From Thalassobius vesicularis (GTDB lineage: Bacteria; Pseudomonadota; Alphaproteobacteria; Rhodobacterales; Rhodobacteraceae): a stretch of DNA of 64,000 nucleotides. The notes under the pieces were generated by a model. The model did no database searches. It worked only from the letters and a program-made list of their open reading frames with translations, and was not told the origin of the DNA. Position 1 is the stretch's first letter, and each line of letters opens with the position of its first letter. Location: contig NZ_SSMD01000002.1 in assembly GCF_004799325.1 (NCBI RefSeq), positions 310,001 through 374,000 of the forward strand. The letters run 5' to 3'. Of this stretch, positions 1 to 64,000 are shown piece after piece. Made by a program: the position numbers and the translations under genes.

Positions 1-812
1 CCGTTGGGCCGCAGCGCCTTGACGCGGGTCGCCAGCGTGAACGCCTCGGCCACCATCGCGCGGCCCGGCTCGCAGACCAGCGCGGGGGGCTGCGGAAAAT
101 GCGCGCGCGTCGCCTCGCCGATCCGGGCAAAGACCCGCTCCAGATCCGGCGCGTCGCCGTGGCGATGAGCGGCAAAGCCCCCACCCACGTTCAACCGCGC
201 CAAGGGCACACCCGCGCGCGCCGAAACCTCGGCCGCAACGCGGATATATGCCACCCAGGCCTCGGGGTCCGTGCATTGCGTGCCGGGATGAAAGGTGATC
301 GCCGGCACATGCCCGCGCGCGGCAACCTCGCGCAGCAGATCCACCGCCGCATCCGGCCCAACGCCGAATTTCGCCCCGAAATCATAGGCCGCGCCCTTGA
401 CCGGCAGCGCCAGCCGCACCGACACCTCGATCCCGCCCAAGGGGGCCAGCTTGTCCAACTCGGCCACACAATCGACCGAGGCAGACTGCACCCCGACCGC
501 CGCCGCCACTTCCTGAACCGAGCGCACGGGATTGTTGTAATGCAGCGCCGCATCCGGGCAGACCGCCCGCACCGCCGCGATCTCGGACGGAGAGGCCACG
601 TCGAACCCGCTGACGCCCGCCGCCACCAGATTGACCAACACCTCGGCCCGCGCATTGGCCTTGACCGCATAGGTCACAAGGCCGGGAAACCCGTCAATGA
701 ACCGCCGCGCCTGCCGCTGCAGCACCAAGGGGCTGAAATACATCACCGCATGATCGGGCCGCTGACGGCGCAAATGGGTCACCGGGTCCAGCCAATAGGG
801 TTCAGCGCGCAT
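1..812 (-). CDS. Type III PLP-dependent decarboxylase (ornithine/lysine decarboxylase-like), partial
   Basis: The gene runs off the left edge, so only about 270 N-terminal residues are visible. The reading frame is open from the edge to an ATG at 812, preceded by AGGAGAG five bases upstream. The motif TYAVKANA near residue 47 carries the lysine that forms the PLP Schiff base in alanine-racemase-fold decarboxylases. The segments FHPGTQC and LNVGGGF follow, as in eukaryotic-type ornithine decarboxylase and diaminopimelate decarboxylase relatives. The likely reaction is decarboxylation of ornithine, lysine or a related basic amino acid to a polyamine. Diaminopimelate decarboxylase cannot be excluded without the C-terminal half. 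The divergent AsnC-family gene 107 bp away is the obvious candidate regulator. Confidence 0.85.
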   Translation of the reverse strand, partial: MRAEPYWLDPVTHLRRQRPDHAVMYFSPLVLQRQARRFIDGFPGLVTYAVKANARAEVLVNLVAAGVSGFDVASPSEIAAVRAVCPDAALHYNNPVRSVQEVAAAVGVQSASVDCVAELDKLAPLGGIEVSVRLALPVKGAAYDFGAKFGVGPDAAVDLLREVAARGHVPAITFHPGTQCTDPEAWVAYIRVAAEVSARAGVPLARLNVGGGFAAHRHGDAPDLERVFARIGEATRAHFPQPPALVCEPGRAMVAEAFTLATRVKALRPN

Positions 813-847
813 GGGGTCTCTCCTGTTGATTTTCCTTCACAGTGCAA

Positions 848-866
848 GCAATTTCGGTCGATTTGC
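848..866. promoter_or_regulatory. Weak dyad in the decarboxylase/AsnC divergent region
   Basis: GCAANT and ANTTGC half-sites flank seven bases midway between the two divergent start codons. AsnC/Lrp proteins bind loose dyads of this kind and commonly control a divergent neighbour. The match is short, and no clear -35/-10 pair is visible for either gene. Confidence 0.25.
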
Positions 867-919
867 GCAGGCAGAGCGCCTATAGTGACGACAATTTCTG
901 GCGAAACGCAGGTCCGATC

Positions 920-1354
920 ATGCCAAGCGACGAAATCGACACGCAACTCCTGGCCCTTCTGGCCGAAAACGCCCGGATGCCGGTGGCCACGATGGCCCGC
1001 CGCATGGGGCTGGCACGCACGACGGTGCAGGCCCGGCTGGAAAAGCTGGAAACCAACGGCACGATCGAGGGCTACACCCTGCGCCTGGGCGCCACCCTGC
1101 GCCCCCGCCTGCGCGCCACGGTGCTGCTGAGTGTGGAACCCCGCGCCGGTGCGGCAATCCTCGCGCGCCTGAAATCCCTGCCCCAGGTCGCCGCCGTGCA
1201 CACCGCCTCGGGCCGCTTCGACATGATCATCAACCTCGCCGCCGACACGACCGAGGAAATGGACGCCGTGCTCGACCGCATCTGCGAAGGACAAGGCGTG
1301 CGCAGTTCGGAAAGCCTGATCCACCTCAGCACCAAGATCGACCGCCGCACCTGA
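920..1354 (+). CDS. Lrp/AsnC family transcriptional regulator
   Basis: This 144-residue protein has the family layout. An N-terminal winged helix-turn-helix (IDTQLLALLAENARMPVATM, then RTTVQARLEKLE) occupies roughly residues 5-50. A C-terminal RAM ligand-binding domain follows from about residue 65 to the end. The ATG at 920 was chosen because the HTH starts right after it; an upstream in-frame start at 842 would add 26 residues of no domain character. It is divergent from the PLP decarboxylase, so it probably senses an amino acid and regulates that gene and itself. The effector cannot be read from sequence. Confidence 0.9.
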   Translation: MPSDEIDTQLLALLAENARMPVATMARRMGLARTTVQARLEKLETNGTIEGYTLRLGATLRPRLRATVLLSVEPRAGAAILARLKSLPQVAAVHTASGRFDMIINLAADTTEEMDAVLDRICEGQGVRSSESLIHLSTKIDRRT

Positions 1355-1387
1355 GGGGCCAGCCCCTCTTGGCCTTCGGCCAATTCA

Positions 1388-1466
1388 CCCCGGAGTACTT
1401 TCGATCAGAAAGAAGCATAGGTTTCTTTCTGAATAAAATACTCCGGGGTTTGGGGCAGCGCCCCAA
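1388..1466. repeat. Intergenic repeat A, paired inverted form
   Basis: The arms CCCCGGAGTA...TCAGAAAGAA and TTCTTTCTGA...TACTCCGGGG (1388-1448) form a nearly perfect 60-bp hairpin. A GGGGC-AGC-GCCCC hairpin follows at about 1450-1466. Single arms recur near 7419, 23694, 32252 and 58337, and another pair lies at 4802. It fills the gap between the AsnC gene and valS and may end the upstream transcript, though it has no U-tract of the usual kind. Confidence 0.75.
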
Positions 1467-1567
1467 GACGCTGCCACAGGCGCCGCCGCGTGATCAAGCG
1501 CCTTTCCCTTCGCGCGTCAATTCGCTAGACGGGTCCGCAACGGAAGACACGACAAGAGTTCTGGATC

Positions 1568-4500
1568 ATGGCGATGGAAAAGACCTTTGACGCGGCCGAG
1601 GCTGAAGGCCGCATTTACGCAGCCTGGGAAAAGGCTGGCTGCTTTACTGCGGGCGCGAATGCCAAGCGGGCGGAAACCTTCTGCATCATGATCCCGCCGC
1701 CCAACGTCACCGGGGCATTGCATGTGGGCCACGCCTTCAACAACACGCTGCAGGACATCCTGGTGCGCTGGCACCGGATGCGCGGCTTTGACACGCTCTG
1801 GCAGCCCGGTCAGGACCATGCCGGTATCGCCACGCAGTTGCAGGTCGAGAAGATGCTGGCCGCCAAGGGCCTGCCGGGTCGGCGCGATCTGGGGCGCGAG
1901 GCGTTCCTGGACAAGGTTTGGGAGTGGAAGGGCCAGTATGGCGGCACCATCATCAACCAGCTGAAGCGTCTGGGCTCGTCTTGCGACTGGTCGCGCAACG
2001 CCTTCACCATGTCCGGCGCGCCCGGTGCGCCTGCCTCGGACCAGAGCGGCAATTTCCACGACGCCGTGATCAAGGTCTTCGTGGACATGTACAACAAGGG
2101 CCTGATCTATCGCGGCAAGCGTCTGGTCAACTGGGACCCGCATTTCGAGACCGCCATTTCCGATCTGGAGGTCGAGAACATCGAGACCCCCGGCCATATG
2201 TGGCACTTCAAATACCCGCTGGCCGGCGGCCAGACCTACACCTATGTCGAGAAGGACGAGGACGGCAACGTCACCTTCAGCGAGGAGCGGGATTACATCT
2301 CGATCGCCACGACCCGCCCGGAAACCATGCTGGGTGACGGCGCGGTGGCAGTGCATCCCTCGGATGAACGCTATGCCCCCATCGTCGGCAAGCTGTGCGA
2401 AATCCCGGTGGGCCCGAAAGAGCACCGCCGCCTGATCCCGATCATCACCGATGAATACCCCGATCCGACCTTTGGCTCGGGCGCGGTGAAGATCACCGGC
2501 GCGCATGATTTCAACGACTACCAGGTGGCCAAGCGCGGTAACATCCCGATGTACCGCCTGATGGACACGCGCGGGCAGATGCGCGCGGATGGCCCCTCGT
2601 ATGCTGACAGCGCGATGGAAGCCCAGAAATACGCCGGCGGCGCGCCCTTCACCGAGATGCAGGTGGACGCGCTGAACCTGGTTCCCGACGAGCTGCGCGG
2701 GCTGGATCGCTTCGAAGCGCGGGCGCTGGTCGTCCAGCAGATCACCGACGAGGGGCTGGCCGTCATGACCACCGAAACCGTGGTGGACGAGGACGGCGGC
2801 AAGACCGAGCGCGCGATCCCCTATGTCGAAAGCAAGCCGATCATGCAGCCCTATGGCGACCGCTCGAAGGTCGTGATCGAGCCGATGCTGACCGACCAGT
2901 GGTTCGTTGAGACCACCAAGATCGTTGGCCCGGCGCTGGAGGCCGTACGCACCGGCAAGACCAAGATCATCCCCGAAAGCGGCGAGAAGACCTATTACCA
3001 CTGGCTGGAAAACATCGAGCCTTGGTGCATCTCGCGCCAGCTGTGGTGGGGCCACCAGATCCCCGTGTGGTACGGTCTGGACCTGGCTGCCGAGGACTTT
3101 GTCGATGACGAGGGCGACGGCGATCTGGACGTCGTTGAACTGGGCCGCCTGCTGAACGAAGGCGGGATGCTGCACCGGGGCGACGTGCTGCACTGCGCCG
3201 CCAGCTTTGACGAAGTGACCGCGAAATTCCTGGACGACAACGCGCGCATCCCCGCGCCGCTGTCCCATGCCCGCGTGATCGAGGTCGCCGACAAACACGC
3301 CGCGATCCACGCCTTCGCGGAATCGCTGGCGCACTACGCCGTGGATCAGGACCCGACCAAGCTGACCTACCCGGTCTGGCGTGACCCCGACGTGCTGGAC
3401 ACCTGGTTCAGCTCGGGCCTGTGGCCCATCGGCACGCTGGGCTGGCCGGAACAAACGCCTGAACTGGCTAAATATTTCCCGACCGATGTGCTGATCACCG
3501 GCTTCGACATCCTGTTCTTCTGGGTGGCGCGCATGATGATGATGCAGCTGGCCGTGGTCGACGACATCCCCTTCCACACCGTCTATCTGCACCAGCTGGT
3601 GCGCGACGAGAAGGGCAAGAAGATGTCGAAGACGACCGGCAACGTCATCGACCCGCTGGAGATCATCGACGAATACGGCGCCGACGCGCTGCGCTTTACC
3701 AATGCCTCGATGGCGGCGATTGGCGGCGTGCTGAAACTGTCCGAGGAACGCATCAAGGGCTACCGCAACTTCGGCACCAAGATCTGGAACGCCACCCGTT
3801 TCGCCGAGATGAACGAGGTCTACGCGAACGGCGCCCCCTCGGCCGAGATCCCCTCGGCCACCGCGCCCGTGAACAAGTGGATCATCGGCGAAACCGCCCG
3901 CGTCCGCGAAGCCGTGGACGAGGCGCTGACCGCCTACCGCTTCAACGACGCGGCCTCGGCGCTTTACGCGTTTGTCTGGGGCAAGGTCTGCGACTGGTAC
4001 GTGGAACTCTCGAAACCGCTGCTGATGGACGGCTCGGACGCTGAAAAGACCGAAACCCGCGCCGTGATGGGCTGGGTGCTGGATCAATGCCTGATCCTGC
4101 TGCACCCGATCATGCCCTTCGTGACCGAGGAACTGTGGTCGGTCACCGGCGAACGGCCCAAGATGCTGGTCCATGCCGATTGGCCCGAATATGCCTCGGC
4201 CGACCTGATCGACGCGGATGCCGACAAGGAAATGACCTGGGTGATTTCGCTGATCGAAGAGGTCCGCTCGGCCCGCGCGCAGATGCACGTGCCGGCAGGG
4301 CTTTACGTGCCGATGCTGGTCACCGCGCTGGACGACGCCGGCCGCGCCGCATGGGAACGCAACGAAGTGCTGATCAAGCGCCTGGCCCGCATCGACAGCC
4401 TGACCGACGTGACCGAATTCCCCAAAGGCTGCGCCACGATCCCGGTCGAAGGCGGCACCTTCGGCATGCCGCTCGCCGACATCATCGACGTCGCCGAGGA

Positions 4501-4696
4501 GAAATCCCGCCTCGAGAAGACCCTGGGCAAACTGGCAAAAGAACTGGGCGGCCTGCGTGGCCGGTTGAACAACCCCAAGTTCATCGACAGCGCACCCGAG
4601 GAAATCGTCGAGGAAACCCGCGACGCCCTGGCGCTGAAAGAGGACGAAGAGGCGAAACTCAAAGCCGCCTTGGCCCGTCTGGCCGAGCTGGGCTGA
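1568..4696 (+). CDS. valS: Valyl-tRNA synthetase
   Basis: This 1042-residue class Ia aminoacyl-tRNA synthetase charges tRNA-Val. The HIGH box lies in [15 protein letters not shown] (about residues 43-57). The KMSKS loop is KKMSKTTGN (about 683-691). The editing (CP1) domain lies between them, with [11 protein letters not shown] near residue 250. The C-terminal ARLEK... region gives the coiled-coil tRNA-binding arm typical of ValRS. Length is slightly above the usual 880-1000. The ATG at 1568 is used; the ATG two codons later is equally plausible because no strong ribosome-binding site separates them. In related genomes a PopZ-like/TolC/Pcm cluster often adjoins valS; here it lies at 15-18 kb. 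Confidence 0.97.
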
Positions 4697-4801
4697 TCAA
4701 AGATCAGCCTCGCCTGCGGCGGGCGGGAGGCGCCGGGCGTTGCCCGGCGCGGTCGTCCTCAGCCCGTGTCTCGCCTTATCGCTAACGGTCAGGCTGGAAT
4801 T

Positions 4802-4901
4802 GAGTATTTGAATCAGAAAGAAGCCAGCTTCTTCTTTTTTCAAATATCCCAGGGTGAATTCGTTGAAAACGCAGTTTTCGACGGAGAGGGGCAGCGCCCC
4901 T
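4802..4901. repeat. Intergenic repeat A, second paired form
   Basis: Arms starting GAGTATTTGAA and ending TTCAAATATCCC enclose AGAAAGAAGC-CCA-GCTTCTTCTTT (4802-4850). They are followed by GAAAAC-GCA-GTTTTC (4865-4879) and AGGGGC-AGC-GCCCCT (4887-4901). The gap between valS and the convergent crotonase is therefore almost entirely foldable. A further perfect hairpin, GCGCCGGGC-GTT-GCCCGGCGC, sits at 4730-4750 just after valS. Confidence 0.7.
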
Positions 4902-4911
4902 GAAACCCGAG

Positions 4912-4934
4912 AAGGCGGCCCCTTGGGCCGCCTT
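4912..4934. terminator. Hairpin between convergent valS and crotonase genes
   Basis: A ten-base-pair stem, AAGGCGGCCC/GGGCCGCCTT with a CTT loop, lies 39 bp past the crotonase stop. There is no run of T on either strand, so intrinsic termination is only possible. Confidence 0.4.
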
Positions 4935-4973
4935 TGAGTTATCCAGCGCGCGCGGCACGCGCGCACCGTTGGG

Positions 4974-5762
4974 TCATTTGAAGTTGGGTACGCGCTTTTG
5001 CATGTTGGCCATGATCGCTTCCATCTGGTGCGGTTTGCCGATCAGCGCGGCCTGTTCGCGGCTTTCCTCGTGCAGCACCGTGGCCTCGTCCGCGCCGCTT
5101 TCCGACACTGCGATCAGGCGCTTTGCGGCGCGCATGGCCGAGGGGCTTTTGAGTGCCATCTGGCCGGCCAGCTCCATCGCCCGTGCCAGCGGGTCGGCGG
5201 ACAGTTCCGTGACCAGCCCCATGCCCTGCGCCGCTTCGGCGCCGACCTGATCGGCGGTGTAGATCAGCTGCCGCAGCACGTCCGAGCGCATCAGTTTCGG
5301 CAGGATCACCATGCCGCCCATATCGGGGACCAGGCCCCATTTCATCTCCATCACTGACAGGCGCGTTTCGGGGTGGGCGATGCGGATATCCGCCCCAAGC
5401 GCCAGTTGCAGCCCGCCGCCGAACGCCACCCCGTGCAGGGCTGCGATCACCGGCACCTCAAGCTGGGTCCAGACCATGCACACCTGCTGAAACAGGTTCG
5501 CCGCACCATGGCTGCGGGGCATCACCAGCTCGACCGGGTCTGCCCCGGCGAACTTTCCGAAATTGGCGACGTCCAGTCCTGCGCAAAAGGCCGGCCCCTC
5601 GCCCGACAGCACCACGACGCGCACGTCGTTGTTGCCTTTCAGCCCTTCGCCCGCGGCGACGATGGCCTCGACCATGTCATTGTCCAGGGCGTTCATCTTG
5701 TCGCCCCGGGTCAGGGTCACGCGGGCGATGTGGTTTTCGATCTCGACGGATACGCGGGCCAT
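4974..5762 (-). CDS. Crotonase/enoyl-CoA hydratase family protein
   Basis: The protein has 262 residues. The ATG at 5762 is set by an excellent AAGGAGGAG ribosome-binding site; an in-frame ATG at 5843 adds only unlike sequence. The crotonase fold is shown by GPAFCAGLD (residues 57-64, first oxyanion loop), ALHGVAFGGGLQLALGAD (108-125) and MEMKWGLVPDMGG (138-150). The position that is the first catalytic glutamate in enoyl-CoA hydratase (GGGxEL) is Gln here, while the second (in MEMKWGL) is Glu. The enzyme therefore probably acts on an acyl-CoA but may be an isomerase or other crotonase rather than a standard hydratase. It stands alone, convergent with valS. Confidence 0.88.
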   Translation of the reverse strand: MARVSVEIENHIARVTLTRGDKMNALDNDMVEAIVAAGEGLKGNNDVRVVVLSGEGPAFCAGLDVANFGKFAGADPVELVMPRSHGAANLFQQVCMVWTQLEVPVIAALHGVAFGGGLQLALGADIRIAHPETRLSVMEMKWGLVPDMGGMVILPKLMRSDVLRQLIYTADQVGAEAAQGMGLVTELSADPLARAMELAGQMALKSPSAMRAAKRLIAVSESGADEATVLHEESREQAALIGKPHQMEAIMANMQKRVPNFK

Positions 5763-5880
5763 TTGGGTCTCCTCCTTGCGGTTGGCGGCAGTATCGGCCA
5801 TTCGGCCCCGATTGCCACTGGAACGTGGGGGCACGCGTAGCATCTTGCCCAGCCCCCCGGCTTGCGCTTATCTGCTGGCC

Positions 5881-6990
5881 ATGACCGGACCCAGATACAC
5901 CCCGCTTGTCGCCTCGCTTCCTGCCACCGTGCCCTTCGTCGGGCCCGAAGCGCAAGAGCGCGCCAATGGACGCCCCTTCAAGGCCCGCCTTGGCGCGAAC
6001 GAGAACGTCTTTGGCCCCTCCCCGCGCGCCATCGCCGCGATGAGCGAGGCCAGCGCCGGCCAGTGGATGTATGGCGACCCCGAGAGCCACGACCTGCGCA
6101 CCGCGCTGGCCGCCCAACACGGCATCCGCCCGCAGAATATCGTGGTCGGCGAGGGCATCGACGGCCTGCTGGGCTACCTGGCCCGAATGCTGGTCGAGCC
6201 GGGCGACACCGTCGTCACCTCGGACGGGGCCTATCCCACCTTCAACTACCACGTCGCGGGCTTTGGCGGCGTGCTGCACAAGGTGCCCTACACCGGCGAT
6301 CACGAAGACCCCGCCGCCCTGTTCGCCAAGGCGGCCGAGGTGGGCGCCAAGATCGTCTATCTCGCCAACCCCGACAACCCGATGGGCACCTGGCACAAGG
6401 GCGCCGACATCGTGGCCGCGATGGACACCCTGCCCGACGACACCCTGCTGATCCTGGACGAGGCTTACGTCGAATTCGCCCCCGAAGGCACCGCCGCCGA
6501 GGTCGACATCGAAGACCCCCGCCTGATCCGCATGCGCACCTTTTCAAAGGCTTACGGCATGGCAGGCGCGCGCGTCGGCTATGCCCTTGGGGCCGAGCCG
6601 CTGATCACCGCCTTCAACAAAATCCGCAACCATTTCGGCATGAACCGCGCCGCCCAGATCGGCGCGCTGGCCGCCTTGCAGGATCAGGATTATCTCAAGC
6701 AAACCGTCGCCAACGTCGCCGCCGCCCGCACCCGCATCACGGCCATCGCCGCGAAAAACGGCCTCAGCGCCCTGCCCTCGGCCACCAATTTCGTCGCCGT
6801 GGATTGCGGCCAGGACGGCACCTTCGCCCGCCGCGTCCTGACCGAGCTGGTCTCCCGCGGCCTCTTCGTCCGCATGCCCTTCGTCGCACCACAGGATCGC
6901 TGCATCCGCATCAGCGCGGGCACGCCGAACGACCTGAACCTGCTGGAAACCGTGCTGCCCCAGGCGCTCTCGGCCGCCCGCGCGGGCTGA
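5881..6990 (+). CDS. Histidinol-phosphate aminotransferase-like class I/II aminotransferase
   Basis: The product has 369 residues and the PLP aminotransferase fold type I. Supporting motifs are ANENVFGPSP near residue 39, YLANPDNPMG (cofactor asparagine), ILDEAYVEF (cofactor aspartate and tyrosine) and TFSKAYGMAGARVGYA, whose lysine (about residue 223) binds PLP. The C-terminal arginine motif CIRISAGTPNDL binds the substrate carboxylate or phosphate. It looks HisC-like and would transaminate an aromatic amino acid or histidinol phosphate. It is not next to other his genes (hisD lies at 25.7 kb), so it may be a paralogue. The start at 5881 gives the family-typical N-terminus. Confidence 0.85.
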   Translation: MTGPRYTPLVASLPATVPFVGPEAQERANGRPFKARLGANENVFGPSPRAIAAMSEASAGQWMYGDPESHDLRTALAAQHGIRPQNIVVGEGIDGLLGYLARMLVEPGDTVVTSDGAYPTFNYHVAGFGGVLHKVPYTGDHEDPAALFAKAAEVGAKIVYLANPDNPMGTWHKGADIVAAMDTLPDDTLLILDEAYVEFAPEGTAAEVDIEDPRLIRMRTFSKAYGMAGARVGYALGAEPLITAFNKIRNHFGMNRAAQIGALAALQDQDYLKQTVANVAAARTRITAIAAKNGLSALPSATNFVAVDCGQDGTFARRVLTELVSRGLFVRMPFVAPQDRCIRISAGTPNDLNLLETVLPQALSAARAG

Positions 6991-7061
6991 CCACGACAAC
7001 GTGATCCCGGGCGCACACGGCCCCGGCTAATCTGGCCCCGAATCCCATATCGGAGCCAGAC

Positions 7062-7415
7062 ATGCCCGCCTTCCGCCTCGCCCTGCCCCTGCTGATGACG
7101 CTCGCCTTGCCGCTGCACGCGGAAACCGCGCAACACCAAGGCCACACGCAACACGCCGCCACCGCGGCCGAGCAAGCCTACGCCGACATCAACGCCACGA
7201 TGCATACGCAAATGAACATCCAGTTCACCGGCAACCCCGACGCCGATTTCATCCGTGGCATGATCCCGCACCACCAGGGCGCCGTCGCCATGGCGCGCGT
7301 CGTGCTCGAACACGGCTCCGACCCCGAGGTCCGCAAACTGGCCGAGGCCGTCATCGCCGCCCAGGAAACCGAGATCGCCTGGATGCAGGACTGGCTGGCC
7401 CGCAACGGCCACTGA
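7062..7415 (+). CDS. DUF305 domain exported protein
   Basis: The protein has 117 residues with a signal peptide ([15 protein letters not shown], cleavage near residue 20). A His-rich stretch ([10 protein letters not shown]) follows. The DUF305 hallmark [12 protein letters not shown] is at residues 67-78. A CGGAG ribosome-binding site precedes the ATG. DUF305 proteins are periplasmic four-helix ferritin-like folds often found with copper-handling genes. The His-rich linker would suit metal binding, but no copper gene is adjacent and the function is not established. Confidence 0.85.
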
Positions 7416-7418
7416 TCC

Positions 7419-7480
7419 CTTCTTCTTTTTCCAAATATCCCGGGGTGAATTGGCCAAAGGCCAAGAGGGGCAGCGCCCCT
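7419..7480. repeat. Intergenic repeat A, half copy
   Basis: The right-arm sequence (CTTCTTCTTTTTCCAAATAT, then CCCGGGGTGAATT) matches the copy at 4828-4860. The small hairpins GGCC-AAA-GGCC and AGGGGC-AGC-GCCCCT follow. It fills the gap between the convergent DUF305 and aminotransferase genes. Confidence 0.65.
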
Positions 7481-7481
7481 C

Positions 7482-8678
7482 CTACCCCTGCGAAATCACC
7501 CGCGCGGCGGCATCCAGCGCGCCGGGGCCGTAGGGCAGTTTCAACGCGTCAAACCCCGCCTGGATCGAGCCGACCAGCCCCATCACCATCTGCGCGTTGA
7601 CATGGCCCATATGGCCGATGCGGAAAAACCCTTCGCCCTTGGGATCGTCCGGCTCGGACATGCCCAGCCCCACCCCCAGCGTCAGCCCCGCCTCGTGCTC
7701 GGTCCAACGGCGCAGGGCGGTGCCATGCGGCGCGCCGATCCGCAGCGCCGTCACCGCGTGGCTACGATTGGCCGGGTCTGTCACGTTCAGCGTCAGCGGC
7801 CCACCCGCACCCCAGGCCTCGGCCGCAGCCCAGATCGCGCGGGCCAGCGTGGCGTGGCGCGCCCAGACGTTCTCCATCCCCTCGGTATGGATGATCTCCA
7901 GCGAGGCGCGCAGCCCGTACAGGTGATGCGTCGGCGCGGTGCCCCCGAAATACTGGTAAAAGAACTCGGGCCGCGCACGCGGCGTCCAGTCCCAATAGCG
8001 GCTGACCCGCTCCATGCCCTTGCGGCGCTCGGCGGCGCGTTCGTTGAAGAACACCAGTCCCAGGCCCGGCGGCACCATCAGCCCCTTCTGGCTGGCCGCA
8101 ACCATCACGTCGACGCCCCACAGGTCCATCTCGAACACGTCACAGCCCAGCGAGGCGATGCAATCCGCCATCAACAGGGCCGGATGCCCGACCGCGTCCA
8201 GCACCTGCCGCAGCCCCGCGATGTCATTGCGCACCGAGCTGGAGGTGTCCACATGCGTCGCCAGCACCGCCTTGATCCTGTGCGCCTTATCCGCCCGCAG
8301 CGCCTCTTCGACCCGGTTCAGGTCGAACGGCACCTTGCGCCCGAAATCCAGCACCTGCGTTTCGATCCCCAGCCCCTGCGCCTGATCGGCCCAGCCGTGG
8401 CCAAACCGCCCCGTCGCCGGCACCAAAGCCAGATCGCCGGGGGCCAGCACGTTGGACAGGGCCGCCTCCCATGCGCCGTGGCCGTTGGCGATGTAGATCA
8501 CTGCGTCATGCGCCGTGCGCGCCACCCGTTTCAGGCCGCGCATGATGCCGTCCATCATTTCGACCACTTCGCCCTCGTAGATGTTGGGCGCGGCGCGATG
8601 CATTTCGCGCAGGACCGCCTCGGGCATGACCGAGGGGCCGGGAATGGCAAGGTAGGAACGACCGTTGGCAAGGCTCAT
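7482..8678 (-). CDS. Class V aminotransferase (serine-glyoxylate/alanine-glyoxylate type)
   Basis: This 398-residue PLP enzyme of fold type I belongs to the serine-pyruvate/alanine-glyoxylate family. YLAIPGPSVMP opens the protein and NGHGAWEAALSN lies near residue 65. THVDTSSSV (141-149) and ADCIASLG precede the PLP lysine K198 in VAASQKGLMVPPG. The expected role is transfer of an amino group from serine or alanine to glyoxylate, linking photorespiration-like C2 metabolism and the serine pool. The ATG at 8678 has GGAG eight bases upstream; the 51-codon upstream extension in the same frame is Arg/Cys-rich and unlike the family. Confidence 0.88.
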   Translation of the reverse strand: MSLANGRSYLAIPGPSVMPEAVLREMHRAAPNIYEGEVVEMMDGIMRGLKRVARTAHDAVIYIANGHGAWEAALSNVLAPGDLALVPATGRFGHGWADQAQGLGIETQVLDFGRKVPFDLNRVEEALRADKAHRIKAVLATHVDTSSSVRNDIAGLRQVLDAVGHPALLMADCIASLGCDVFEMDLWGVDVMVAASQKGLMVPPGLGLVFFNERAAERRKGMERVSRYWDWTPRARPEFFYQYFGGTAPTHHLYGLRASLEIIHTEGMENVWARHATLARAIWAAAEAWGAGGPLTLNVTDPANRSHAVTALRIGAPHGTALRRWTEHEAGLTLGVGLGMSEPDDPKGEGFFRIGHMGHVNAQMVMGLVGSIQAGFDALKLPYGPGALDAAARVISQG

Positions 8679-8824
8679 GGCGGCAAACTCCGTAGGACAA
8701 CTCGCCGACCCTACGCCCCTGCGCGGCGGCGTCAACGCCGCAAAGCTACGGCACCGGGCGCGGCGCTTGCCACTGGCCCGCGCAAACCGTACAAGACGCG
8801 CAGGAAAACAGCCGCAGGACTGGC

Positions 8825-10714
8825 ATGACACCGCAGACGCAAAACGACTCTTCGGCCCATCTGCTGGGCTGGCTGTGGCGAAAATACCTGCGCAAGCATC
8901 TGGGCCTGCTGATCGGCTCGCTGGTGTTCATGGCGCTCGAAGGCTCGATGCTGGGCGCGCTCAGCTACATGATGCGCCCGATGTTCGACCAGATCTTTGT
9001 CGAGGGGCAGCACGGCGCGATCTGGCTGGTCGGCGGCGCGATCCTGGGCATCTTCGTGATCCGCGCGGGGGCATCCGTCGGGCAAAAGGCGCTGCTGGCG
9101 CTGATCTCGCAACGCTCGGCCGCCGATATGCGGACCGAACTGCTGGACCACCTGATGGAGCAGGACAGCTCCTTTCACCAGACCCATCCGCCGGGGTTCC
9201 TGATCCAGCGCGTGCAATCGGATGTCGAGGCCGTGGGCCAGGTCTGGAACGCCATCATCACCGGCGCGGGGCGCGATCTGGTGTCCCTGGTGATCCTGAT
9301 GGGCGTCGCCCTGTCGGTCGATTGGCAATGGACGCTGGTCGCCTGCATCGGCACGCCGATCATGGTGCTGCCCTCGGCCGTCGTGCAGAAATTCGTCCGC
9401 CGCCGCGCGCGTGAGGCGCGCGATGCCGGGGCCAAGCTCTCGACCCGTCTGGACGAGGTGTTCCACGGCATCATCCCGGTGAAACTCAACCGGTTGGAGC
9501 AATACCAGTCGAACCGTTACCGCACCCTGACCAACGATCTGGTCCGCGCCGATGTGCGCGCCAAGCTGGGCGCTGCGGCCATCCCCGGCCTGATCGACGT
9601 GATGGCGGGCTTCGGCTTTCTGGGTGTTCTGGTCTTTGGCGGCTCGGAAATCATCGCCGGTGAAAAGACCATTGGCGAGTTCATGTCCTTCTTCACCGCC
9701 ATCGGTTTCGCGTTTGAACCGCTGCGCCGTCTGGGGGCCGTGTCCGGCGTCTGGCAGAACGCCGCCGCCGCGATCGAACGCATCAAGGAACTGCTGGACA
9801 CCCAGCCCACCCTGCAATCCCCGGCCCTGCCCAAGCCCGCCCCCAAGGGCACGCCCGAGGTCCGGCTGGAGAACGTCCACCTGTCCTACGGCGACACCAA
9901 GGTGCTGAACGGCGCCACGCTGGTCGCCCCTGCCGGCAAGACCACCGCACTGGTCGGCGCGTCCGGCGCGGGTAAATCCACGGTGTTCAACCTGCTAACC
10001 CGGCTTGTCGATCCTCAACTTGGAAAGGTGCTAATCGGCGGGACAGAGGCCAAAGACTTGTCTATTCCAGACCTTCGCGGGCTTTTCTCGGTCGTCTCGC
10101 AAGACGCCGCCTTGTTCGACGAAACCCTGCGCGAAAACATCCTGCTGGGCCGCTCGGACGTGTCGATTGACCGTCTGAACTCGGTACTGAAGGCCGCGCA
10201 TGTGCAGGACTTCCTGCCCAAGCTGTCGCAGGCGCTGGACACGCCGGTAGGCCCGCGCGGCTCGGCCCTTTCGGGTGGGCAGCGCCAGCGCGTCGCCATC
10301 GCCCGCGCCCTGCTGCGCAACACGCCAATCCTGCTGTTGGACGAAGCGACCAGCGCGCTGGACGCCCAATCCGAACAGGTCGTGCAAGAGGCGCTGGATC
10401 AACTGGCCCGCGGCCGCACCACGCTGGTCATCGCGCACCGGCTGTCCACCGTGCGCAACGCCGACAAGATCGTGGTGATGGACAAGGGCCGCGTCGTCGA
10501 CGAAGGCACCCATGACGAGCTGCTGGCCCGTGGCGGCATCTACGCCGAGCTGCACGCCCTGCAGTTCAGGACCGACGGTCCGACCGCCGATAGTCTTGCG
10601 CTAGCCGCTCAGGGTCAGCGCCAGCAAGGTAGCGGGCAAGGGTCCACAGGTTCCGACAGCCCCGACGGCACCAACCTTCTGTCTCGTATCGCTCGGCGCT
10701 GGTTCGGGCGATAA
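8825..10714 (+). CDS. ABC exporter with fused transmembrane and ATPase domains (MsbA-like)
   Basis: The product has 629 residues. The N-terminal ~310 residues hold about six transmembrane helices and the ATPase follows. Walker A GASGAGKST lies near residue 377, the signature LSGGQRQR near 481, and Walker B ILLLDEATSALD near 502-513, followed by the H-loop IAHRLSTV. The layout is that of a homodimeric lipid or drug exporter. The family normally ends near LHALQF (about residue 579). Here the frame continues about 50 residues (TDGPTADSLALAAQGQ...) and overlaps the convergent glycosyltransferase by 149 bp. The extension is Gln/Ser/Gly-rich and may be non-functional. The substrate is unknown. Confidence 0.92.
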   Translation: MTPQTQNDSSAHLLGWLWRKYLRKHLGLLIGSLVFMALEGSMLGALSYMMRPMFDQIFVEGQHGAIWLVGGAILGIFVIRAGASVGQKALLALISQRSAADMRTELLDHLMEQDSSFHQTHPPGFLIQRVQSDVEAVGQVWNAIITGAGRDLVSLVILMGVALSVDWQWTLVACIGTPIMVLPSAVVQKFVRRRAREARDAGAKLSTRLDEVFHGIIPVKLNRLEQYQSNRYRTLTNDLVRADVRAKLGAAAIPGLIDVMAGFGFLGVLVFGGSEIIAGEKTIGEFMSFFTAIGFAFEPLRRLGAVSGVWQNAAAAIERIKELLDTQPTLQSPALPKPAPKGTPEVRLENVHLSYGDTKVLNGATLVAPAGKTTALVGASGAGKSTVFNLLTRLVDPQLGKVLIGGTEAKDLSIPDLRGLFSVVSQDAALFDETLRENILLGRSDVSIDRLNSVLKAAHVQDFLPKLSQALDTPVGPRGSALSGGQRQRVAIARALLRNTPILLLDEATSALDAQSEQVVQEALDQLARGRTTLVIAHRLSTVRNADKIVVMDKGRVVDEGTHDELLARGGIYAELHALQFRTDGPTADSLALAAQGQRQQGSGQGSTGSDSPDGTNLLSRIARRWFGR

Positions 10715-11258
10715 CCGGCAGCGCGTGCAACTGGCCCCGCAAGGCCCGCGCCAGCGCCACATCCTCCATCAACGGCTGATCCGGCACCCCGCCGATCGCC
10801 TCCAGCTGCGCCCGGCTGATCAGCAACCCCTGATCGCCGTAGGGCAGCCCGAACCACCGCGCCCGCAGATTGGCCCATCCAGCCACAAAGCGCCCCGCCA
10901 AAGCGGATGAGGCAAACGCCAGCCGGAAATACGCCGCGCCCTGCCCCTGCATGTGCGCGATCACCGCGTCCGTCCAGCCCGGCGCCAATTGCGTATCGGC
11001 ATGGAGCAACAGCAGCCATTCGCCCTGCGCCACCTCGGCCCCGCGCCGCAGCTGCCCTCCGCGTGACGCCGGCCCCGTCACGACAACCGCGCCCACCTCC
11101 TCGGCGATCTGCACCGTCGCATCCGAAGACCCGCCATCGCTGATCACCAGCTCGCGGATCAGCCCGGCCTCCAGCCCCTCCATCAGGGCGGCCAGACAGC
11201 CCGGCAGCGCCCGTTCCGCGTTCAAAACCGGTATCACCACGCTCAACGCCGCCCGCAT
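10566..11258 (-). CDS. Family 2 glycosyltransferase (TIGR04283-like)
   Basis: This 230-residue GT-A fold enzyme begins with LSVVIPVLNAE and continues with ELVISDGGSSDAT. The metal-binding acidic motif is LLLLHADTQ (residues 82-90), followed by GLPYGDQGLLISR. Its length and the WTLARYLAGADPERLA-type C-terminus match the glycosyltransferases annotated for arsenosugar biosynthesis (TIGR04283). No arsenic genes are nearby, so the substrate is open. Its last 149 bp overlap the end of the ABC exporter gene on the other strand, and the conserved C-terminal segment lies inside that overlap. The glycosyltransferase end is therefore the better supported of the two. Confidence 0.85.
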   Translation of the reverse strand: MRAALSVVIPVLNAERALPGCLAALMEGLEAGLIRELVISDGGSSDATVQIAEEVGAVVVTGPASRGGQLRRGAEVAQGEWLLLLHADTQLAPGWTDAVIAHMQGQGAAYFRLAFASSALAGRFVAGWANLRARWFGLPYGDQGLLISRAQLEAIGGVPDQPLMEDVALARALRGQLHALPVIARTSAERYETEGWCRRGCRNLWTLARYLAGADPERLAQDYRRSDRRS

Positions 11259-11326
11259 CCGCTCATCCCCTGTTGTCCTTCGCCGCCAAGCCTATATTAA
11301 ACTCACGCGCAGGACGGGAGAGTGAA

Positions 11327-12058
11327 ATGACCAGAAAAATCATCCGCATCAGCGGGCCGGACACGCAGCACTTCCTCCAGGGGCTGGTGACCAACGACGT
11401 CAAGCGCCTGAAAGACGGCCCCGTCTACGCCGCGCTGCTGACGCCGCAGGGCAAATACCTGGCCGATTTCCTGCTGATCCCGCAGGATCAGGACGTGCTG
11501 CTGGACATCGACGCCACGCTGGCCCCCGCGATCCTGCCGCGCCTGACCATGTACAAGCTGCGCGCCCAGGTCACGCTGACTGACACCGACCTTCAGGTCC
11601 GACGCGGCACCGGGGACACCCCGCAAGGCGCGGTGACGGATCCCCGCCACCCTGCGCTTGGCTGGCGCCTGTACGGCGCGGAATCCGGCGATGACGGCAC
11701 CGATTTCGATGCTATCCGCGTCGCCCATTGCATCCCCGAAACCGGGATCGAGCTGACGCCCGACACCTATATCCTGGAGGCCGGGTTCGAGCGTCTGCAC
11801 GGCGTCGATTTCCGCAAGGGCTGCTATGTCGGGCAAGAGGTGACCGCCCGCATGAAGCACAAGACCGAGCTGCGCAAGGGCCTGACCACCGTCGCCATCG
11901 ACGGCACCGCCCCGATCGGCACGCCGATCCTGTCCGGCGACAAAGAGGCCGGCACCCTGTTCACCCAATCGGGCGGCCGGGCCATCGCCTATCTGCGGTT
12001 CGACCGCGCCGAGGGCCCTCTGACCGCCGCCGGCGTCCCTGTCAGCTGGACGCCCTAA
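11327..12058 (+). CDS. ygfZ: Folate-binding protein YgfZ (Fe-S cluster assembly/repair)
   Basis: The 243-residue protein resembles the GcvT folate-binding fold and carries the YgfZ signature K-G-C-Y-x-G-Q-E (residues 164-171, KGCYVGQE). YgfZ uses tetrahydrofolate and its conserved cysteine to support [4Fe-4S] enzymes such as MiaB. The ATG at 11327 follows GGGAG and starts the MTRKIIRISG fold; 18 further upstream codons in frame look spurious. It is divergent from the glycosyltransferase, and its stop overlaps the convergent antitoxin-like gene by four bases. Confidence 0.93.
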   Translation: MTRKIIRISGPDTQHFLQGLVTNDVKRLKDGPVYAALLTPQGKYLADFLLIPQDQDVLLDIDATLAPAILPRLTMYKLRAQVTLTDTDLQVRRGTGDTPQGAVTDPRHPALGWRLYGAESGDDGTDFDAIRVAHCIPETGIELTPDTYILEAGFERLHGVDFRKGCYVGQEVTARMKHKTELRKGLTTVAIDGTAPIGTPILSGDKEAGTLFTQSGGRAIAYLRFDRAEGPLTAAGVPVSWTP

Positions 12059-12306
12059 CCAGCGCGCGCCACGACCGAGGCGCGCCGCCACGCCTCCATC
12101 CGGGCCATGTATTCGTATTCCTTCTGCGCGGGCGACTTGCGCACCAGTTCCTCGACCACGTCCAGTTCATGCGGCAGCACCAGCGCCGCCACCGGCTGCG
12201 AGCCGCGCGTGATCAGATAACGCCGCTGCGCATAGCGCACGCTGTTCAGCACATCGGCCAGATTGGTGCGCAGATAGCTGCTGGGCAGCACCCCGTTTTC
12301 CAGCAT
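12055..12306 (-). CDS. Phd/YefM-like antitoxin or DNA-binding protein, no toxin partner
   Basis: This 83-residue protein has SSYLRTNLADVLNSVRYAQR followed by RYLITRGSQPVAALVLPHEL. That matches the beta-strand pattern of the Phd/YefM fold (R-x-N-x-x-x, then TRxGxPVAxLV). Phd-type proteins bind DNA as dimers and neutralise a Doc, YoeB or VapC-type toxin encoded beside them. Here the flanks are ygfZ and efp and no toxin frame is present. The ATG at 12306 has AAGGGGA seven bases upstream. It may be an orphan antitoxin or a co-opted regulator. Confidence 0.7.
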   Translation of the reverse strand: MLENGVLPSSYLRTNLADVLNSVRYAQRRYLITRGSQPVAALVLPHELDVVEELVRKSPAQKEYEYMARMEAWRRASVVARAG

Positions 12307-12428
12307 GGAATCCCCTTTTCGAATCGTACGGTTTTGCCCCGAAACCCTACGTTCAAACGGGTTAACCAAACCCCAACGCCGCCGCCGCGCTGTAAATCGT
12401 TAACGCCGCGCGGTGCCCCCCAGACAGC

Positions 12429-12452
12429 AAAAAGCCGGGCAATTGCCCGGCT
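12429..12452 (-). terminator. Intrinsic terminator of efp
   Basis: A perfect hairpin, AGCCGGGC-AATT-GCCCGGCT (12433-12452), is followed on the minus strand by TTTT. It lies 38 bp beyond the efp stop. Confidence 0.9.
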
Positions 12453-12489
12453 CCCCGCTCGACCTCCTCCCAGAGATCAGACCTGAAAA

Positions 12490-13053
12490 TCAGGCGCGTT
12501 CCGAATATTCCATCGTCTCGGTGTTGACGACGATATCTTCGTCCTGGCCGATGAACGGCGGCACCATCACGCGCACGCCGTTGTCCAGAACCGCCGGTTT
12601 GAACGAGTTGGCGGCCGTCTGGCCCTTCACGACCGGCTCGGTCTCGACGATCTTGCAGACAACTTTCTGCGGCAGGGTCGCGTTCAGCGCCTCGGTGTCG
12701 TGGTATTCGATGACGACGGTCATGCCGTCCTGCAGGAACGGGCGGCGTTCGCCCAGGATGTCTGCGGGCAGCTCGACCTGTTCGTAGGTTTCGGTGTCCA
12801 TGAACACCAGCATCCCGTCGGTTTCGTACAGGAATTGCTGGTCTTTTTGCTCCAGGCGGACGCGCTCGACCTTGTCGGCGCTGCGGAAGCGTTCGTTCAG
12901 CTTGCGGCCGTCGCGCAGGTTCTTCAGCTCGACCTGAGCGAATGCGCCGCCCTTGCCGGGCTTCACATGGTCCACTTTCACGGCGGCCCACAGACCACCT
13001 TCATGCTCCAGCACGTTGCCGGGGCGGATTTCGTTACCGTTGATCTTGGGCAT
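12490..13053 (-). CDS. efp: Elongation factor P
   Basis: The 187-residue EF-P has three beta-barrel domains. EF-P binds between the P and E sites of the ribosome and relieves stalling at polyproline. The KPGKGGAF loop places K34 at the position that is modified in many bacteria. The C-terminal domain ends in [19 protein letters not shown], typical of the OB fold. It is transcribed alone, with an intrinsic terminator downstream and a 217-bp divergent region shared with the gene at 13271. Confidence 0.97.
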
Positions 13054-13168
13054 ATTGGCAAAACCTTGCGCAAAGGTTGATCGGAATTTGACCGTTCCTA
13101 TATCTTGTGTCGGTCACCGGTGCAAGACGACGAGACTTGGGGCGAATTTTCGACAAGATATGCGCTTT

Positions 13169-13187
13169 TTGCATGGGAGCCATGCAA
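13169..13187. promoter_or_regulatory. Perfect dyad between efp and the divergent small gene
   Basis: TTGCATGG-GAG-CCATGCAA has eight-base perfect arms. It lies 84 bp before the ATG at 13271 and 116 bp before efp. It could be a repressor operator or an RNA hairpin in a leader; nothing distinguishes these here. Confidence 0.4.
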
Positions 13188-13270
13188 ATGCAGCCTATCC
13201 GAATCGCAACTTATCCGTCATAAGGAGCGCCACGCCCGAAAAACGCAAGAGCAATAACGAAGGACGAATC

Positions 13271-13591
13271 ATGAAAGATTTCGTTGACGGCACGGCCTTC
13301 AATAACGAGCAAGGCAACCGTGCACGTAAACTCTTTGCAGCCGTTGTGTTGGCTGCGCTCGACGATGCCATCGCCGACGACAAGAAATATGGCAACGGTC
13401 CCGAGCAAATCGCCCGCTGGGCCCGCTCGCGCGATGGTCGTGAGGTGCTGACTTGCGCCGGCATCGACCCGAACGAACGCGTTGTGAAGGGTCTGATGGA
13501 ATTCGTGTCCAAAGGGATTCGTACCTCGGTCGCGCTGTCGCGTGAAGAGAGTGAACGCCGCAACGCTGCACAGCACGCCGAGGCCGCATAA
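13271..13591 (+). CDS. Small conserved protein (DUF6280-like), function unknown
   Basis: The 106-residue protein, MKDFVDGTAFNNEQGNRARK..., is mostly helical. It contains LDDAIADDKKYGNG, ARWARSRDGREVLTCAGIDP and a charged C-terminus. It resembles a small family conserved in Rhodobacteraceae that I recall as DUF6280. It has no signal peptide or membrane segment. AAGGA precedes the ATG and a strong intrinsic terminator follows the stop, so it forms its own transcription unit. The function is unknown. Confidence 0.8.
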   Translation: MKDFVDGTAFNNEQGNRARKLFAAVVLAALDDAIADDKKYGNGPEQIARWARSRDGREVLTCAGIDPNERVVKGLMEFVSKGIRTSVALSREESERRNAAQHAEAA

Positions 13592-13613
13592 GGCCTCTGG
13601 CATCTTATTACGA

Positions 13614-13647
13614 AAAACGCGCCCCCAGTCGGGGCGCGTTTTCTTTT
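13614..13647 (+). terminator. Intrinsic terminator after the DUF6280-like gene
   Basis: The stem AAAACGCGCCCC/GGGGCGCGTTTT has a CAGTC loop and runs into TTTTCTTTT. Confidence 0.9.
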
Positions 13648-13708
13648 GCCCTTCCCCCCTTTGATCCCACAGCATAGACCCGATGCGATCTGGCATTCGG
13701 AGGAAGCA

Positions 13709-15172
13709 ATGGCGCGCGCGATCATGATCCAGGGGGCTGGCTCGAACGTCGGCAAATCCATGTTCGTGGCCGGGCTGGCACGCGCGCTGGTGCGGCGCGG
13801 CCTGTCGGTGCGACCGTTCAAGCCGCAAAACATGTCGAATAACGCCGCGATCACCTCGGACGGGGGTGAAATCGGCCGCGCTCAGGCGTTGCAGGCCCGG
13901 GCGGCTGGTGTGGAGCCGCACACGGACATGAACCCGGTTCTGCTGAAACCCGAGACCAACACCGGCGCGCAGGTCATCGTGCAGGGCCGCCGGTTCGGCA
14001 CCCAGCTGGCACGCGATTTCGGGCAAAAGAAGCCGTCGCTGATGCCCTATGTGCTGGAGAGTTTTCAGCGCCTGTGCACCCAGGCCGACATCGTTCTGAT
14101 CGAGGGCGCAGGCAGCCCCGCCGAGGTCAACCTGCGCAAGGGCGACATCGCAAACATGGGCTTTGCCGAGGCCGCGGATGTGCCCGTGGTGCTGCTGGGC
14201 GACATTGATCGGGGCGGCGTCATTGCGCAGATCGTTGGAACGCAGACCGTGCTGGACGCCCCCGATGCCGCGCGCATTTGTGCCTTTGCGATCAACAAGT
14301 TCCGGGGCGATGTGAGCCTGTTTGACGACGGCCTGCAGTTCACGGTCGAGCGGACCGGCTGGCCCACTTTGGGTGTTCTGCCGTGGTTCAACGAGGCGTG
14401 GAAACTGCCCGCCGAGGATGTGATGGACATCTCCTCAGCCGGGTCCGGTAATCTGAAAATCGCGGTTCCGCACCTGTCGCGCATCTCGAATTTCGATGAT
14501 CTGGACCCGCTGTCGGCCGAGCCGGGCGTCAGCGTTCAGATCGTGCCGCCCGGGCACCCCCTGCCCGCCGACGCGGCGCTGGTGCTGCTGCCGGGGTCGA
14601 AATCCACGATTGCCGATCTGGAATTCTTTCGCGCACAGGGTTGGGATATCGACCTTCAGGCACATGTCCGGCGCGGCGGTCATGTGCTGGGCATTTGCGG
14701 CGGGTATCAGATGCTGGGCCGCGAAATTCACGACCCCGATGGGCTGGAAGGGCCCGCTGGCAGCGTCGCCGGGCTGGGATTGCTGGATGTTACAACCGTG
14801 ATGAAACCGCAAAAGCGGCTGGCGTTGACACAAGCGACCTATTTGCCCAGCGGGGATCTGGTAGACGGCTACGAAATCCACCTGGGGCATACTGACGGTC
14901 CCGATTGCCAGCGCGCCTGGCTACAGGTTCAGGATCAGCCGCATGGTGCCGCGTCCGCGAATGGCCGGGTGCGTGGGTGCTATCTGCACGGCCTGTTCAG
15001 CGCGGACGGGTTCCGCCGCGCGTTTCTGGCGGAATTGGGGCTGGAAAGCAGGCTCAGCTATGATGCGTCCGTCGAGGACACGCTGGACGCTCTCGCCGAC
15101 CATATGGAGGCGCATCTGGACATCGATCTGCTGCTGAGTCTGGCGCGCGAGCCGCGTTATTCCAGTCCCTGA
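13709..15172 (+). CDS. cobQ: Cobyric acid synthase
   Basis: This 487-residue enzyme amidates adenosylcobyrinic a,c-diamide at four positions, using glutamine and ATP, in cobalamin synthesis. The N-terminal dethiobiotin-synthetase-like domain has GSNVGKS (residues 11-17) and [10 protein letters not shown]. The C-terminal triad glutamine amidotransferase domain has its nucleophile cysteine in [10 protein letters not shown] (about residue 330) and the histidine in YEIHLGHT or GCYLHGLF. The ATG at 13709 follows CGGAGGAAG. No other cobalamin gene is in the window. Its 3' end overlaps the convergent PopZ-like gene by 16 bp. Confidence 0.95.
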
Positions 15173-15996
15173 CTGGTCAGAGCGCGCATGATTTCACGAC
15201 GCACAAGATTGCGGACGTTGCGGGTGATCCGCTCGCCCAGAGCACCCTGCAATTCCTGCCGCACGACTTCGGCAACCAAAGCCCGCAGCATCTGTTCGTC
15301 TACGACGAAATCGGCAGGAAAATCAACGCCTTCGTCTGCCGCATCGTCGTCAAAATCCGGGGTGGCACAGGTCTCCTCGGCCTGATCCAGCGGCGCGGGT
15401 TCGTAGTCGTCCGCGGCGAAATCCGTCTCGACCTCGGGCTCTTCGATGGCCACGACCTCAACCTCGTCGACGGCAGGCGCCTCGGCAAAGGCGACGACGG
15501 TATCCTCGGCGACCTGTTCCTCGGCCATCTCGACGAAGCCAGCCTCGTCCGTGTCCTCGAGCTCTGCGGAGATCGCCTCCGGCTCCCAATGCAGGCGGCG
15601 CACGAAGCCACCGGCATTGGCGCTGCCTTCCTCGCCGTCGTGTTCCCACTGGCCGCCGGACTCGGTGATGACCGCTTCGAGTTCGGCAATCCTGGCTTCG
15701 AGGTTGCGCCGGCCGGTGTCGTCCAGCGACAGGCCCGCCATCTCGTATGCCTCAACCAGTTCAGGCTGCGGCAGATCGGCACTGGTTTCATCCTCGGGGG
15801 TGTCAGGCGACGCCTCGCCCGAGCGGATTTCCTCGGGGCGTGCGGACTCCATGACGCGCAATGCGGGCGTCAGGACCAGACGGCCAGATGGTTCAGCCAC
15901 AGGCGCAGGTACCGATTGCCGTGCGTCCTCGGACACAAGGCGGCGAATGGACGAAAGGACGTCCTCGATATCTGCGTTGGTAACTGGATTCGACAT
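15157..15996 (-). CDS. PopZ-like/DUF2497 acidic protein
   Basis: The 279-residue protein has a short N-terminal helix ([17 protein letters not shown], residues 8-24). A long acidic, low-complexity Glu/Asp/Ala-rich middle follows (about 50-225). It ends in a conserved helical C-terminus ([20 protein letters not shown], then [15 protein letters not shown]). This plan matches alphaproteobacterial PopZ, which forms polar condensates that anchor the chromosome origin and polarity factors. In PopZ the N-terminal helix binds partners and the C-terminus oligomerises. It precedes tolC on the same strand but is downstream of it in transcription, so the order is Pcm-like, TolC, PopZ-like. Confidence 0.75.
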
Positions 15997-16066
15997 GCCT
16001 ATACCCGTTCAGCCTCGGGGGAAGTGTACCCCCGAGTGCCGGTTCGCTCAACCGATGAGGAAATTT

Positions 16067-17485
16067 TTATTTTTTACCCATGCCTTGCAGCACACGGTCC
16101 AGCTGGCGGCCCTGCTTGCTGAGCATCGACGGGGCGTATTTGACCTGATCGTAATAGGCCGACGCATCGTAGCGCTGAACGTTCAGCTTCAGGTGCTCGG
16201 TCGTCAGCAGGCCCATGGTTTGCAGCAGTTTGTAGGCGGCCACGTATTCGCTGTTGCGGGCGGCGATCAGGCTGGCCTGAGCGTCCAGCAGTTCCTGTTC
16301 GGCGTTCAGCACGTCCAGCGTGGTGCGCGCGCCCAGGGTCGCCTCTTCGCGGACACCGCGGAAGGCCACGGTCGCGGCGCGGACCTGTTGGTCGAACGCG
16401 TTGCGCGCCGCACCGGCAACTTTCAGGTTCGAGAACGCAGTGCCGACCTCGCGCTCCACGCTTTGCGTGGTGACCAGCAGGTTGGCACGGGCGGCCTCGT
16501 TATTGGCGATCGACTGACGCAGCAGCGCGGCGACCTTGCCACCGGCATAAATCGGGCCGCTGATGTCCAGACCGATCGAGCCGGCATGGGTGAAGTTCGC
16601 GCTGTCGAAGACGTTCTTCTCGCTATACCCGGCGCTGAGGCTGATGGTCGGCTTCAACGCGGCGCGGGTGATCTGCACCGCCAGCTCGGCGGCAGCGGCC
16701 TCGTGCTGGGCCTGCTTCACGTCGGGATGGGTGCGCACGGCGATCAGCTTGGCTTCGTCCATCGACTTGGCCGTTGCGGGAACCGCCGGCGGAGGCGTCA
16801 GCGATCCGGGATTGGCGCCAACGGCAGCCTTATAATACTCACGCGCGGTGACCAGATCGCCCTGAGCCTGCGCGAAGGCGCTTTGCGCAGCGGCAAGGCG
16901 GGCCTCGGCCTGCGCGACGTCGGTGCGGGTCACTTCGCCCACATCGAAACGGTCCTTGGCGGCGCGCAGCTCTTCGGTAATGACGCGGACGTTGTTCTGA
17001 CGCAGAGCAACGGTTTCCGAGGCGCTGCGGACGCTCATATAGGCGTCAACGGCTTGCAGCAGGATGTTCTGTTCAACCCCGATCAGCGCCTCGCGGGTGG
17101 CCAGAACGGCCTCGCGCTTTGCATCAATGGTCAGGACGGATTTACCGCCATCCCAGAGCAGCAGTTCAGCCCCGATGCCCAGCGTGGCCGAGCGGGTTTC
17201 CGACGTTTGCGCCGGCAGGAACAGCGAAGTCCGCGCGCGCGACTTGACGTAATCAATGCTGCCGGTCCAGCCCACGACAGGGCGCAGCGCGGCCACGGCC
17301 ACGGCGACATCCTCGTCCGCGGCACGCAGGACGGCGCGGTACTGGTTCAGCAGCCCGCTGTTGTTGTAGGCCGAGGCCAGCGCGTCCGCCAGGTTTTCAG
17401 CATTTGCCAGAACCGGCGCCGTAACCGCCATAACCATCGCCAGACCACCAGCCATCAGGCGCGCTCGAATCCCCATTTTCCGCAT
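16067..17485 (-). CDS. tolC: TolC family outer-membrane efflux protein
   Basis: The 472-residue protein has a signal peptide (MAGGLAMVMAVTAPVLANAE). Two tandem repeats follow, each with a beta hairpin and long alpha-helical coiled coils. FDVGEVTRTDVAQAEARLAAAQ (first repeat, near residue 190) and LGARTTLDVLNAEQELLDAQ (second repeat, near 390) are the typical family motifs. It forms the trimeric outer-membrane channel for type I secretion or RND efflux. AGGAG lies six bases before the ATG at 17485. It lies 97 bp after the Pcm-like gene on the same strand. Confidence 0.93.
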   Translation of the reverse strand: MRKMGIRARLMAGGLAMVMAVTAPVLANAENLADALASAYNNSGLLNQYRAVLRAADEDVAVAVAALRPVVGWTGSIDYVKSRARTSLFLPAQTSETRSATLGIGAELLLWDGGKSVLTIDAKREAVLATREALIGVEQNILLQAVDAYMSVRSASETVALRQNNVRVITEELRAAKDRFDVGEVTRTDVAQAEARLAAAQSAFAQAQGDLVTAREYYKAAVGANPGSLTPPPAVPATAKSMDEAKLIAVRTHPDVKQAQHEAAAAELAVQITRAALKPTISLSAGYSEKNVFDSANFTHAGSIGLDISGPIYAGGKVAALLRQSIANNEAARANLLVTTQSVEREVGTAFSNLKVAGAARNAFDQQVRAATVAFRGVREEATLGARTTLDVLNAEQELLDAQASLIAARNSEYVAAYKLLQTMGLLTTEHLKLNVQRYDASAYYDQVKYAPSMLSKQGRQLDRVLQGMGKK

Positions 17486-17582
17486 GTCATGCTCCTGCTC
17501 GCCCCCTCTGGGGCTATTGTTCTTTCACTCAAACCAAAACCGCGCCCGGGGGTCCAACGGGCGCGGCCTAATTATGTTAGCC

Positions 17583-18236
17583 TTACAGGGTAAACGCCCG
17601 GTGGCGTTCGAACCCCGGCAAGACCGGTGCGCCCGCGTTGAAAGCAAAGCGCCAGTTCATCTCTCCGTCGATCTTGTAGCCGACCCGGACGACACCCAGT
17701 TCACCCTCGGCGAACAGGGCAGCGATGCGCCCGCCTTCCTTGAGCTGCGCCAGGATCTCTTCGGGCATACGCTCGACCGCACCTTGCAGAACGATCACGT
17801 CATAGGGGCCATGCGCGGCTGCACCTGCGGTCAGCGCGCCAGTGTGCTGGATCACGTTATCGGCACCAGCCCGCGACAACGCGGTTTGCGCTTCTTCGGC
17901 TAGGGTTTCGTCTTCTTCAACGGCGACCACCGCAGCGGCCATCTTGGCGATCACGGCCGACGAGTAGCCAAGCCCGCAAGCGATATCCAAGACCAGCTCG
18001 TCCGGGGTAATGTCCAGCGCGTCCAGCATCTTGGCCAGGGTGCGCGGCTCCAGCACGACACGGTTGCCGCCCAGGCTGACATTGTCGCCCACATAGGCGG
18101 CCTGAACCTTGTCGGCAGGCACGAAGTCCTCACGCGGGACGGACAGCATGGCGTCAATGATCGGAAACTTGGTCACATCCGAAGGACGGATCTGAGTGTC
18201 TACCATCATGGTGCGGCGGGCGGCGTAGTCGGTCAT
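17583..18236 (-). CDS. Protein-L-isoaspartate O-methyltransferase family protein
   Basis: The product has 217 residues and a Rossmann-like SAM-binding fold. LVLDIACGLGYSSAVIAKM is motif I (GxGxG replaced by CGLGY), and VVAVEEDETLAEEAQ carries the acidic ribose-binding end. VPREDFVP and the GGNRVVLEPRTLAKMLDAL stretch are PIMT hallmarks. PIMT repairs isoaspartyl residues in aged proteins. Genes of this kind upstream of tolC in Rhodobacteraceae are annotated as PIMT, but activity of this clade is unproven. It is the first gene of the Pcm/TolC/PopZ-like unit, with a 244-bp upstream region before the next gene. Confidence 0.85.
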   Translation of the reverse strand: MTDYAARRTMMVDTQIRPSDVTKFPIIDAMLSVPREDFVPADKVQAAYVGDNVSLGGNRVVLEPRTLAKMLDALDITPDELVLDIACGLGYSSAVIAKMAAAVVAVEEDETLAEEAQTALSRAGADNVIQHTGALTAGAAAHGPYDVIVLQGAVERMPEEILAQLKEGGRIAALFAEGELGVVRVGYKIDGEMNWRFAFNAGAPVLPGFERHRAFTL

Positions 18237-18480
18237 GTGCTAAACTCGTTCGTTCAGAATCTTAACGTCAGTTGTGTCATATTCCGTCGCTGGCAGCAAC
18301 GCCAATGAACCCTGCCGCAAACGTCAAATCGCCGCTCCCTGCCCTATCGCCGTCGATCGGTCGAACCGCCCCCTAGCGACCTGCCCGACCTCAGATCGAC
18401 CTCGGTCACCGCCGGACAGAAAATCTCAGCGCACACGATGTCGGAACAGCAATCCACTTAAGCACCATTAATCCAATCAC

Positions 18481-18933
18481 TTGCAGCAAATTTGGCCAAA
18501 ATCCACCAAACATGCTAATAATTTAAGCAGAAAGTCAAAAACTGGGAGGAAGCACTTTGTCACGTTCACTATTTTTCTAATAACAGCCATTATAGGCTTA
18601 TTGTTTGGCCTGCTGATGATGGTCGCACCGCATATTCAGGCAACCAACGTCGGCTTTGAACCATCCGCGCAGTTGTCCGTCTTTGTTCGCGCCTATGGCG
18701 CAGCCATTTTGGCGGCAACCGTGCTCAACTACCTTGTTAGAAACGAACCGGACTCCGTTGCGCTTAAGGCGGCGCTTTGGAGCAACGTCACCTTGCACCT
18801 GTTGATCACGGCATTGCATGTCCATGTGGTGGCAACCGGCGTAGTGGCGCTAGGGGCCGTCATCCCTGGTCAAGTCGCCAACTTTTTCATCCTGTTCGGA
18901 TCTCTGTACTTTATTCGGCGAATGGCTGCCTGA
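18481..18933 (+). CDS. Small membrane protein, start probably frameshifted
   Basis: I do not recognise the family. About 120 residues hold four hydrophobic segments (TIFLITAIIGLLFGLLMMVAP; VRAYGAAILAATVLNYLV; LWSNVTLHLLITALHV; VVALGAVIPGQVANFFILFG). The open frame extends up to a TTG at 18481 without a ribosome-binding site and with un-protein-like sequence. A strong GGGAGGA at 18544-18550 instead precedes a TTG at 18557 in the other frame. That frame would read MSRSLFF and then join the membrane frame if the T5 run at 18572-18576 had one more T. The gene is AT-richer than its neighbours, which hints at transfer. Either it is a recent pseudogene or the base was miscalled. Confidence 0.6.
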   Translation: MQQIWPKSTKHANNLSRKSKTGRKHFVTFTIFLITAIIGLLFGLLMMVAPHIQATNVGFEPSAQLSVFVRAYGAAILAATVLNYLVRNEPDSVALKAALWSNVTLHLLITALHVHVVATGVVALGAVIPGQVANFFILFGSLYFIRRMAA

Positions 18934-18961
18934 GTGCGTCAAGAACGACAAATTTAGAATG

Positions 18962-18997
18962 GAACAAGCGGGCTAAACGACCCGCCTGTTCTTGCTT
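18962..18997 (+). terminator. Terminator-like hairpin after the membrane-protein gene
   Basis: GAACAAGCGGG pairs with CCCGCCTGTTC (one A-C mismatch) around CTAAACGA and runs into TTGCTTT. It lies 29 bp after the stop. The following 18998-19235 holds no gene that I can support. Confidence 0.65.
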
Positions 18998-19235
18998 TCG
19001 TCGTCCCGTGCGGCTTCAGGCAGAACACTCAACGCAAGAGCACTAGGGCTCTCTTTGACTGCCACCTACATAAAAAAGTGAGACAAAGGAGAAGCCACCC
19101 TTGGTTCAGGCCTAGACATCCACACGCGATCCCATTATGTCGGCGTCGTAGGCAGGGAAGCACGTTTCACTTTGGCGATGGCTTTTCTGATGACCAAACA
19201 AGTACACCACGTAAGTGATTAATACGCTTACATAA

Positions 19236-19309
19236 GGCGAGTTGGCGGAGTGGTGACGCAGCGGATTGCAAATCCGTGCACACCGGTTCGATTCCGGTAC
19301 TCGCCTCCA
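19236..19309 (+). tRNA. tRNA-Cys(GCA)
   Basis: The acceptor stem GGCGAGT/ACTCGCC, discriminator U and encoded CCA (19307-19309) frame a complete cloverleaf. The anticodon loop TTGCAAA carries GCA at 19268-19270, and the T arm contains GGTTCGATTCC. U73 is the cysteine identity base. It lies just upstream of the IS3 remnant. Confidence 0.97.
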
Positions 19310-19537
19310 TCATCACCTTCCCGATAGATCCTATGCAATCTTGGCCCAACCGGACCACTGATTTCATTGAGAAAATAGACTGTGTTCGATCTTCCCATAC
19401 GAGATCGATTGTATCCATTCGACTTGTGCGGGTATCGAATGCGGGTATCTTCGCAATTGAGCTACCCCCCGAAATTCGGACACTGACGTAGGCTACGAAT
19501 TGCTATTTGCTGATCTTCGACGAGTAGGCGATCAGAG

Positions 19538-19831
19538 ATGTCGAAACGGAAGCAGCATTCGCCGGAGTTCAAGGCGAAGGTGGCGCTTGAGGCGCTGAAG
19601 GGTGAGCAGACGGTGGCCGATCTGGCGAGCCGGTTCGGGGTCCATCCGACGATGATCCACACTTGGAAGCGGGCGTTGCTGGAAGGTGCGTCTGGCGTGT
19701 TCGAGCGCGGCGACAGGAAAGCCTCCGAGATCGACGAAGAGCAGGCAAGAGAGCTGCACGCCAAGATCGGGGAGCTGGCCGTGGCCAACGATTTTTTGTC
19801 CAGAAAGCTCAAACCGTGGACCGGCACATGA
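19538..19831 (+). CDS. IS3-family transposase OrfA
   Basis: The 97-residue protein has a helix-turn-helix (EFKAKVALEALKGEQTVADL, then ASRFGVHPTMIHTWKRALLEG) and a C-terminal leucine-zipper-like segment (EQARELHAKIGELAVANDFL). It is the DNA-binding OrfA of IS3 elements and binds the terminal repeats. Its length is normal for the family. Its stop (19829-19831) overlaps the ATG of orfB by ATGA, and a slippery heptamer lies 30 bases earlier. Confidence 0.9.
   Translation: MSKRKQHSPEFKAKVALEALKGEQTVADLASRFGVHPTMIHTWKRALLEGASGVFERGDRKASEIDEEQARELHAKIGELAVANDFLSRKLKPWTGT
19792..19798 (+). other. Candidate programmed -1 frameshift site T TTT TTG
   Basis: The heptamer is in the correct phase (X XXY YYZ) of orfA, in GAT TTT TTG. 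A -1 slip leads straight into the orfB frame (FVQKAQTVDRHMSRKM), the usual way IS3 elements make the OrfAB fusion transposase. Confidence 0.65.
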
Positions 19832-20418
19832 GTCGGAAGATGGTTGAGCCCACCAATCCCGACCTGTCGATCGGAAAACAGTGCAAGCTGCTGTCGATCT
19901 CGCGGTCGTCGTTCCACTACCAGCCCAAGGGCGAGACGGCGATGAATTCGATGCTGATGCGCCAGATCGACGAGCAGTTCCTGGAGACGCCGTTCTTCGG
20001 CGTGCGGCAGATGACCTGGCCTTATCTGCTGCGTGGTCTGCGTGTGACCCGGCCCAATCAGGTCTGGGCCGCCGACATCACCTATCTGCCGATGCGAAGG
20101 GGCTTCCTGTATCTGGTGGCAATCATGGATTGGCACACCCGCAAGGTGCTGGCCTGGTGGATATCGAACACGCTGGAGACTGACTTCTGTGTAGACGCGC
20201 TGTATGAGGCCATCCACCGCTTCGGCCCGCCCGAGATCATGAACACGGATCAGGGATCGCAGTTCACGTCCTTCGCCTGGGCCGACTGCCTGCGCCGATC
20301 CGGCGTGCGCATCTCGATGGACGGCAAAGGCCGGTTCCTCGACAACATCTTCGTGGAACGGCTCTGGCGGAGCCTGAAATACGAAGTCATCTCGGAAGGA
20401 TGGCAAATAGGGGGCTGA
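19828..20418 (+). pseudogene. IS3-family transposase OrfB, internally deleted and 3'-truncated
   Basis: The open frame encodes 196 residues, against about 270-290 for intact relatives. Family features are present: the start MSRKMVEPTNPDLSIGKQC; the rve DDE domain with first Asp in WAADITYLPM, second in MNTDQGSQF and Glu in FVERLWRSLKYE. After FFGVRQMTW the sequence jumps directly to PYLLRGLRVTRPNQVW, so about 40 residues usually found there are missing in frame. After LKYE the usual C-terminal part is replaced by VISEGWQIGG and a stop. The catalytic triad survives but the protein is unlikely to transpose. Confidence 0.85.
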
Positions 20419-20425
20419 TTGCAAC

Positions 20426-20461
20426 GCTTACTAACAAAGAAAACCGTAAGCATCTTTTTTT
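20426..20461 (+). terminator. Terminator-like hairpin after the IS remnant
   Basis: GCTTAC at 20426 pairs with GTAAGC at 20446-20451 and is followed by ATC and seven T residues. The loop is long (14 bases) so efficiency is doubtful. It separates the IS from tRNA-Phe. Confidence 0.5.
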
Positions 20462-20472
20462 GCTATGAAAAA

Positions 20473-20547
20473 TGGTGCCCGGGGGCGGAATCGAACCACC
20501 GACACGAGGATTTTCAATCCACTGCTCTACCCCTGAGCTACCCGGGC
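20473..20547 (-). tRNA. tRNA-Phe(GAA)
   Basis: The acceptor stem is GCCCGGG/CCCGGGC with discriminator A and encoded CCA (complement of 20473-20475). The anticodon loop TTGAAAA contains GAA (complement of 20513-20515), and GTAGCTC and GGTTCGATTCC mark the D and T arms. It lies downstream of yacG on the same strand and may be cotranscribed with it. The gap 20548-20722 holds no other gene. Confidence 0.97.
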
Positions 20548-20722
20548 ACGGGAGAACGACTTGCGTTCGGGTGGAGGCGTTCTAGGCGAGACACGGAAGG
20601 GTGTCCAGAGGGATTTGACAATTTTCGGCAAAAAAATCGCGGCGTAGAAAATCCGTTTGCGCGCAAGGCATCTCGCCACCGGGCGGGCAGCAAAAAACAC
20701 CGAAAATCAGCCGATTAGGGCA

Positions 20723-20905
20723 TTAGTGCGGCTTGCGTTGCGCCTCGTCCAATGCCTCAGCGACTTTCTCGATATCCTCGGGATCGTGGGACGGGATGGC
20801 GTAGTCACCGCCCAGCCATTTCGCCAGGTCCACATCCGCGCAGCGCTGCGAACAGAAGGGGCGAAACTTGGCATCGGTCGGCTTTTGGCAGATCGGGCAG
20901 CTCAT
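20723..20905 (-). CDS. yacG: DNA gyrase inhibitor YacG (zinc-binding)
   Basis: The 60-residue protein has [22 protein letters not shown]. The CPIC...FCSQRC cysteines form the single zinc site of YacG, followed by the DLAKWLGGDYAIP motif. YacG binds GyrB and blocks its DNA binding in E. coli. Its ATG overlaps the stop of the RNase E/G gene by four bases (ATGA), so the two are translationally coupled. Confidence 0.93.
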   Translation of the reverse strand: MSCPICQKPTDAKFRPFCSQRCADVDLAKWLGGDYAIPSHDPEDIEKVAEALDEAQRKPH

Positions 20906-21927
20906 GCCAGCAGCTCGCTCAGCGGTAGGCGGTCGCGCTTGCGTTGCAGCTCGAACGCGCCCAGGGGGGTCCAGCCGGCCAGGATGGTTTCGATCGGATC
21001 GGCGCGGAAGGCGGCCTTGAGCGACAGCTCGAACGCGCGACGGTCCTTCTTGGGCATCGGGGCCAGGTCCATGACAATCTGCCCGCCCAGACCGCGCAGA
21101 CGCAGCTGACGCGGCAGGTCGCGCGCGGCGGCGATGTTGGCCTTCAGCGCGGCGGCTGGGGTGGTGTCACGGCCGGTGTTCACGTCGACGGCAACCAGCG
21201 CCCGAGTCGGCTCGACATACATCGAGGCGCCACCCGTCAGCGTCACCAGCGGCGATTGCAGCGCGTCGATGCGCTCCAGCACGCCGTGAGTTTCGAAGCC
21301 GCCAGCTTCGGTGATCACCTCAGCCGGTTCGGTCCACTCGCGCCAGGCGGTGTCGTGGGGACTGTCCCCCTCGGTCAGTTTTTCGATGTCGCCCTCGGTA
21401 TCGCCAGCCACGGCGGCGGCCAGATCCAGCATCTGGGCGATGTCGTCGCCAATGTCCGCAGGATCAGCGGTGGCACAAGAGGAGCGCAGGATCAGACCGG
21501 TCTCCTCATCGCCCTCGAACACGGCGCGGGCCAAGCCCGTCAGCTCGTCACGCAGGTCATCGTCCTTGATCTGGCGACTGATGTTCAGCCCCGGCGCACC
21601 CGGCGTCACGATCGCATAGCGGCTTTTGAACAGCAGGCGGGTGGTGACGGGGATGGCCTTGCCCGCCTCGGCATAGCCCGAGACCTGCACCAGCAGCTTG
21701 TCGCCCGGCGCGATCCCCTTCACCTGACGCAAAAAGGCCGAGCCATCGGGGGTGTTCACGAACAAGCCCCCCTGCCCCTTCATCGGACGCTCGGCCACGG
21801 CGCGATAAATCGCCCCCAGGCGCGGCTGATCGCTGTCGATCAGCAGATCCTCCAGCCGGCCATCGACCAGCAGGGCCGCAGCCTCGCGTCCGTGGATGTG
21901 ATCCAGAATAATCTGACGGCCTTTCAT
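20902..21927 (-). CDS. Ribonuclease E/G family protein (short RNase G-like)
   Basis: The 341-residue protein has the catalytic core of RNase E/G. An S1-like N-terminal part is followed by the DNase I-like nuclease domain. The two metal-binding aspartates are D248 in VAVDVNTG and D287 in GQIVMDLAP. It lacks the zinc-link CPxC region and the long scaffold tail of RNase E, and it is shorter than typical RNase G (about 490). The ATG at 21927 overlaps the maf stop by four bases. It sits in the order infA, maf, this gene, yacG. The role is likely RNA processing; the main RNase E is probably elsewhere. Confidence 0.88.
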
Positions 21928-22499
21928 GCCTGCCTCCAAACCGGGTAACCCGCCGCCTGCAACAGCTGAGCGGTTTCGGCAACCGGCAAGCCCACCACTG
22001 CGGTGAACGAGCCCTGAATCCACGGGATCAGCGCCCCTGCGGGCCCCTGAATGCCATATCCGCCTGCCTTGCCTTGCCAATCGTTGGTGGCCAGGTAGGC
22101 GTTCAACTCTTCGTCGGACAGGCGTTTCATCTTGACGTCGGTGACAACGTCGCGCTCCCACACGCGGTCGCCCCGTCGCACGGCCACGGCGGTGATCACC
22201 TTGTGGCGCCGCCCCGACATGGCCAGCAGGAATTGCGCGGCCTCGCCGGCATTCGCGGGCTTGCCCATGATGCGGCGCCCCAGCGCCACGGTGGTATCTG
22301 CACACAGCACGACATCCCCGGCATCAGCCTGCACCGCCATCACCTTTTCACGCGCCATACGGGCGCAATAAGGGCGCGGAAGCTCTTGTTTATGCGGGGT
22401 TTCGTCAATATCGGGCGGGCGGATGTCATCCGCCACAACCCCGATCTGCGCCAGCAATTCCTTGCGGCGCGGGCTGCCTGATCCCAGGATCAGACGCAC
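21924..22499 (-). CDS. maf: Maf/Ham1-fold nucleotide pyrophosphatase
   Basis: The 191-residue protein has the Maf signature [10 protein letters not shown] (residues 7-16) and [16 protein letters not shown] (about 67-82). [11 protein letters not shown] and [12 protein letters not shown] complete the pattern. Maf proteins hydrolyse modified or canonical nucleoside triphosphates and affect septation when overproduced. Its ATG lies next to the infA stop, and its stop overlaps the RNase gene. Confidence 0.93.
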
Positions 22500-22718
22500 T
22501 TACTTGAAGCGATAGTTGATCCGACCCTTGGTCAGATCGTAGGGGGTCATTTCGACCTGAACCCGATCGCCGGCCAGAACACGGATGCGGTTCTTACGCA
22601 TCTTGCCTGCCGTATGTGCGATGATCGTATGGCCGTTTTCCAGCTCGACCAGGAATGTCGCATTCGGCAGGAGTTCCTTCACGACACCGGGGAATTCGAG
22701 CAGTTCTTCCTTGGCCAT
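22500..22718 (-). CDS. infA: Translation initiation factor IF-1
   Basis: The 72-residue single OB-fold S1 domain protein ([20 protein letters not shown]... ending GRINYRFK) is full length and canonical. It binds the 30S A site during initiation. It opens the infA-maf-RNase-yacG unit, with GGAGAG ten bases before the ATG. The 84 bp upstream separate it from the nitrilase-family gene on the same strand. Confidence 0.98.
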
Positions 22719-22802
22719 GGTCTCTCCTGAGTACTAATCCCGCCCCAAATTGCGGGACGCGCGTTAGATGGGCGCATTTTGCCGGATTTTCAAGGGAAAT
22801 CT

Positions 22803-23684
22803 CTACCTCAGGACAACCGGACGCGGGGGAACGGCCCGCGGCGACTGTTCCTGCCAATGGGTCATGTTCAAAACGTGACCATCCGCGCGAACGGCCCGCA
22901 CCGCCTTCGGGTCGACCTCGGCATAGGTCCAGCCAGCCACGCCCAGCTGCCCCTCGGCGATCACACCCGTCGCCGGAAAGCCCATGTCGGGCGGGCCGAA
23001 CACGCCCCCCATCCCGGTGTTTTCCTCGACCGCGAAAATCTCGGGCCGCTTCCCCACAAGCGAGGCCATGGCACACACGCACTGCCCTTCCAACGCACGG
23101 GCCATCGCACCGATGCGGACGCGCCAATAGCCCTCCAGCGCCTCTGTACAGGACGGCACCAGGATCACCTCGACCCCGGCCTCGACCAGGGTGCGCCCCA
23201 GCAGGGGAAACTCGCTGTCATAACAGATCAGCACGCCGATCTTGCCCAGGGCGGTCTCGAAAACCTTCAGCGCCCCGCCCCCCGACACGCCCCAATCGTC
23301 GCGCTCGAACCGGGTCATGATTTGCTTGTCCTGATGGTCCACCCCGCCATCCGGCCCAAAGAACGGCGCGCGGTTCACCACCACGCCCCCCTCGGGCACC
23401 GGGGCCGACCCGCCCAGGATGTACACCCCGAACTCGCGTGCCAGCCCGGCCAGCACGGCATTCGACCGCTCCACCCGCTCGGACACCGCCGAGATCGAGC
23501 CCTTCAGATCCGCCGCCACCTCTGCCCCGGCAAGCGAGGCCAACTCCATTGCGCCATATTCCGGAAACACCAGCAGATTGGCCCCCTGACCAGCCGCCTC
23601 GGACACCCAGCCACGCAATTTGGCCTCGTAATCCGCCCAGGTTTCAAACCAATCCAACGGGTATGCAGCAGTCGCAATCTTCAT
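22803..23684 (-). CDS. Carbon-nitrogen hydrolase (nitrilase superfamily)
   Basis: The 293-residue enzyme has the Glu-Lys-Cys triad in order: E42 in LLVFPEYGAMEL, Lys in DHQDKQIMTRFER and Cys in VLICYDSEFPLL. The substrate is probably an amide or N-carbamoyl compound; the branch is not recognisable. Two in-frame ATGs exist (23693 and 23684). The second matches family N-termini (MKIATAAYP) and is used, but spacing from AGAAAG does not decide. The upstream ATG lies at the edge of a repeat A copy. It follows the GNAT gene on the same strand and precedes infA. Confidence 0.85.
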   Translation of the reverse strand: MKIATAAYPLDWFETWADYEAKLRGWVSEAAGQGANLLVFPEYGAMELASLAGAEVAADLKGSISAVSERVERSNAVLAGLAREFGVYILGGSAPVPEGGVVVNRAPFFGPDGGVDHQDKQIMTRFERDDWGVSGGGALKVFETALGKIGVLICYDSEFPLLGRTLVEAGVEVILVPSCTEALEGYWRVRIGAMARALEGQCVCAMASLVGKRPEIFAVEENTGMGGVFGPPDMGFPATGVIAEGQLGVAGWTYAEVDPKAVRAVRADGHVLNMTHWQEQSPRAVPPRPVVLR

Positions 23685-23693
23685 TTTAGCCAT

Positions 23694-23730
23694 TTCTTTC
23701 TGATCCAAAATACTCTCGCCGAAGGCGTTC
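23694..23730 (-). repeat. Intergenic repeat A, half copy
   Basis: TTTCTTTCTGATCCAAAATA followed by CTCTCGCCGAAGGCG is the shared core. Read on the minus strand it begins six bases after the GNAT stop and reaches the start of the nitrilase-family gene. Confidence 0.65.
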
Positions 23731-23735
23731 CGACG

Positions 23736-24320
23736 TCACAAGGTGCGAATCCAGAATTGCAGGGGCTTGGGCGTCTCCGCCGCCTCCCCGACATCCTTCC
23801 ATTTGAACTGTGCCACCGCTCCGGCCAGGGGATGGTAGCCCCGTTTGCGCCAGAATGCATCCAGCGGACGGTAGGTTTCTGGCCGGGCCGGGTGATCCGC
23901 CGGACGCAGCACCCCGCAAAAGGCGGATTTGGCCTTGCCCAGCTTGCGGGCATGCGCCTCGCGGAAATCGAAAAACCGATGGCCGATCCCGTGGCCCCGA
24001 TAGTCGGGCAGCAGTACCGATTCCGCGCAGTAGAAGATGCGCGACAGATCCTCGCCCGTGCCGTCAAAGGCCGAGCCGAAATCGCTGGCGTGATCCTCCA
24101 TCGGCGTCCCCGTCGCCGCGCCGATCAGACGCCCGTCGTCAAACGCCCCAACCACGATTGCCCGGTCATTGCCGCGATAGCTGGACATGTAGCCGCGCTC
24201 GTAATCCAGATCGCCGTCATAGAGATACGGCCAGTCCCGGAACACGGTGATCCGCAGCTGCGCGACGTCATCCAGGGCCTCGTCCAGCGCGGCACCTGTC
24301 AGGGCGCGCACCTCGATCAT
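23736..24320 (-). CDS. GNAT family N-acetyltransferase
   Basis: The 194-residue protein has the GNAT core. DDGRLIGAATG is the central strand, AESVLLPDYRGHGIGHRFFD carries the R/Q-x-x-G-x-G/A acetyl-CoA loop (DYRGHGIG), and FWRKRGYHPL forms the C-terminal strand. The acceptor is unknown. Its start overlaps the stop of the SnoaL-like gene by four bases, so it is coupled to that gene. Confidence 0.85.
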   Translation of the reverse strand: MIEVRALTGAALDEALDDVAQLRITVFRDWPYLYDGDLDYERGYMSSYRGNDRAIVVGAFDDGRLIGAATGTPMEDHASDFGSAFDGTGEDLSRIFYCAESVLLPDYRGHGIGHRFFDFREAHARKLGKAKSAFCGVLRPADHPARPETYRPLDAFWRKRGYHPLAGAVAQFKWKDVGEAAETPKPLQFWIRTL

Positions 24321-24709
24321 GCCGAAACCTGCGCGATCCAGTCCGCCAAGTTGTAGTAGGTGACCACGCGGGTGATCTTGCCATCCCGGAGCGAGAAGAA
24401 CGAGCCCGCTGGCAAGCGGTAGGTCTGGCCATGCGCCTCGGGCAGGCCGGGATCGGTGGCCAGATAAGTGCCGTTCACGATGAACTCGGCCGCGGCACGG
24501 GTGCCGCCTTCGGCCTCGAAGATCACCATGTCGGTCAGGTGTTCCTTGTAGCTGCGGTTCATGTGGGCGCAGAACTCGGCAAATGCGTCCTTGCCGACGC
24601 GCACCTTGCCCTCGTTCACGTGGTGGGCCACGTCATCGGCCAAACAGGCCAGCATCCCGTCCAGATCGCCCGCGTTGAAGGCGTCGAAATAGCGTTGGAT
24701 CACCTGCAT
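24317..24709 (-). CDS. SnoaL-like/NTF2-fold protein
   Basis: The 130-residue protein MQVIQRYFDAFNAGDLDGML... has the NTF2-like cone fold signature (YFDAFNAGD, then DVAHHVNEG, then RLPAGSFFSLRDGKITRVVTYYN). It resembles ketosteroid-isomerase-related proteins. The cavity residues do not identify a substrate. Its ATG shares one base with the phosphatase stop (TGATG) and its stop overlaps the GNAT start, so the three genes form a tight operon segment. Confidence 0.8.
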   Translation of the reverse strand: MQVIQRYFDAFNAGDLDGMLACLADDVAHHVNEGKVRVGKDAFAEFCAHMNRSYKEHLTDMVIFEAEGGTRAAAEFIVNGTYLATDPGLPEAHGQTYRLPAGSFFSLRDGKITRVVTYYNLADWIAQVSA

Positions 24710-25194
24710 CACATCCCCTTCGGAGCGCCCCAGCGGGCCGTCAGATTGGCGACGATCTGGTCGCGCGCCTTGCGGTAGGCCACCAGCTTGGCCTCGCGGT
24801 TTTCCCCGGTCGAGGTCGGATCGAAGATCGGCCAATATTCCACGTCCAGATGGAAAATCCGGGTCAGCTGGGTCGCCATCTCTCGGCTGGTGGGCGACAG
24901 CGCGATGATCAGATCGAACGAGGACAGCGCGTCGCCCCATTCCTCCAGCTGCTCAAAGCTGCGGGCGCGGTGGCGCGACAGCTCGACCCCCAGCTCATGG
25001 CAGACGGCAATCGCGAATCCGTCGATTTCCAGATCGCCCATGACACCGACCGACTGCACATAGGTGCCGGTGCCGTAGAATTTCTTCATGATCCCCTCGG
25101 CCATAGGCGAGCGGACCGCGTTGTGATCGCAACAGAACAATACCGACTGGGGCAGAGGTTCAACCAAGGACTCAGGCTCCGAAATGCAACACAC
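24709..25194 (-). CDS. Low-molecular-weight protein phosphatase/ArsC-like
   Basis: The up to 161-residue protein has the LMW-PTP fold. The P-loop C-x5-R is CDHNAVRS (in VLFCCDHNAVRSPMAEG), and the DP motif is IFDPTSTGENREAKL. The fold is shared by protein tyrosine phosphatases and thioredoxin-linked arsenate reductases; the usual downstream ArsC cysteines are not evident. The GTG at 25194 gives the longest form and overlaps the UPF0262 gene by 23 bp. A TTG a few codons later (before VEPLPQSVLF) has GGAG upstream and may be the true start. Confidence 0.85.
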   Translation of the reverse strand: MCCISEPESLVEPLPQSVLFCCDHNAVRSPMAEGIMKKFYGTGTYVQSVGVMGDLEIDGFAIAVCHELGVELSRHRARSFEQLEEWGDALSSFDLIIALSPTSREMATQLTRIFHLDVEYWPIFDPTSTGENREAKLVAYRKARDQIVANLTARWGAPKGM

Positions 25195-25651
25195 AGATCA
25201 GGGTGAACAGACGCCGGGCCGTGTCCGTATCCACCTCGGCCTTGCCCTCCAGACGTTCCTGAAGGATGCGGGCGCCTTCATTGTGGATGCCCCGGCGCGC
25301 CATGTCGATGGTTTCGATCTGGCTGGGCGGCAGGTTTTTCACGGCGTCGAAATAGCTTTCGCAGATCGACCAGTAGTCTTTGACGACCTGACGGAAGGGC
25401 GACAGGCTCAGGTGGAACTCCGCCGCCTTTTCCCCCGCTTCCGAGGCGATATCGAACACCAGCCGCTTCTCCTTGATCGACAGGCCCACGTGGTAGGGGC
25501 CTTCGGGGACGACGCGATCGTCACGCTTGGGCAGGTCGAACGAGTTCTCCTCCAGCAGGTCGAACATCGCGACTTTGCGCTCCTGCTCGATCTCGGGCGT
25601 CGGCGGAGGGAGGTTGCTGTCGTCCAGCTCGATATGGGTAATCCGGGACAT
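25172..25651 (-). CDS. UPF0262 family protein
   Basis: The 159-residue protein MSRITHIELDDSNL... matches the alphaproteobacterial UPF0262 family in length and pattern (VGLSIKEKRLVFDI, then LSPFRQVVKDYWSICESYFDA, then DMARRGIHNEGA). The family has no assigned function. It lies 11 bp after hisD and overlaps the phosphatase gene, the usual order in this group. Confidence 0.88.
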   Translation of the reverse strand: MSRITHIELDDSNLPPPTPEIEQERKVAMFDLLEENSFDLPKRDDRVVPEGPYHVGLSIKEKRLVFDIASEAGEKAAEFHLSLSPFRQVVKDYWSICESYFDAVKNLPPSQIETIDMARRGIHNEGARILQERLEGKAEVDTDTARRLFTLICVLHFGA

Positions 25652-25662
25652 GGGGGTCGTCC

Positions 25663-26964
25663 TTACTCGTTCAGGTGGTCGAGGCGGGCGCGCACGGACA
25701 GGCCGTGTGCTTCCAGGCTTTCAGAGATTGCCAGCGTTTCAGCGGCGGGTCCAATGGCGCGCAGCGCCGCGGGGGTCATCTTGGCCAGCGTGGTGCGCTT
25801 GACGAAGTCCATCACGCTCAGACCCGACGAAAACCGCGCCGAACGCGCCGTGGGCAGGACGTGGTTGGGGCCACCGACGTAATCGCCGATCGCCTCGGGC
25901 GTCCAGCCGCCCAGAAAGATCGCGCCCGCATGGGTGATCTTTTCGGCCAGACCGTCGGGATCGGCCACGCACAGCTCCAGGTGCTCGGGGGCGACGCGGT
26001 TCGATAGGGCGGCGGCCTGATCCAGATCGTTCACCATAATGACCGCGCCGTAATCGCGCCAACTGGCCCCGGCAATCGCGCGGCGCTCCAGCGTTTCCAG
26101 ATGCTTGTCGACCGCGGCAGAGACCGCCTTGGCCAGATCGGCGCTGTCGGTAATCAGGATGGACTGCGCGCTTTCGTCATGCTCGGCCTGGCTCAGTAGG
26201 TCCAGCGCGATCCAGTCGGGATTGGCGTCCTTGTCGGCGATCACCAGAATCTCGGACGGCCCGGCGATCATGTCAATACCGACCTTGCCGAACACCCGCC
26301 GCTTGGCTGCCGCGACAAAGGCGTTGCCCGGCCCGGTGATCTTGTCCACCGGCGCAATGCTTTCGGTGCCATAGGCCAGGGCGGCCACAGCCTGCGCGCC
26401 ACCAATGCGATAAACCTCGTCCACCCCGGCGATCCGCGCGGCCAGCAGAACCAGCGGATTCGCCACACCATCCGGCGTCGGCACCACGATGGCCAACCGC
26501 CCAACCCCGGCCACCTTGGCGGGGATCGCGTTCATCAGCACCGACGAGGGATAGGAGGCCAACCCGCCCGGCACATACAGCCCCGCCGCCGAGACCGGAG
26601 TCCAGCGCCAGCCCAACTGGGCGCCGCTTTCGTCGGTCCAATAGGCATCCTCGGGCATCTGGCGTTCATGGTAGGCGCGGATACGTACAGCCGCCAGTTC
26701 CAGCGCGGCGCGTTCGGCCTCTGGCACCTGCGCTACGTAGGCGTCGATCTCGGCCTCGGAAAAGCGCAGGGTTTCAGGCGTCAGTTGCAGACGGTCAAAC
26801 CGGGCGGTCAGGTCAATCACCGCCGCATCACCGCGCGCCCGCACATCCGCGATGATCCCGGCCACGACGTCATCCACATCGGGGCTGTCCTCGCGCTTGG
26901 CGCCCAGCAGGGCGGCAAAGGTGGCTTCGAAATCGGCGTCGGATGCGTTCAGAAATACAGGCAT
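25663..26964 (-). CDS. hisD: Histidinol dehydrogenase
   Basis: The 433-residue enzyme oxidises L-histidinol to histidine in two NAD-dependent steps. Diagnostic segments are YVPGGLASYPSSVLMN, ITGPGNAFVAAAKRRVFG, DLLSQAEHDESAQSILIT (zinc and catalytic Glu-His region) and RVAPEHLELCVADP. The final motif is YVGGPNHVLPTARSARFSSG. The ATG at 26964 begins the conserved MPVFLNASDADFE; the long upstream extension in frame is spurious. It is separated from the DUF2948 gene by 95 bp and is followed closely by the UPF0262 gene. Confidence 0.97.
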   Translation of the reverse strand: MPVFLNASDADFEATFAALLGAKREDSPDVDDVVAGIIADVRARGDAAVIDLTARFDRLQLTPETLRFSEAEIDAYVAQVPEAERAALELAAVRIRAYHERQMPEDAYWTDESGAQLGWRWTPVSAAGLYVPGGLASYPSSVLMNAIPAKVAGVGRLAIVVPTPDGVANPLVLLAARIAGVDEVYRIGGAQAVAALAYGTESIAPVDKITGPGNAFVAAAKRRVFGKVGIDMIAGPSEILVIADKDANPDWIALDLLSQAEHDESAQSILITDSADLAKAVSAAVDKHLETLERRAIAGASWRDYGAVIMVNDLDQAAALSNRVAPEHLELCVADPDGLAEKITHAGAIFLGGWTPEAIGDYVGGPNHVLPTARSARFSSGLSVMDFVKRTTLAKMTPAALRAIGPAAETLAISESLEAHGLSVRARLDHLNE

Positions 26965-27059
26965 GGTCCCTCCGGGCTTCGCACCGACATAGCCGCCCCG
27001 CGCCCCGGCCTCAAGCCTTTGCGCGGCCCGCCCGTCATCTTGCTGACATAACTGCCTGT

Positions 27060-27536
27060 TCAGGCGCCTTCCGGGTGCCCCGGCACATGCCCCGAGGGCG
27101 CACGATAGGGCCGCGTCACGTCGCGCAGCGAGACCTCCAGCGCCTCGACCTGCAACCGGATCGCGCCGTCGCCCGCCAGCACCAGTTCGACCACGCCCGA
27201 GGGTGCCTCGCCTTCTTGCCAATCCAGCGACAGCAGCGACAGGATCATGTCCGCCTCGCCGCGGGGCACGCCTTGCGAGGCGACACGCTGCACGTTTTCG
27301 AACACCAGAACGGATTGGACCCGCTCGGCCCCGTGGCGGTCGCGCCCGGCGTCTTCCCAGCGGAATCGGTTCAGCAGCAGTGCAAACCGCTGTTCCTTGG
27401 CCAGCCAACGCATTTCCGAGGCCGGGAACACCGCATCCTGCACCAGCGCCGAGATCACCTTCAGGTCGTCGCCATCCAGCGCGCCCAGGTTCAGCGGGGC
27501 TTCGCGCCCGTCCTCGAAACGTGCGTCCTGCGTCAT
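27060..27536 (-). CDS. DUF2948 family protein
   Basis: The 158-residue protein, with [19 protein letters not shown] near its start and LLNRFRWED in the middle, matches DUF2948. This family lies between murA and hisD in many Alphaproteobacteria and has no known function. Its ATG overlaps the murA stop by four bases, so it is coupled to murA translation. Confidence 0.87.
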
Positions 27537-28804
27537 TGGCCCTTTACCCGTTCGATTTTCGCGCCGACATTGCCCAGCTTTTCCTCGACCCGTTCATAGC
27601 CGCGGTCCAGGTGGTAGACACGGTTGACGATGGTTTCGCCCTCGGCCGCCAGACCCGCCAGAATCAACGAGACCGAGGCCCGCAGGTCCGTCGCCATCAC
27701 CGGCGCGCCGCGCAGCTTGGCCACGCCCGTGACCTTGGCGGTGCCGCCGTGCACTTCGATCTTGGCACCCATCCGGGTCAGTTCGGGGGCGTGCATGAAA
27801 CGGTTTTCAAAGATCGTCTCGTGGAGGTCGCTGGTGCCCTCGGCGGTGCACATCAGCGCCATGAATTGTGCTTGCAGATCAGTGGGAAAGCCGGGGAACG
27901 GTTCGGTCGTGACGTTCACGGCCTTGACCCGGCCCCTGGTGTTACTGACGACAAGGCCGGTGTCGGTCTGAGTGATTTCGATCCCGGTTTCCTCGAGCTT
28001 TTGGCAGAACGCCTCCAGCAGGTCGCGGCGGCCGCCCAGCAGCTCGACCGAGCCGCCGGCAATGGCGGGGGCCAGCATGTAGGTGCCCAGCTCGATCCGG
28101 TCGGTGACCACGGGGTGGGTCGCGCCGTGCAGACGGTCGACGCCCTGAATGGTGATGGTGCTGGTGCCCTCGCCCTCGATCTGCGCGCCCATCTTGCGCA
28201 GGCAGTCGGCCAGATCGACGATCTCGGGCTCGCGCGCGGCGTTTTTCAGAACGGTGGTGCCCTTGGCCAGCGTGGCGGCCATCAGCGCGTTTTCGGTCGC
28301 ACCGACAGAGGCAAACGGGAAGTCGACGATACCGCCCTTCAGGCCGCCCGCAGGGGCCTTGGCGTGGACGTAGCCGTCGCGCAGGTCTAGCTCGGCGCCC
28401 ATCGCCTCCAGCGCCTTCAGGTGCAGGTCGACGGGGCGCGCGCCAATCGCGCAGCCGCCGGGCAGCGACACAATCGCATGGCCTTCGCGCGCCAGCATCG
28501 GCCCCAACACAAGGATCGAGGCGCGCATCTTGCGCACGATGTCATAGTCGGCGGTGTGGTTGTTCAGGTCGTGGCTGGACATCGCCAGCACCTTGCCGCC
28601 CTGCATCGAGGTGACCTCGGCCCCCAGCGATTGCAGCAGCGTCGTCATGGTGCGGATGTCCGACAGGCGCGGCGCGTTGGTCAGCGTCAGCGGCTCGTCC
28701 GACAACAGAGTCGCGGGCATCAGCGTCAGGCAGGCGTTCTTGGCCCCGGCGATCGGAATGCTGCCATTCAGCGGGCCATTGCCCGTCACGAGAATCGAAT
28801 CCAT
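27533..28804 (-). CDS. murA: UDP-N-acetylglucosamine 1-carboxyvinyltransferase
   Basis: The 423-residue EPSP-synthase-fold enzyme transfers enolpyruvate from PEP to UDP-GlcNAc, the first committed step of peptidoglycan synthesis. K22 (in GAKNAC) and the PEP-binding Cys C118 (in [14 protein letters not shown]) are present, so it should be fosfomycin-sensitive in principle. It shares one base with the stop of the small upstream gene (TGATG). Confidence 0.97.
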
Positions 28805-28968
28805 CAGTCCTGCCCTTCGTCGTTGTTTTCGCTGGCATTTTCCTGGCCCGAGCGCGCCTTGGCCTGGGCCTTTCTGCGGGCCATATTGGCCTTTAGCGCA
28901 GCCTTCAAGCGGTCCTCGCGCGCGAGGGGCTTTTTCGGGGGTTTTGTGCCGGGTGTTTTCTGCTCCAT
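28804..28968 (-). CDS. Small basic hypothetical protein upstream of murA
   Basis: The 54-residue Lys/Ala/Arg-rich protein ([20 protein letters not shown], then [10 protein letters not shown]) has an acidic tail (SENNDEGQD). It has no domain I recognise. The ATG at 28968 is preferred over an in-frame start at 29019 because similarity to a charged helix begins there. Short proteins of this type precede murA in relatives. It is coupled to murA by a one-base overlap. Confidence 0.6.
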
Positions 28969-29085
28969 GACGCGTTCATACATTAGGGTGAAAAAAGCGT
29001 CCAGATTGGGCTTGCACACCGATTCATTTACCGCTAATCAGCGCTCCACGGTCGGACGGGACACACCGGACGACACGGAAACGGC

Positions 29086-29160
<75 letters not shown>

Positions 29161-29186
29161 TCTTCCCCCAAAACCGCACCACGCCA

Positions 29187-29207
29187 CCGCCAGACAGGCG
29201 GATTTTT
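29187..29207 (+). terminator. Terminator after tRNA-Thr
   Basis: CCGCC-AGACA-GGCGG is followed by ATTTTT 26 bp past the tRNA, consistent with tRNA transcript termination. Confidence 0.7.
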
Positions 29208-29538
29208 ACGTGCGTTTTCAAATCATTACAGGTTTTACAGCGAATCCCCCGCGCCATATGCACCGTGCGCCCACAGGCCCCACAAAACGCCTGACAGCAA
29301 AGCTGCGCAACCTTCAACCGACCGACCACAACCGGCAAAAAACAGGCACTGGCGGACGCTTTGCCGGGGCCGACATGCGTGGGGCCCCGCCCCGGCGCTG
29401 CGCCACTGGCACAGACGCAGCCGTGGCAAAATTCCACAGGGTTTGTGGGATTCGGTCCGCAAACCACAGGGAAAGCCCCGGGGGCCGCCGTACGGCCTGC
29501 TGAGGCGGCGTTAACCCTGTCCGGCCACACTGCCCCGC
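29208..29538. other. Intergenic stretch without a supportable gene
   Basis: Several frames are open here on both strands but none has a ribosome-binding site or recognisable protein sequence. One also runs through the tRNA. A GTTAACC motif lies at about 29511-29517, just before the next gene. Nothing else stands out. Confidence 0.6.
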
Positions 29539-29847
29539 ATGAGCCACATGACCCGCCTGACCCCGTATCGCATCACCTCGCTGACCGAGTTCCGCCAGTC
29601 CTGCGGCGAGGGCATGCACTGGGTCCACGGCATGGGCAACCGGCTGTGGATCACCCGCTACGGCCGCGCCGTGGCCGCGCTGGTGCCGATGCACCAATGC
29701 GAACTGCTGGAGACCTGGGAAACCCGCAGCCTGCGCGAGGAACGCACCCGGATGGAGGACAACTATCGCCGCTGGAAACGCGTCAAAGGCGCAACCGACG
29801 AACCCGCCCTGTTCAACTGGAATCTGCGGGATCAACTGCGGGAGTGA
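29539..29847 (+). CDS. Phd/YefM-like antitoxin-type protein, no toxin partner
   Basis: The 102-residue protein has YRITSLTEFRQSCGEGMHWV and then RLWITRYGRAVAALVPMHQCELLE, the Phd/YefM pattern with the TRYGRAVAALVP core. A charged C-terminal helix (ERTRMEDNYRRWKRVKG) follows. That region binds the toxin in true antitoxins. No toxin gene is adjacent: tRNA-Thr is upstream and a convergent lipoprotein is downstream. A second, different Phd-like gene lies at 12055. It may act as a regulator or solitary antitoxin. Confidence 0.65.
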   Translation: MSHMTRLTPYRITSLTEFRQSCGEGMHWVHGMGNRLWITRYGRAVAALVPMHQCELLETWETRSLREERTRMEDNYRRWKRVKGATDEPALFNWNLRDQLRE

Positions 29848-29856
29848 CTATGCCGC

Positions 29857-30204
29857 TTACTCGCAATCAATACGAGGCTGCTCGAAACCAACAACGGTGA
29901 AACTTTTCGCTGAGTTCGGTTTGGCGTAGAGCGTGTAGTAGCAGCTGTTGGAGTAGATACCGCCACCATATGTCTGCGCAGTAGCCATACCGCCATAGGT
30001 ATTGATGGTTGTCGTGGACGGCATAAAGAACTCTTCCTGAATATGCCATTGGAACGCGTGCCGACCGTCAGGCATTTCAAATCTGTTCATCGGCGGCCCG
30101 TACTGAACATACACTTCCGAGATGTCTTTCCCCACAAATCCTTCCATGATTTGAGACGCACATCCGGCAAGAAGCATCATCCCGACTAATAGTATCGTTT
30201 TCAT
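29857..30204 (-). CDS. Predicted lipoprotein, AT-rich gene
   Basis: The 115-residue protein has a lipoprotein signal peptide (MKTILLVGMMLLAGC) with lipobox LLAGC, so Cys15 would be lipidated. The mature part (DISEVYVQYGPPMNRFEMPDG, then Tyr/Gly/Ser/Thr-rich) resembles small outer-membrane-anchored lipoproteins that track with SmpA/OmlA-like folds, but I cannot assign it. The ATG at 30204 was chosen for the signal peptide. The gene and its upstream region (30205-30340) are clearly AT-richer than the surroundings, suggesting transfer. Confidence 0.7.
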   Translation of the reverse strand: MKTILLVGMMLLAGCASQIMEGFVGKDISEVYVQYGPPMNRFEMPDGRHAFQWHIQEEFFMPSTTTINTYGGMATAQTYGGGIYSNSCYYTLYAKPNSAKSFTVVGFEQPRIDCE

Positions 30205-30342
30205 ACGAACCCCAATTTGCGACAATATCTACTTGGGATTGTGTATATGATATTGAATTTATCGTAAATATTGTTTGACACCACGATGCGCGTGAGGTGC
30301 ATCGAGTGATGAAGGCAAAATCGGTTCCGCAATATTCCAAAG

Positions 30343-30370
30343 AAAAAGCCCGCCGGCTGGCGGGCTTTTT
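30343..30370 (-). terminator. Intrinsic terminator of lepA
   Basis: AAAAAGCCCGCC-GGCT-GGCGGGCTTTTT is perfect and lies 3 bp past the lepA stop. It has T runs on both strands, so it could also act for plus-strand transcription. Confidence 0.92.
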
Positions 30371-30372
30371 GA

Positions 30373-32172
30373 TCAGCTGTCCATCTTGAGGGCCGAGATG
30401 AACGCCTCTTGCGGGATCTCGACCTTGCCGAACTGGCGCATCTTCTTCTTACCGGCCTTCTGCTTTTCCAGCAGTTTCTTTTTCCGGGTGGCGTCGCCGC
30501 CGTAGCATTTCGCGGTCACGTCCTTGCGCAGGGCCGACAGGGTCTCGCGCGCGATGACCTTGCCGCCGATGGCCGCCTGGATCGGGATCTTGAACATGTG
30601 GCGCGGGATCAGGTCCTTGAGCTTTTCGCACATGGCGCGGCCACGGGTTTCGGCGCGGTCGCGGTGCACCATCATCGACAGCGCGTCCACGGGTTCGTCA
30701 TTCACCAGGATCTGCATCTTCACGAGGTTATCCTCGCGGTAGCCGATCATCTGGTAGTCGAAGGACGCGTAGCCCTTGGTCACCGATTTCAGACGGTCGT
30801 AGAAGTCGAACACCACCTCGTTCAGCGGCAGGTCATAGACCACCATCGCGCGGGTGCCGGCATAAGTCAGGTCCATCTGGATACCGCGGCGATCCTGGCA
30901 CAGCTTCAGCACGTCGCCCAGGTATTCGTCGGGCACCATGATGGTGGCCTTGATGCGGGGTTCCTGAACGTGGTCGACATAGGTCAGGTCGGGCATGTCG
31001 GCGGGGTTGTGCAGCTCCTGCATCGTCCCGTCCTTCATGTGCAGGTGATAAACCACCGAGGGCGCCGTGGTGATCAGGTCCAGATCGTATTCACGCTCCA
31101 GACGGTCACGGATCACCTCAAGGTGCAGCAGGCCCAGGAAACCGCAGCGGAAGCCAAAGCCCAGCGCTGCCGAAGTTTCCATTTCCGAGCTGAAGCTGGC
31201 GTCGTTCAGCTGCAGCTTTTCGATGGCATCCCGCAGCGCCTCGAAATCATTCGCATCGACCGGGAACAGCCCGCAGAACACCACCGGGATCGACGGCTTG
31301 AAGCCCGGCAGCGCCTGCGCGCAGGGCTTCTTGTCATGGGTGATGGTGTCGCCGACCTTGGTGTCGCGCACCTGCTTGATCTGCGCGGTGAAAACGCCGA
31401 TCTCGCCCGGGCCGAGTTCCGGAAAATCCACCATCTGCGGCTTCAGCACGGCCAGCTTGTCGATCTTGTAGGCCGCGCCGGTGCGCATCATCTTGATCTG
31501 GTCGCCCTTCTTGATGACGCCGTCGATGACGCGGATCAGAACGACCACGCCCAGATAGGGGTCGTACCAGCTGTCCACCAGCATCGCCTTCAGCGGCGCG
31601 TCGCGCTCGCCCTTGGGGGCGGGCAGACGGTGCACGATCGCCTCCAGCACGTCGGGAATGCCCAGACCGCTTTTGGCGGAAATCGGAATCGCATCCTGTG
31701 CGTCGATGCCGATCACGTCCTCGATGTTTTCCTTTACCCGCTCGGGGTCGGCGGCGGGCAGGTCGATCTTGTTCAGCACCGGCACGATCTCGTGATCGGC
31801 GTCCAGCGCCTGGTACACGTTGGCCAGCGTCTGCGCCTCAACGCCCTGGCTTGCGTCGACCACCAACAGCGATCCCTCGACCGCCTGCATCGACCGGCTC
31901 ACCTCATAGGCAAAGTCGACGTGACCGGGCGTGTCGATCAGGTTCAGCACATAGGTCTCGCCGTTCTTGGCGATATACTCGATCCGGACCGAGTTGGCCT
32001 TGATGGTGATGCCCCGCTCCCGCTCGATATCCATCGCGTCGAGCATCTGGGCCTTCATGTCCCGCTCGGCCACGGTGTTCGTGGATTGGATCAGCCGGTC
32101 GGCCAGGGTGGATTTCCCGTGGTCGATATGGGCAACGATGGAAAAATTGCGGATATGGGCGAGGTCTGTCAT
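30373..32172 (-). CDS. lepA: Elongation factor 4 (LepA)
   Basis: The 599-residue translational GTPase has the expected order. G1 is AHIDHGKST (about residues 11-19), G2 lies in [11 protein letters not shown]3 is DTPGHVDF and G4 is NKIDLP. The EF-G-like domains and the LepA-specific C-terminal domain follow ([20 protein letters not shown]). LepA binds ribosomes and affects initiation and elongation under stress. The ATG at 32172 starts [13 protein letters not shown]; a 12-codon extension upstream is not supported. Confidence 0.97.
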
Positions 32173-32251
32173 GGCCTGCGATATGATGCGGATTCGAGCG
32201 CCGGTCAATGGGTCAGATGCGCCCCGCCCCTTGTTTCCAAAGCGCGCGACC

Positions 32252-32290
32252 CTGTTTCTTTCTGACCAAAATACTCCCGCCGGAGGCGTC
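32252..32290 (-). repeat. Intergenic repeat A, half copy
   Basis: TTTCTTTCTGACCAAAATAC followed by TCCCGCCGGAGGCG matches the copies at 23694 and 58337. It lies 32 bp past the UspA stop on that strand, before lepA. Confidence 0.65.
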
Positions 32291-32322
32291 CCGGGCCCTC
32301 AGCCCGCGCCGCCCCCAGTGTT

Positions 32323-32730
32323 TCAGCGCAACACGTGCACCGCGCAGCGGGCATGCCGCACCACCGCCGTCGCGGTCGAGCCCAGCAGAAAATCCTGCAT
32401 CCCCGGCCGGTGCGAGGCGATCACGATGCAATCCACGCCGTTTTCCGCAGCCCAATCCACGATGGTGCGGCCCGAATGCCCCTCGACCACCACGGCCTCG
32501 GCGTTCGGCAGGGCAACGCCCAGCGCGGCCAGCTCGGTTTCGATGGCGATGCGCGATTCGGCGATGTAGTCGGTCGGCATGTAGGAAATCGCGTAGCCGG
32601 GGATATGCTCCATCACGTGGATCAGGGTGATCTTTCCCCCCTCTTCACACAGGGCCTCGGCCACTTCGATGGCACCGGCGGCGTTGCGGTCACTGTCAAA
32701 GGAAACGGGCACAAGGATATTCGTGTACAT
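32323..32730 (-). CDS. Universal stress protein (UspA family)
   Basis: The 135-residue Usp-fold protein starts MYTNILVPVSFD and contains DCIVIASHRPGMQDFLLGSTATAVV. The G-x2-G-x9-G-S/T nucleotide loop is only partly matched, so ATP binding is uncertain. AGGAGG lies seven bases before the ATG at 32730. It is divergent from the DUF2892 gene, and an FNR-like box lies 55-68 bp upstream, which suggests induction under low oxygen. Confidence 0.92.
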   Translation of the reverse strand: MYTNILVPVSFDSDRNAAGAIEVAEALCEEGGKITLIHVMEHIPGYAISYMPTDYIAESRIAIETELAALGVALPNAEAVVVEGHSGRTIVDWAAENGVDCIVIASHRPGMQDFLLGSTATAVVRHARCAVHVLR

Positions 32731-32784
32731 GGCAGGGTCCTCCTGAGGTTTTGTCCATGGTGCGCCCAACGCCGCCTGCGCGCC

Positions 32785-32798
32785 TTGATACAGGTCAC
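32785..32798. promoter_or_regulatory. FNR/CRP-type box in the uspA/DUF2892 divergent region
   Basis: TTGATACAGGTCAC matches TTGAT-N4-ATCAA in 8 of 10 positions; GTCA-type right halves are common for FnrL in Rhodobacterales. It is 55 bp from the UspA ATG and 96 bp from the DUF2892 ATG. Confidence 0.5.
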
Positions 32799-32811
32799 GT
32801 ACAGATTTCTA

Positions 32812-32840
32812 TTGTATTCCGAATTTGGAATGTTTATATC
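32812..32840 (+). promoter_or_regulatory. DUF2892 promoter with embedded ATTC-N8-GAAT operator
   Basis: A -35 TTGTAT (32812-32817), a 17-bp spacer and a -10 TATATC (32835-32840) precede the DUF2892 gene by 53 bp. The dyad ATTCCGAATTTGGAAT (32816-32831) sits between them. It equals ATTC-N8-GAAT, the motif I recall for the persulfide-responsive repressor SqrR of Rhodobacter. DUF2892 membrane proteins often belong to sulfide or sulfane-sulfur regulons (BigR/SqrR). Bound repressor would block RNA polymerase. Confidence 0.65.
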
Positions 32841-32893
32841 AGGGTCATCCCGCCCAACGGCGGCCCCCAAAACCCTTGTAAAGGACCCTACCC

Positions 32894-33097
32894 ATGTCGA
32901 TTGATCGCGCAATGTTCCGTTTCGCTGGCATCATGGTGCTGCTGAGCGTCGTTCTGACCGTTTACGTGTCGCCCTATTTCATGTGGTTCACCGTGTTCAT
33001 CGGCGCGAATCTGCTGCAGTCGTCCTTCACCGGCTTTTGCCCGGCGGCCATGATCTTCAAAAAGCTGGGCTGCAAGTCCGGCTGCGCCTTCCAGTAA
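32894..33097 (+). CDS. DUF2892 (YgaP-type) inner-membrane protein
   Basis: The 67-residue protein has two hydrophobic segments (FAGIMVLLSVVLTVYVSPYF; FMWFTVFIGANLLQSSFTGF). The C-terminal GFCPAAMIFKKLGCKSGCAF carries several Cys residues. This matches DUF2892, the membrane domain fused to rhodanese in YgaP. The family is linked to handling of thiosulfate, sulfide or cyanide-related sulfur, although the exact activity is unproven. AAGGA lies nine bases before the ATG. The upstream operator suggests control by a persulfide sensor, and a strong terminator follows, so it is monocistronic. Confidence 0.88.
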   Translation: MSIDRAMFRFAGIMVLLSVVLTVYVSPYFMWFTVFIGANLLQSSFTGFCPAAMIFKKLGCKSGCAFQ

Positions 33098-33117
33098 GTC
33101 TTCCTCCAGAGACTGAG

Positions 33118-33147
33118 AAAGGCCGCGCTTTCGGGCGCGGCCTTTTT
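33118..33147 (+). terminator. Intrinsic terminator of the DUF2892 gene
   Basis: AAAGGCCGCGC-TTTCGG-GCGCGGCCTTTTT lies 20 bp after the stop. Confidence 0.92.
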
Positions 33148-33180
33148 GTATCTGCGAGTCTGTATCCGTGAGCGGGGCAA

Positions 33181-33384
33181 TCAGACCGAAGCGATCCCTT
33201 CGGAGCCTTCCCCGGTCATCCGGCCGATAATCCGGGTCAGGGGCAGCAGGAAGGCCGGGCCGAACAGCGCCAGGCCGAAATACACGACAAAAGCGGCGAT
33301 GGTGGAAAATCCAAAGCCGAGGAAACCTACAACCGCCGTCACGAAGCCGAGCACGCTGAACATCAGCAATACGACAAGTGCCAT
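33181..33384 (-). CDS. Small two-helix membrane protein
   Basis: The 67-residue protein starts MALVVLLMFSVLGFVTAVVG and continues with TIAAFVVYFGLALFGPAFLL, giving two transmembrane helices and a short acidic tail (MTGEGSEGIASV). The ATG at 33384 has GGAG eight bases upstream and is preferred to an upstream in-frame start that adds Arg-rich sequence. The family is not recognised. The gap 33385-33580 upstream holds no gene I can support. Confidence 0.65.
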   Translation of the reverse strand: MALVVLLMFSVLGFVTAVVGFLGFGFSTIAAFVVYFGLALFGPAFLLPLTRIIGRMTGEGSEGIASV

Positions 33385-33580
33385 TTGAGTCTCCGTTTTC
33401 ATCCATCTGGACATGAATTCGTAAATACAACGTAAACGGGAGAATATGGCTACATTGAGGCGAGTGGAAATTTTTCGCACGCGTGGCGGTTTTGTGCTGA
33501 ACAGTGCAGGGCGGCGTCGGGACGGGCTCAGGGGCAGAGGTCGGGCGCGGTTCGGGGTGCCCCCGGACGGCAGATATGGG

Positions 33581-33605
33581 AAGGGCGGCCACTTGGGCCG
33601 CCCTT
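33581..33605. terminator. Hairpin after ettA
   Basis: AAGGGCGGCC pairs perfectly with GGCCGCCCTT around ACTTG, 7 bp past the ettA stop. There is no T run, so it may be a 3'-end stabiliser rather than an intrinsic terminator. Confidence 0.5.
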
Positions 33606-33612
33606 CTCACGC

Positions 33613-35268
<1,656 letters not shown>

Positions 35269-35428
35269 GACGGACCTCGGGTTCGCAAATTCAGGTTGGG
35301 CCGTGTGATACCGGACCACGCGGGCGGGGGCAATCACTGTTGGCGCGTGATCTGGCGGCTGGGGCGGGTCTCTGTTATGGCGAGGGGGAAACGGGGCAAT
35401 GGCCCCCCTTGCAAACGGGAACCTCCTC

Positions 35429-35869
35429 ATGACTGCCAGCAAGCGCATCGTTCTGTCCAGCGACCACGCCGCCATTGATCTGCGGCGCGCCATTGCCGAT
35501 CACATCGCGGCCAAGGGCTATGACGTCACCGATATCGGCCCGATGACGACCGAAAGCACGCACTACCCCCTGCACGGCCAGGCGGCGGCGCAGAAGGTGG
35601 CCTCGGGTCAGGCGGATCTGGGCATCATCCTGTGCGGCACCGGCCAGGGCATCATGATGGCGGCCAACAAGGTCAAGGGCATCCGCTGCGGCGTGTGCTC
35701 GGACACGTTCTCGGCCCGGATGATCCGGATGCACAACAACGCCAACATCCTGTCCATCGGCGCGCGCGTCGTGGGCGAAGGGCTGGCGCTGGACATCGTC
35801 GACGCCTTCCTGGGTGCCGAGTTCGAGGGCGGCCGTCACGCCACCCGCGTGGACATGATCGAGGGCTGA
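35429..35869 (+). CDS. rpiB: Ribose 5-phosphate isomerase B (RpiB/LacAB family)
   Basis: The 146-residue protein [20 protein letters not shown]... has the RpiB motifs [25 protein letters not shown] and [16 protein letters not shown]. The Cys in GVCSD and the GTGxG loop line the active site. It interconverts ribose 5-phosphate and ribulose 5-phosphate; allose 6-phosphate-type activity is possible in this family. It is convergent with the MarR-GNAT gene, five bases apart. Confidence 0.92.
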
Positions 35870-35874
35870 GGCCC

Positions 35875-36747
35875 TTACAGCCGCTTTTCGAAGAAATGGT
35901 CGGGATAGGGGTCGTCGTTGAAGCGGTCGATCTCGTCCCAGCCGGCGGTGCGGTACATGGCGACCGCCTCGGGCAGGGCCGAGTTGGTGTCCAGCCGCAG
36001 GGTTGTGATGCCCAGATCGCGGGCGATGGATTCGATCCGGGTCATCAGGCGTTTGGCCAGCCCCATGCCGCGCGCGGCGGGGGAAACCCACAGGCGCTTG
36101 ATCTCGGCATAGCCCTTGTCGGTGCCTTTCAGGCCGACGCAGGCCAGCGGCAACCCATCCGACATCGCCACCAGAAACGCGCCGCGCGGGCGGATCATGT
36201 CGGTGGCGCCCGGATCGGCGGACAGTTTCACGTCAAATCCGGTGCGCAGGCGGCGGCCCAGCTCGGCGTAATATTCGGTCAGGCAGTGGATGGCGCGGGG
36301 GTCGCGCGGGTCCATCTCCAGCATCTCGACATCCTGCCCGAGGGCCGAGGCGATGAGGTCCATCGCCTCTAGCAGGGCCTGCGGTTTGGGGTGGCGGGCC
36401 AGCAATGCCTGCGCGCGGGCGTCGGACAGCGCGTCATACTCGGCCAGTTCGGCCTGCCCGGCGGAGGTCAGCGTGGCCAGCTTGCGGCGGCCATCGGCGG
36501 GATCGGGGGTCAGCGCGACCAGCCCGTCCCGTTGCAGCGCCTTCAGGAAGCGCGACAACAGCGCCTTGTCGAGGTCCAGATAGGTGCGGATCGCCTCCAG
36601 CTCGGGCGAGTGGTGGCCGATCGCGTGCAGCACCCGCGCAGGCCCCAACGGACGGCCCCGCCCCAGAAACGACTGGTCCAAAGCGCCGGTTTCACGGGTG
36701 ACGGCGCGATTGAAGCGGCGGATGCGGGTGATGGGATCGGCGGGCAT
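35875..36747 (-). CDS. MarR-type helix-turn-helix/GNAT acetyltransferase fusion
   Basis: The 290-residue protein joins an N-terminal MarR-like winged helix (about residues 1-140; LDLDKALLSRFLKALQRDGL, then LTPDPADGRRKLATLTSAG) to a C-terminal GNAT domain. The GNAT domain spans about 150-290 and has IKRLWVSPAARGMGLAKRLM with the acetyl-CoA loop ARGMGLA. Fusions of this type occur in many bacteria; the acetyl acceptor is unknown. The ATG at 36747 has AAGG nine bases upstream, and that site lies inside a candidate operator. Two operators and a -35/-10 pair upstream suggest autoregulation. Confidence 0.9.
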   Translation of the reverse strand: MPADPITRIRRFNRAVTRETGALDQSFLGRGRPLGPARVLHAIGHHSPELEAIRTYLDLDKALLSRFLKALQRDGLVALTPDPADGRRKLATLTSAGQAELAEYDALSDARAQALLARHPKPQALLEAMDLIASALGQDVEMLEMDPRDPRAIHCLTEYYAELGRRLRTGFDVKLSADPGATDMIRPRGAFLVAMSDGLPLACVGLKGTDKGYAEIKRLWVSPAARGMGLAKRLMTRIESIARDLGITTLRLDTNSALPEAVAMYRTAGWDEIDRFNDDPYPDHFFEKRL

Positions 36748-36749
36748 AT

Positions 36750-36806
36750 GGTTTACCTTGGTCAATCGTTTTGGTTTACTTAAGTCAACCACACCCCCCG
36801 CGTCAA
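36750..36806 (-). promoter_or_regulatory. Promoter with tandem operators of the MarR-GNAT gene
   Basis: GGTTTACCTTGGTCAATC (36750-36767) and GGTTTACTTAAGTCAACC (36773-36790) are two copies of GGTTTAC-N4-GTCAAYC, 23 bp apart. The second is a near-perfect palindrome. On the gene strand TTGACG (36801-36806), 17 bp and TTAAGT (36778-36783) could be the promoter, its -10 lying in the distal operator. The proximal operator covers the ribosome-binding site. Confidence 0.65.
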
Positions 36807-36848
36807 TCCGGGTTGACAGCGACGCCACGGCAAGGCGATTGAAACGGG

Positions 36849-37448
36849 ATGAAAAATTCGCTGCCATATGCGCCACCCGGCACGGTGATCGGGCTGTTGG
36901 GCGGGTCGTTTGACCCCGCCCACGAAGGCCACGCGCATATTACCCGCGAGGCGCTGAAACGGTTCGGGCTGGACCGGGTGTGGTGGCTGGTCAGCCCCGG
37001 CAACCCGCTAAAGGCGCGCGGACCGGCGGAAATCGGGCGGCGGATCGCGCGGGCCAAGGCGGTGATGCAACACCCGCGCGTCACCGTGACGGATATCGAG
37101 GCGCAGCTGGGCACGCGCTTCACCGCGCAGACGCTGCGGCGGCTGAAGCAGCTGTATCCCGGCGTCCGGTTCGTCTGGCTGATGGGCGCGGACAACCTGG
37201 TGCAGTTCAGCCAGTGGCAGGATTGGCAGTGGATCATGTCCAACGTCCCCGTGGGGGTGCTGGCGCGACCGGGTCAGCGGATCTCGGCCCGGGGGTCGAA
37301 GGCGGCGCAGGTGTTCCGCCACGCCCGGCTGCCGCTCGAAGCCTGCCGGGAACTGGGCCACGCACAGCCGCCGCGCTGGTGTTTCCTGAACGTCCCGATG
37401 ATGGACCATTCCTCTAGCGAAATCCGCCGTCGCGGCGACTGGCGCTAA
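36849..37448 (+). CDS. nadD: Nicotinate-nucleotide adenylyltransferase
   Basis: The 199-residue nucleotidyltransferase makes deamido-NAD from nicotinate mononucleotide and [14 protein letters not shown] (residues 18-28) contains the ATP-binding HxGH-type motif. [17 protein letters not shown] binds the nucleotide and [12 protein letters not shown] is the C-terminal SxTxxR-type motif. It is divergent from the MarR-GNAT gene; the operators of that gene begin 59 bp upstream of its ATG and might affect it too. Confidence 0.95.
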
Positions 37449-37497
37449 GGCTGGACGCTTGTTTCCAAGCCCCGGCTGGGGTTAGATTCGGCGCATC

Positions 37498-38991
37498 ATG
37501 ACTCAACGCATTTCAAGACGGTCTTTTCTGGTTTCTGCCAGCACACTTTTGATGGCGGGCCCCGTATTGGCGGGGCCTCCGGCCTTATCTTTACGCCCGC
37601 ATTTGCGGCCCGAGCGTGCCCTTTCGGGGGCCTCGGTCGGGGCGCAGACGCTGATTTCCAAGGCCCGGCTGACCGGTCAGGTCGCCTTTGCGGTGGCCGA
37701 TGCATCCTCGGGGCAGATGTTGGAGACCCACGCCGCGGCGACCGGATTGCCACCGGCCTCGGTCACGAAAACGGTCACGGCGCTGTACGCGTTGGAGCAT
37801 CTGGGCGCGAACCACCGGTTCCGCACCCGGCTGATCGCGACGGGGCCGGTGACGGGGGGGATCGTGCAGGGCGATCTGGTGCTGGCGGGCGGTGGCGATC
37901 CGACGCTGGACACCGACGCGCTGGCCAAGCTGGCCGCGCGGCTGAAGCAATCCGGCGTCAAGGGGATCACCGGGCGGTTCCTGGTCTGGGGCGGCGCCCT
38001 GCCCTATGCCCGCCAGATCGACCCCGACCAGCCCGAGCATGTCGGCTATAACCCTGCCCTGTCGGGCCTGTCGCTGAACTTCAACCGCGTGCATTTCGAG
38101 TGGAAACGCGAAGGCCAAAGCTGGGGCGTGACGATGGACGCGCGCTCGGACCGCTACCGGCCCGAGGTGCGGATGGCCACGATGGCCGTCGTGGCGCGCG
38201 ATCTGCCGACCTACACCTACCGCGACAAGGCCGGGATCGAGAGCTGGACCGTCGCCAGTGCCGCGCTAGGCAAGGGCGGGTCGCGCTGGCTGCCGGTCCG
38301 CCGCCCCGAGATTTACGCCGGGCAGGTGTTCCGCAGTCTGGCCCGCGCCCACGGCATCGCCCTGCCCGAAGAGGCGGCGACCGGCAAAGCGCCATCAGGC
38401 ACGACGCTGCTGGCGCATGAAAGCGACCCGCTGCGCGAGATTCTGCGGCTGATGCTGAAATACTCGACCAACCTGACGGCTGAACTGGTGGGTCAGGCCG
38501 CCACGCAGGCCCGCACCGGCAAGGCCGCCGACCTGCGCGGCAGTGCCCAAGAGATGAGCCGCTGGGCGGCGCAACGGCTGGGCATGACGCAAACGCGGCT
38601 GGTGGATCATTCGGGTCTGGGGGATGCGTCGCGCATATCAGCGCAGGACATGACCCGCGCGCTGGTCTCGGCGCATCAGAACGGGCCGCTGAAGGCGATG
38701 CTGAAGGGCATCCCGCTGCGCGATGCGCGCGGCAAGGTGCAAAAGAACCACCCGATCACCGTGCGGGCCAAAACCGGGACGCTGAACTTCGTCAGCGCGC
38801 TGGCGGGCTACATCTCGACCCCGGGCGGGCGCGATCTGGCCTTTGCGATCTTCACCGCCGACAACCCCCGCCGCGAAGCCCTGAGCGTGGCCGAGCGCGA
38901 GCGTCCGAAAGGCGGGCGGCACTGGAACAGGATCTCGAAAGAGCTGCAGCAGGCGCTGATCGAACGCTGGGGCACCGAATACGCGGGCTGA
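37498..38991 (+). CDS. dacB: D-alanyl-D-alanine carboxypeptidase/endopeptidase (PBP4, S13 family)
   Basis: The 497-residue penicillin-binding protein has a Tat-like signal (SRRSFLVSASTLLMAGPVLA). The active-site motifs are SVTK (S88-K91), YSTN (about residue 321) and the KTG box in RAKTGTLNFV. The long insertion between SxxK and SxN is typical of class C PBP4. It acts in the periplasm to remove terminal D-Ala or cleave cross-links. It follows nadD by 49 bp on the same strand. An L,D-transpeptidase gene lies downstream on the other strand. Confidence 0.93.
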   Translation: MTQRISRRSFLVSASTLLMAGPVLAGPPALSLRPHLRPERALSGASVGAQTLISKARLTGQVAFAVADASSGQMLETHAAATGLPPASVTKTVTALYALEHLGANHRFRTRLIATGPVTGGIVQGDLVLAGGGDPTLDTDALAKLAARLKQSGVKGITGRFLVWGGALPYARQIDPDQPEHVGYNPALSGLSLNFNRVHFEWKREGQSWGVTMDARSDRYRPEVRMATMAVVARDLPTYTYRDKAGIESWTVASAALGKGGSRWLPVRRPEIYAGQVFRSLARAHGIALPEEAATGKAPSGTTLLAHESDPLREILRLMLKYSTNLTAELVGQAATQARTGKAADLRGSAQEMSRWAAQRLGMTQTRLVDHSGLGDASRISAQDMTRALVSAHQNGPLKAMLKGIPLRDARGKVQKNHPITVRAKTGTLNFVSALAGYISTPGGRDLAFAIFTADNPRREALSVAERERPKGGRHWNRISKELQQALIERWGTEYAG

Positions 38992-39004
38992 TCCCCCAAA
39001 AGAA

Positions 39005-39034
39005 ACAAGGTGCGCCGTTGCGGGCGCACCTTGT
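39005..39034. terminator. Hairpin after dacB
   Basis: ACAAGGTGCGCC pairs perfectly with GGCGCACCTTGT around GTTGCG, 13 bp past the stop. No T run follows on the plus strand. The rest of the gap to 39254 holds no supported gene and includes an AT-rich patch at about 39140-39200. Confidence 0.5.
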
Positions 39035-39254
39035 CGGACGTTCGTGAGTGGAGCGCCAGCCTGCCCGCGCGCAGGCTGTGGCCACCTGCACGGGACAATC
39101 CGCGATTAGTGTCTTAGGTCTTTGAGGGGGGGTGCTGTCAGTTGCATGACGATAAAACCGTCTACCTTAAAACTAAAATTGAAATGCGTCGTACCAATGG
39201 CGAGACCCTGAGCCAGTTTGCCCCCCATGTCAAAGGTTATTGCCCCGAAAAATG

Positions 39255-39677
39255 TCAGGGCATGACGGTGATCAGCGTCATCTCGAACGGCCGCGCCTTG
39301 ACCAGATTGAACAGCAGATGCGCGTTGTCAGGATGCAGCCGGATGCACCCGGCCGAGGCGGGGCTGCCCAGCTTGGCCACATCCGTGGTGCCGTGGATGG
39401 CGTAGTTTCCGTGGAAAAACACCGACCAGGGCATCGGCGCGTTGTTGTACAGGCTGGAGCGGTGATTGGCCGACAGGTATTGCGGGCTGTAGGTGCCCAC
39501 CGGCGTGACCTTGCCCCTCCGGGCGGTGGAGACGGGCCAGGTGTACAGGTGCGCCTCGTCCAGAAAGACGGTCATGGATTGCTGTGACAGGTCCACCACC
39601 ACCTGCACGACCTGCGCCCGCGCGATCAGCGGCAACAGGGACAGGGCCAGGGCAAGAAAGGTCATTCGAAAGCGCAT
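39255..39677 (-). CDS. L,D-transpeptidase (YkuD domain), exported
   Basis: The 140-residue protein has a signal peptide (MTFLALALSLLPLIARAQ). A single YkuD domain carries the catalytic His in YAIHGTTD (H95) and Cys in GSPASAGCIRLHPDNA (C111). It forms 3-3 cross-links or attaches proteins to peptidoglycan in the periplasm. It is short, with no peptidoglycan-binding domain. Proximity to dacB fits a cell-wall role. Confidence 0.92.
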   Translation of the reverse strand: MRFRMTFLALALSLLPLIARAQVVQVVVDLSQQSMTVFLDEAHLYTWPVSTARRGKVTPVGTYSPQYLSANHRSSLYNNAPMPWSVFFHGNYAIHGTTDVAKLGSPASAGCIRLHPDNAHLLFNLVKARPFEMTLITVMP

Positions 39678-39755
39678 CTTGCCCCCACGATGGGGCGCGG
39701 CATGACAAGTGTCAAAGCCTTTTGGCCCGCCTGCCGGACCGATCGCAGACCCGGA

Positions 39756-40187
39756 TTACAGACTGGTGTGACGCGCGCGGGCGCCCCGCTCGATCGCGGC
39801 GGCGTGCAGGCGGTCGATGTTCAGCTCGTAGCGGATTTCCTCGAGCAGGCGCAGCTCGGTCTCGGCCAGCGTGCCATCGGCCGCGGCGACGTCGCAGGCC
39901 AGCGCATAGGCTGTCTCGAACAGTTTTTCCGGCAGGTTGTCGCGGATCAGGCCGAACAGGGCATCCAGCCCGTCCTCTTCGGCGAACAGGTCCATCACCA
40001 GCTTGCCCATGCGGTTCATCCGGTCGATGTCGTAATCGGCAAAGACCGGCAGGTGGTTCACGGCGTTCTGGATCTTCATCAACTCGGCCGTGCGGAGGTT
40101 CTCATCCGAGGCCGAAACGGCGATCATCAGCGCAACAAGGCAATCCTGCGGGCTGAGTGGATGGGTTTCTGTCTGTTCGTCGGTCAT
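39756..40187 (-). CDS. TerB-like (tellurite-resistance family) cytoplasmic protein
   Basis: The 143-residue all-helical protein has two TerB-like repeats: LVALMIAVSASDENLRTAEL and TAYALACDVAAADGTLAETE. Each carries the acidic xSDExxxxxE / AADGTxxxxE pattern that may bind metal. The ATG at 40187 is preferred; the 68-codon upstream extension is unlike the fold. TerB domains occur in stress and membrane-associated systems, but no ter genes are adjacent. It is divergent from lysK. Confidence 0.8.
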   Translation of the reverse strand: MTDEQTETHPLSPQDCLVALMIAVSASDENLRTAELMKIQNAVNHLPVFADYDIDRMNRMGKLVMDLFAEEDGLDALFGLIRDNLPEKLFETAYALACDVAAADGTLAETELRLLEEIRYELNIDRLHAAAIERGARARHTSL

Positions 40188-40309
40188 TTGACTGATCCTG
40201 CATGTCTGTGTCGCAGTGCAGAATATTGACTGCGCGCGCCCCTCGCAATAGGAAGCGGCGGTCTGCCGCGCATGGGGCGCGTGCGGACCCGATCCTATTG
40301 GAGAGAGAC

Positions 40310-41884
40310 ATGTCTGATCTGCGTGACGCCGCGATGAATTCCAAAGCCTGGCCCTTTGAAGAAGCCCGGACCCTGGCCAAGCGTTACGCAAAGAAACCGC
40401 CAGAGAAGGGATACGTCCTGTTCGAGACCGGCTATGGCCCCTCGGGTCTGCCGCATATCGGCACCTTCGGCGAGGTCGCGCGCACCACGATGATCCGCCG
40501 CGCGTTCGAAGTGATCAGCGACATTCCCACCCGTCTGATCTGTTTCTCGGATGACATGGACGGCATGCGCAAGGTGCCCGACAACGTGCCCAATCAGGAC
40601 ATGCTGCACGCCAATATCCAGAAGCCGCTGACCTCGGTCCCCGATCCCTTCGGCGAATTCGACAGCTTTGGCGGCCATAACAACGCCATGCTGCGCCGGT
40701 TCCTGGACACGTTCGGGTTTGAATACGAATTTTACTCGGCCACCGAGTTCTACAAGTCGGGCCAATTCGACGCCGTGCTGAAGCGCGCGGTCGAAAAATA
40801 CGACGACATCATGAAGGTCATGCTGAAATCCCTGCGGGACGAGCGCGCCTCGACCTACTCGATCTTCCTGCCGATCCACCCGGAAACCGGCCGCGTCCTT
40901 TACGTGCCGATGAAAGAGGTGAACGCGACCGACTACACCATCACCTTCGACGACGAGGACGGCCGCGAATGGACCCTGCCCGTCACCGGCGGCAACGTGA
41001 AACTGCAGTGGAAGCCCGACTTCGGCGCCCGCTGGGCCGCGCTGGACGTGGATTTCGAGATGTACGGCAAGGATCACAGCACCAACACGCCGATCTATGA
41101 CCGCATCTGCGAGATCCTGGGCGGCAAGAAGCCGGAACATTTCACCTACGAGCTGTTCCTGGACGAAAACGGTGAAAAGATTTCCAAGTCGAAAGGCAAC
41201 GGCCTGACGATCGACGAATGGCTGACCTATGCCAGCACGGAATCGCTGTCGTACTTCATGTACCTCAAGCCCAAGACCGCCAAGCGGATGCATTTCGACG
41301 TGATCCCCAAGGCGGTGGATGAATACCACCAGCAGCTGCGCGCCTATCCCGATCAGGATGCCGCCGGCAAGGTAAACAACCCGGTGTTCCACATCCACAA
41401 CGGCAACCCGCCGGCCTCGACCATGGTGGTGCCGTTCGGCATGCTGCTGAACCTGGCATCTGTGTCGGGGGCCGAGGACAAGGAAACGCTGTGGGGCTTC
41501 ATCCGCCGCTATGCGCCCGATGCCTCTCCGCAAGCGAACGCCGACATGGATCAGGCCGCCGGATTCGCGGTGCGCTACTACAATGATTTCGTGAAGCCGA
41601 CCAAGGTGTTCCGCGCGCCCACGGATCTGGAGCGCGAAGCCCTGCAAGAGCTGCGCGCGCAACTGGCCGCCTATGACGGCGCGCTGGACGACGAGGCGCT
41701 GCAATCCATCGTCTACGCCGTGGGCCGTGACCGGTTCGACCCGCTGCGCGACTGGTTCAAGGCGCTGTACGAGGTGCTGCTGGGCGCGTCCCAAGGCCCG
41801 CGTTTCGGCGGCTTCATCGCGCTTTACGGCGTGCAGGAAACCGTTGCGCTGATCGACCAGGCCCTGGCGGGCGAGCTGGTCTGA
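40310..41884 (+). CDS. lysK: Class I lysyl-tRNA synthetase
   Basis: The 524-residue enzyme is the archaeal-type class I LysRS common in Alphaproteobacteria in place of class II LysS. The HIGH region is [10 protein letters not shown] (residues 43-52) and the KMSKS loop is [10 protein letters not shown] (about 288-297). The ATG at 40310 follows GGAGAGAG. It is transcribed alone, with a strong terminator 19 bp after the stop. Confidence 0.96.
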
Positions 41885-41902
41885 GACAGCCGAAATTGAG
41901 TG

Positions 41903-41930
41903 AAAGGCCGCGCCCCGTGCGCGGCCTTTT
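41903..41930 (+). terminator. Intrinsic terminator of lysK
   Basis: AAAGGCCGCGC-CCCGT-GCGCGGCCTTTT lies between lysK and the convergent SRPBCC gene. Confidence 0.92.
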
Positions 41931-41939
41931 GCGTTTGGA

Positions 41940-42404
41940 TCAAAGGGTTTGCGCGTATTCGACCAGCTGATCCACGACGATGCCCCAGCCTTCGTAAAAC
42001 CCCATCTGCTTGTGGTTTTCGCACAGCTCGGACGTGCGGTGGCGGGCCGTGGCGGTGTAGATCGTGCCGCCCTGCCCGTCCTCGGACAGGTCCAGAATCG
42101 CGGTCATGAACGGCTCGGGCTTGGGTTTCCAGCCTTCGGTATAGGCGTCGGTGAAGACAAGGCGGCGGTTCGGGATCACCTCCAGATAGACGCCCTCGTT
42201 GCGCATCTCGTTGCCCTCGACCTCGAACACGGTGTTGAAGCGGCCACCGACGCGCAGGTCGATGTCACAGGCGGTGACGCGGTGCGGGCGTGGTACGAAA
42301 AACCGCGGAATATGTACGGGCGAGGTCCAGCAATCCCAGACCAGCGCGGGCGGGATCGGCAGGGTTCGGGTGAAACTCAGGTCGGTGGTGGGGTCCAGCT
42401 CCAT
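41940..42404 (-). CDS. SRPBCC/AHSA1-like protein
   Basis: The 154-residue protein has the START/Bet v1 pattern: FTRTLPIPPALVWDCWTSPV, then DLRVGGRFNTVFEVEG, then GVYLEVIPNRRLVFTD, and an MGFYEGWG C-terminal helix. Such proteins bind small hydrophobic ligands or act as Hsp90 co-chaperone-like domains; the ligand is not predictable. The ATG at 42404 has AAAGG eight bases upstream; an ATG five codons earlier (42419) is the alternative. Confidence 0.85.
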   Translation of the reverse strand: MELDPTTDLSFTRTLPIPPALVWDCWTSPVHIPRFFVPRPHRVTACDIDLRVGGRFNTVFEVEGNEMRNEGVYLEVIPNRRLVFTDAYTEGWKPKPEPFMTAILDLSEDGQGGTIYTATARHRTSELCENHKQMGFYEGWGIVVDQLVEYAQTL

Positions 42405-42527
42405 CGCGGTGCCTTTCATGAGAGGGGTGCCGCCATGAGGCCCCCGGACGCCGGGATTCGGCAAGGGAAATCCCACGGGTTGCGAACCGCGCGCAATGGG
42501 GCCAGTCTGCCCGCAAAGGAGCGCCCC

Positions 42528-43265
42528 ATGACCGGATACGAACCGCTGAACACGCTCAAACCCGTGGCGCAGGACATCTGGCTGATCGACGGGCCGGCGA
42601 TCCGGTTCTACGGGATGCCGTTTTCCACCCGCGCCACGGTGATCCGGCTGGCCGATGGCGGGCTGTGGGTGCATTCGCCCACGCAGCTGACCGAAGGCCT
42701 GCGGGCTGAACTGGGCGCGCTTGGCCCCGTGCGCCACCTGATCGCGCCGAACTGGATCCACTACGCCTGGGTGCATCACTGGCAGGTCGCATGGCCCGCG
42801 GCGCAGGCCTGGGCCGCGCCGGGGGTGACGGACCGGGCCGCGCGCAAGGGCGTGCCGGTGAAATTCGACCACGCGCTGGGGGATCAGGCCCCGGCAGACT
42901 GGGCCGGACAGATCGAGCAGATGATCGTCAAGGGCAGCTTCGTGCACCGCGAGGCGGTGTTCTTTCACACTGCCAGCCGCACCCTGATCCTGACCGACCT
43001 GATCGAGAATTTCGAACCCGCCAAGCTGCCGTGGTGGATGCGGATCGCCACCCGGATCGGCGGCATTCAGGCCCCCGACGGGGCGATGCCGCGCGACATG
43101 CGGCTGACCTTTCGCAACCATTTCGACGCCCTGTCGGACTGCGTGAACCGCATGGTCGCCTGGGGGCCCGAACGGGTGATCCTGGCGCATGGCGAGTGGT
43201 TCCGTCAGGACGGCGCTGCCCGTCTGAAACGCGCCTTCCGCTGGCTGCCGCAGCAGCGCGGCTGA
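42528..43265 (+). CDS. DUF4336 family protein (metallo-hydrolase-like)
   Basis: The 245-residue protein MTGYEPLNTLKPVAQDIWLI... matches DUF4336 by its LIAPNWIHYAWVHHWQ, TLILTDLIENFEP and RVILAHGEWF segments. The His and Asp residues recall a degenerate metallo-beta-lactamase fold, but the HxHxDH motif is absent. The function is unknown. AAAGGAG lies seven bases before the ATG. It is divergent from the SRPBCC gene. Confidence 0.85.
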   Translation: MTGYEPLNTLKPVAQDIWLIDGPAIRFYGMPFSTRATVIRLADGGLWVHSPTQLTEGLRAELGALGPVRHLIAPNWIHYAWVHHWQVAWPAAQAWAAPGVTDRAARKGVPVKFDHALGDQAPADWAGQIEQMIVKGSFVHREAVFFHTASRTLILTDLIENFEPAKLPWWMRIATRIGGIQAPDGAMPRDMRLTFRNHFDALSDCVNRMVAWGPERVILAHGEWFRQDGAARLKRAFRWLPQQRG

Positions 43266-43410
43266 GTGCCTGCGGATACGGGCACCGTCACGGTGGTCTC
43301 AGCCGCTGTTAACCCTTCGTTTGCTATCCCCCCTGCCATCCGGGCGCGGACCCGGTCAGCGGATTCAGTTGATCCGGCGCGTGGCGGCGGACCTCAGGAA
43401 AGGACAGCAG

Positions 43411-45696
43411 ATGAACAAGGCGATTACCGATGGCGTGGTCTTCATGCCCACCCCGTTTTCGGCAGGGCTGGACGTGTGGTCCAGCGGCGATGGCACGGCC
43501 GGCTCGGACACCTATGACAACGCGGTGAACGCGGCCTTTGTGCCAGCGGATCAGGACTTTGCCGGCTGTCTGGAGCTGCAAAAGACCGACACCACCCAGC
43601 GCGTGCGCTACATGGGGCAGACGCCGATCCTGCCGGGGTGCTACCTGCGCATCACCGCGCGGATCAAGGCGATCAGCGGCAACCTGCCCTCGGTCCGGAT
43701 TGCGGGGCGTCCGGGCGATGCGACCGACGCCTTTGTCAGCGGGCTGAACCAGAACGGTGCCACCACGGCGCTGTCCAGCTATGGCGAGGTGGTCGAGATC
43801 AGCGCCATCGTCGGCAGCGGCAATCGCGGCGGGGTGGACATGGTGTGGCCCTCGCCCGTGGCCTACGGACATTTCGGGCTGGACCTGACCGGCGCGAATG
43901 GCGGCATCGTGCGCATCGACGATTTCGTGATCGAGGACATCACCGAGGCCTATCTGCGCTCGATGCTGGATTGGGTGGACGTGCGCGATTTCGGCGCGGT
44001 GGGCAACGGCGTCACCGACGATCTGGCCGCCTTCACCGCCGCGGATGACGCCGCCAACGGGCGCAGCGTGCTGGTCTCGGCGGGCAATTACTACCTGTCC
44101 GACAACATGACATTCGCCAGCCGCGTCCGGTTCGAAGGCACCGTGGTCATGCCCGACGACAAGATGCTGTCGCTGACCCGCAACTTTGACCTGCCCGCCT
44201 ATATCGACGCCTTCGGCAACGAGGAGCTGGCCTTCAAGAAGGCGTTCCAGGCGCTGCTGAACAACGCCGACCATGAATCGCTGGACATGTGCGGGCGTCG
44301 CATCAGCATCACCGGCCCCATCGACATGCAGGCCGCCGTCGCCAACCGGACCGAGTATGCCACCCGCCGTCAGGTCATCAACGGCCAGTTCTACGCCGAG
44401 GACAGCACCGCCTGGGACACCGAAAGCTACACCTCGACCGCCAGCTATTCGACCAATGCGCCGCTGACCCTGTCGAACGTGGTCAACGTCGCCAACATCC
44501 CCGTGGGATCGCGCGTGTGGTCCAACGGGGTCGGGCGCGAGGTCTATGTCCGCGCCAAGAACGTCGCCACCCAGCAGATCACGCTGTCGATGCCGCTGTA
44601 TGATGCGGTGGGCACGCAGACCTATTACTTTACCCGCTACAAATACATGCTGGATTTTTCGGGGTTCCAGAAGCTCTCGAAATTCTCGCTGTCGGATGTC
44701 GAGCTGCAATGCGGCGGGCGCGCCAGTGGCATCCTGCTGGCCCCGGCGGGCCTGATTTTCCACCTGAAGGACAGCTTCGTCACCTCGCCCAAGGATCGCG
44801 GCATCACCTCGATCGGCGAAGGGTGTCAGGGCATGCTGGTGGACCGCTGCCAGTTCCTGTCGAACGAGACCGGCACCCGCGCGCAGGACCGCACCACCAT
44901 CGCGATCAACGCCAACTCCAACGACGTCAAACTGCGCGACAACCGCATCACCCAGTTCCGGCATTTCGCGGTGCTGGGCGGCACCAGCTCGATCATCTCG
45001 GGCAACCACTGGTTCCAGGGCGATGACGAGCTGGAGGGCCTGCGCACCGCTGGTCTGGTGCTGACCAGCACGCATAACCGCGCCACGGTGGACGGCAACT
45101 ATATCGACAACTGCTTCATCGAATGGGTGAACGAGCACGACCCCGACCCGGCCTTCAACAACGAGTATTCGTTCAGCTCGCTCAACATCTCGAACAACAT
45201 CTTCCAGTCGATCGACGCGGCGCCGTGGTTCCGGTTCATCGTGGTGAAACCACATGGCGCGGGCCATTTCATCAGCGGCCTGAACATCCACGGCAACATG
45301 TTCCGCGCCATCCACGGCACGCTGGACCGCGTGGACATGGTGGACACGTCCTTTGCCGATCTGGATTACACCCGGATGCGCAACATCACCGTCAAGGGCA
45401 ACATGTTCAACGCCATCGACCAAGGGATGGAGAACCCGACCGTGATCCTGCACCAGCAGAACTCGGTCAACGCGACTTGGACGGTGGATTGCGCGGGGCC
45501 CCTGCCCTTTGGCGGCTACGCCCAGAACGTCGAGGCAGTGGTCGCGCGCGGCAAGGTCAAGACCGCGGGCAACGTGGCCAATTACGCCATGCCCTACGTC
45601 AACACCGAGCAGGGCGCCAACAAGGACCAGGTCGAGCTGCACTGGCCCGACGCCCTGCAGGGGCAGGTCGGCGTCATGGTGCGGATGGACAACTAA
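43411..45696 (+). CDS. Right-handed beta-helix protein (pectate-lyase/GH28-related; spike-like)
   Basis: The 761-residue protein has no signal peptide. An N-terminal domain (about residues 1-185) precedes VDVRDFGAVGNGVTDDLAAF (189-208), the entry to a pectate-lyase-type beta-helix. Repeated N-N/G turns follow (SGNHWFQGDD, VDGNYIDNC, ISNNIFQSID, IHGNMFRAI, VKGNMFNAID), and a jelly-roll-like tail completes it. The fold is that of phage tail spikes and polysaccharide lyases. Similar lone genes in Rhodobacterales are annotated as GH28-related. I suspect a link to the gene transfer agent tail fibre, but no other phage gene is nearby. AGGAAAGGA precedes the ATG. Confidence 0.8.
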   Translation: MNKAITDGVVFMPTPFSAGLDVWSSGDGTAGSDTYDNAVNAAFVPADQDFAGCLELQKTDTTQRVRYMGQTPILPGCYLRITARIKAISGNLPSVRIAGRPGDATDAFVSGLNQNGATTALSSYGEVVEISAIVGSGNRGGVDMVWPSPVAYGHFGLDLTGANGGIVRIDDFVIEDITEAYLRSMLDWVDVRDFGAVGNGVTDDLAAFTAADDAANGRSVLVSAGNYYLSDNMTFASRVRFEGTVVMPDDKMLSLTRNFDLPAYIDAFGNEELAFKKAFQALLNNADHESLDMCGRRISITGPIDMQAAVANRTEYATRRQVINGQFYAEDSTAWDTESYTSTASYSTNAPLTLSNVVNVANIPVGSRVWSNGVGREVYVRAKNVATQQITLSMPLYDAVGTQTYYFTRYKYMLDFSGFQKLSKFSLSDVELQCGGRASGILLAPAGLIFHLKDSFVTSPKDRGITSIGEGCQGMLVDRCQFLSNETGTRAQDRTTIAINANSNDVKLRDNRITQFRHFAVLGGTSSIISGNHWFQGDDELEGLRTAGLVLTSTHNRATVDGNYIDNCFIEWVNEHDPDPAFNNEYSFSSLNISNNIFQSIDAAPWFRFIVVKPHGAGHFISGLNIHGNMFRAIHGTLDRVDMVDTSFADLDYTRMRNITVKGNMFNAIDQGMENPTVILHQQNSVNATWTVDCAGPLPFGGYAQNVEAVVARGKVKTAGNVANYAMPYVNTEQGANKDQVELHWPDALQGQVGVMVRMDN

Positions 45697-46175
45697 GCCG
45701 GATCGGCCAGATCGGTGGGCGTCAGGTGAAACGCCCGTCCGAACCCGCCATTCAGAAAGGCGCGTTGCGGGGCGAAGGCGACAAAGCCGAAATCGCCCAG
45801 CACCAGGTAGAGTTTGGCCTTGGGATGGTCGCGCAGGTATTGCGCGGCCATTTCTTCGTGCGCGGGGTCGCTGCGCGGGATGAACCGCGCCACGGCCTGC
45901 ACGGTCAGACGCGGATGCGACAGGGCATCGCCCTTGGGCCCCGGCTCTCCTACCAGCAGCGCGCAGGCCGGATCGGCGGCCAGCGCCCGCGCATGCACCG
46001 CCAGCGCCGAGATCAGCGAGACCGGCCCGCCCACCATCCCCAGCGCAATCCGGCTGACATAGGGCGCGCCGGTGTCGGGGTCATTCACCGCCAGCGCGGC
46101 AAAGCGGGCCTGCCGCAGCAGGCTACGCGCCAGGGAACGGGCCTCGTCATCGGTGGGGCGGATCGGATCGGTCAT
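45693..46175 (-). CDS. Pyridoxamine 5'-phosphate oxidase-like FMN-binding split-barrel protein (HugZ-like)
   Basis: The 160-residue protein has the split-barrel pattern: ARFAALAVNDPDTGAPYVSRIALG, then LISALAVHARALAADPACAL, then RLTVQAVARFIP. The shape suggests a flavin- or heme-related role as in HugZ, without the C-terminal heme-oxygenase extension. Its start overlaps the upstream membrane-protein stop by four bases, and its stop overlaps the convergent beta-helix gene by four. Confidence 0.85.
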   Translation of the reverse strand: MTDPIRPTDDEARSLARSLLRQARFAALAVNDPDTGAPYVSRIALGMVGGPVSLISALAVHARALAADPACALLVGEPGPKGDALSHPRLTVQAVARFIPRSDPAHEEMAAQYLRDHPKAKLYLVLGDFGFVAFAPQRAFLNGGFGRAFHLTPTDLADPA

Positions 46176-46681
46176 AGCTCCGTGTTAGGCCCGCGCGCCG
46201 TCGCAGGCAAGAGCGCCGCGCCCACCAGCAGCAGCGCCACCCCCGACGCCACCGTCCGCGCGATGTTCGAGATCTGCCAGGTGCTGGAATAGGCCGTCCA
46301 TATCTCGGCCAGCACCTGCGTCGGCTGGCTCAGGTCGGTCAGCATCAGCGCCTGGTTCATCGGCACGTTGATCATCACCGTCGGCACGAAGGCCCCCAGC
46401 AGGTAGACCAGCACCGCCGCCACCAGCCACATCGCAGCGGCCCGCCGACCGGACACCCAGACCCACGCCGCCGTGACGACCAGCACCAGCGGGGTGCCAA
46501 AGAACGCCGGCGCGAAGACCGCGTTGCGGACAGAGCGGTTCATCGCGTTCATCGCCTGAATCGCAACCTCGGGCGGGGTCTGGTCCAGCCCCCACATGGT
46601 CGAGCAGACCCAAGCGTAGAAGAACCCGAAGATCGCGGCGGAAAACAGCAGAGACAGGAAAAGCGGCACTCGGAACAACAT
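46172..46681 (-). CDS. DUF1772/anthrone oxygenase-like membrane protein
   Basis: The 169-residue protein has four hydrophobic helices (LFLSLLFSAAIFGFFYAWVC; AFFGTPLVLVVTAAWVWVSG; AMWLVAAVLVYLLGAFVPTV; TVASGVALLLVGAALLP). The VPMNQAL motif is typical of DUF1772 proteins. The family includes anthrone oxygenases, but most members are uncharacterised. It is coupled to the split-barrel gene. A GTTAACA sequence lies just upstream of the ATG. Confidence 0.82.
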   Translation of the reverse strand: MLFRVPLFLSLLFSAAIFGFFYAWVCSTMWGLDQTPPEVAIQAMNAMNRSVRNAVFAPAFFGTPLVLVVTAAWVWVSGRRAAAMWLVAAVLVYLLGAFVPTVMINVPMNQALMLTDLSQPTQVLAEIWTAYSSTWQISNIARTVASGVALLLVGAALLPATARGPNTEL

Positions 46682-46750
46682 GACTGACCTTTGGTTAACA
46701 AATTTGGTAAGGGTCTAACGCTCGGACATGTCAGTTCTGTCGCAAGATAT

Positions 46751-47383
46751 TCAGAACTCCAACCAGACGCCCAGCTTGATACCGCTGTCGCGCGGGTCGG
46801 TCAGCCCATAGGCACCCCCCGCCTGCAGATAGACGGATTTACCGAGTCGGAACACTGCCGATGGGGCCAGAACCATGTCTTGCACCCCGCCGATACTGCC
46901 GGTCGAGCGGAGTTGCATGAGGAATTTCCACCGTTCAGACGGGGCCAAGCCCAGCGTGCTTTCGACCTTCCAACTGCTCAGACCCAGCGCCGGGTCAACC
47001 ACCGCCGTCGCATCCACCGCGACCCAGCCATTGCCCCAGCCCGTCACGATGCCACGCCCATAGGACAGGCCGGGGCGCAGGATCGGCTTGCCGTCGGCGG
47101 TGCCGATACCGGCCTCCAGCGCCAGTTTGCCACCCTGCGGACCGCTCCAGACCGGCAGGCGGGCAAAGCCCAGCACGGTCGCGCCCTCCGTGGTCCAGAA
47201 CCCGTCCACCCCCACCGTCAGCCGGTCGGTCAGGCCGTATTCAGCGAAGAACGAGGTCGCCACGGACCCATCCGCCCCCCAGTCCAACGCGGTGGCGCTG
47301 AACCAATGCCCCTTGCCGCGCGGCCAGGCCCCGGCCTGCGCCATGCCGCCGATCAGACAGAACAGAAGCACCCACGCCCGCAT
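46751..47383 (-). CDS. Outer-membrane beta-barrel-like protein
   Basis: The 210-residue protein has a signal peptide (MRAWVLLFCLIGGMAQAGA). Alternating strands with aromatic girdles follow (HWFSATALDWGADG, SVATSFFAEYGLTDRLTVGV, LSYGRGIVTGWGNGWVAVDA), ending in VWLEF with the terminal Phe typical of barrels. I do not recognise a family. AAGGGGG lies nine bases before the ATG at 47383. The upstream region has a TAAA-N7-TTAA motif at 47423-47437, one base from the CtrA consensus. Confidence 0.7.
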   Translation of the reverse strand: MRAWVLLFCLIGGMAQAGAWPRGKGHWFSATALDWGADGSVATSFFAEYGLTDRLTVGVDGFWTTEGATVLGFARLPVWSGPQGGKLALEAGIGTADGKPILRPGLSYGRGIVTGWGNGWVAVDATAVVDPALGLSSWKVESTLGLAPSERWKFLMQLRSTGSIGGVQDMVLAPSAVFRLGKSVYLQAGGAYGLTDPRDSGIKLGVWLEF

Positions 47384-47501
47384 CACCAATCCCCCTTGGG
47401 CACAAGCATGAATTCACATTGGTAAACATGCCGTTAACCAATTCGAGCTTTGGTCCTGTCACATTCCGGTGCTAGGCTGATTGCAAAGGATGGAGGACAA
47501 C

Positions 47502-47822
47502 ATGCCGAAGATTTCGAGTGAGAATCGCTTTCAGACCGTCATCACCACCTTCGAGGCCACCCCGGGCACCTGTCAGGACCTGCTGGACCTGCTGAACAGC
47601 GCCTATGACGAGGTGATCTCAAAGCAACCCGGCTTCATCGCCGCCGGGCTGCACGTGAACGACGCGCAAACGCGGATCGCCAATTACTCGCAATGGGAAA
47701 AGCGCGAGGATTACCAAGCCATGCTGCGCAGCGACGAGATGCGCAAGCGCAACCGCGTGATCAACGAGCTGTGCAAAAGCTTCGAGCCGGTGATGTACGA
47801 CGTCGCCCGCACCTACGGCTGA
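47502..47822 (+). CDS. Antibiotic biosynthesis monooxygenase (ABM) domain protein
   Basis: The 106-residue ferredoxin-like alpha/beta protein contains FQTVITTFEATPGTCQDLLD, GFIAAGLHVNDAQTRIANYSQW and a C-terminal strand. ABM domains include quinol monooxygenases (YgiN) and heme-degrading enzymes; the reaction here is unknown. GGAGG lies five bases before the ATG at 47502; an ATG at 47490 in the same frame is less well placed. Confidence 0.82.
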   Translation: MPKISSENRFQTVITTFEATPGTCQDLLDLLNSAYDEVISKQPGFIAAGLHVNDAQTRIANYSQWEKREDYQAMLRSDEMRKRNRVINELCKSFEPVMYDVARTYG

Positions 47823-47834
47823 GGCCGGGCGAGA

Positions 47835-47880
47835 CCGGATTTTTCGAAAAAATCCGGTCAAAATTCTTTGAAAGAATTTT
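47835..47880. repeat. Intergenic repeat B, double palindrome
   Basis: CCGGATTTTT/AAAAATCCGG (47835-47857) is followed after two bases by a palindrome with ten-base arms, AAAATTCTTT and AAAGAATTTT (47860-47880). The same unit with the same spacing lies at 49875-49920. Both copies directly follow plus-strand genes that meet a minus-strand gene, so it may serve as a bidirectional terminator. Confidence 0.8.
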
Positions 47881-47904
47881 GCGGCGCCGGGGTCAGACCG
47901 GGGG

Positions 47905-48336
47905 TCAGACGGCGGCCTTCACCCATTGGATGATCGAGGCTGCGGGCATGGCGCCGGACTGACGGGCTTGCTCTCGCCCAGCCGCGAAGGCGGCCATTGT
48001 GGGAATGCCGCGAATGCCGTATTTCATTCCGGCCTGAGGGTGATCCTCGGTGTTCAGCTTGACCAGACGCGCCGCGCCCTTCAGCTCGGCCGCCGCCTTG
48101 GAGAACTCGGGCGCCATCATCCGGCACGGGCCGCACCACGGGGCCCAGAAATCCACGACCAGCGGCACGTCATCGGTGCGCGCGGCTTTCTCCAGCGTGG
48201 CCAGGTCCACTTCGGCGACCTTGCCGCCCATCAGCGGTGCGCCACAGGTGCCGCATTTGGGGCCGGCGGTCAGCTTGTCTTCGGGGATGCGGTTGACCTG
48301 GCCGCAGTCCAGGCAGGTGAGTTTCTTGGGGGCCAT
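47905..48336 (-). CDS. trxC: Thioredoxin 2 (TrxC)
   Basis: The 143-residue protein has an N-terminal zinc ribbon with C8-x2-C11 and C28-x2-C31, then a thioredoxin domain with WCGPC (residues 67-71) and the cis-proline in RGIPTMAAF. TrxC is a cytoplasmic reductase important under oxidative stress; the zinc site is redox-labile. It follows the methyltransferase gene on the same strand. Confidence 0.95.
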   Translation of the reverse strand: MAPKKLTCLDCGQVNRIPEDKLTAGPKCGTCGAPLMGGKVAEVDLATLEKAARTDDVPLVVDFWAPWCGPCRMMAPEFSKAAAELKGAARLVKLNTEDHPQAGMKYGIRGIPTMAAFAAGREQARQSGAMPAASIIQWVKAAV

Positions 48337-48401
48337 GATGCGCTCCTGAATACATATGTTAATCAGAATATAATCAGCCCGCCGACCCGTACAAGGGGGC
48401 G

Positions 48402-49337
48402 TCAGGCGTATTCCGATTCCTCGCCCGTGCGATCCGTCTCGCGGTTCAGCGCGGCGCAGACGACGACAAAGGCCTCGACCGGTTCGCCCCGGTCCTGACG
48501 CAGCGCCGCGCGCTCGATCCGGACCGAGCCAAAGCCCGCATCCGACATCAGCCCGCGAATATAGTCCTCGCCATGGGCATAACGGCGCGAGGACAGCAGC
48601 GTGACGCTGTCGCCCAGCCCCGCCTCGGCGGTAAAGGCAAAGCGCCCTCCCGGGGCCAGCGCATGGGCGATCCAGGCGGTGATCCGCTCCAGCGCGCCCA
48701 AGTAGATGAACACGTCAGCGGCCAGGATGGTGTCCCATTGTTCGGGCCCGTGCTCCAGCCGCGCCAGGTCGCGCTTTTGCAGCTGGTGGTACAGCCCCTT
48801 GCCCCGCGCTCGATCCAGCATCCCGGCCGAGATGTCCCAGCCCTCCAGCCAGGTGGCGCGGCCGGCAATCGCCTGCCCCATCAGCCCGGTGCCGCAGCCC
48901 AGATCCAGCACCCGCCCCAGCGGCCCGTTCAGCGCCCCGGCCAGCAGGTCGGGCCCACAATAGCCCAGTTGATCGACCAGCGAGCGTTCGAACCGGGGGG
49001 CGTATTGGTCGAACAGGTTCTCGACAAAAGCCGAGGGCATGGTCTCGGCCATCGGCACGGCGCGCAGCAGGTCCAGCCGCAGCCCCGCGCCCAGCCGATC
49101 CGCCGGGTCCAACGCCTGCGCCCGCGCGAAGGCCTGCATCGCCTGATCCGTTTCGCCAGACGCCTCGGCCCAGTCGCCCAGCGCCATCCAGCCCGCCACC
49201 CAGCCCGGCACAGCGCCCAGCGTTTCCGCCATCAAACCGACGGCGGCGGCAGGATCGCCCGCACCGGCCAGCGAGCACGCGAATTGGTAACGGCGATCAA
49301 CCGAGAGATCGCCCGAAGACGTCAGATGTACGGACAT
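48402..49337 (-). CDS. TPR-containing class I SAM methyltransferase
   Basis: The 311-residue protein has TPR-like helical repeats in its first ~90 residues (DWAEASGETDQAMQAFARAQ, then ALDPADRLGAG). A SAM methyltransferase domain follows with motif I VLDLGCGTGLMG and the acidic loop LEGWDISAGML. The segment VENLFDQYAPRFERSLVDQL is characteristic of a NodS/TPR-type methyltransferase group. The substrate is unknown. The ATG at 49337 starts MSVHLTSSGD. Confidence 0.85.
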   Translation of the reverse strand: MSVHLTSSGDLSVDRRYQFACSLAGAGDPAAAVGLMAETLGAVPGWVAGWMALGDWAEASGETDQAMQAFARAQALDPADRLGAGLRLDLLRAVPMAETMPSAFVENLFDQYAPRFERSLVDQLGYCGPDLLAGALNGPLGRVLDLGCGTGLMGQAIAGRATWLEGWDISAGMLDRARGKGLYHQLQKRDLARLEHGPEQWDTILAADVFIYLGALERITAWIAHALAPGGRFAFTAEAGLGDSVTLLSSRRYAHGEDYIRGLMSDAGFGSVRIERAALRQDRGEPVEAFVVVCAALNRETDRTGEESEYA

Positions 49338-49651
49338 AGGGGGACTGCTTTTGCAAAAGAACACGGCACCGAGGGGACAGATCGGGCGGTGTCGTCAGGA
49401 CGGATGCTCTTTCACCGGGGGCTCGTGCAGCAAGGAAATCTGGCGCCTATTTGGGCATGGCGCGGGCAAAGTCAAGATTCGTTTCAGAGCAGATTTGCCC
49501 CTTGATTTCAAAGGGAACCGTGCTCATCCTTTCCGCGCAACGTTACTAAACTATCGACTACCTGCACCGCCCTCGGCTCAGACCTCGATCTGTGAACTAA
49601 CGAGCCGGGTTGTCGCACGACGCGGACAACGTTTTGCAGGAGTCACACGGC
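49338..49651. other. Intergenic region upstream of the cold-shock gene
   Basis: This 314-bp stretch separates the divergent methyltransferase and cold-shock genes. No frame here is convincing. AGGAG near 49639-49643 serves the cold-shock gene. The 49530-49560 stretch (ACGTTACTAAACTATCGACT) is AT-richer and probably holds its promoter, but no good -35/-10 pair can be fixed. A long structured leader would be usual for cspA-type genes. Confidence 0.5.
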
Positions 49652-49858
49652 ATGGCCACTGGCACCGTGAAATGGTTCAACACCACCAAAGGCTACGGCT
49701 TCATCAAGCCCGACAGCGGCAGCAAGGATGTGTTCGTGCACATCTCGGCCGTTGAAAAGGCAGGGCTGAAATCGCTGGCCGACAACCAGAAAGTCGTCTT
49801 CGAAATCCAGTCGGGCCGTGATGGGCGCGAACTGGCGACCGAGATCAAACTGGCCTGA
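49652..49858 (+). CDS. Cold-shock domain protein (CspA family)
   Basis: The 68-residue single OB-fold protein [20 protein letters not shown]... has RNP1 (KGYGFIK) and RNP2 (VFVHI). It binds single-stranded RNA and DNA and acts as an RNA chaperone. The ATG at 49652 has AGGAG upstream; further in-frame starts upstream are not supported. Repeat B follows the stop. Confidence 0.97.
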
Positions 49859-49874
49859 ACTTCGGGCAAGGGCG

Positions 49875-49920
49875 TCGGATTTTTTGAAAAAATCCGGACA
49901 AAATTCTTTCAAAGAATTTT
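49875..49920. repeat. Intergenic repeat B, second copy
   Basis: This copy matches 47835-47880 base for base except for a few positions (loop bases and the first stem end). The second palindrome has perfect ten-base arms at 49900-49920. It lies between the cold-shock gene and the convergent arylesterase. Confidence 0.8.
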
Positions 49921-49947
49921 GGGCGCGACGGGAACGCCGCGCCTTTT

Positions 49948-50580
49948 TCAATTCCGGGGCGCGATCTGCGCAATCATCTCTTGCACCTTTGGGCCCAGCG
50001 CCTGGACGATCAGCGCCACACCGTCGCGGTTGGGGTGAATGCCGTCTGCCTGGAACAGCGCCTGCAGATCGGCGGGCGAGCCTTCGCCCAGCCCTTCGAA
50101 AAAACTCGGCGCGAACACCGCGCCAAATTCCGCTGCCAACTCGGGATACATCGCGTCGAAGGCCTGCCGGTACTCGGGCCCGTAATTCGACGGTCCGGGC
50201 ATGCCCACCAGCAGGATCGCCAGCCCGCGATCCTGCGCGATCTGCAAGATCCCCTTCAACTTCGCGCGCGACACCGCCGGGTCGATCCCGCGCAACATGT
50301 CGTTGCCGCCCAGCGTCACGATGATGCCCTGCACCTCGGGGGTCAGCGTCCAGTCCAGCCGCGCCAGACCGCCCGCCGTGGTGTCGCCCGACACGCCGCC
50401 TTGCAGCACCTGCACCTCCTGCCCCTGCGCGGTCAGCCAGCCTTGTAGCTGCGGCACGAACCCCTCGCCCTCGGCCAGCCCATAGCCTGCGGTCAGGCTA
50501 TCGCCATAGGCGATGACCGCCATCGGTTGCGCCCATGCCGCCGGGACAGTCAGCAGAAGCACCGCCAGTGCCTTGCCCAT
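49948..50580 (-). CDS. Arylesterase/thioesterase of the SGNH family (TesA-like), exported
   Basis: The 210-residue protein has a signal peptide (MGKALAVLLLTVPAAWAQ). The four SGNH blocks are GDSLTAGYG (S28), GGVSGDTTAGG, IIVTLGGNDMLRG and DGIHPNRDG (Asp/His). It hydrolyses acyl esters or thioesters in the periplasm, as TesA does. It is divergent from a YbbA/YbbP-type transporter, the same arrangement as tesA-ybbA-ybbP in E. coli. The ATG at 50580 is preferred; an ATG at 50628 would lie 4 bp from the neighbour start. Confidence 0.9.
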   Translation of the reverse strand: MGKALAVLLLTVPAAWAQPMAVIAYGDSLTAGYGLAEGEGFVPQLQGWLTAQGQEVQVLQGGVSGDTTAGGLARLDWTLTPEVQGIIVTLGGNDMLRGIDPAVSRAKLKGILQIAQDRGLAILLVGMPGPSNYGPEYRQAFDAMYPELAAEFGAVFAPSFFEGLGEGSPADLQALFQADGIHPNRDGVALIVQALGPKVQEMIAQIAPRN

Positions 50581-50632
50581 CGCCGACCAACGCCCATATG
50601 AGAAGAAAGCCTTGAGGAAGAGAAGCATACGT

Positions 50633-51313
50633 ATGTCCGATCCGGTGTTGTCGCTGTCTGGTGTTGGCCTGTCCCTGAACGGGAATGCCGGTCTGGTTGA
50701 AATCCTCCATGCCATCTCGCTGGATGTCCAGAGGGGCGAGTCGCTGGGCCTTGTTGGTCCGTCCGGCTCGGGCAAGTCGTCGCTCCTGATGCTGATGGGC
50801 GGGCTTGAAAGCGCCACAACCGGCACCATCACCGCCCTTGGGCAGGACCTGACCGCGATGTCCGAGGACCAGCTGGCCCGCTTTCGCCGTCAACATATGG
50901 GGGTGGTGTTCCAGTCTTTCCACCTGATCCCCACGATGACCGCGCTGGAAAACGTCGCCACCCCGCTGGAACTGGCTGGCCATGCCGACGCCTTTGACCG
51001 CGCGATGGAGGAGCTGCGCGCCGTCGGTCTGGCCGCGCGTGCCGATCACTACCCCTCCCAGATGTCGGGCGGCGAGCAGCAGCGCGTCGCGCTGGCCCGC
51101 GCCTCGGCCCCGCGCCCGCAGATCCTGCTGGCGGATGAGCCCACCGGCAATCTGGACGGCACCAACGGCACCGCGATCATCGAGCTGCTGTTCGGCCTGC
51201 GCGACCGCCACGGCGCGACGCTGGTGCTGGTCACCCATGCCGACGATCTGGCCAGCCGCTGCGACCGGGTGATCCGCCTGCGCGATGGCCGACTGGACGG
51301 AGACACCGCATGA
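50633..51313 (+). CDS. ABC transporter ATPase (YbbA/LolD-like)
   Basis: The 226-residue ATPase has Walker A GPSGSGKSS, signature MSGGEQQRVALARA and Walker B ILLADEPTGNLD, typical of the MacB/LolD/FtsE-type group. AGGAAGAG lies upstream of the ATG at 50633. Its stop overlaps the permease start by four bases, so the two form one transporter. The role is likely extraction of a lipid or lipoprotein, or mechanotransmission, rather than import. Confidence 0.92.
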   Translation: MSDPVLSLSGVGLSLNGNAGLVEILHAISLDVQRGESLGLVGPSGSGKSSLLMLMGGLESATTGTITALGQDLTAMSEDQLARFRRQHMGVVFQSFHLIPTMTALENVATPLELAGHADAFDRAMEELRAVGLAARADHYPSQMSGGEQQRVALARASAPRPQILLADEPTGNLDGTNGTAIIELLFGLRDRHGATLVLVTHADDLASRCDRVIRLRDGRLDGDTA

Positions 51314-53826
51314 GCCTGACCATCGCCGCCCGCTTTGCCCGGCGCGAGCTGCGCGGCGGCTTGCGCGGCTTTCGCATCTTTCTGGCCTGCCTGACGCTGG
51401 GCGTGGCTGCCATCGCCGGCGTCGGCTCTATCCGCGCGGGCATCGAGGCCGGTCTGGCCCGCGAAGGCGCGGCCCTGCTGGGCGGCGACGCCGAGATCGA
51501 GCTGACCTACCGCGCCGCCACCCCCGAGGAGCGCGCCTGGATGGACACCACCGCCGAGCGCGTGTCCGAGGTGATCGACTTCCGCTCGATGGTCGCCGTG
51601 GGCGAGGAACGCGGCCTGACGCAGGTCAAGGCCGTGGACAGCGCCTATCCGCTGGTGGGCACCGTCGCACTGGACCCCGCGATGCCGCTGGCCGACGCGT
51701 TGGCGGGCGACGGCACCCTGCCCGGCGCGGTGATGGAGCGCGTCCTGATCGACCGCATGGGCCTGACCGTGGGCGACACGTTCCGCCTTGGCACGCAGGA
51801 TTTCCGCCTGATGGCCGCGCTGACGCGCGAACCCGACAGCGGTGCTGCGGGCTTTGGCCTTGGGCCGCGCACCATCGTCGCCTCGCCCGCGCTGGCGAAC
51901 TCGGGCCTGCTGGTGGCGGGCTCGCTTTACGAGACGAAATACCGGCTGGATCTGCCCGCCGAACTGGACCTGCTCTCTGCCAAGGCCGCGGCCGAGGAAA
52001 CCTTTGCAAACAAGGGGATGCGCTGGCGCGACGCCCGCAACGGCGCCCCCGGCATCGCCCGTTTCGTCGACCGTCTGGGCGCGTTTCTGGTGCTGGTCGG
52101 CCTCAGCGGTCTGGCCGTGGGCGGGGTCGGTGTCTCGGCCGCCGTGCGCGCCTATCTGGCTGGCAAAACCCACGTCATCGCCACCCTGCGCAGCCTTGGG
52201 GCCGAGCGGCGGGTGATCTTCCTGACCTATTTCCTGCAAATCGGCGCGCTGGCCCTGCTGGGCATCGCGCTGGGTCTGGCGCTGGGCGGTGGCGTGCCCG
52301 TCCTGCTGGCCCCGCTGCTGACCGCCGCGCTGCCGGTTCCCGCCGTCTTCGCGCTCTACCCCGAACCGCTGGCCGAGGCCGCCGTCTACGGCATCCTGAC
52401 CGCGCTGATCTTCACCCTCTGGCCGCTGGCCCGCACCGGAGAAGTCAAGGCCGCCACCCTGTTCCGCGACGCGATGGCGGGCGCCCGCGCCCTGCCGCCG
52501 CTGCCCTTCGTGCTAGCCACCGCCGCGCTGGTGGCCGCGCTGGTGGGCGTGGCGGTGCTGTTCTCGGGCACCGTGACGCTGACCCTGTGGACCGCAGGCG
52601 GGCTGACCGGCGCGCTTGCCGTGCTGGCGCTGGCCGCCCTTGCCCTGCGCCGCCTGTCGCGCCGTTTCCGCCGCGCCGCGCGCGGTCGCCCCGCGCTGCG
52701 CTGGGCCATCGCGGCCATCGGCGGCACTCGGGACGAGGCAACGCCCGTCGTCCTGTCGCTGGGCCTTGGCCTTGCCGTGCTGGCCGCCGTGGGCCAGATC
52801 GACGGCAACCTGCGCCGCGCCATCTCGGGCAACTTGCCGGACATCGCGCCCAGCTATTTCTTCGTGGATATCCAGCGCGACCAGATGCCCGGCTTTCTGG
52901 ACCGCGTGGAAAATGACCCCGCTGTCAGCAAGGTCGAATACGCCCCGATGCTGCGCGGTGTCGTCGCCCGCATCAACGACCGCCCCGCGACCGAGGTTGC
53001 CGGGGATCACTGGGTCGTGCGCGGCGATCGTGGCATCACCTATGCCGACGCCCAGCCCGCCAACACCCGCATCGTCGCCGGGGAATGGTGGCCGCTGGGC
53101 TATGACGGCCCGCCACAGATCAGCTTTGCCCGGGAAGAGGCCGAAGAGATCGGCCTGAGCCTTGGCGACACCATCACGCTCAACATTCTGGGGCGTGACA
53201 TCACCGGCACGATCACTTCGTTCCGCGAGGTTGATTTCTCGACCGCCGGGATGGGGTTCGTCTTGGCCGTGAACGAGAACGCCCTGAAAGGCGCGCCGCA
53301 CACCTTCATCGCCACCGTCTACGCCGAGCCTCAGGCCGAGGCGGCGATCCTGCGCGATCTGGCCAACCAGTTCCCCAACATCACCGCCATCCGCGTCCGC
53401 GACGCCATCGACCAGGTCTCGATCATGCTGAACGGCATCGCCAGCGCCACCTCTTGGGGGGCCGCTGCCACGCTGCTGACCGGCTTTCTGGTGCTGATCG
53501 GGGCCGCCGCCGCCGGCGAACAGGCCCGCAGCTACGAGGCGGCGATCCTGAAAACCCTCGGCGCCACCCGCGCCCGCATCCTGTCCAGCTTTGCCCTGCG
53601 TGCGGCCCTGCTGGGCGCCGGTGCGGGCCTTGTCGCACTGGCCGCGGGCATCACCGGCGGCTGGGCCGTGTCGCATTTCGTGATGGAGACCGAGTTCGCC
53701 GTGATCTGGCCCTCGGCCCTTGGCATCGTGGCGGGCGGCGTTCTGGCGACCCTGCTGGCCGGGCTTGGCTTTGCCCGCCGCAGCCTGGCGACTCGCCCCG
53801 CCCGAACCCTGCGATCGCGCGAATAG
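51310..53826 (+). CDS. FtsX-like ABC permease (YbbP-like)
   Basis: The 838-residue protein has an N-terminal helix, a large periplasmic domain, three transmembrane helices near 255-380, and further helices near 395-435. A second periplasmic domain and a C-terminal FtsX block (about 700-838) complete it. This ten-helix double-FtsX plan is that of YbbP. With the YbbA-like ATPase it forms a type VII ABC system. The adjacent arylesterase may act on the same substrate. Confidence 0.92.
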   Translation: MSLTIAARFARRELRGGLRGFRIFLACLTLGVAAIAGVGSIRAGIEAGLAREGAALLGGDAEIELTYRAATPEERAWMDTTAERVSEVIDFRSMVAVGEERGLTQVKAVDSAYPLVGTVALDPAMPLADALAGDGTLPGAVMERVLIDRMGLTVGDTFRLGTQDFRLMAALTREPDSGAAGFGLGPRTIVASPALANSGLLVAGSLYETKYRLDLPAELDLLSAKAAAEETFANKGMRWRDARNGAPGIARFVDRLGAFLVLVGLSGLAVGGVGVSAAVRAYLAGKTHVIATLRSLGAERRVIFLTYFLQIGALALLGIALGLALGGGVPVLLAPLLTAALPVPAVFALYPEPLAEAAVYGILTALIFTLWPLARTGEVKAATLFRDAMAGARALPPLPFVLATAALVAALVGVAVLFSGTVTLTLWTAGGLTGALAVLALAALALRRLSRRFRRAARGRPALRWAIAAIGGTRDEATPVVLSLGLGLAVLAAVGQIDGNLRRAISGNLPDIAPSYFFVDIQRDQMPGFLDRVENDPAVSKVEYAPMLRGVVARINDRPATEVAGDHWVVRGDRGITYADAQPANTRIVAGEWWPLGYDGPPQISFAREEAEEIGLSLGDTITLNILGRDITGTITSFREVDFSTAGMGFVLAVNENALKGAPHTFIATVYAEPQAEAAILRDLANQFPNITAIRVRDAIDQVSIMLNGIASATSWGAAATLLTGFLVLIGAAAAGEQARSYEAAILKTLGATRARILSSFALRAALLGAGAGLVALAAGITGGWAVSHFVMETEFAVIWPSALGIVAGGVLATLLAGLGFARRSLATRPARTLRSRE

Positions 53827-53891
53827 ACGCGTTGCATCCGCCGCCCCCGGATGCAACCCATGAGGCAACCGCAGAATCACGCAGGCGACCG

Positions 53892-54752
53892 ATGACCCAG
53901 ACCCTTCCGCTCCCCGTCACCCCGCTGACCGCAGCCCAGCAGACCAGCCTTGTGAACCTTGTCCGCCGCGCCGCCAAGACCGAGATCCTGCCCCGGTTCC
54001 GCAACCTCTCGGCGCATCAGATCGACACCAAGTCCGGCCCGCAGGATCTGGTGACCGAGGCCGACATCGCCGCCGAAGCGATGATCGCGCGCGGTATCCT
54101 GCAGCTGTTCCCCAACGCCACCGTCATCGGCGAGGAAGCCGCCGCCAAAGACCCCTCCTTGCGCCAAAAGGCGGCCGAGGCCGAACTGGCCTTCATCATC
54201 GACCCGGTCGATGGCACGTGGAACTTTGCCCACGGCCTGCCGCTGTTCGGGGTGATCCTGGCCGCCACCCGCTATGGCCGCCCGGTGTTCGGCCTGCTGT
54301 ACGATCCGATGGTCGACGACTGGATCATCGCGGACGACCAATCCCCCACCCGCATCGCCGGCGCCGGCCGGGCCGAGCGTCCGACCAGCGTCTCCAAACC
54401 CGGCGCGCTGGAAACCCTGTCGGGCATCATGCACTACTACCTGATGCCCAAGGACGCGCAGGCCAAACTGGCCCCGGTCCTGCCCAGCTTCTCGCGCATG
54501 GGCTCGATGCGGTGCTCATGCCACGAATACCGGACGCTGGCGCAGGGTGGCGTCGATTTCAACCTGTCCGGCATCCTGAACCCGTGGGACCACGCGGCGG
54601 GCGTGCTGCTGTGCCAACAGGCCGGGGGCGTCGCCAAGATGCTGGACGGGCGCGATTACAACATCGCGATCGAGGAGGGATACATCCTCTGCGCCGCCGA
54701 TCAGGGCACCTGGGACACGCTGAAAACGCTGCTGTCGCCGTTGTACGAATAA
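53892..54752 (+). CDS. Inositol monophosphatase family phosphatase
   Basis: The 286-residue protein has the metal-dependent phosphatase motifs VTEADIAAEAMIAR, VIGEEAAAKD, IIDPVDGTWNFAHGLP (D-P-x-D-G-T) and LNPWDHAAGVLL. It removes phosphate from inositol phosphate, histidinol phosphate or a nucleotide such as PAP; the sequence does not separate these. It lies 65 bp after the permease and overlaps the next gene by one base (TAATG). Confidence 0.88.
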   Translation: MTQTLPLPVTPLTAAQQTSLVNLVRRAAKTEILPRFRNLSAHQIDTKSGPQDLVTEADIAAEAMIARGILQLFPNATVIGEEAAAKDPSLRQKAAEAELAFIIDPVDGTWNFAHGLPLFGVILAATRYGRPVFGLLYDPMVDDWIIADDQSPTRIAGAGRAERPTSVSKPGALETLSGIMHYYLMPKDAQAKLAPVLPSFSRMGSMRCSCHEYRTLAQGGVDFNLSGILNPWDHAAGVLLCQQAGGVAKMLDGRDYNIAIEEGYILCAADQGTWDTLKTLLSPLYE

Positions 54753-55447
54753 TGGACAGAATCGTACGTTTCGCGCTTGCCCCGTTGCTTCTGGCGCAGG
54801 CGCTGCGTACGCGAAAAACCGCGCTGATCCTGCCCGAAGCCGCCGGTCCAAGGGCCGGTCAGGCGGGCACGGGCCCGCGCTTGCGGCTGCTGGTTCTGGG
54901 CGATTCCTCGGCCGCTGGGGTCGGGGTTGATCATCAGGATCAGGCCCTGTCCGGGCATCTGGTGCGGGCGTTATCCACGGATTTTTCCGTTGAATGGCAA
55001 CTACTTGCCAGCACCGGTGCCACCAGTTCCGACGCGCTGAGCGTGCTGCCGCAAGCCACCCCGCTGGACGTGGCCGTACTAGCCCTGGGCGTCAACGACG
55101 TCACCCGCCTGACCAGCCCGCAGCGGTTCGTGCATCACCAACGGCAATTGCTGCAGGGCCTGCGCGACCGCGGCGCGCGCCTGATCTGCGTCACCGCGAT
55201 CCCACCAATGGGGGAATTTCCGTTACTTCCCAATCCCTTACGCTGGACCCTTGGCCGCCATGCCAGCCGTCTGCAACAGATGCGCGCCGCCCATCTGGCC
55301 GATTTCGCAGGCTATCACCCGTTGGATTTCGACCTGCCGCCAGACCCCGCGCTGATGCCCGAGGACGGGTTTCACCCGGGCCCCGAGGTCTATCGCCTGT
55401 GGGCCCAAACCGCCGCGCAGACCATCCGCACCCACTGGACGAAATAA
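54752..55447 (+). CDS. SGNH/GDSL hydrolase
   Basis: The 231-residue protein has a hydrophobic N-terminus (IVRFALAPLLLAQAL) that may anchor it. The SGNH blocks are LLVLGDSSAAGVG (catalytic Ser), ASTGATSSD, VLALGVNDVTR and DGFHPGPEVY (Asp/His). It is translationally coupled to the phosphatase gene. The substrate is unknown. The stop is followed at once by the gcvP terminator. Confidence 0.87.
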   Translation: MDRIVRFALAPLLLAQALRTRKTALILPEAAGPRAGQAGTGPRLRLLVLGDSSAAGVGVDHQDQALSGHLVRALSTDFSVEWQLLASTGATSSDALSVLPQATPLDVAVLALGVNDVTRLTSPQRFVHHQRQLLQGLRDRGARLICVTAIPPMGEFPLLPNPLRWTLGRHASRLQQMRAAHLADFAGYHPLDFDLPPDPALMPEDGFHPGPEVYRLWAQTAAQTIRTHWTK

Positions 55448-55473
55448 AAAAGGCCCTGCAAAAGCAGGGCCTT
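55446..55473 (-). terminator. Intrinsic terminator of gcvP, shared with the SGNH gene
   Basis: AAGGCCCTGC-AAAA-GCAGGGCCTT (55450-55473) lies 5 bp beyond the gcvP stop and is followed on the minus strand by six T residues. It also overlaps the end of the convergent SGNH gene. Confidence 0.88.
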
Positions 55474-55477
55474 AGCG

Positions 55478-58324
55478 TTATTCGGCTGCGTCCGCGTAAT
55501 CCTCCATCGGGGGGCAGATGCACACCAGATTTCGGTCACCCCAGGCGTTGTCGACCCGGTTCACCGGCGGCCAATACTTGTCCACCCGGAACGCCCCCGG
55601 AGGGAAGCACCCCTGCTCGCGGCTATAGGGCCGTTCCCACGTGCCAACCAGGTCCTCGACCGTATGCGGCGCACGTTTCAGCGGGTTGTTTTCCGCGTCC
55701 AACTGCCCGTTTTCAACCGCGTCGATCTCGGCCCGGATGCCCAGCATGGCGTCGCAGAAGCGGTCCAGCTCGGCCTTGGTTTCGGATTCCGTCGGCTCTA
55801 CCATCAGCGTTCCGGCAACGGGCCAGCTCATGGTCGGGGCGTGAAAACCGCAATCAATCAAGCGCTTAGCGATGTCGTCCACGGTAATGTGGGCGCTGTC
55901 GGCAAAGGGGCGCGTGTCTAGAATGCACTCATGCGCCACGCGGCCGGTCGGCCCCTTGAACAGCACGTCAAAGGCCCCCTCCAGCCGCTTGGCGATGTAG
56001 TTGGCGTTCAGGATCGCAACGCGCGTTGCCTGCGTCAGCCCGTCCCCGCCCATCATCAGGCAATAGGCCCAACTGATCGCCAGGATCGAGGCCGACCCGT
56101 AAGGCGCAGACGAAACCGGCCCCTCGGCCCCACCCGTTTCGGGATGGCCCGGCAGGTGCGGCACCAGGTGCGATTTGACCCCGATCGGCCCCATGCCGGG
56201 GCCGCCGCCGCCATGCGGGATGGCGAAAGTCTTGTGCAAATTCAAGTGGCTAACGTCCCCGCCCAGATCGCCGGGACGGGACAAGCCCACCATCGCGTTC
56301 ATGTTGGCGCCGTCGATATAGACCTGCCCGCCATGCTCATGCGTGATGGCGCAGACCTCTTTCACGGTCTCCTCGAACACGCCATGCGTGCTGGGATAGG
56401 TGATCATGCAGCCCGCCAGATTTTCCGCGTGCTTCTGTGCCTTGGCGAGGAAATCGTTCAGGTCGATATCGCCGTTTTCCATCGACTGAACCGGTACCAC
56501 CTTCCAGCCGACCATCTGGGCGCTGGCCGGGTTGGTGCCGTGCGCGCTCATCGGGATCAGGCAGACATTACGATGCCCCTGCCCGTTCGCCCGATGATAG
56601 GCCGCGATGGTCAGCAGCCCCGCATATTCCCCCTGAGCGCCGCTGTTGGGCTGCATGGAAAACGCGTCGTACCCCGTGATATCGCACAGTTTTTCCGACA
56701 GATCGCTGATCATCTCGGTGTAACCTGCGGCCTGATCGACGGGCACGAACGGGTGCAGATCGGCGAATTCGGGCCAGCTGATCGGCATCATCTCGGCGGC
56801 CGCGTTCAGCTTCATCGTGCACGACCCCAGCGGGATCATCGCCCGATCCAGCGCCAGATCGCGGTCGGCCAGACGACGCATGTAGCGCATCATCTCAGTC
56901 TCGGCGCGGTTCATGTGGAAAATCGGGTGCTTCAGGATTTCCGTCTCGCGCAACGCCACTTGCGGCAGCCGCCAATCGCCCGACCGATCGTCGTTGCGGG
57001 TGATCCCGAAGGCGCGCCAGACCGCCTCGATCGTGGCGGGCACGACGGCCTCGTCCAGCGTGATCCCCACCTTGGTGGTGCCGACCGGGCGCAGGTTTAC
57101 GCCCTCGTCCACGGCCGATTTCAGCACCGCCTGTTGCAGCGGCCCGACCTCGACCATCACGGTGTCAAAGAAGGTCTCGGGTTCAACCTTGAAGCCCGCC
57201 TCCTCTAGCCCCTGGACCAGCCGCACGGCCTTGCGGTGGATGCGTTGCGCAATCGCGCGCAGCCCGTCCGGCCCGTGGAACACCGCGTACATCGAGGCCA
57301 TGACCGCCAGCAGCGCCTGCGCCGTACACACGTTCGAGGTCGCCTTCTCGCGCCGGATATGCTGCTCGCGGGTTTGCAGCGACAGCCGGTAGGCCCGGTT
57401 GCCGCGCGCATCGATCGACACGCCGACCAGACGGCCCGGCATCGCGCGCTTATAGGCGTCGCGGCAGGCCATATAGGCCGCGTGCGGGCCGCCATAACCC
57501 AGAGGCACGCCAAACCGCTGGGTCGATCCGACGGCGATATCCGCCCCCATCGCCCCCGGTTCTTTCAACAAAACCAAGGCCATAGGATCAGCGATCACGA
57601 TCCCCACGGCATTGGCGGCATGCAGCGCCTCCATCTCGGGGGTGAAATCGCGCACATGGCCATAGGTTCCCGGATACTGGAAAATCGCCCCGAACACCTG
57701 CGCCGGATCCAACGCCTCGGGCGCGCCAACGATCACCTCGATCCCCAGCGGCTCGGCCCGGGTCTGCATCACGGCGATGTTCTGCGGGTGGCAGTTCTCA
57801 TCCACGAAAAACGCCTTGGCCTTCGACTTGGCCACACGCTGCGCCATGGTCATCGCCTCGGCCGCCGCCGTCGCCTCATCCAGAAGCGAGGCATTGGCAA
57901 TCTCCAGCCCCGTCAGGTCGCTGACCATGGTCTGGTAGTTCAACAACGCCTCAAGCCGGCCCTGAGAAATCTCGGGCTGATAGGGCGTGTAGGCGGTGTA
58001 CCAGGCCGGGTTTTCCAGGATATTGCGCTGGATCGCGGGCGGCGTGACCGTCCCGTGATATCCCATCCCGATCAGGCTGCTCAGAACCTTGTTCTTCTTG
58101 GCAACCTCTTTCATCCGGCGCAGCATCTGCCGCTCGCTCAGCGCCTTGCCAAAGGACAGCGGCGCCTCGGCCCGGATCGCGCGCGGCACGGTCTCGTCGA
58201 TCAGCGCCTGCAGGCTGTCCACGCCCACCACCTTCAGCATCTCGGCCATCTCCGACGGAGACGGGCCGATATGACGGCGATTGGCAAAATCGTACGGCAG
58301 GTATTCGGTGGGCTTGAAGGCCAT
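55478..58324 (-). CDS. gcvP: Glycine dehydrogenase (decarboxylating), P protein
   Basis: The 948-residue homodimeric-type P protein decarboxylates glycine and passes the aminomethyl group to lipoyl-GcvH. The PLP lysine is K698 in [18 protein letters not shown]. The N-terminal half repeats the fold ([36 protein letters not shown]). It is the last gene of gcvT-gcvH-gcvP. The ATG at 58324 ([10 protein letters not shown]) is used; an ATG at 58336 is the alternative. Confidence 0.97.
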
Positions 58325-58336
58325 GGGCACCCTCAT

Positions 58337-58372
58337 CGTTTCTTTCTGAAAAAAATACTCTCGCCAAAGGCT
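58337..58372 (-). repeat. Intergenic repeat A, half copy
   Basis: TTTCTTTCTGAAAAAAATAC followed by TCTCGCCAAAGGCT matches the copies at 23694 and 32252. It lies inside the gcv operon between gcvH and gcvP, so it is unlikely to be a full terminator here and may instead adjust the relative amounts of the two mRNAs. Confidence 0.65.
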
Positions 58373-58418
58373 GGCCCCGGGCCCCCTCGATGGGGGCGCG
58401 GGGGCATCCCCGGTCCGG

Positions 58419-58781
58419 TCAGCCGATCAGCTCGGCATAGGCGTCTTCGTCCATGAACTGGTCCAGCTCGGACAGATCATCGATCTTCATCTTGAAGAAC
58501 CACGCCTCGCCCAGCGGGTCCTGGTTCACCTTGCCCGGCTCGTCCACGATGGCCTCGTTGACCTCGACGATCTCGCCGTCCAGCGGTGCGGCGATGTCCG
58601 AGGCGGCCTTGACGCTTTCGATCACGGCCACTTCATCGCCGGTGGACACCATCGTGCCGATCTCGGGCAGTTCCACGAACACCACGTCGCCCAGCTGGGT
58701 CGAGGCGTGTTCGGTGATGCCGACGACGACCAGGTCGCCCTCGACGCGCAGCCATTCGTGTTCTTCGGTGAATTTGATCAT
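58419..58781 (-). CDS. gcvH: Glycine cleavage system H protein
   Basis: The 120-residue lipoyl carrier protein has its lipoylated lysine at K58 in [12 protein letters not shown]. It shuttles the aminomethyl group between GcvP and GcvT. GGGAGAAG precedes the ATG. It lies 20 bp after gcvT and 94 bp before gcvP. Confidence 0.97.
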
Positions 58782-58801
58782 GGGTCTTCTCCCTGAGTGT
58801 T

Positions 58802-59926
58802 TTATCGTTTGAAATTGGCCGGCACGAAGGGCAGCGCCACCACCTGCACCGGCAGTCGCTTGCCGCGCACTTCGCCGAACAGCTGGGTGCCGGGGGCGGA
58901 CAGAGCCGCGGGCACATAGCCCATCGCCACGGGCCCGCCGACGCTGGGGCCGAACCCGCCCGAGGTGACGCGCCCGATCGCAACAGCTGCGGTCTCGGAC
59001 TTAAACAGCTCGACGCCTTCGCGCATCGGGGCCCGCCCGTCCGGGCGCAGGCCGACGCGGCGCTCTGTCGGGCCTTCCTGCAATTCTCTCAGCACCGTGG
59101 GCGCGCCGGGGAAACCGCCGTCACGCGCACCGCCCTCGCGGCGGACCTTCTGGATCGCCCAGCCCAAGCCCGCCATCGCCGGTGTCGTGGTTTCGTCGAT
59201 GTCATGGCCGTACAGGCACAGACCGCCCTCCAGCCGCAGGCTGTCGCGCGCGCCCAGCCCGATCGCCTCGACCCGCTCATCGGCCAGCAAGGCCCGTGCC
59301 AGCGTTTCGGCCGCCGCGACGGGGACCGAGATTTCGTACCCGTCCTCGCCCGTGTAGCCCGAGCGCGAGACCCAGCATTCCGCCCCGCACAGATCGACGG
59401 TGGCCACATCCATGAATTTCATCGCGGCCACGGCGGGGTTCAGCGCGGACAGCGCCGCCTCCGAGGCCGGGCCCTGCAGCGCAAGCAGCGCGCGGTCCTC
59501 GATCACCTCGACGGCGACCCCTTCGGGCATGTTGGCGCGCAGATGGGCGATGTCGGCGTCCTTGCAGGCGGCGTTAACCACCACAAAGACATGATCCCCA
59601 CGGTTCGCCAGCATCAGGTCGTCCAGTATGCCGCCCGCATCATTGGTGAAAAAGCCATAGCGCTGACGGTTCAGCCCCAGCCCGGCCACATCGACCGGCA
59701 CCAGCGCCTCCAGCGCCAGCGCGGCACTGCGGTAATCCGGCCCGCGCAGGATCACCTGCCCCATGTGGCTGACGTCGAACAGCCCGGCCTGTTCCCGCGT
59801 ATGCAGGTGTTCCTTCATCACGCCCAGGGCGTATTGCACGGGCATTTCATAGCCCGCAAACGGCACCATCTTGGCGCCCAGCTCGCGGTGCAATCCGTCC
59901 AGTGGCAGCGATTTCAAGTCGGTCAT
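58802..59926 (-). CDS. gcvT: Aminomethyltransferase (glycine cleavage T protein)
   Basis: The 374-residue enzyme releases ammonia and transfers the one-carbon unit to tetrahydrofolate. [23 protein letters not shown], the folate-site Asp in [13 protein letters not shown] and [16 protein letters not shown] are typical. The ATG at 59926 has AGAGG seven bases upstream; the ATG two codons earlier sits on the ribosome-binding site. The gene lies 84 nt after a tandem glycine riboswitch. Confidence 0.96.
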
Positions 59927-60009
59927 AGGCATCCTCTGTTTTCACGAAACCGGACGGACCAAAGCCCTGTTCCGGCATCACACCCGCCACGGATGTGACG
60001 GAAAACTCG

Positions 60010-60163
60010 ATGCCCCCTCTGTCCCTTCGCCTGAGATCGTTATCCCTTCGGCGGACGCGTACGCGCCTCTCTCCAGAGTGTTACTGCCTGATCGGTCCTT
60101 TGGGCCTGAGAGTTTCCGGGGCGGTTGCTCCTTCGGCACCGGATTACCCGGTTCTCCCGATCA
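60010..60163 (-). promoter_or_regulatory. Tandem glycine riboswitch of the gcv operon
   Basis: Two adjacent glycine aptamers are visible on the minus strand. The first (about 60090-60162) starts GATCGGGAGAACC and contains GCCGAAGGAGCAA, AACTCTCAGG and AAAGGACCGATC. The second (about 60013-60079) starts CACTCTGGAGAG and contains GCCGAAGGGATAA, ATCTCAGGCG and AAGGGACAGAG. Tandem glycine aptamers upstream of gcvT switch the operon on when glycine is abundant. The 84-nt segment before the ATG is the expression platform. Confidence 0.93.
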
Positions 60164-60213
60164 GATGGGATTCTGCTTAGACGAGTCGCCTTCGCGCGGC
60201 AAGAGGTCGTTTT

Positions 60214-60660
60214 TCACGCGTGGCAGGCGATGGGCGACATGATTTCGATCAGCTGATGATTTCCGCACACCAGTTGATCCAGCGTGATGCCGTCCAAATG
60301 ATTGTAGAATGCCTCGGCCGCGCCAGCGATCGCCAGCTTCAGGCGGCACGCCTCGACCAGCGGACAGGTGTTGTCCACGTCGGCAAAGCATTCGGCGATC
60401 GGCACGTTGCTTTCCAACTGCCGGAAAACGTCGCCAATCTGGATCTGATCCATCGCGCGACCCAGCTGAATGCCGCCATTTCGGCCCCGCTGCGTATGCA
60501 GATAGCCCAGTTGACCCAGCTGGTTGATGACCTGCGCCAAGTGGTTTTCCGAGGCGTTGCACCGCTCGGCAATCTCCGATTTCGTCACCAGCCTGCCCTC
60601 GTTCGAGGCACAGAACATCAGGACTCGGATCGCGATATTGGTTCGTTTGGTGATACGCAC
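60214..60660 (-). CDS. Rrf2 family transcriptional regulator (NsrR-like)
   Basis: The 148-residue protein has a winged helix (VTKSEIAERCNASENHLAQV, then LGYLHTQRGRNGGIQLGR) and three clustered cysteines for an Fe-S cluster, C-x7-C-x5-C in AECFADVDNTCPLVEACRLK. Spacing and overall sequence resemble NsrR, the NO-sensing repressor; IscR and RirA use other spacings. The GTG at 60660 is preferred because AAGGGAAG lies six bases upstream; a TTG at 60732 in frame falls inside the FNR box. The consensus FNR box is 59 bp upstream. It sits just before the gcv riboswitch but is probably separate. Confidence 0.88.
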   Translation of the reverse strand: MRITKRTNIAIRVLMFCASNEGRLVTKSEIAERCNASENHLAQVINQLGQLGYLHTQRGRNGGIQLGRAMDQIQIGDVFRQLESNVPIAECFADVDNTCPLVEACRLKLAIAGAAEAFYNHLDGITLDQLVCGNHQLIEIMSPIACHA

Positions 60661-60718
60661 GGGCGGCTTCCCTTGGGTCAGAGTTGCCTGAGACTGCCGA
60701 AATCCGGCAGATTTGGGA

Positions 60719-60732
60719 TTGATATGGATCAA
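60719..60732. promoter_or_regulatory. Consensus FNR/FnrL box upstream of the Rrf2 gene
   Basis: TTGATATGGATCAA is a perfect TTGAT-N4-ATCAA site. An activator centred here would place the start near 60684, leaving a 24-nt leader to the GTG at 60660. The plus-strand gene at 60756 starts only 24 bp away on the other side, so the site could instead repress that gene. Confidence 0.75.
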
Positions 60733-60755
60733 GGCTGCGACATTTTATCTACATC

Positions 60756-61352
60756 ATGGATGCATTTTTCTTTGGCTACGGCTCACTGGTGAACCGAAAA
60801 ACCCATGATTACGGGCTGGCCTACCCGGCCCGCGCCCGTGGTTGGCGGCGGATATGGCGGCACACGGCGCTGCGCCCCGTGGCGTTCCTGACCGCCGTCC
60901 CGGATTCGGGGACCGAGATCGACGGGCTGATCGCGCCGGTTCCCAATGGCGACTGGCGGGCGCTGGATGCCCGCGAACACGCCTATGACCGCGTGCGTCT
61001 GGTGGACCTGCCGCATCACCCCCTGCCCTTCACGCCGGACGTCGCGATCTACGCCATCCCCGAGGGCAAGCACGGCGCGCCCACGATGGCCCACCCGGTT
61101 CTGCTGAGCTATCTGGACGTGGTCGTGCAGGGCTACCTGACCGAGTTCGGAGAGGAGGGCGTCGCCCGCTTCTTTGACACCACGGAGGGCTGGGATGCCC
61201 CGATTTTGAACGACCGCAGCCACCCCCATTACCCGCGCCACCAGGATCTGAGCCCGTCAGAAACCGATCTGGTGGACGCCTGGCTGCGCCAGCTAAAGGC
61301 CCGCGTGGTGCATCTGGACGACCACCCGCCGATCCCGCGCACGGCCAATTGA
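60756..61352 (+). CDS. Gamma-glutamylcyclotransferase family protein
   Basis: The 198-residue protein begins with the cyclotransferase signature FFFGYGSLVNR (substrate-binding YGSL). A candidate catalytic Glu lies in LDAREHAYDRVRL. The family converts gamma-glutamyl peptides to 5-oxoproline; some members act on glutathione. AT-rich leader and ATG at 60756 follow the FNR box closely. Confidence 0.85.
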   Translation: MDAFFFGYGSLVNRKTHDYGLAYPARARGWRRIWRHTALRPVAFLTAVPDSGTEIDGLIAPVPNGDWRALDAREHAYDRVRLVDLPHHPLPFTPDVAIYAIPEGKHGAPTMAHPVLLSYLDVVVQGYLTEFGEEGVARFFDTTEGWDAPILNDRSHPHYPRHQDLSPSETDLVDAWLRQLKARVVHLDDHPPIPRTAN

Positions 61353-61518
61353 CCGGGACCGGGACCAAACCCTCCACCACTGGAAGGTTTGCGTCACCCC
61401 GCCGCACCTGCCCCGCAATCCGCTGATTTTATTGAATTTTCCATGAATTTCCGTCAATTTGGACAGCTATATGTCGCGCCTGCCCCTTGTGGTGCGTATT
61501 GTGAAACACATATTGTTT

Positions 61519-61536
61519 TTCGAATATCATTTCGAA
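61519..61536. promoter_or_regulatory. Dyad upstream of the DUF2202 gene
   Basis: TTCGAATATCATTTCGAA consists of two TTCGAA palindromes 6 bp apart, 26 bp before the ATG at 61562. TGTG-AAA-CACA lies just upstream (about 61499-61509). Operator function is inferred only from symmetry and position. Confidence 0.35.
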
Positions 61537-61561
61537 CTCCAATACGGACAGGCAGGCGATC

Positions 61562-62191
61562 ATGCAGCGCACAATCGACACAGCAGACACTCTGGACACC
61601 CTGAAGGCGCAAATCAGCGGCATGGGGCAGCGTTGGAAATACATGATCGACCAGGCCGAACAGCAGGTCTCCGCCACCGTTCAGACCGCCGAGCCGGTCG
61701 AGACTCCGATCTCGGACCCGGGCGATCCGTCGCGGCCGGAAAAACTGTTTGAACCCTATGACATGGGCGACATCTCGACCCTGCTGTTCATGCTGGAAGA
61801 AGAGAAGATGGCGGGCGATTTGTACGAAACCTTCGGAGATTTGTACGGTGCGCGGATATTCGACAACATCGCCGCCTCCGAGGACAACCATTTCAACGCG
61901 CTGCTGGCGCAGGCGGACCAGATGGGCCTGTTCATCGACAGCTTCGTCTTTGCCGAGGCGGGCGAGTTCCAGAACGATGAAATCCAGGCGCTGTACGACA
62001 GCTTGCTGGCGCAGGGTAGCCAGTCGCTGACCGATGCGTTCGAGGTCGGCGTGCTGATCGAGCTGACGGATATCGACGACATCACCGCCGCAATGGCCGG
62101 GGTCGAAGGCACGGCGCTGGAGGATGTCTATCAGAACCTGCTGGATGGCTCTCTGAACCATTTGGCGGCGTTCGAAGGACAGCTTGCCTGA
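61562..62191 (+). CDS. DUF2202 ferritin-like protein
   Basis: The 209-residue protein has a helical N-terminus and then the DUF2202 four-helix bundle (about 70-205). Its metal-ligand-like motifs are LLFMLEEEKMAGDLYETF and IAASEDNHFNALL (E...ExxH), followed by ELTDIDDITAAM. Ferritin-like folds of this kind may bind iron or manganese. No signal peptide is present, so it is cytoplasmic. A strong terminator follows and a dyad lies in the promoter region. Confidence 0.82.
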   Translation: MQRTIDTADTLDTLKAQISGMGQRWKYMIDQAEQQVSATVQTAEPVETPISDPGDPSRPEKLFEPYDMGDISTLLFMLEEEKMAGDLYETFGDLYGARIFDNIAASEDNHFNALLAQADQMGLFIDSFVFAEAGEFQNDEIQALYDSLLAQGSQSLTDAFEVGVLIELTDIDDITAAMAGVEGTALEDVYQNLLDGSLNHLAAFEGQLA

Positions 62192-62194
62192 CGA

Positions 62195-62224
62195 AAAAGG
62201 GCCAGCCGCCGGGCTGGCCCTTTT
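62195..62224. terminator. Bidirectional terminator between the DUF2202 and gltX genes
   Basis: AAAAGGGCCAGCC-GCCG-GGCTGGCCCTTTT has T runs on both strands and separates two convergent genes. Confidence 0.92.
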
Positions 62225-62245
62225 GTCATGTCGGGTCGTGCCAGA

Positions 62246-63568
62246 TCAGCCGCGCGCGCGGATCACCTGCAGCAGCGGCATCAGATCACCCATGTCCGGG
62301 CCATGCGCCTGACCGGTCAGCGCCTTGCGCAGCGGCATGAACAGGCCCTTGCCCTTGCGGCCGGTCGCCTCTTTCACGGCGTTGGTCCAGCTTTTCCAGG
62401 TGCCCGCGTCGAACGGCCCTTCGGGCAGCATGGTCATCGCCTGAGCAATGAACTCGCGATCCTCGTCATCAATCGCAGGCTCGGCCCCGTCACGGCACAG
62501 CGCCCACCAGCCAGCCAGATCGGCCTTCACGGTGATGTTGTCGCGGGTCACGGTCCAGAACTGCTCGGCCAGGGCATCCGGCACACCCAGCGCGCGGATG
62601 TCATCGGCCACGGCCGAATAGGGCAGCGTCTGCAGGTAGTGCGAGGTCAGCGGGAACAGGTCCTGCACGTCGAACTTGGTCGGGGCCGCGCCGAATTGCG
62701 ACAGGTCGAACCCGTCGGCGATTTCGTCCAGCGTGGTGCGCAGCTCGACCGGCTGGGACGAGCCCAGACGCGCCATCAGCGACAGCAGTGCGGCAGGCTG
62801 CACGCCCTGTTCGCGCAGGTCCTTGATCGCCAGCGCGCCCAGACGCTTCGACAGCGCCTCGCCCTGCGCGCCGGTCAGCAGCGAGTGGTGGGCAAAGGAC
62901 GGCGCCGAGAAGCCAAGCGCCTCCATGATCTGGATCTGCGTCGCGGTGTTGGTCACGTGGTCCGAGCCGCGCACGATATGCGTCACACCCATGTCCGTGT
63001 CGTCCACCACTGAGGCCAGCGTGTACAGCACCTGACCATCGGCGCGGATCAGCACCGGGTCCGACACCGAGGCCGCATCAATCGAGATGTCGCCCAGAAT
63101 GCCGTCGGCCCACTCGATCCGCTCCTGCTTCAGCAGGAAACGCCAGTAGCCGCCCCGCTCGGCCCGCAGATTTTCCTTGTCGGCGTCCGACAGGCTCAGC
63201 GCGGCGCGGTCATAGACCGGCGGCTTGCCCATGTTCAGCTGCTTCTTGCGCTTCAGGTCCAGCTCGGTCGGGCTTTCGAAGCACTCGTAGAACCGGCCCA
63301 TGTCGCGCAGCTTTTGTGCGGCGTCCTCGTAGCGGTCCAGGCGCAGCGACTGACGCTCCAGCCGGTCCCAGGTCAGGCCCAGCCATTCCAGATCGCGCTG
63401 CAACTGATCGACGTATTCCTCTTTCGAGCGTTCCTGATCGGTGTCGTCGATCCGCAGGATAAAGGTGCCGCCGGTCTTGCGGGCGATCAGATAGTTCATC
63501 AGCGCGGTGCGCAGGTTGCCCACGTGGATATAGCCGGTGGGCGAAGGGGCAAAACGGGTGGTGGTCAT
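62246..63568 (-). CDS. gltX: Glutamyl-tRNA synthetase
   Basis: The 440-residue class Ib synthetase has HIGH motif SPTGYIHVGN (residues 8-17) and KMSKS loop EALSKRLG. It is short, like the second GltX of many Alphaproteobacteria, which may charge tRNA-Gln(Glu) or both Glu tRNAs before the amidotransferase step. The paralogue is not in this window. The ATG at 63568 starts MTTTRFAPSPTG. Confidence 0.95.
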   Translation of the reverse strand: MTTTRFAPSPTGYIHVGNLRTALMNYLIARKTGGTFILRIDDTDQERSKEEYVDQLQRDLEWLGLTWDRLERQSLRLDRYEDAAQKLRDMGRFYECFESPTELDLKRKKQLNMGKPPVYDRAALSLSDADKENLRAERGGYWRFLLKQERIEWADGILGDISIDAASVSDPVLIRADGQVLYTLASVVDDTDMGVTHIVRGSDHVTNTATQIQIMEALGFSAPSFAHHSLLTGAQGEALSKRLGALAIKDLREQGVQPAALLSLMARLGSSQPVELRTTLDEIADGFDLSQFGAAPTKFDVQDLFPLTSHYLQTLPYSAVADDIRALGVPDALAEQFWTVTRDNITVKADLAGWWALCRDGAEPAIDDEDREFIAQAMTMLPEGPFDAGTWKSWTNAVKEATGRKGKGLFMPLRKALTGQAHGPDMGDLMPLLQVIRARG

Positions 63569-63642
63569 GTATGTACTCCTGTTGACCGCCCCATGTCACA
63601 GATGCGCGGATTTGTCCAGAAAGGCCCCCGCAACCGCGCATT

Positions 63643-63658
63643 TTCACGATGTCGTGAA
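63643..63658. promoter_or_regulatory. Perfect dyad between gltX and the metallo-hydrolase gene
   Basis: TTCACGA-TG-TCGTGAA has seven-base perfect arms, 75 bp upstream of gltX and 70 bp upstream of the MBL-fold gene. The length and spacing suit a dimeric repressor; the protein is unknown. Confidence 0.45.
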
Positions 63659-63727
63659 TGGAACAGCCAACAATCCGGACTGCGCTATCCTTCGTACAGT
63701 CATCACGCTGACAGGAGGAAACGCGCC

Positions 63728-64000
63728 GTGACGAAGTCCCCCTATATCACCCGCCGTTCGGCCCTGATGGGTGCCGCTGCCCTGCCGCTGGTTGCCGCAT
63801 CCGGACGCGCCTTTGCCGCCGCCGAAATGCTGGGCATGGCCCCGCCGAAATTCAACCGCTTCAAGCTGGGCGGATTCGAGGTCACCGCCATCCTGGCCGG
63901 CACCCGCACCGTCCCCGACCCGCAAACCATCTTCGGGATGAACGTCACGCCCGAGGAATTCGCCTCGGTCTCGGCGGCCAACAACATCCCCACCGACAAG
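63728..64000 (+). CDS. Exported MBL-fold metallo-hydrolase, partial
   Basis: Only the first 91 residues are in the window and the frame is open at the right edge. The GTG at 63728 has AGGAGGAAA eight bases upstream. A Tat-type signal (TRRSALMGAAALPLVAASGR) is followed by FNRFKLGGFEVTAILAGTRTV and then DPQTIFGMNVTPEEFAS, the opening of a common exported metallo-beta-lactamase-fold family. The HxHxDH zinc motif lies beyond the edge, so activity is inferred. Confidence 0.82.
   Translation, partial: MTKSPYITRRSALMGAAALPLVAASGRAFAAAEMLGMAPPKFNRFKLGGFEVTAILAGTRTVPDPQTIFGMNVTPEEFASVSAANNIPTDK

Follow-up and report, generated by a model that had tools for sequence, protein, structure and literature searches.

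A palindrome of the form ATTC-N8-GAAT lies upstream of a small DUF2892 gene of Thalassobius vesicularis, which raises the question of whether it serves as an operator and, if so, for which repressor. The DNA analyzed, referred to here as the window, is a stretch of 64,000 nucleotides (64 kb) of this genome. A sequence-only reading of the window had proposed a SqrR-type operator placed between the two hexamers of a promoter, from which a Cys-rich membrane protein would be derepressed by sulfane sulfur.

The palindrome and its surroundings

The core of the palindrome, ATTCCGAATTTGGAAT, occupies positions 32816 to 32831 (no strand assigned) and begins 78 bp 5′ of the ATG of the DUF2892 gene. The match to ATTC-N8-GAAT is exact, at the coordinates originally given, and makes the core a putative repressor site of the SqrR/SoxR type. 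The extended 24-bp operator, TTGT-ATTC-N8-GAAT-GTTT (32812 to 32835, likewise without strand), scored 29.5 bits on a matrix trained without this site. The flanking hexamers that had been described were also found: a putative −35 element, TTGTAT (32812 to 32817, + strand), and, 17 bp after it, a putative −10 element, TATATC (32835 to 32840, + strand). Both are poor, matching their consensus in 3/6 and 4/6 letters, respectively, and a promoter scan of the window at a threshold of 9/12 found no pair around the operator.

The gene itself (32894 to 33097, + strand; gene starts throughout are the matched ATG, predicted from sequence) encodes the expected 67-residue protein, a stand-alone YgaP-like transmembrane protein that matched Pfam PF11127 at 49.7 bits against a cut-off of 25.3. 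We take DUF2892 to be the former name of this family, YgaP-like_TM. A GC stem-loop followed by a T-run (33121 to 33147, + strand), read directly from the sequence, is a probable terminator at the end of the gene, which probably forms a single-gene unit; the automatic scan described above did not list this stem-loop. On the other side of the operator, a universal stress protein (Usp) gene of family PF00582 is transcribed divergently (32323 to 32733, − strand).

Conservation of the palindrome at DUF2892 genes

Taken alone, the bare pattern occurs at about the level expected by chance. The window contains one match where 0.80 are expected, and 48 of 100 shuffled windows contained at least one. 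The genome-wide scan that had been proposed returned 29 exact sites in 3.79 Mb (46 contigs). The pattern is real as described, but a bare match has no statistical weight of its own. Thus, the observation was correct, yet unable alone to carry the operator interpretation.

Conservation was evaluated in 120 Rhodobacteraceae genomes, in which the family search gave 43 DUF2892 matches in 40 genomes; the best 30 of the 43, the T. vesicularis gene included, were taken as loci. In 22 of these best 30 loci, again with our own counted, an exact ATTC-N8-GAAT lies no more than 100 bp before the gene start. Dinucleotide shuffles of the same 30 upstream regions yielded a mean of 0.075 sites (also reported as 0.08) and a maximum of 1. 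Of the eight loci without an exact site, three (L031, L047, and L050) have the gene directly behind a gene for sulfide:quinone oxidoreductase (SQR); an exact operator lies just before SQR at L047 and is absent from this position at L031 and L050. Of the other five, L037 and L051 have seven of the eight letters, and L028, L045, and L052 have five or six. Among the remaining 13 weaker matches, which correspond to 12 loci, none had an exact site within 250 bp upstream, and two of the 12 still scored 25.4 and 27.2 bits on the operator matrix. The single genome of this weaker set in which no SqrR-like match was found, G019, scored 13.2.

A broader sample was drawn from titled genome records, a scan of which gave at least 580 confirmed DUF2892 relatives; 80 loci were kept. 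Fifteen of the 80 carry an exact site within 200 bp upstream at a spacing of 8, while spacings of 4 to 7 and 9 to 13 between the same half-sites each gave 0 or 1. According to their titles, the operator-bearing loci comprise 14 from Rhodobacteraceae, a placement that we assumed from their genera, and one from an unplaced alphaproteobacterium (L099). Among the 80 loci, the operator was found in none of those whose titles place them outside the alphaproteobacteria. Further, only 13 of the 42 distinct titled loci in which the gene is not behind SQR have the operator, which is therefore not a universal feature of the DUF2892 gene.

Finally, upstream regions were pooled and searched for inverted repeats in general. 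After removal of seven near-duplicates from 110, the set held 103 distinct regions, and 256 half-sites of four letters were tested at 17 spacings. Indeed, ATTC-N8-GAAT was the commonest such repeat, occurring in 35 of the 103 regions, against a mean of 0.535 and a maximum of 3 in dinucleotide shuffles. The runner-up, in 10 regions, can be read from the same palindrome. The palindrome is thus conserved at orthologous promoters, and because of this conservation the site stands far above chance. Its retention at one and the same gene across many relatives makes it very probably the docking site of a sulfide-sensing repressor.

The DUF2892 protein and its gene neighborhood

A search of the PDB with the family profile, at E values up to 1, gave a single match, 2mpn, the transmembrane domain of YgaP. 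The description of the protein as Cys-rich was overstated: three of the 67 residues are cysteines, and one of these is invariant among 17 aligned relatives. The invariant residue is the one in the sequence TGFCP, and 2mpn has a serine in its place; the term should therefore not be pressed.

The proposed link between DUF2892 proteins and BigR/SqrR sulfide regulons is supported by the neighborhoods of the family elsewhere. Neighboring genes were located using tblastn with chosen proteins, and several of the 80 titled loci are cut by contig ends; within approximately 6 kb of the DUF2892 gene, we found an SQR gene at 42 loci, a SqrR/BigR-like ArsR gene at 36, a rhodanese gene at 11, and a persulfide dioxygenase gene at seven. 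In 35 of the 80, the DUF2892 gene lies directly behind SQR, and none of the 15 operator-bearing loci has this arrangement. An exact operator upstream of SQR was found in three of these 35 SQR-DUF2892 operons, all rhizobial (L125, L141, and L152), with the stretch before the SQR start incompletely covered in at least two (L095 and L132). In one study, a DUF2892 gene of Azospira suillum was approximately 10-fold upregulated under sulfide oxidation, and a mutant showed a minor impairment in onset with the rate unchanged (PMC5358917). Another places a DUF2892 gene of Acaryochloris beside a rhodanese-like gene (PMC5295598).

In four gammaproteobacterial loci (L146, L158, L162, and L164), a different dyad, resembling ATTAGA...TCTAAT, was seen by eye before the gene. 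It may represent the version of the operator that the BigR-like repressor of these bacteria recognizes.

Genome-wide sites and the sox genes

The operator matrix has 24 columns and was trained on 34 other sites, with the window's site left out and that of its relative L087 included. On this matrix, the site ranks third among the 29 exact sites of the genome, and the next best place in the 64-kb window scored 18.0 bits. Nine of the exact sites scored above 20 bits. These include the window's own and those preceding soxC (30.1 bits) and soxX (25.9 bits); a 21.4-bit site precedes a hydrolase gene whose product has below-cut-off matches to SoxH-related families. The other five lie before or in genes whose function is unknown or not evidently related to sulfur.

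Two small genes stand behind high-scoring sites. One (L055:9050-9463, − strand), behind a 30.3-bit site, encodes a protein of 137 residues that looks secreted by eye, and the other (L056:12991-13194, + strand), behind a 27.2-bit site, encodes a membrane-like protein, also judged by eye, of 67 residues. Neither product had a Pfam or NCBIfam match at an E value of 0.001, and both genes are candidate new members of the regulon. We also considered whether high-scoring sites were enriched between genes. With a crude gene caller, eight of the nine sites above 20 bits were intergenic versus five of the 20 below; this difference was set aside as partly an effect of composition in a GC-rich genome.

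The matrix was then applied to 10 loci holding soxX together with a SoxR-like gene. In nine of the 10, the best place of the locus was within 400 bp upstream of SoxX, and scores upstream of SoxX ranged from 18.9 to 28.2 bits in nine of the 10. In the sox locus of T. vesicularis, the soxX site came second, behind the soxC site. The tenth locus, L186 (G104:C1:3079616-3085915), has only 9.5 bits in its soxX promoter. The SoxR-like protein of L186 lacks the second cysteine, the only such case among the 51 family proteins collected, and the sensing cysteine and the soxX operator may possibly have been lost together.

The operator is thus common to the DUF2892 gene and to soxX and soxC among the known sulfur genes of this genome, and was not found at its SQR gene. 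The latter (C2:379806-381071), a close relative of solved SQRs, lies approximately 6 kb past the window, and nothing in the 20 kb retrieved around this gene scored as high as 10 bits. The genome also contains a blh-like split set of genes (ETHE1-like, Sulf_transp, and BLH_phosphatase; L205:10266-12578). An AT-rich dyad approximately 44 bp upstream of this set scored 13.3 bits and has diverged from ATTC-N8-GAAT.

Position of the operator relative to promoters

In 30 of the 35 sites, the operator overlaps or sits between the best promoter-like pair of hexamers, compared with 41% at random positions, a control weakened by composition effects in GC-rich genomes. In 12 of the 35, the right half-site forms part of the −35 element in an identical register, with TTGAAT, 17 bp, and TA at −10. 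The −10 element overlaps the operator in 16, and five show no overlap. In two, including that of the window, the operator lies between the two hexamers.

This last register is rare and is shared only with L087, the closest relative among the matches listed, whose protein is 85% identical and which has a divergent Usp gene too. When read from the sequence, the layout around the operator of L087, TTGCAT-17-TATACA, is the same as in the window, although the automatic choice took another pair there. These layouts would be compatible with a repressor that blocks RNA polymerase.

Candidate repressors

The genome holds two homologs of SqrR/BigR with both conserved cysteines, as the operator proposal had anticipated. 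A search with Pfam HTH_5 gave seven matches in the genome, two of which are SqrR/SoxR-like: L017 (contig C6, 136 residues, PF01022) and L018 (contig C2, 112 residues, PF01022), the latter encoded inside the sox cluster. Neither gene is within the 64-kb window. When aligned with the ArsR-family chain found in PDB entries 13ct/6o8k, which we presume to be SqrR of Rhodobacter capsulatus, L017 shows 60 identities over 95 residues and L018 shows 58 over 96; in both, the two sensing cysteines are kept and align with those of this chain. SqrR-like matches were found in 110 of the 120 family genomes, so their presence alone discriminates little and lends weak support. Nor is L018 a BigR in the strict sense, as it scored 91.7 bits against the NCBIfam BigR model NF040642, below the cut-off of 155. 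Repression of the DUF2892 gene by L017 or L018 is likely.

Of the two, the regulator may be L018, that is, a sox-linked SoxR rather than a SqrR in the strict sense. The DUF2892 gene would then belong to a thiosulfate/Sox regulon instead of a SqrR regulon for defense against sulfide. This reading is a serious contender that we rate just short of evenly balanced. The gene for L018 is part of the sox cluster, where both soxX and soxC have high-scoring exact sites at their promoters. In a tree of the ArsR proteins, with starts chosen by rule and one set of ArsR loci being a chosen 20, L018 falls in the same half as the 13ct/6o8k chain and L017 in the other; however, the support is mostly weak, with 7 of 51 branches well supported. 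Moreover, L017-type matches of at least 140 bits are missing from 11 of the 22 genomes whose DUF2892 gene has an exact site, indicating that a repressor of the L017 type is not a general requirement. Against this reading, seven of the operator genomes also hold a related repressor without SoxX/SoxY nearby (L182, L183, L185, L188, L190, L192, and L195), and the recognition helices of L017 and L018, read from the sequence, are very similar, so that both may bind.

As for L017 itself, no exact sites were found near L017-type genes in 30 loci, and a 15.0-bit place precedes the L017 gene of T. vesicularis. This gene overlaps a modE-like gene, which is followed by a modA-like gene (L053:8452-10029; both labeled by eye), an unexpected neighborhood for a sulfane-sulfur sensor.

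Other possible regulators of the DUF2892 gene

Another element, an FNR/FixK-like box, TTGATACAGGTCAC (32785 to 32798, no strand assigned), lies in the gap that separates the DUF2892 gene from its divergent Usp neighbor and points to control by oxygen or NO. It matches the FNR/FixK consensus, TTGAT-N4-ATCAA, in 8 of 10 letters, and it also occurs at the matching place in L087. The box may serve the Usp gene, the DUF2892 gene, or both. An oxidoreductase-trxC-DUF2892 operon of Bradyrhizobium is listed in the NnrR regulon (PMC6710368), which also favors an FNR/FixK-type regulator. Nevertheless, it is improbable that such a regulator exerts the main control through the box and leaves the palindrome a secondary role: a box of 9/10 within 300 bp was found at only one (L045) of the 30 family loci, as against the palindrome at 22, and it may be the Usp gene that the box of the window controls. 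Conservation across the 30 loci thus gave no support to FNR as the main control.

Operators of this general shape also exist for ArsR, and the genome contains further ArsR-family matches (L016 and L019). Still, it is to the sox promoters that the matrix leads, and to SQR that the gene family does; recognition of the site by a different ArsR-family sensor, one for arsenic or a metal, is very unlikely. The last possibility, a chance palindrome without function, has in its favor that 0.8 exact matches would be expected in a window of this kind. It is contradicted by the conservation (22 of 30 loci, compared with a mean of 0.075 in shuffles) and by the strict spacing, and can practically be dismissed.

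Discussion

We conclude with good confidence that an ArsR-family repressor of the SqrR/SoxR/BigR kind uses the palindrome as its operator. Sensing of sulfane sulfur through the two cysteines of this repressor would derepress the DUF2892 gene. The claim of a SqrR-type operator is accordingly upheld in this wider form, through the conservation of the motif at the DUF2892 gene and the company that the gene family keeps with SQR and SqrR/BigR-like genes. The site and the operator class are well supported by the comparisons of sequence, and derepression by sulfane sulfur is the behavior expected of this repressor family.

The arrangement resembles four known systems. It shares the core and spacing of the SqrR operators of R. 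capsulatus, and the genome likewise contains two-cysteine SqrR-like repressors; unlike in that system, the target here is a stand-alone YgaP-like transmembrane gene, and the organism's own SQR gene is without such an operator. According to PMC9774250, ATTC-N8-GAAT is the deduced SqrR site, a similar sequence is present in the ygaVP region of Escherichia coli, and YgaV, a repressor of the same family, binds near the polymerase sites of ygaVP, where the promoter serves a gene that encodes this same transmembrane domain. However, YgaP contains a rhodanese domain and is encoded together with its repressor, whereas the protein of the window consists of the transmembrane domain alone. The SoxR of sox clusters, as in Hyphomicrobium denitrificans, is a two-cysteine ArsR repressor as well, and the soxX and soxC promoters of T. 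vesicularis share the operator; in contrast, no DUF2892 gene appears among the targets of SoxR or sHdrR in the available parts of PMC10451225 and PMC12423496. Finally, the blh-like split set recalls the BigR operon (blh) of Xylella and Agrobacterium, but L018 lies below the NCBIfam cut-off for BigR and the dyad before the set departs from ATTC-N8-GAAT. We found no report of a SqrR operator at a DUF2892 gene in the available parts of the literature on DUF2892, and the published list of SqrR targets may already include one.

If the operator acts as proposed, a reduced repressor dimer would occupy ATTC-N8-GAAT within the core promoter when sulfide is lacking and keep RNA polymerase off. We infer this exclusion from the position of the operator, which is akin to that reported for YgaV on ygaVP. 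Sulfide or thiosulfate would raise the level of persulfides, a sulfur bridge would form between the two cysteines, and the repressor would be released. Release would turn on the gene for the YgaP-like membrane protein as a unit of its own, and the sox genes would probably be induced alongside it; the soxX and soxC promoters bear the same operator. From the linkage of the genes, it is reasonable to guess that the protein would then work beside SQR at the membrane and probably aid in handling sulfane sulfur there.

A more general reading, which we offer tentatively as the less probable extension of these results, is that the stand-alone YgaP-like transmembrane protein is a general partner of SQR, which might, for example, accept or carry sulfane sulfur at the membrane, and that it is found in two regulatory forms. 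In many proteobacteria, the gene would be encoded directly behind SQR. In Rhodobacteraceae, it would be detached, with an SqrR/SoxR operator of its own that keeps the response to sulfide and that has settled in a few promoter registers, over the −35 element, over the −10 element, or, as in the window, between them.

This type of control is already known, and what is added is the link of an unexplained protein to the handling of sulfide. This small protein, widespread but functionally uncharacterized, thereby gains a regulatory and genomic context in sulfide oxidation and the sensing of sulfane sulfur, and the operator matrix appears to join the sox genes and scattered single genes in one sulfur regulon of the Rhodobacteraceae.
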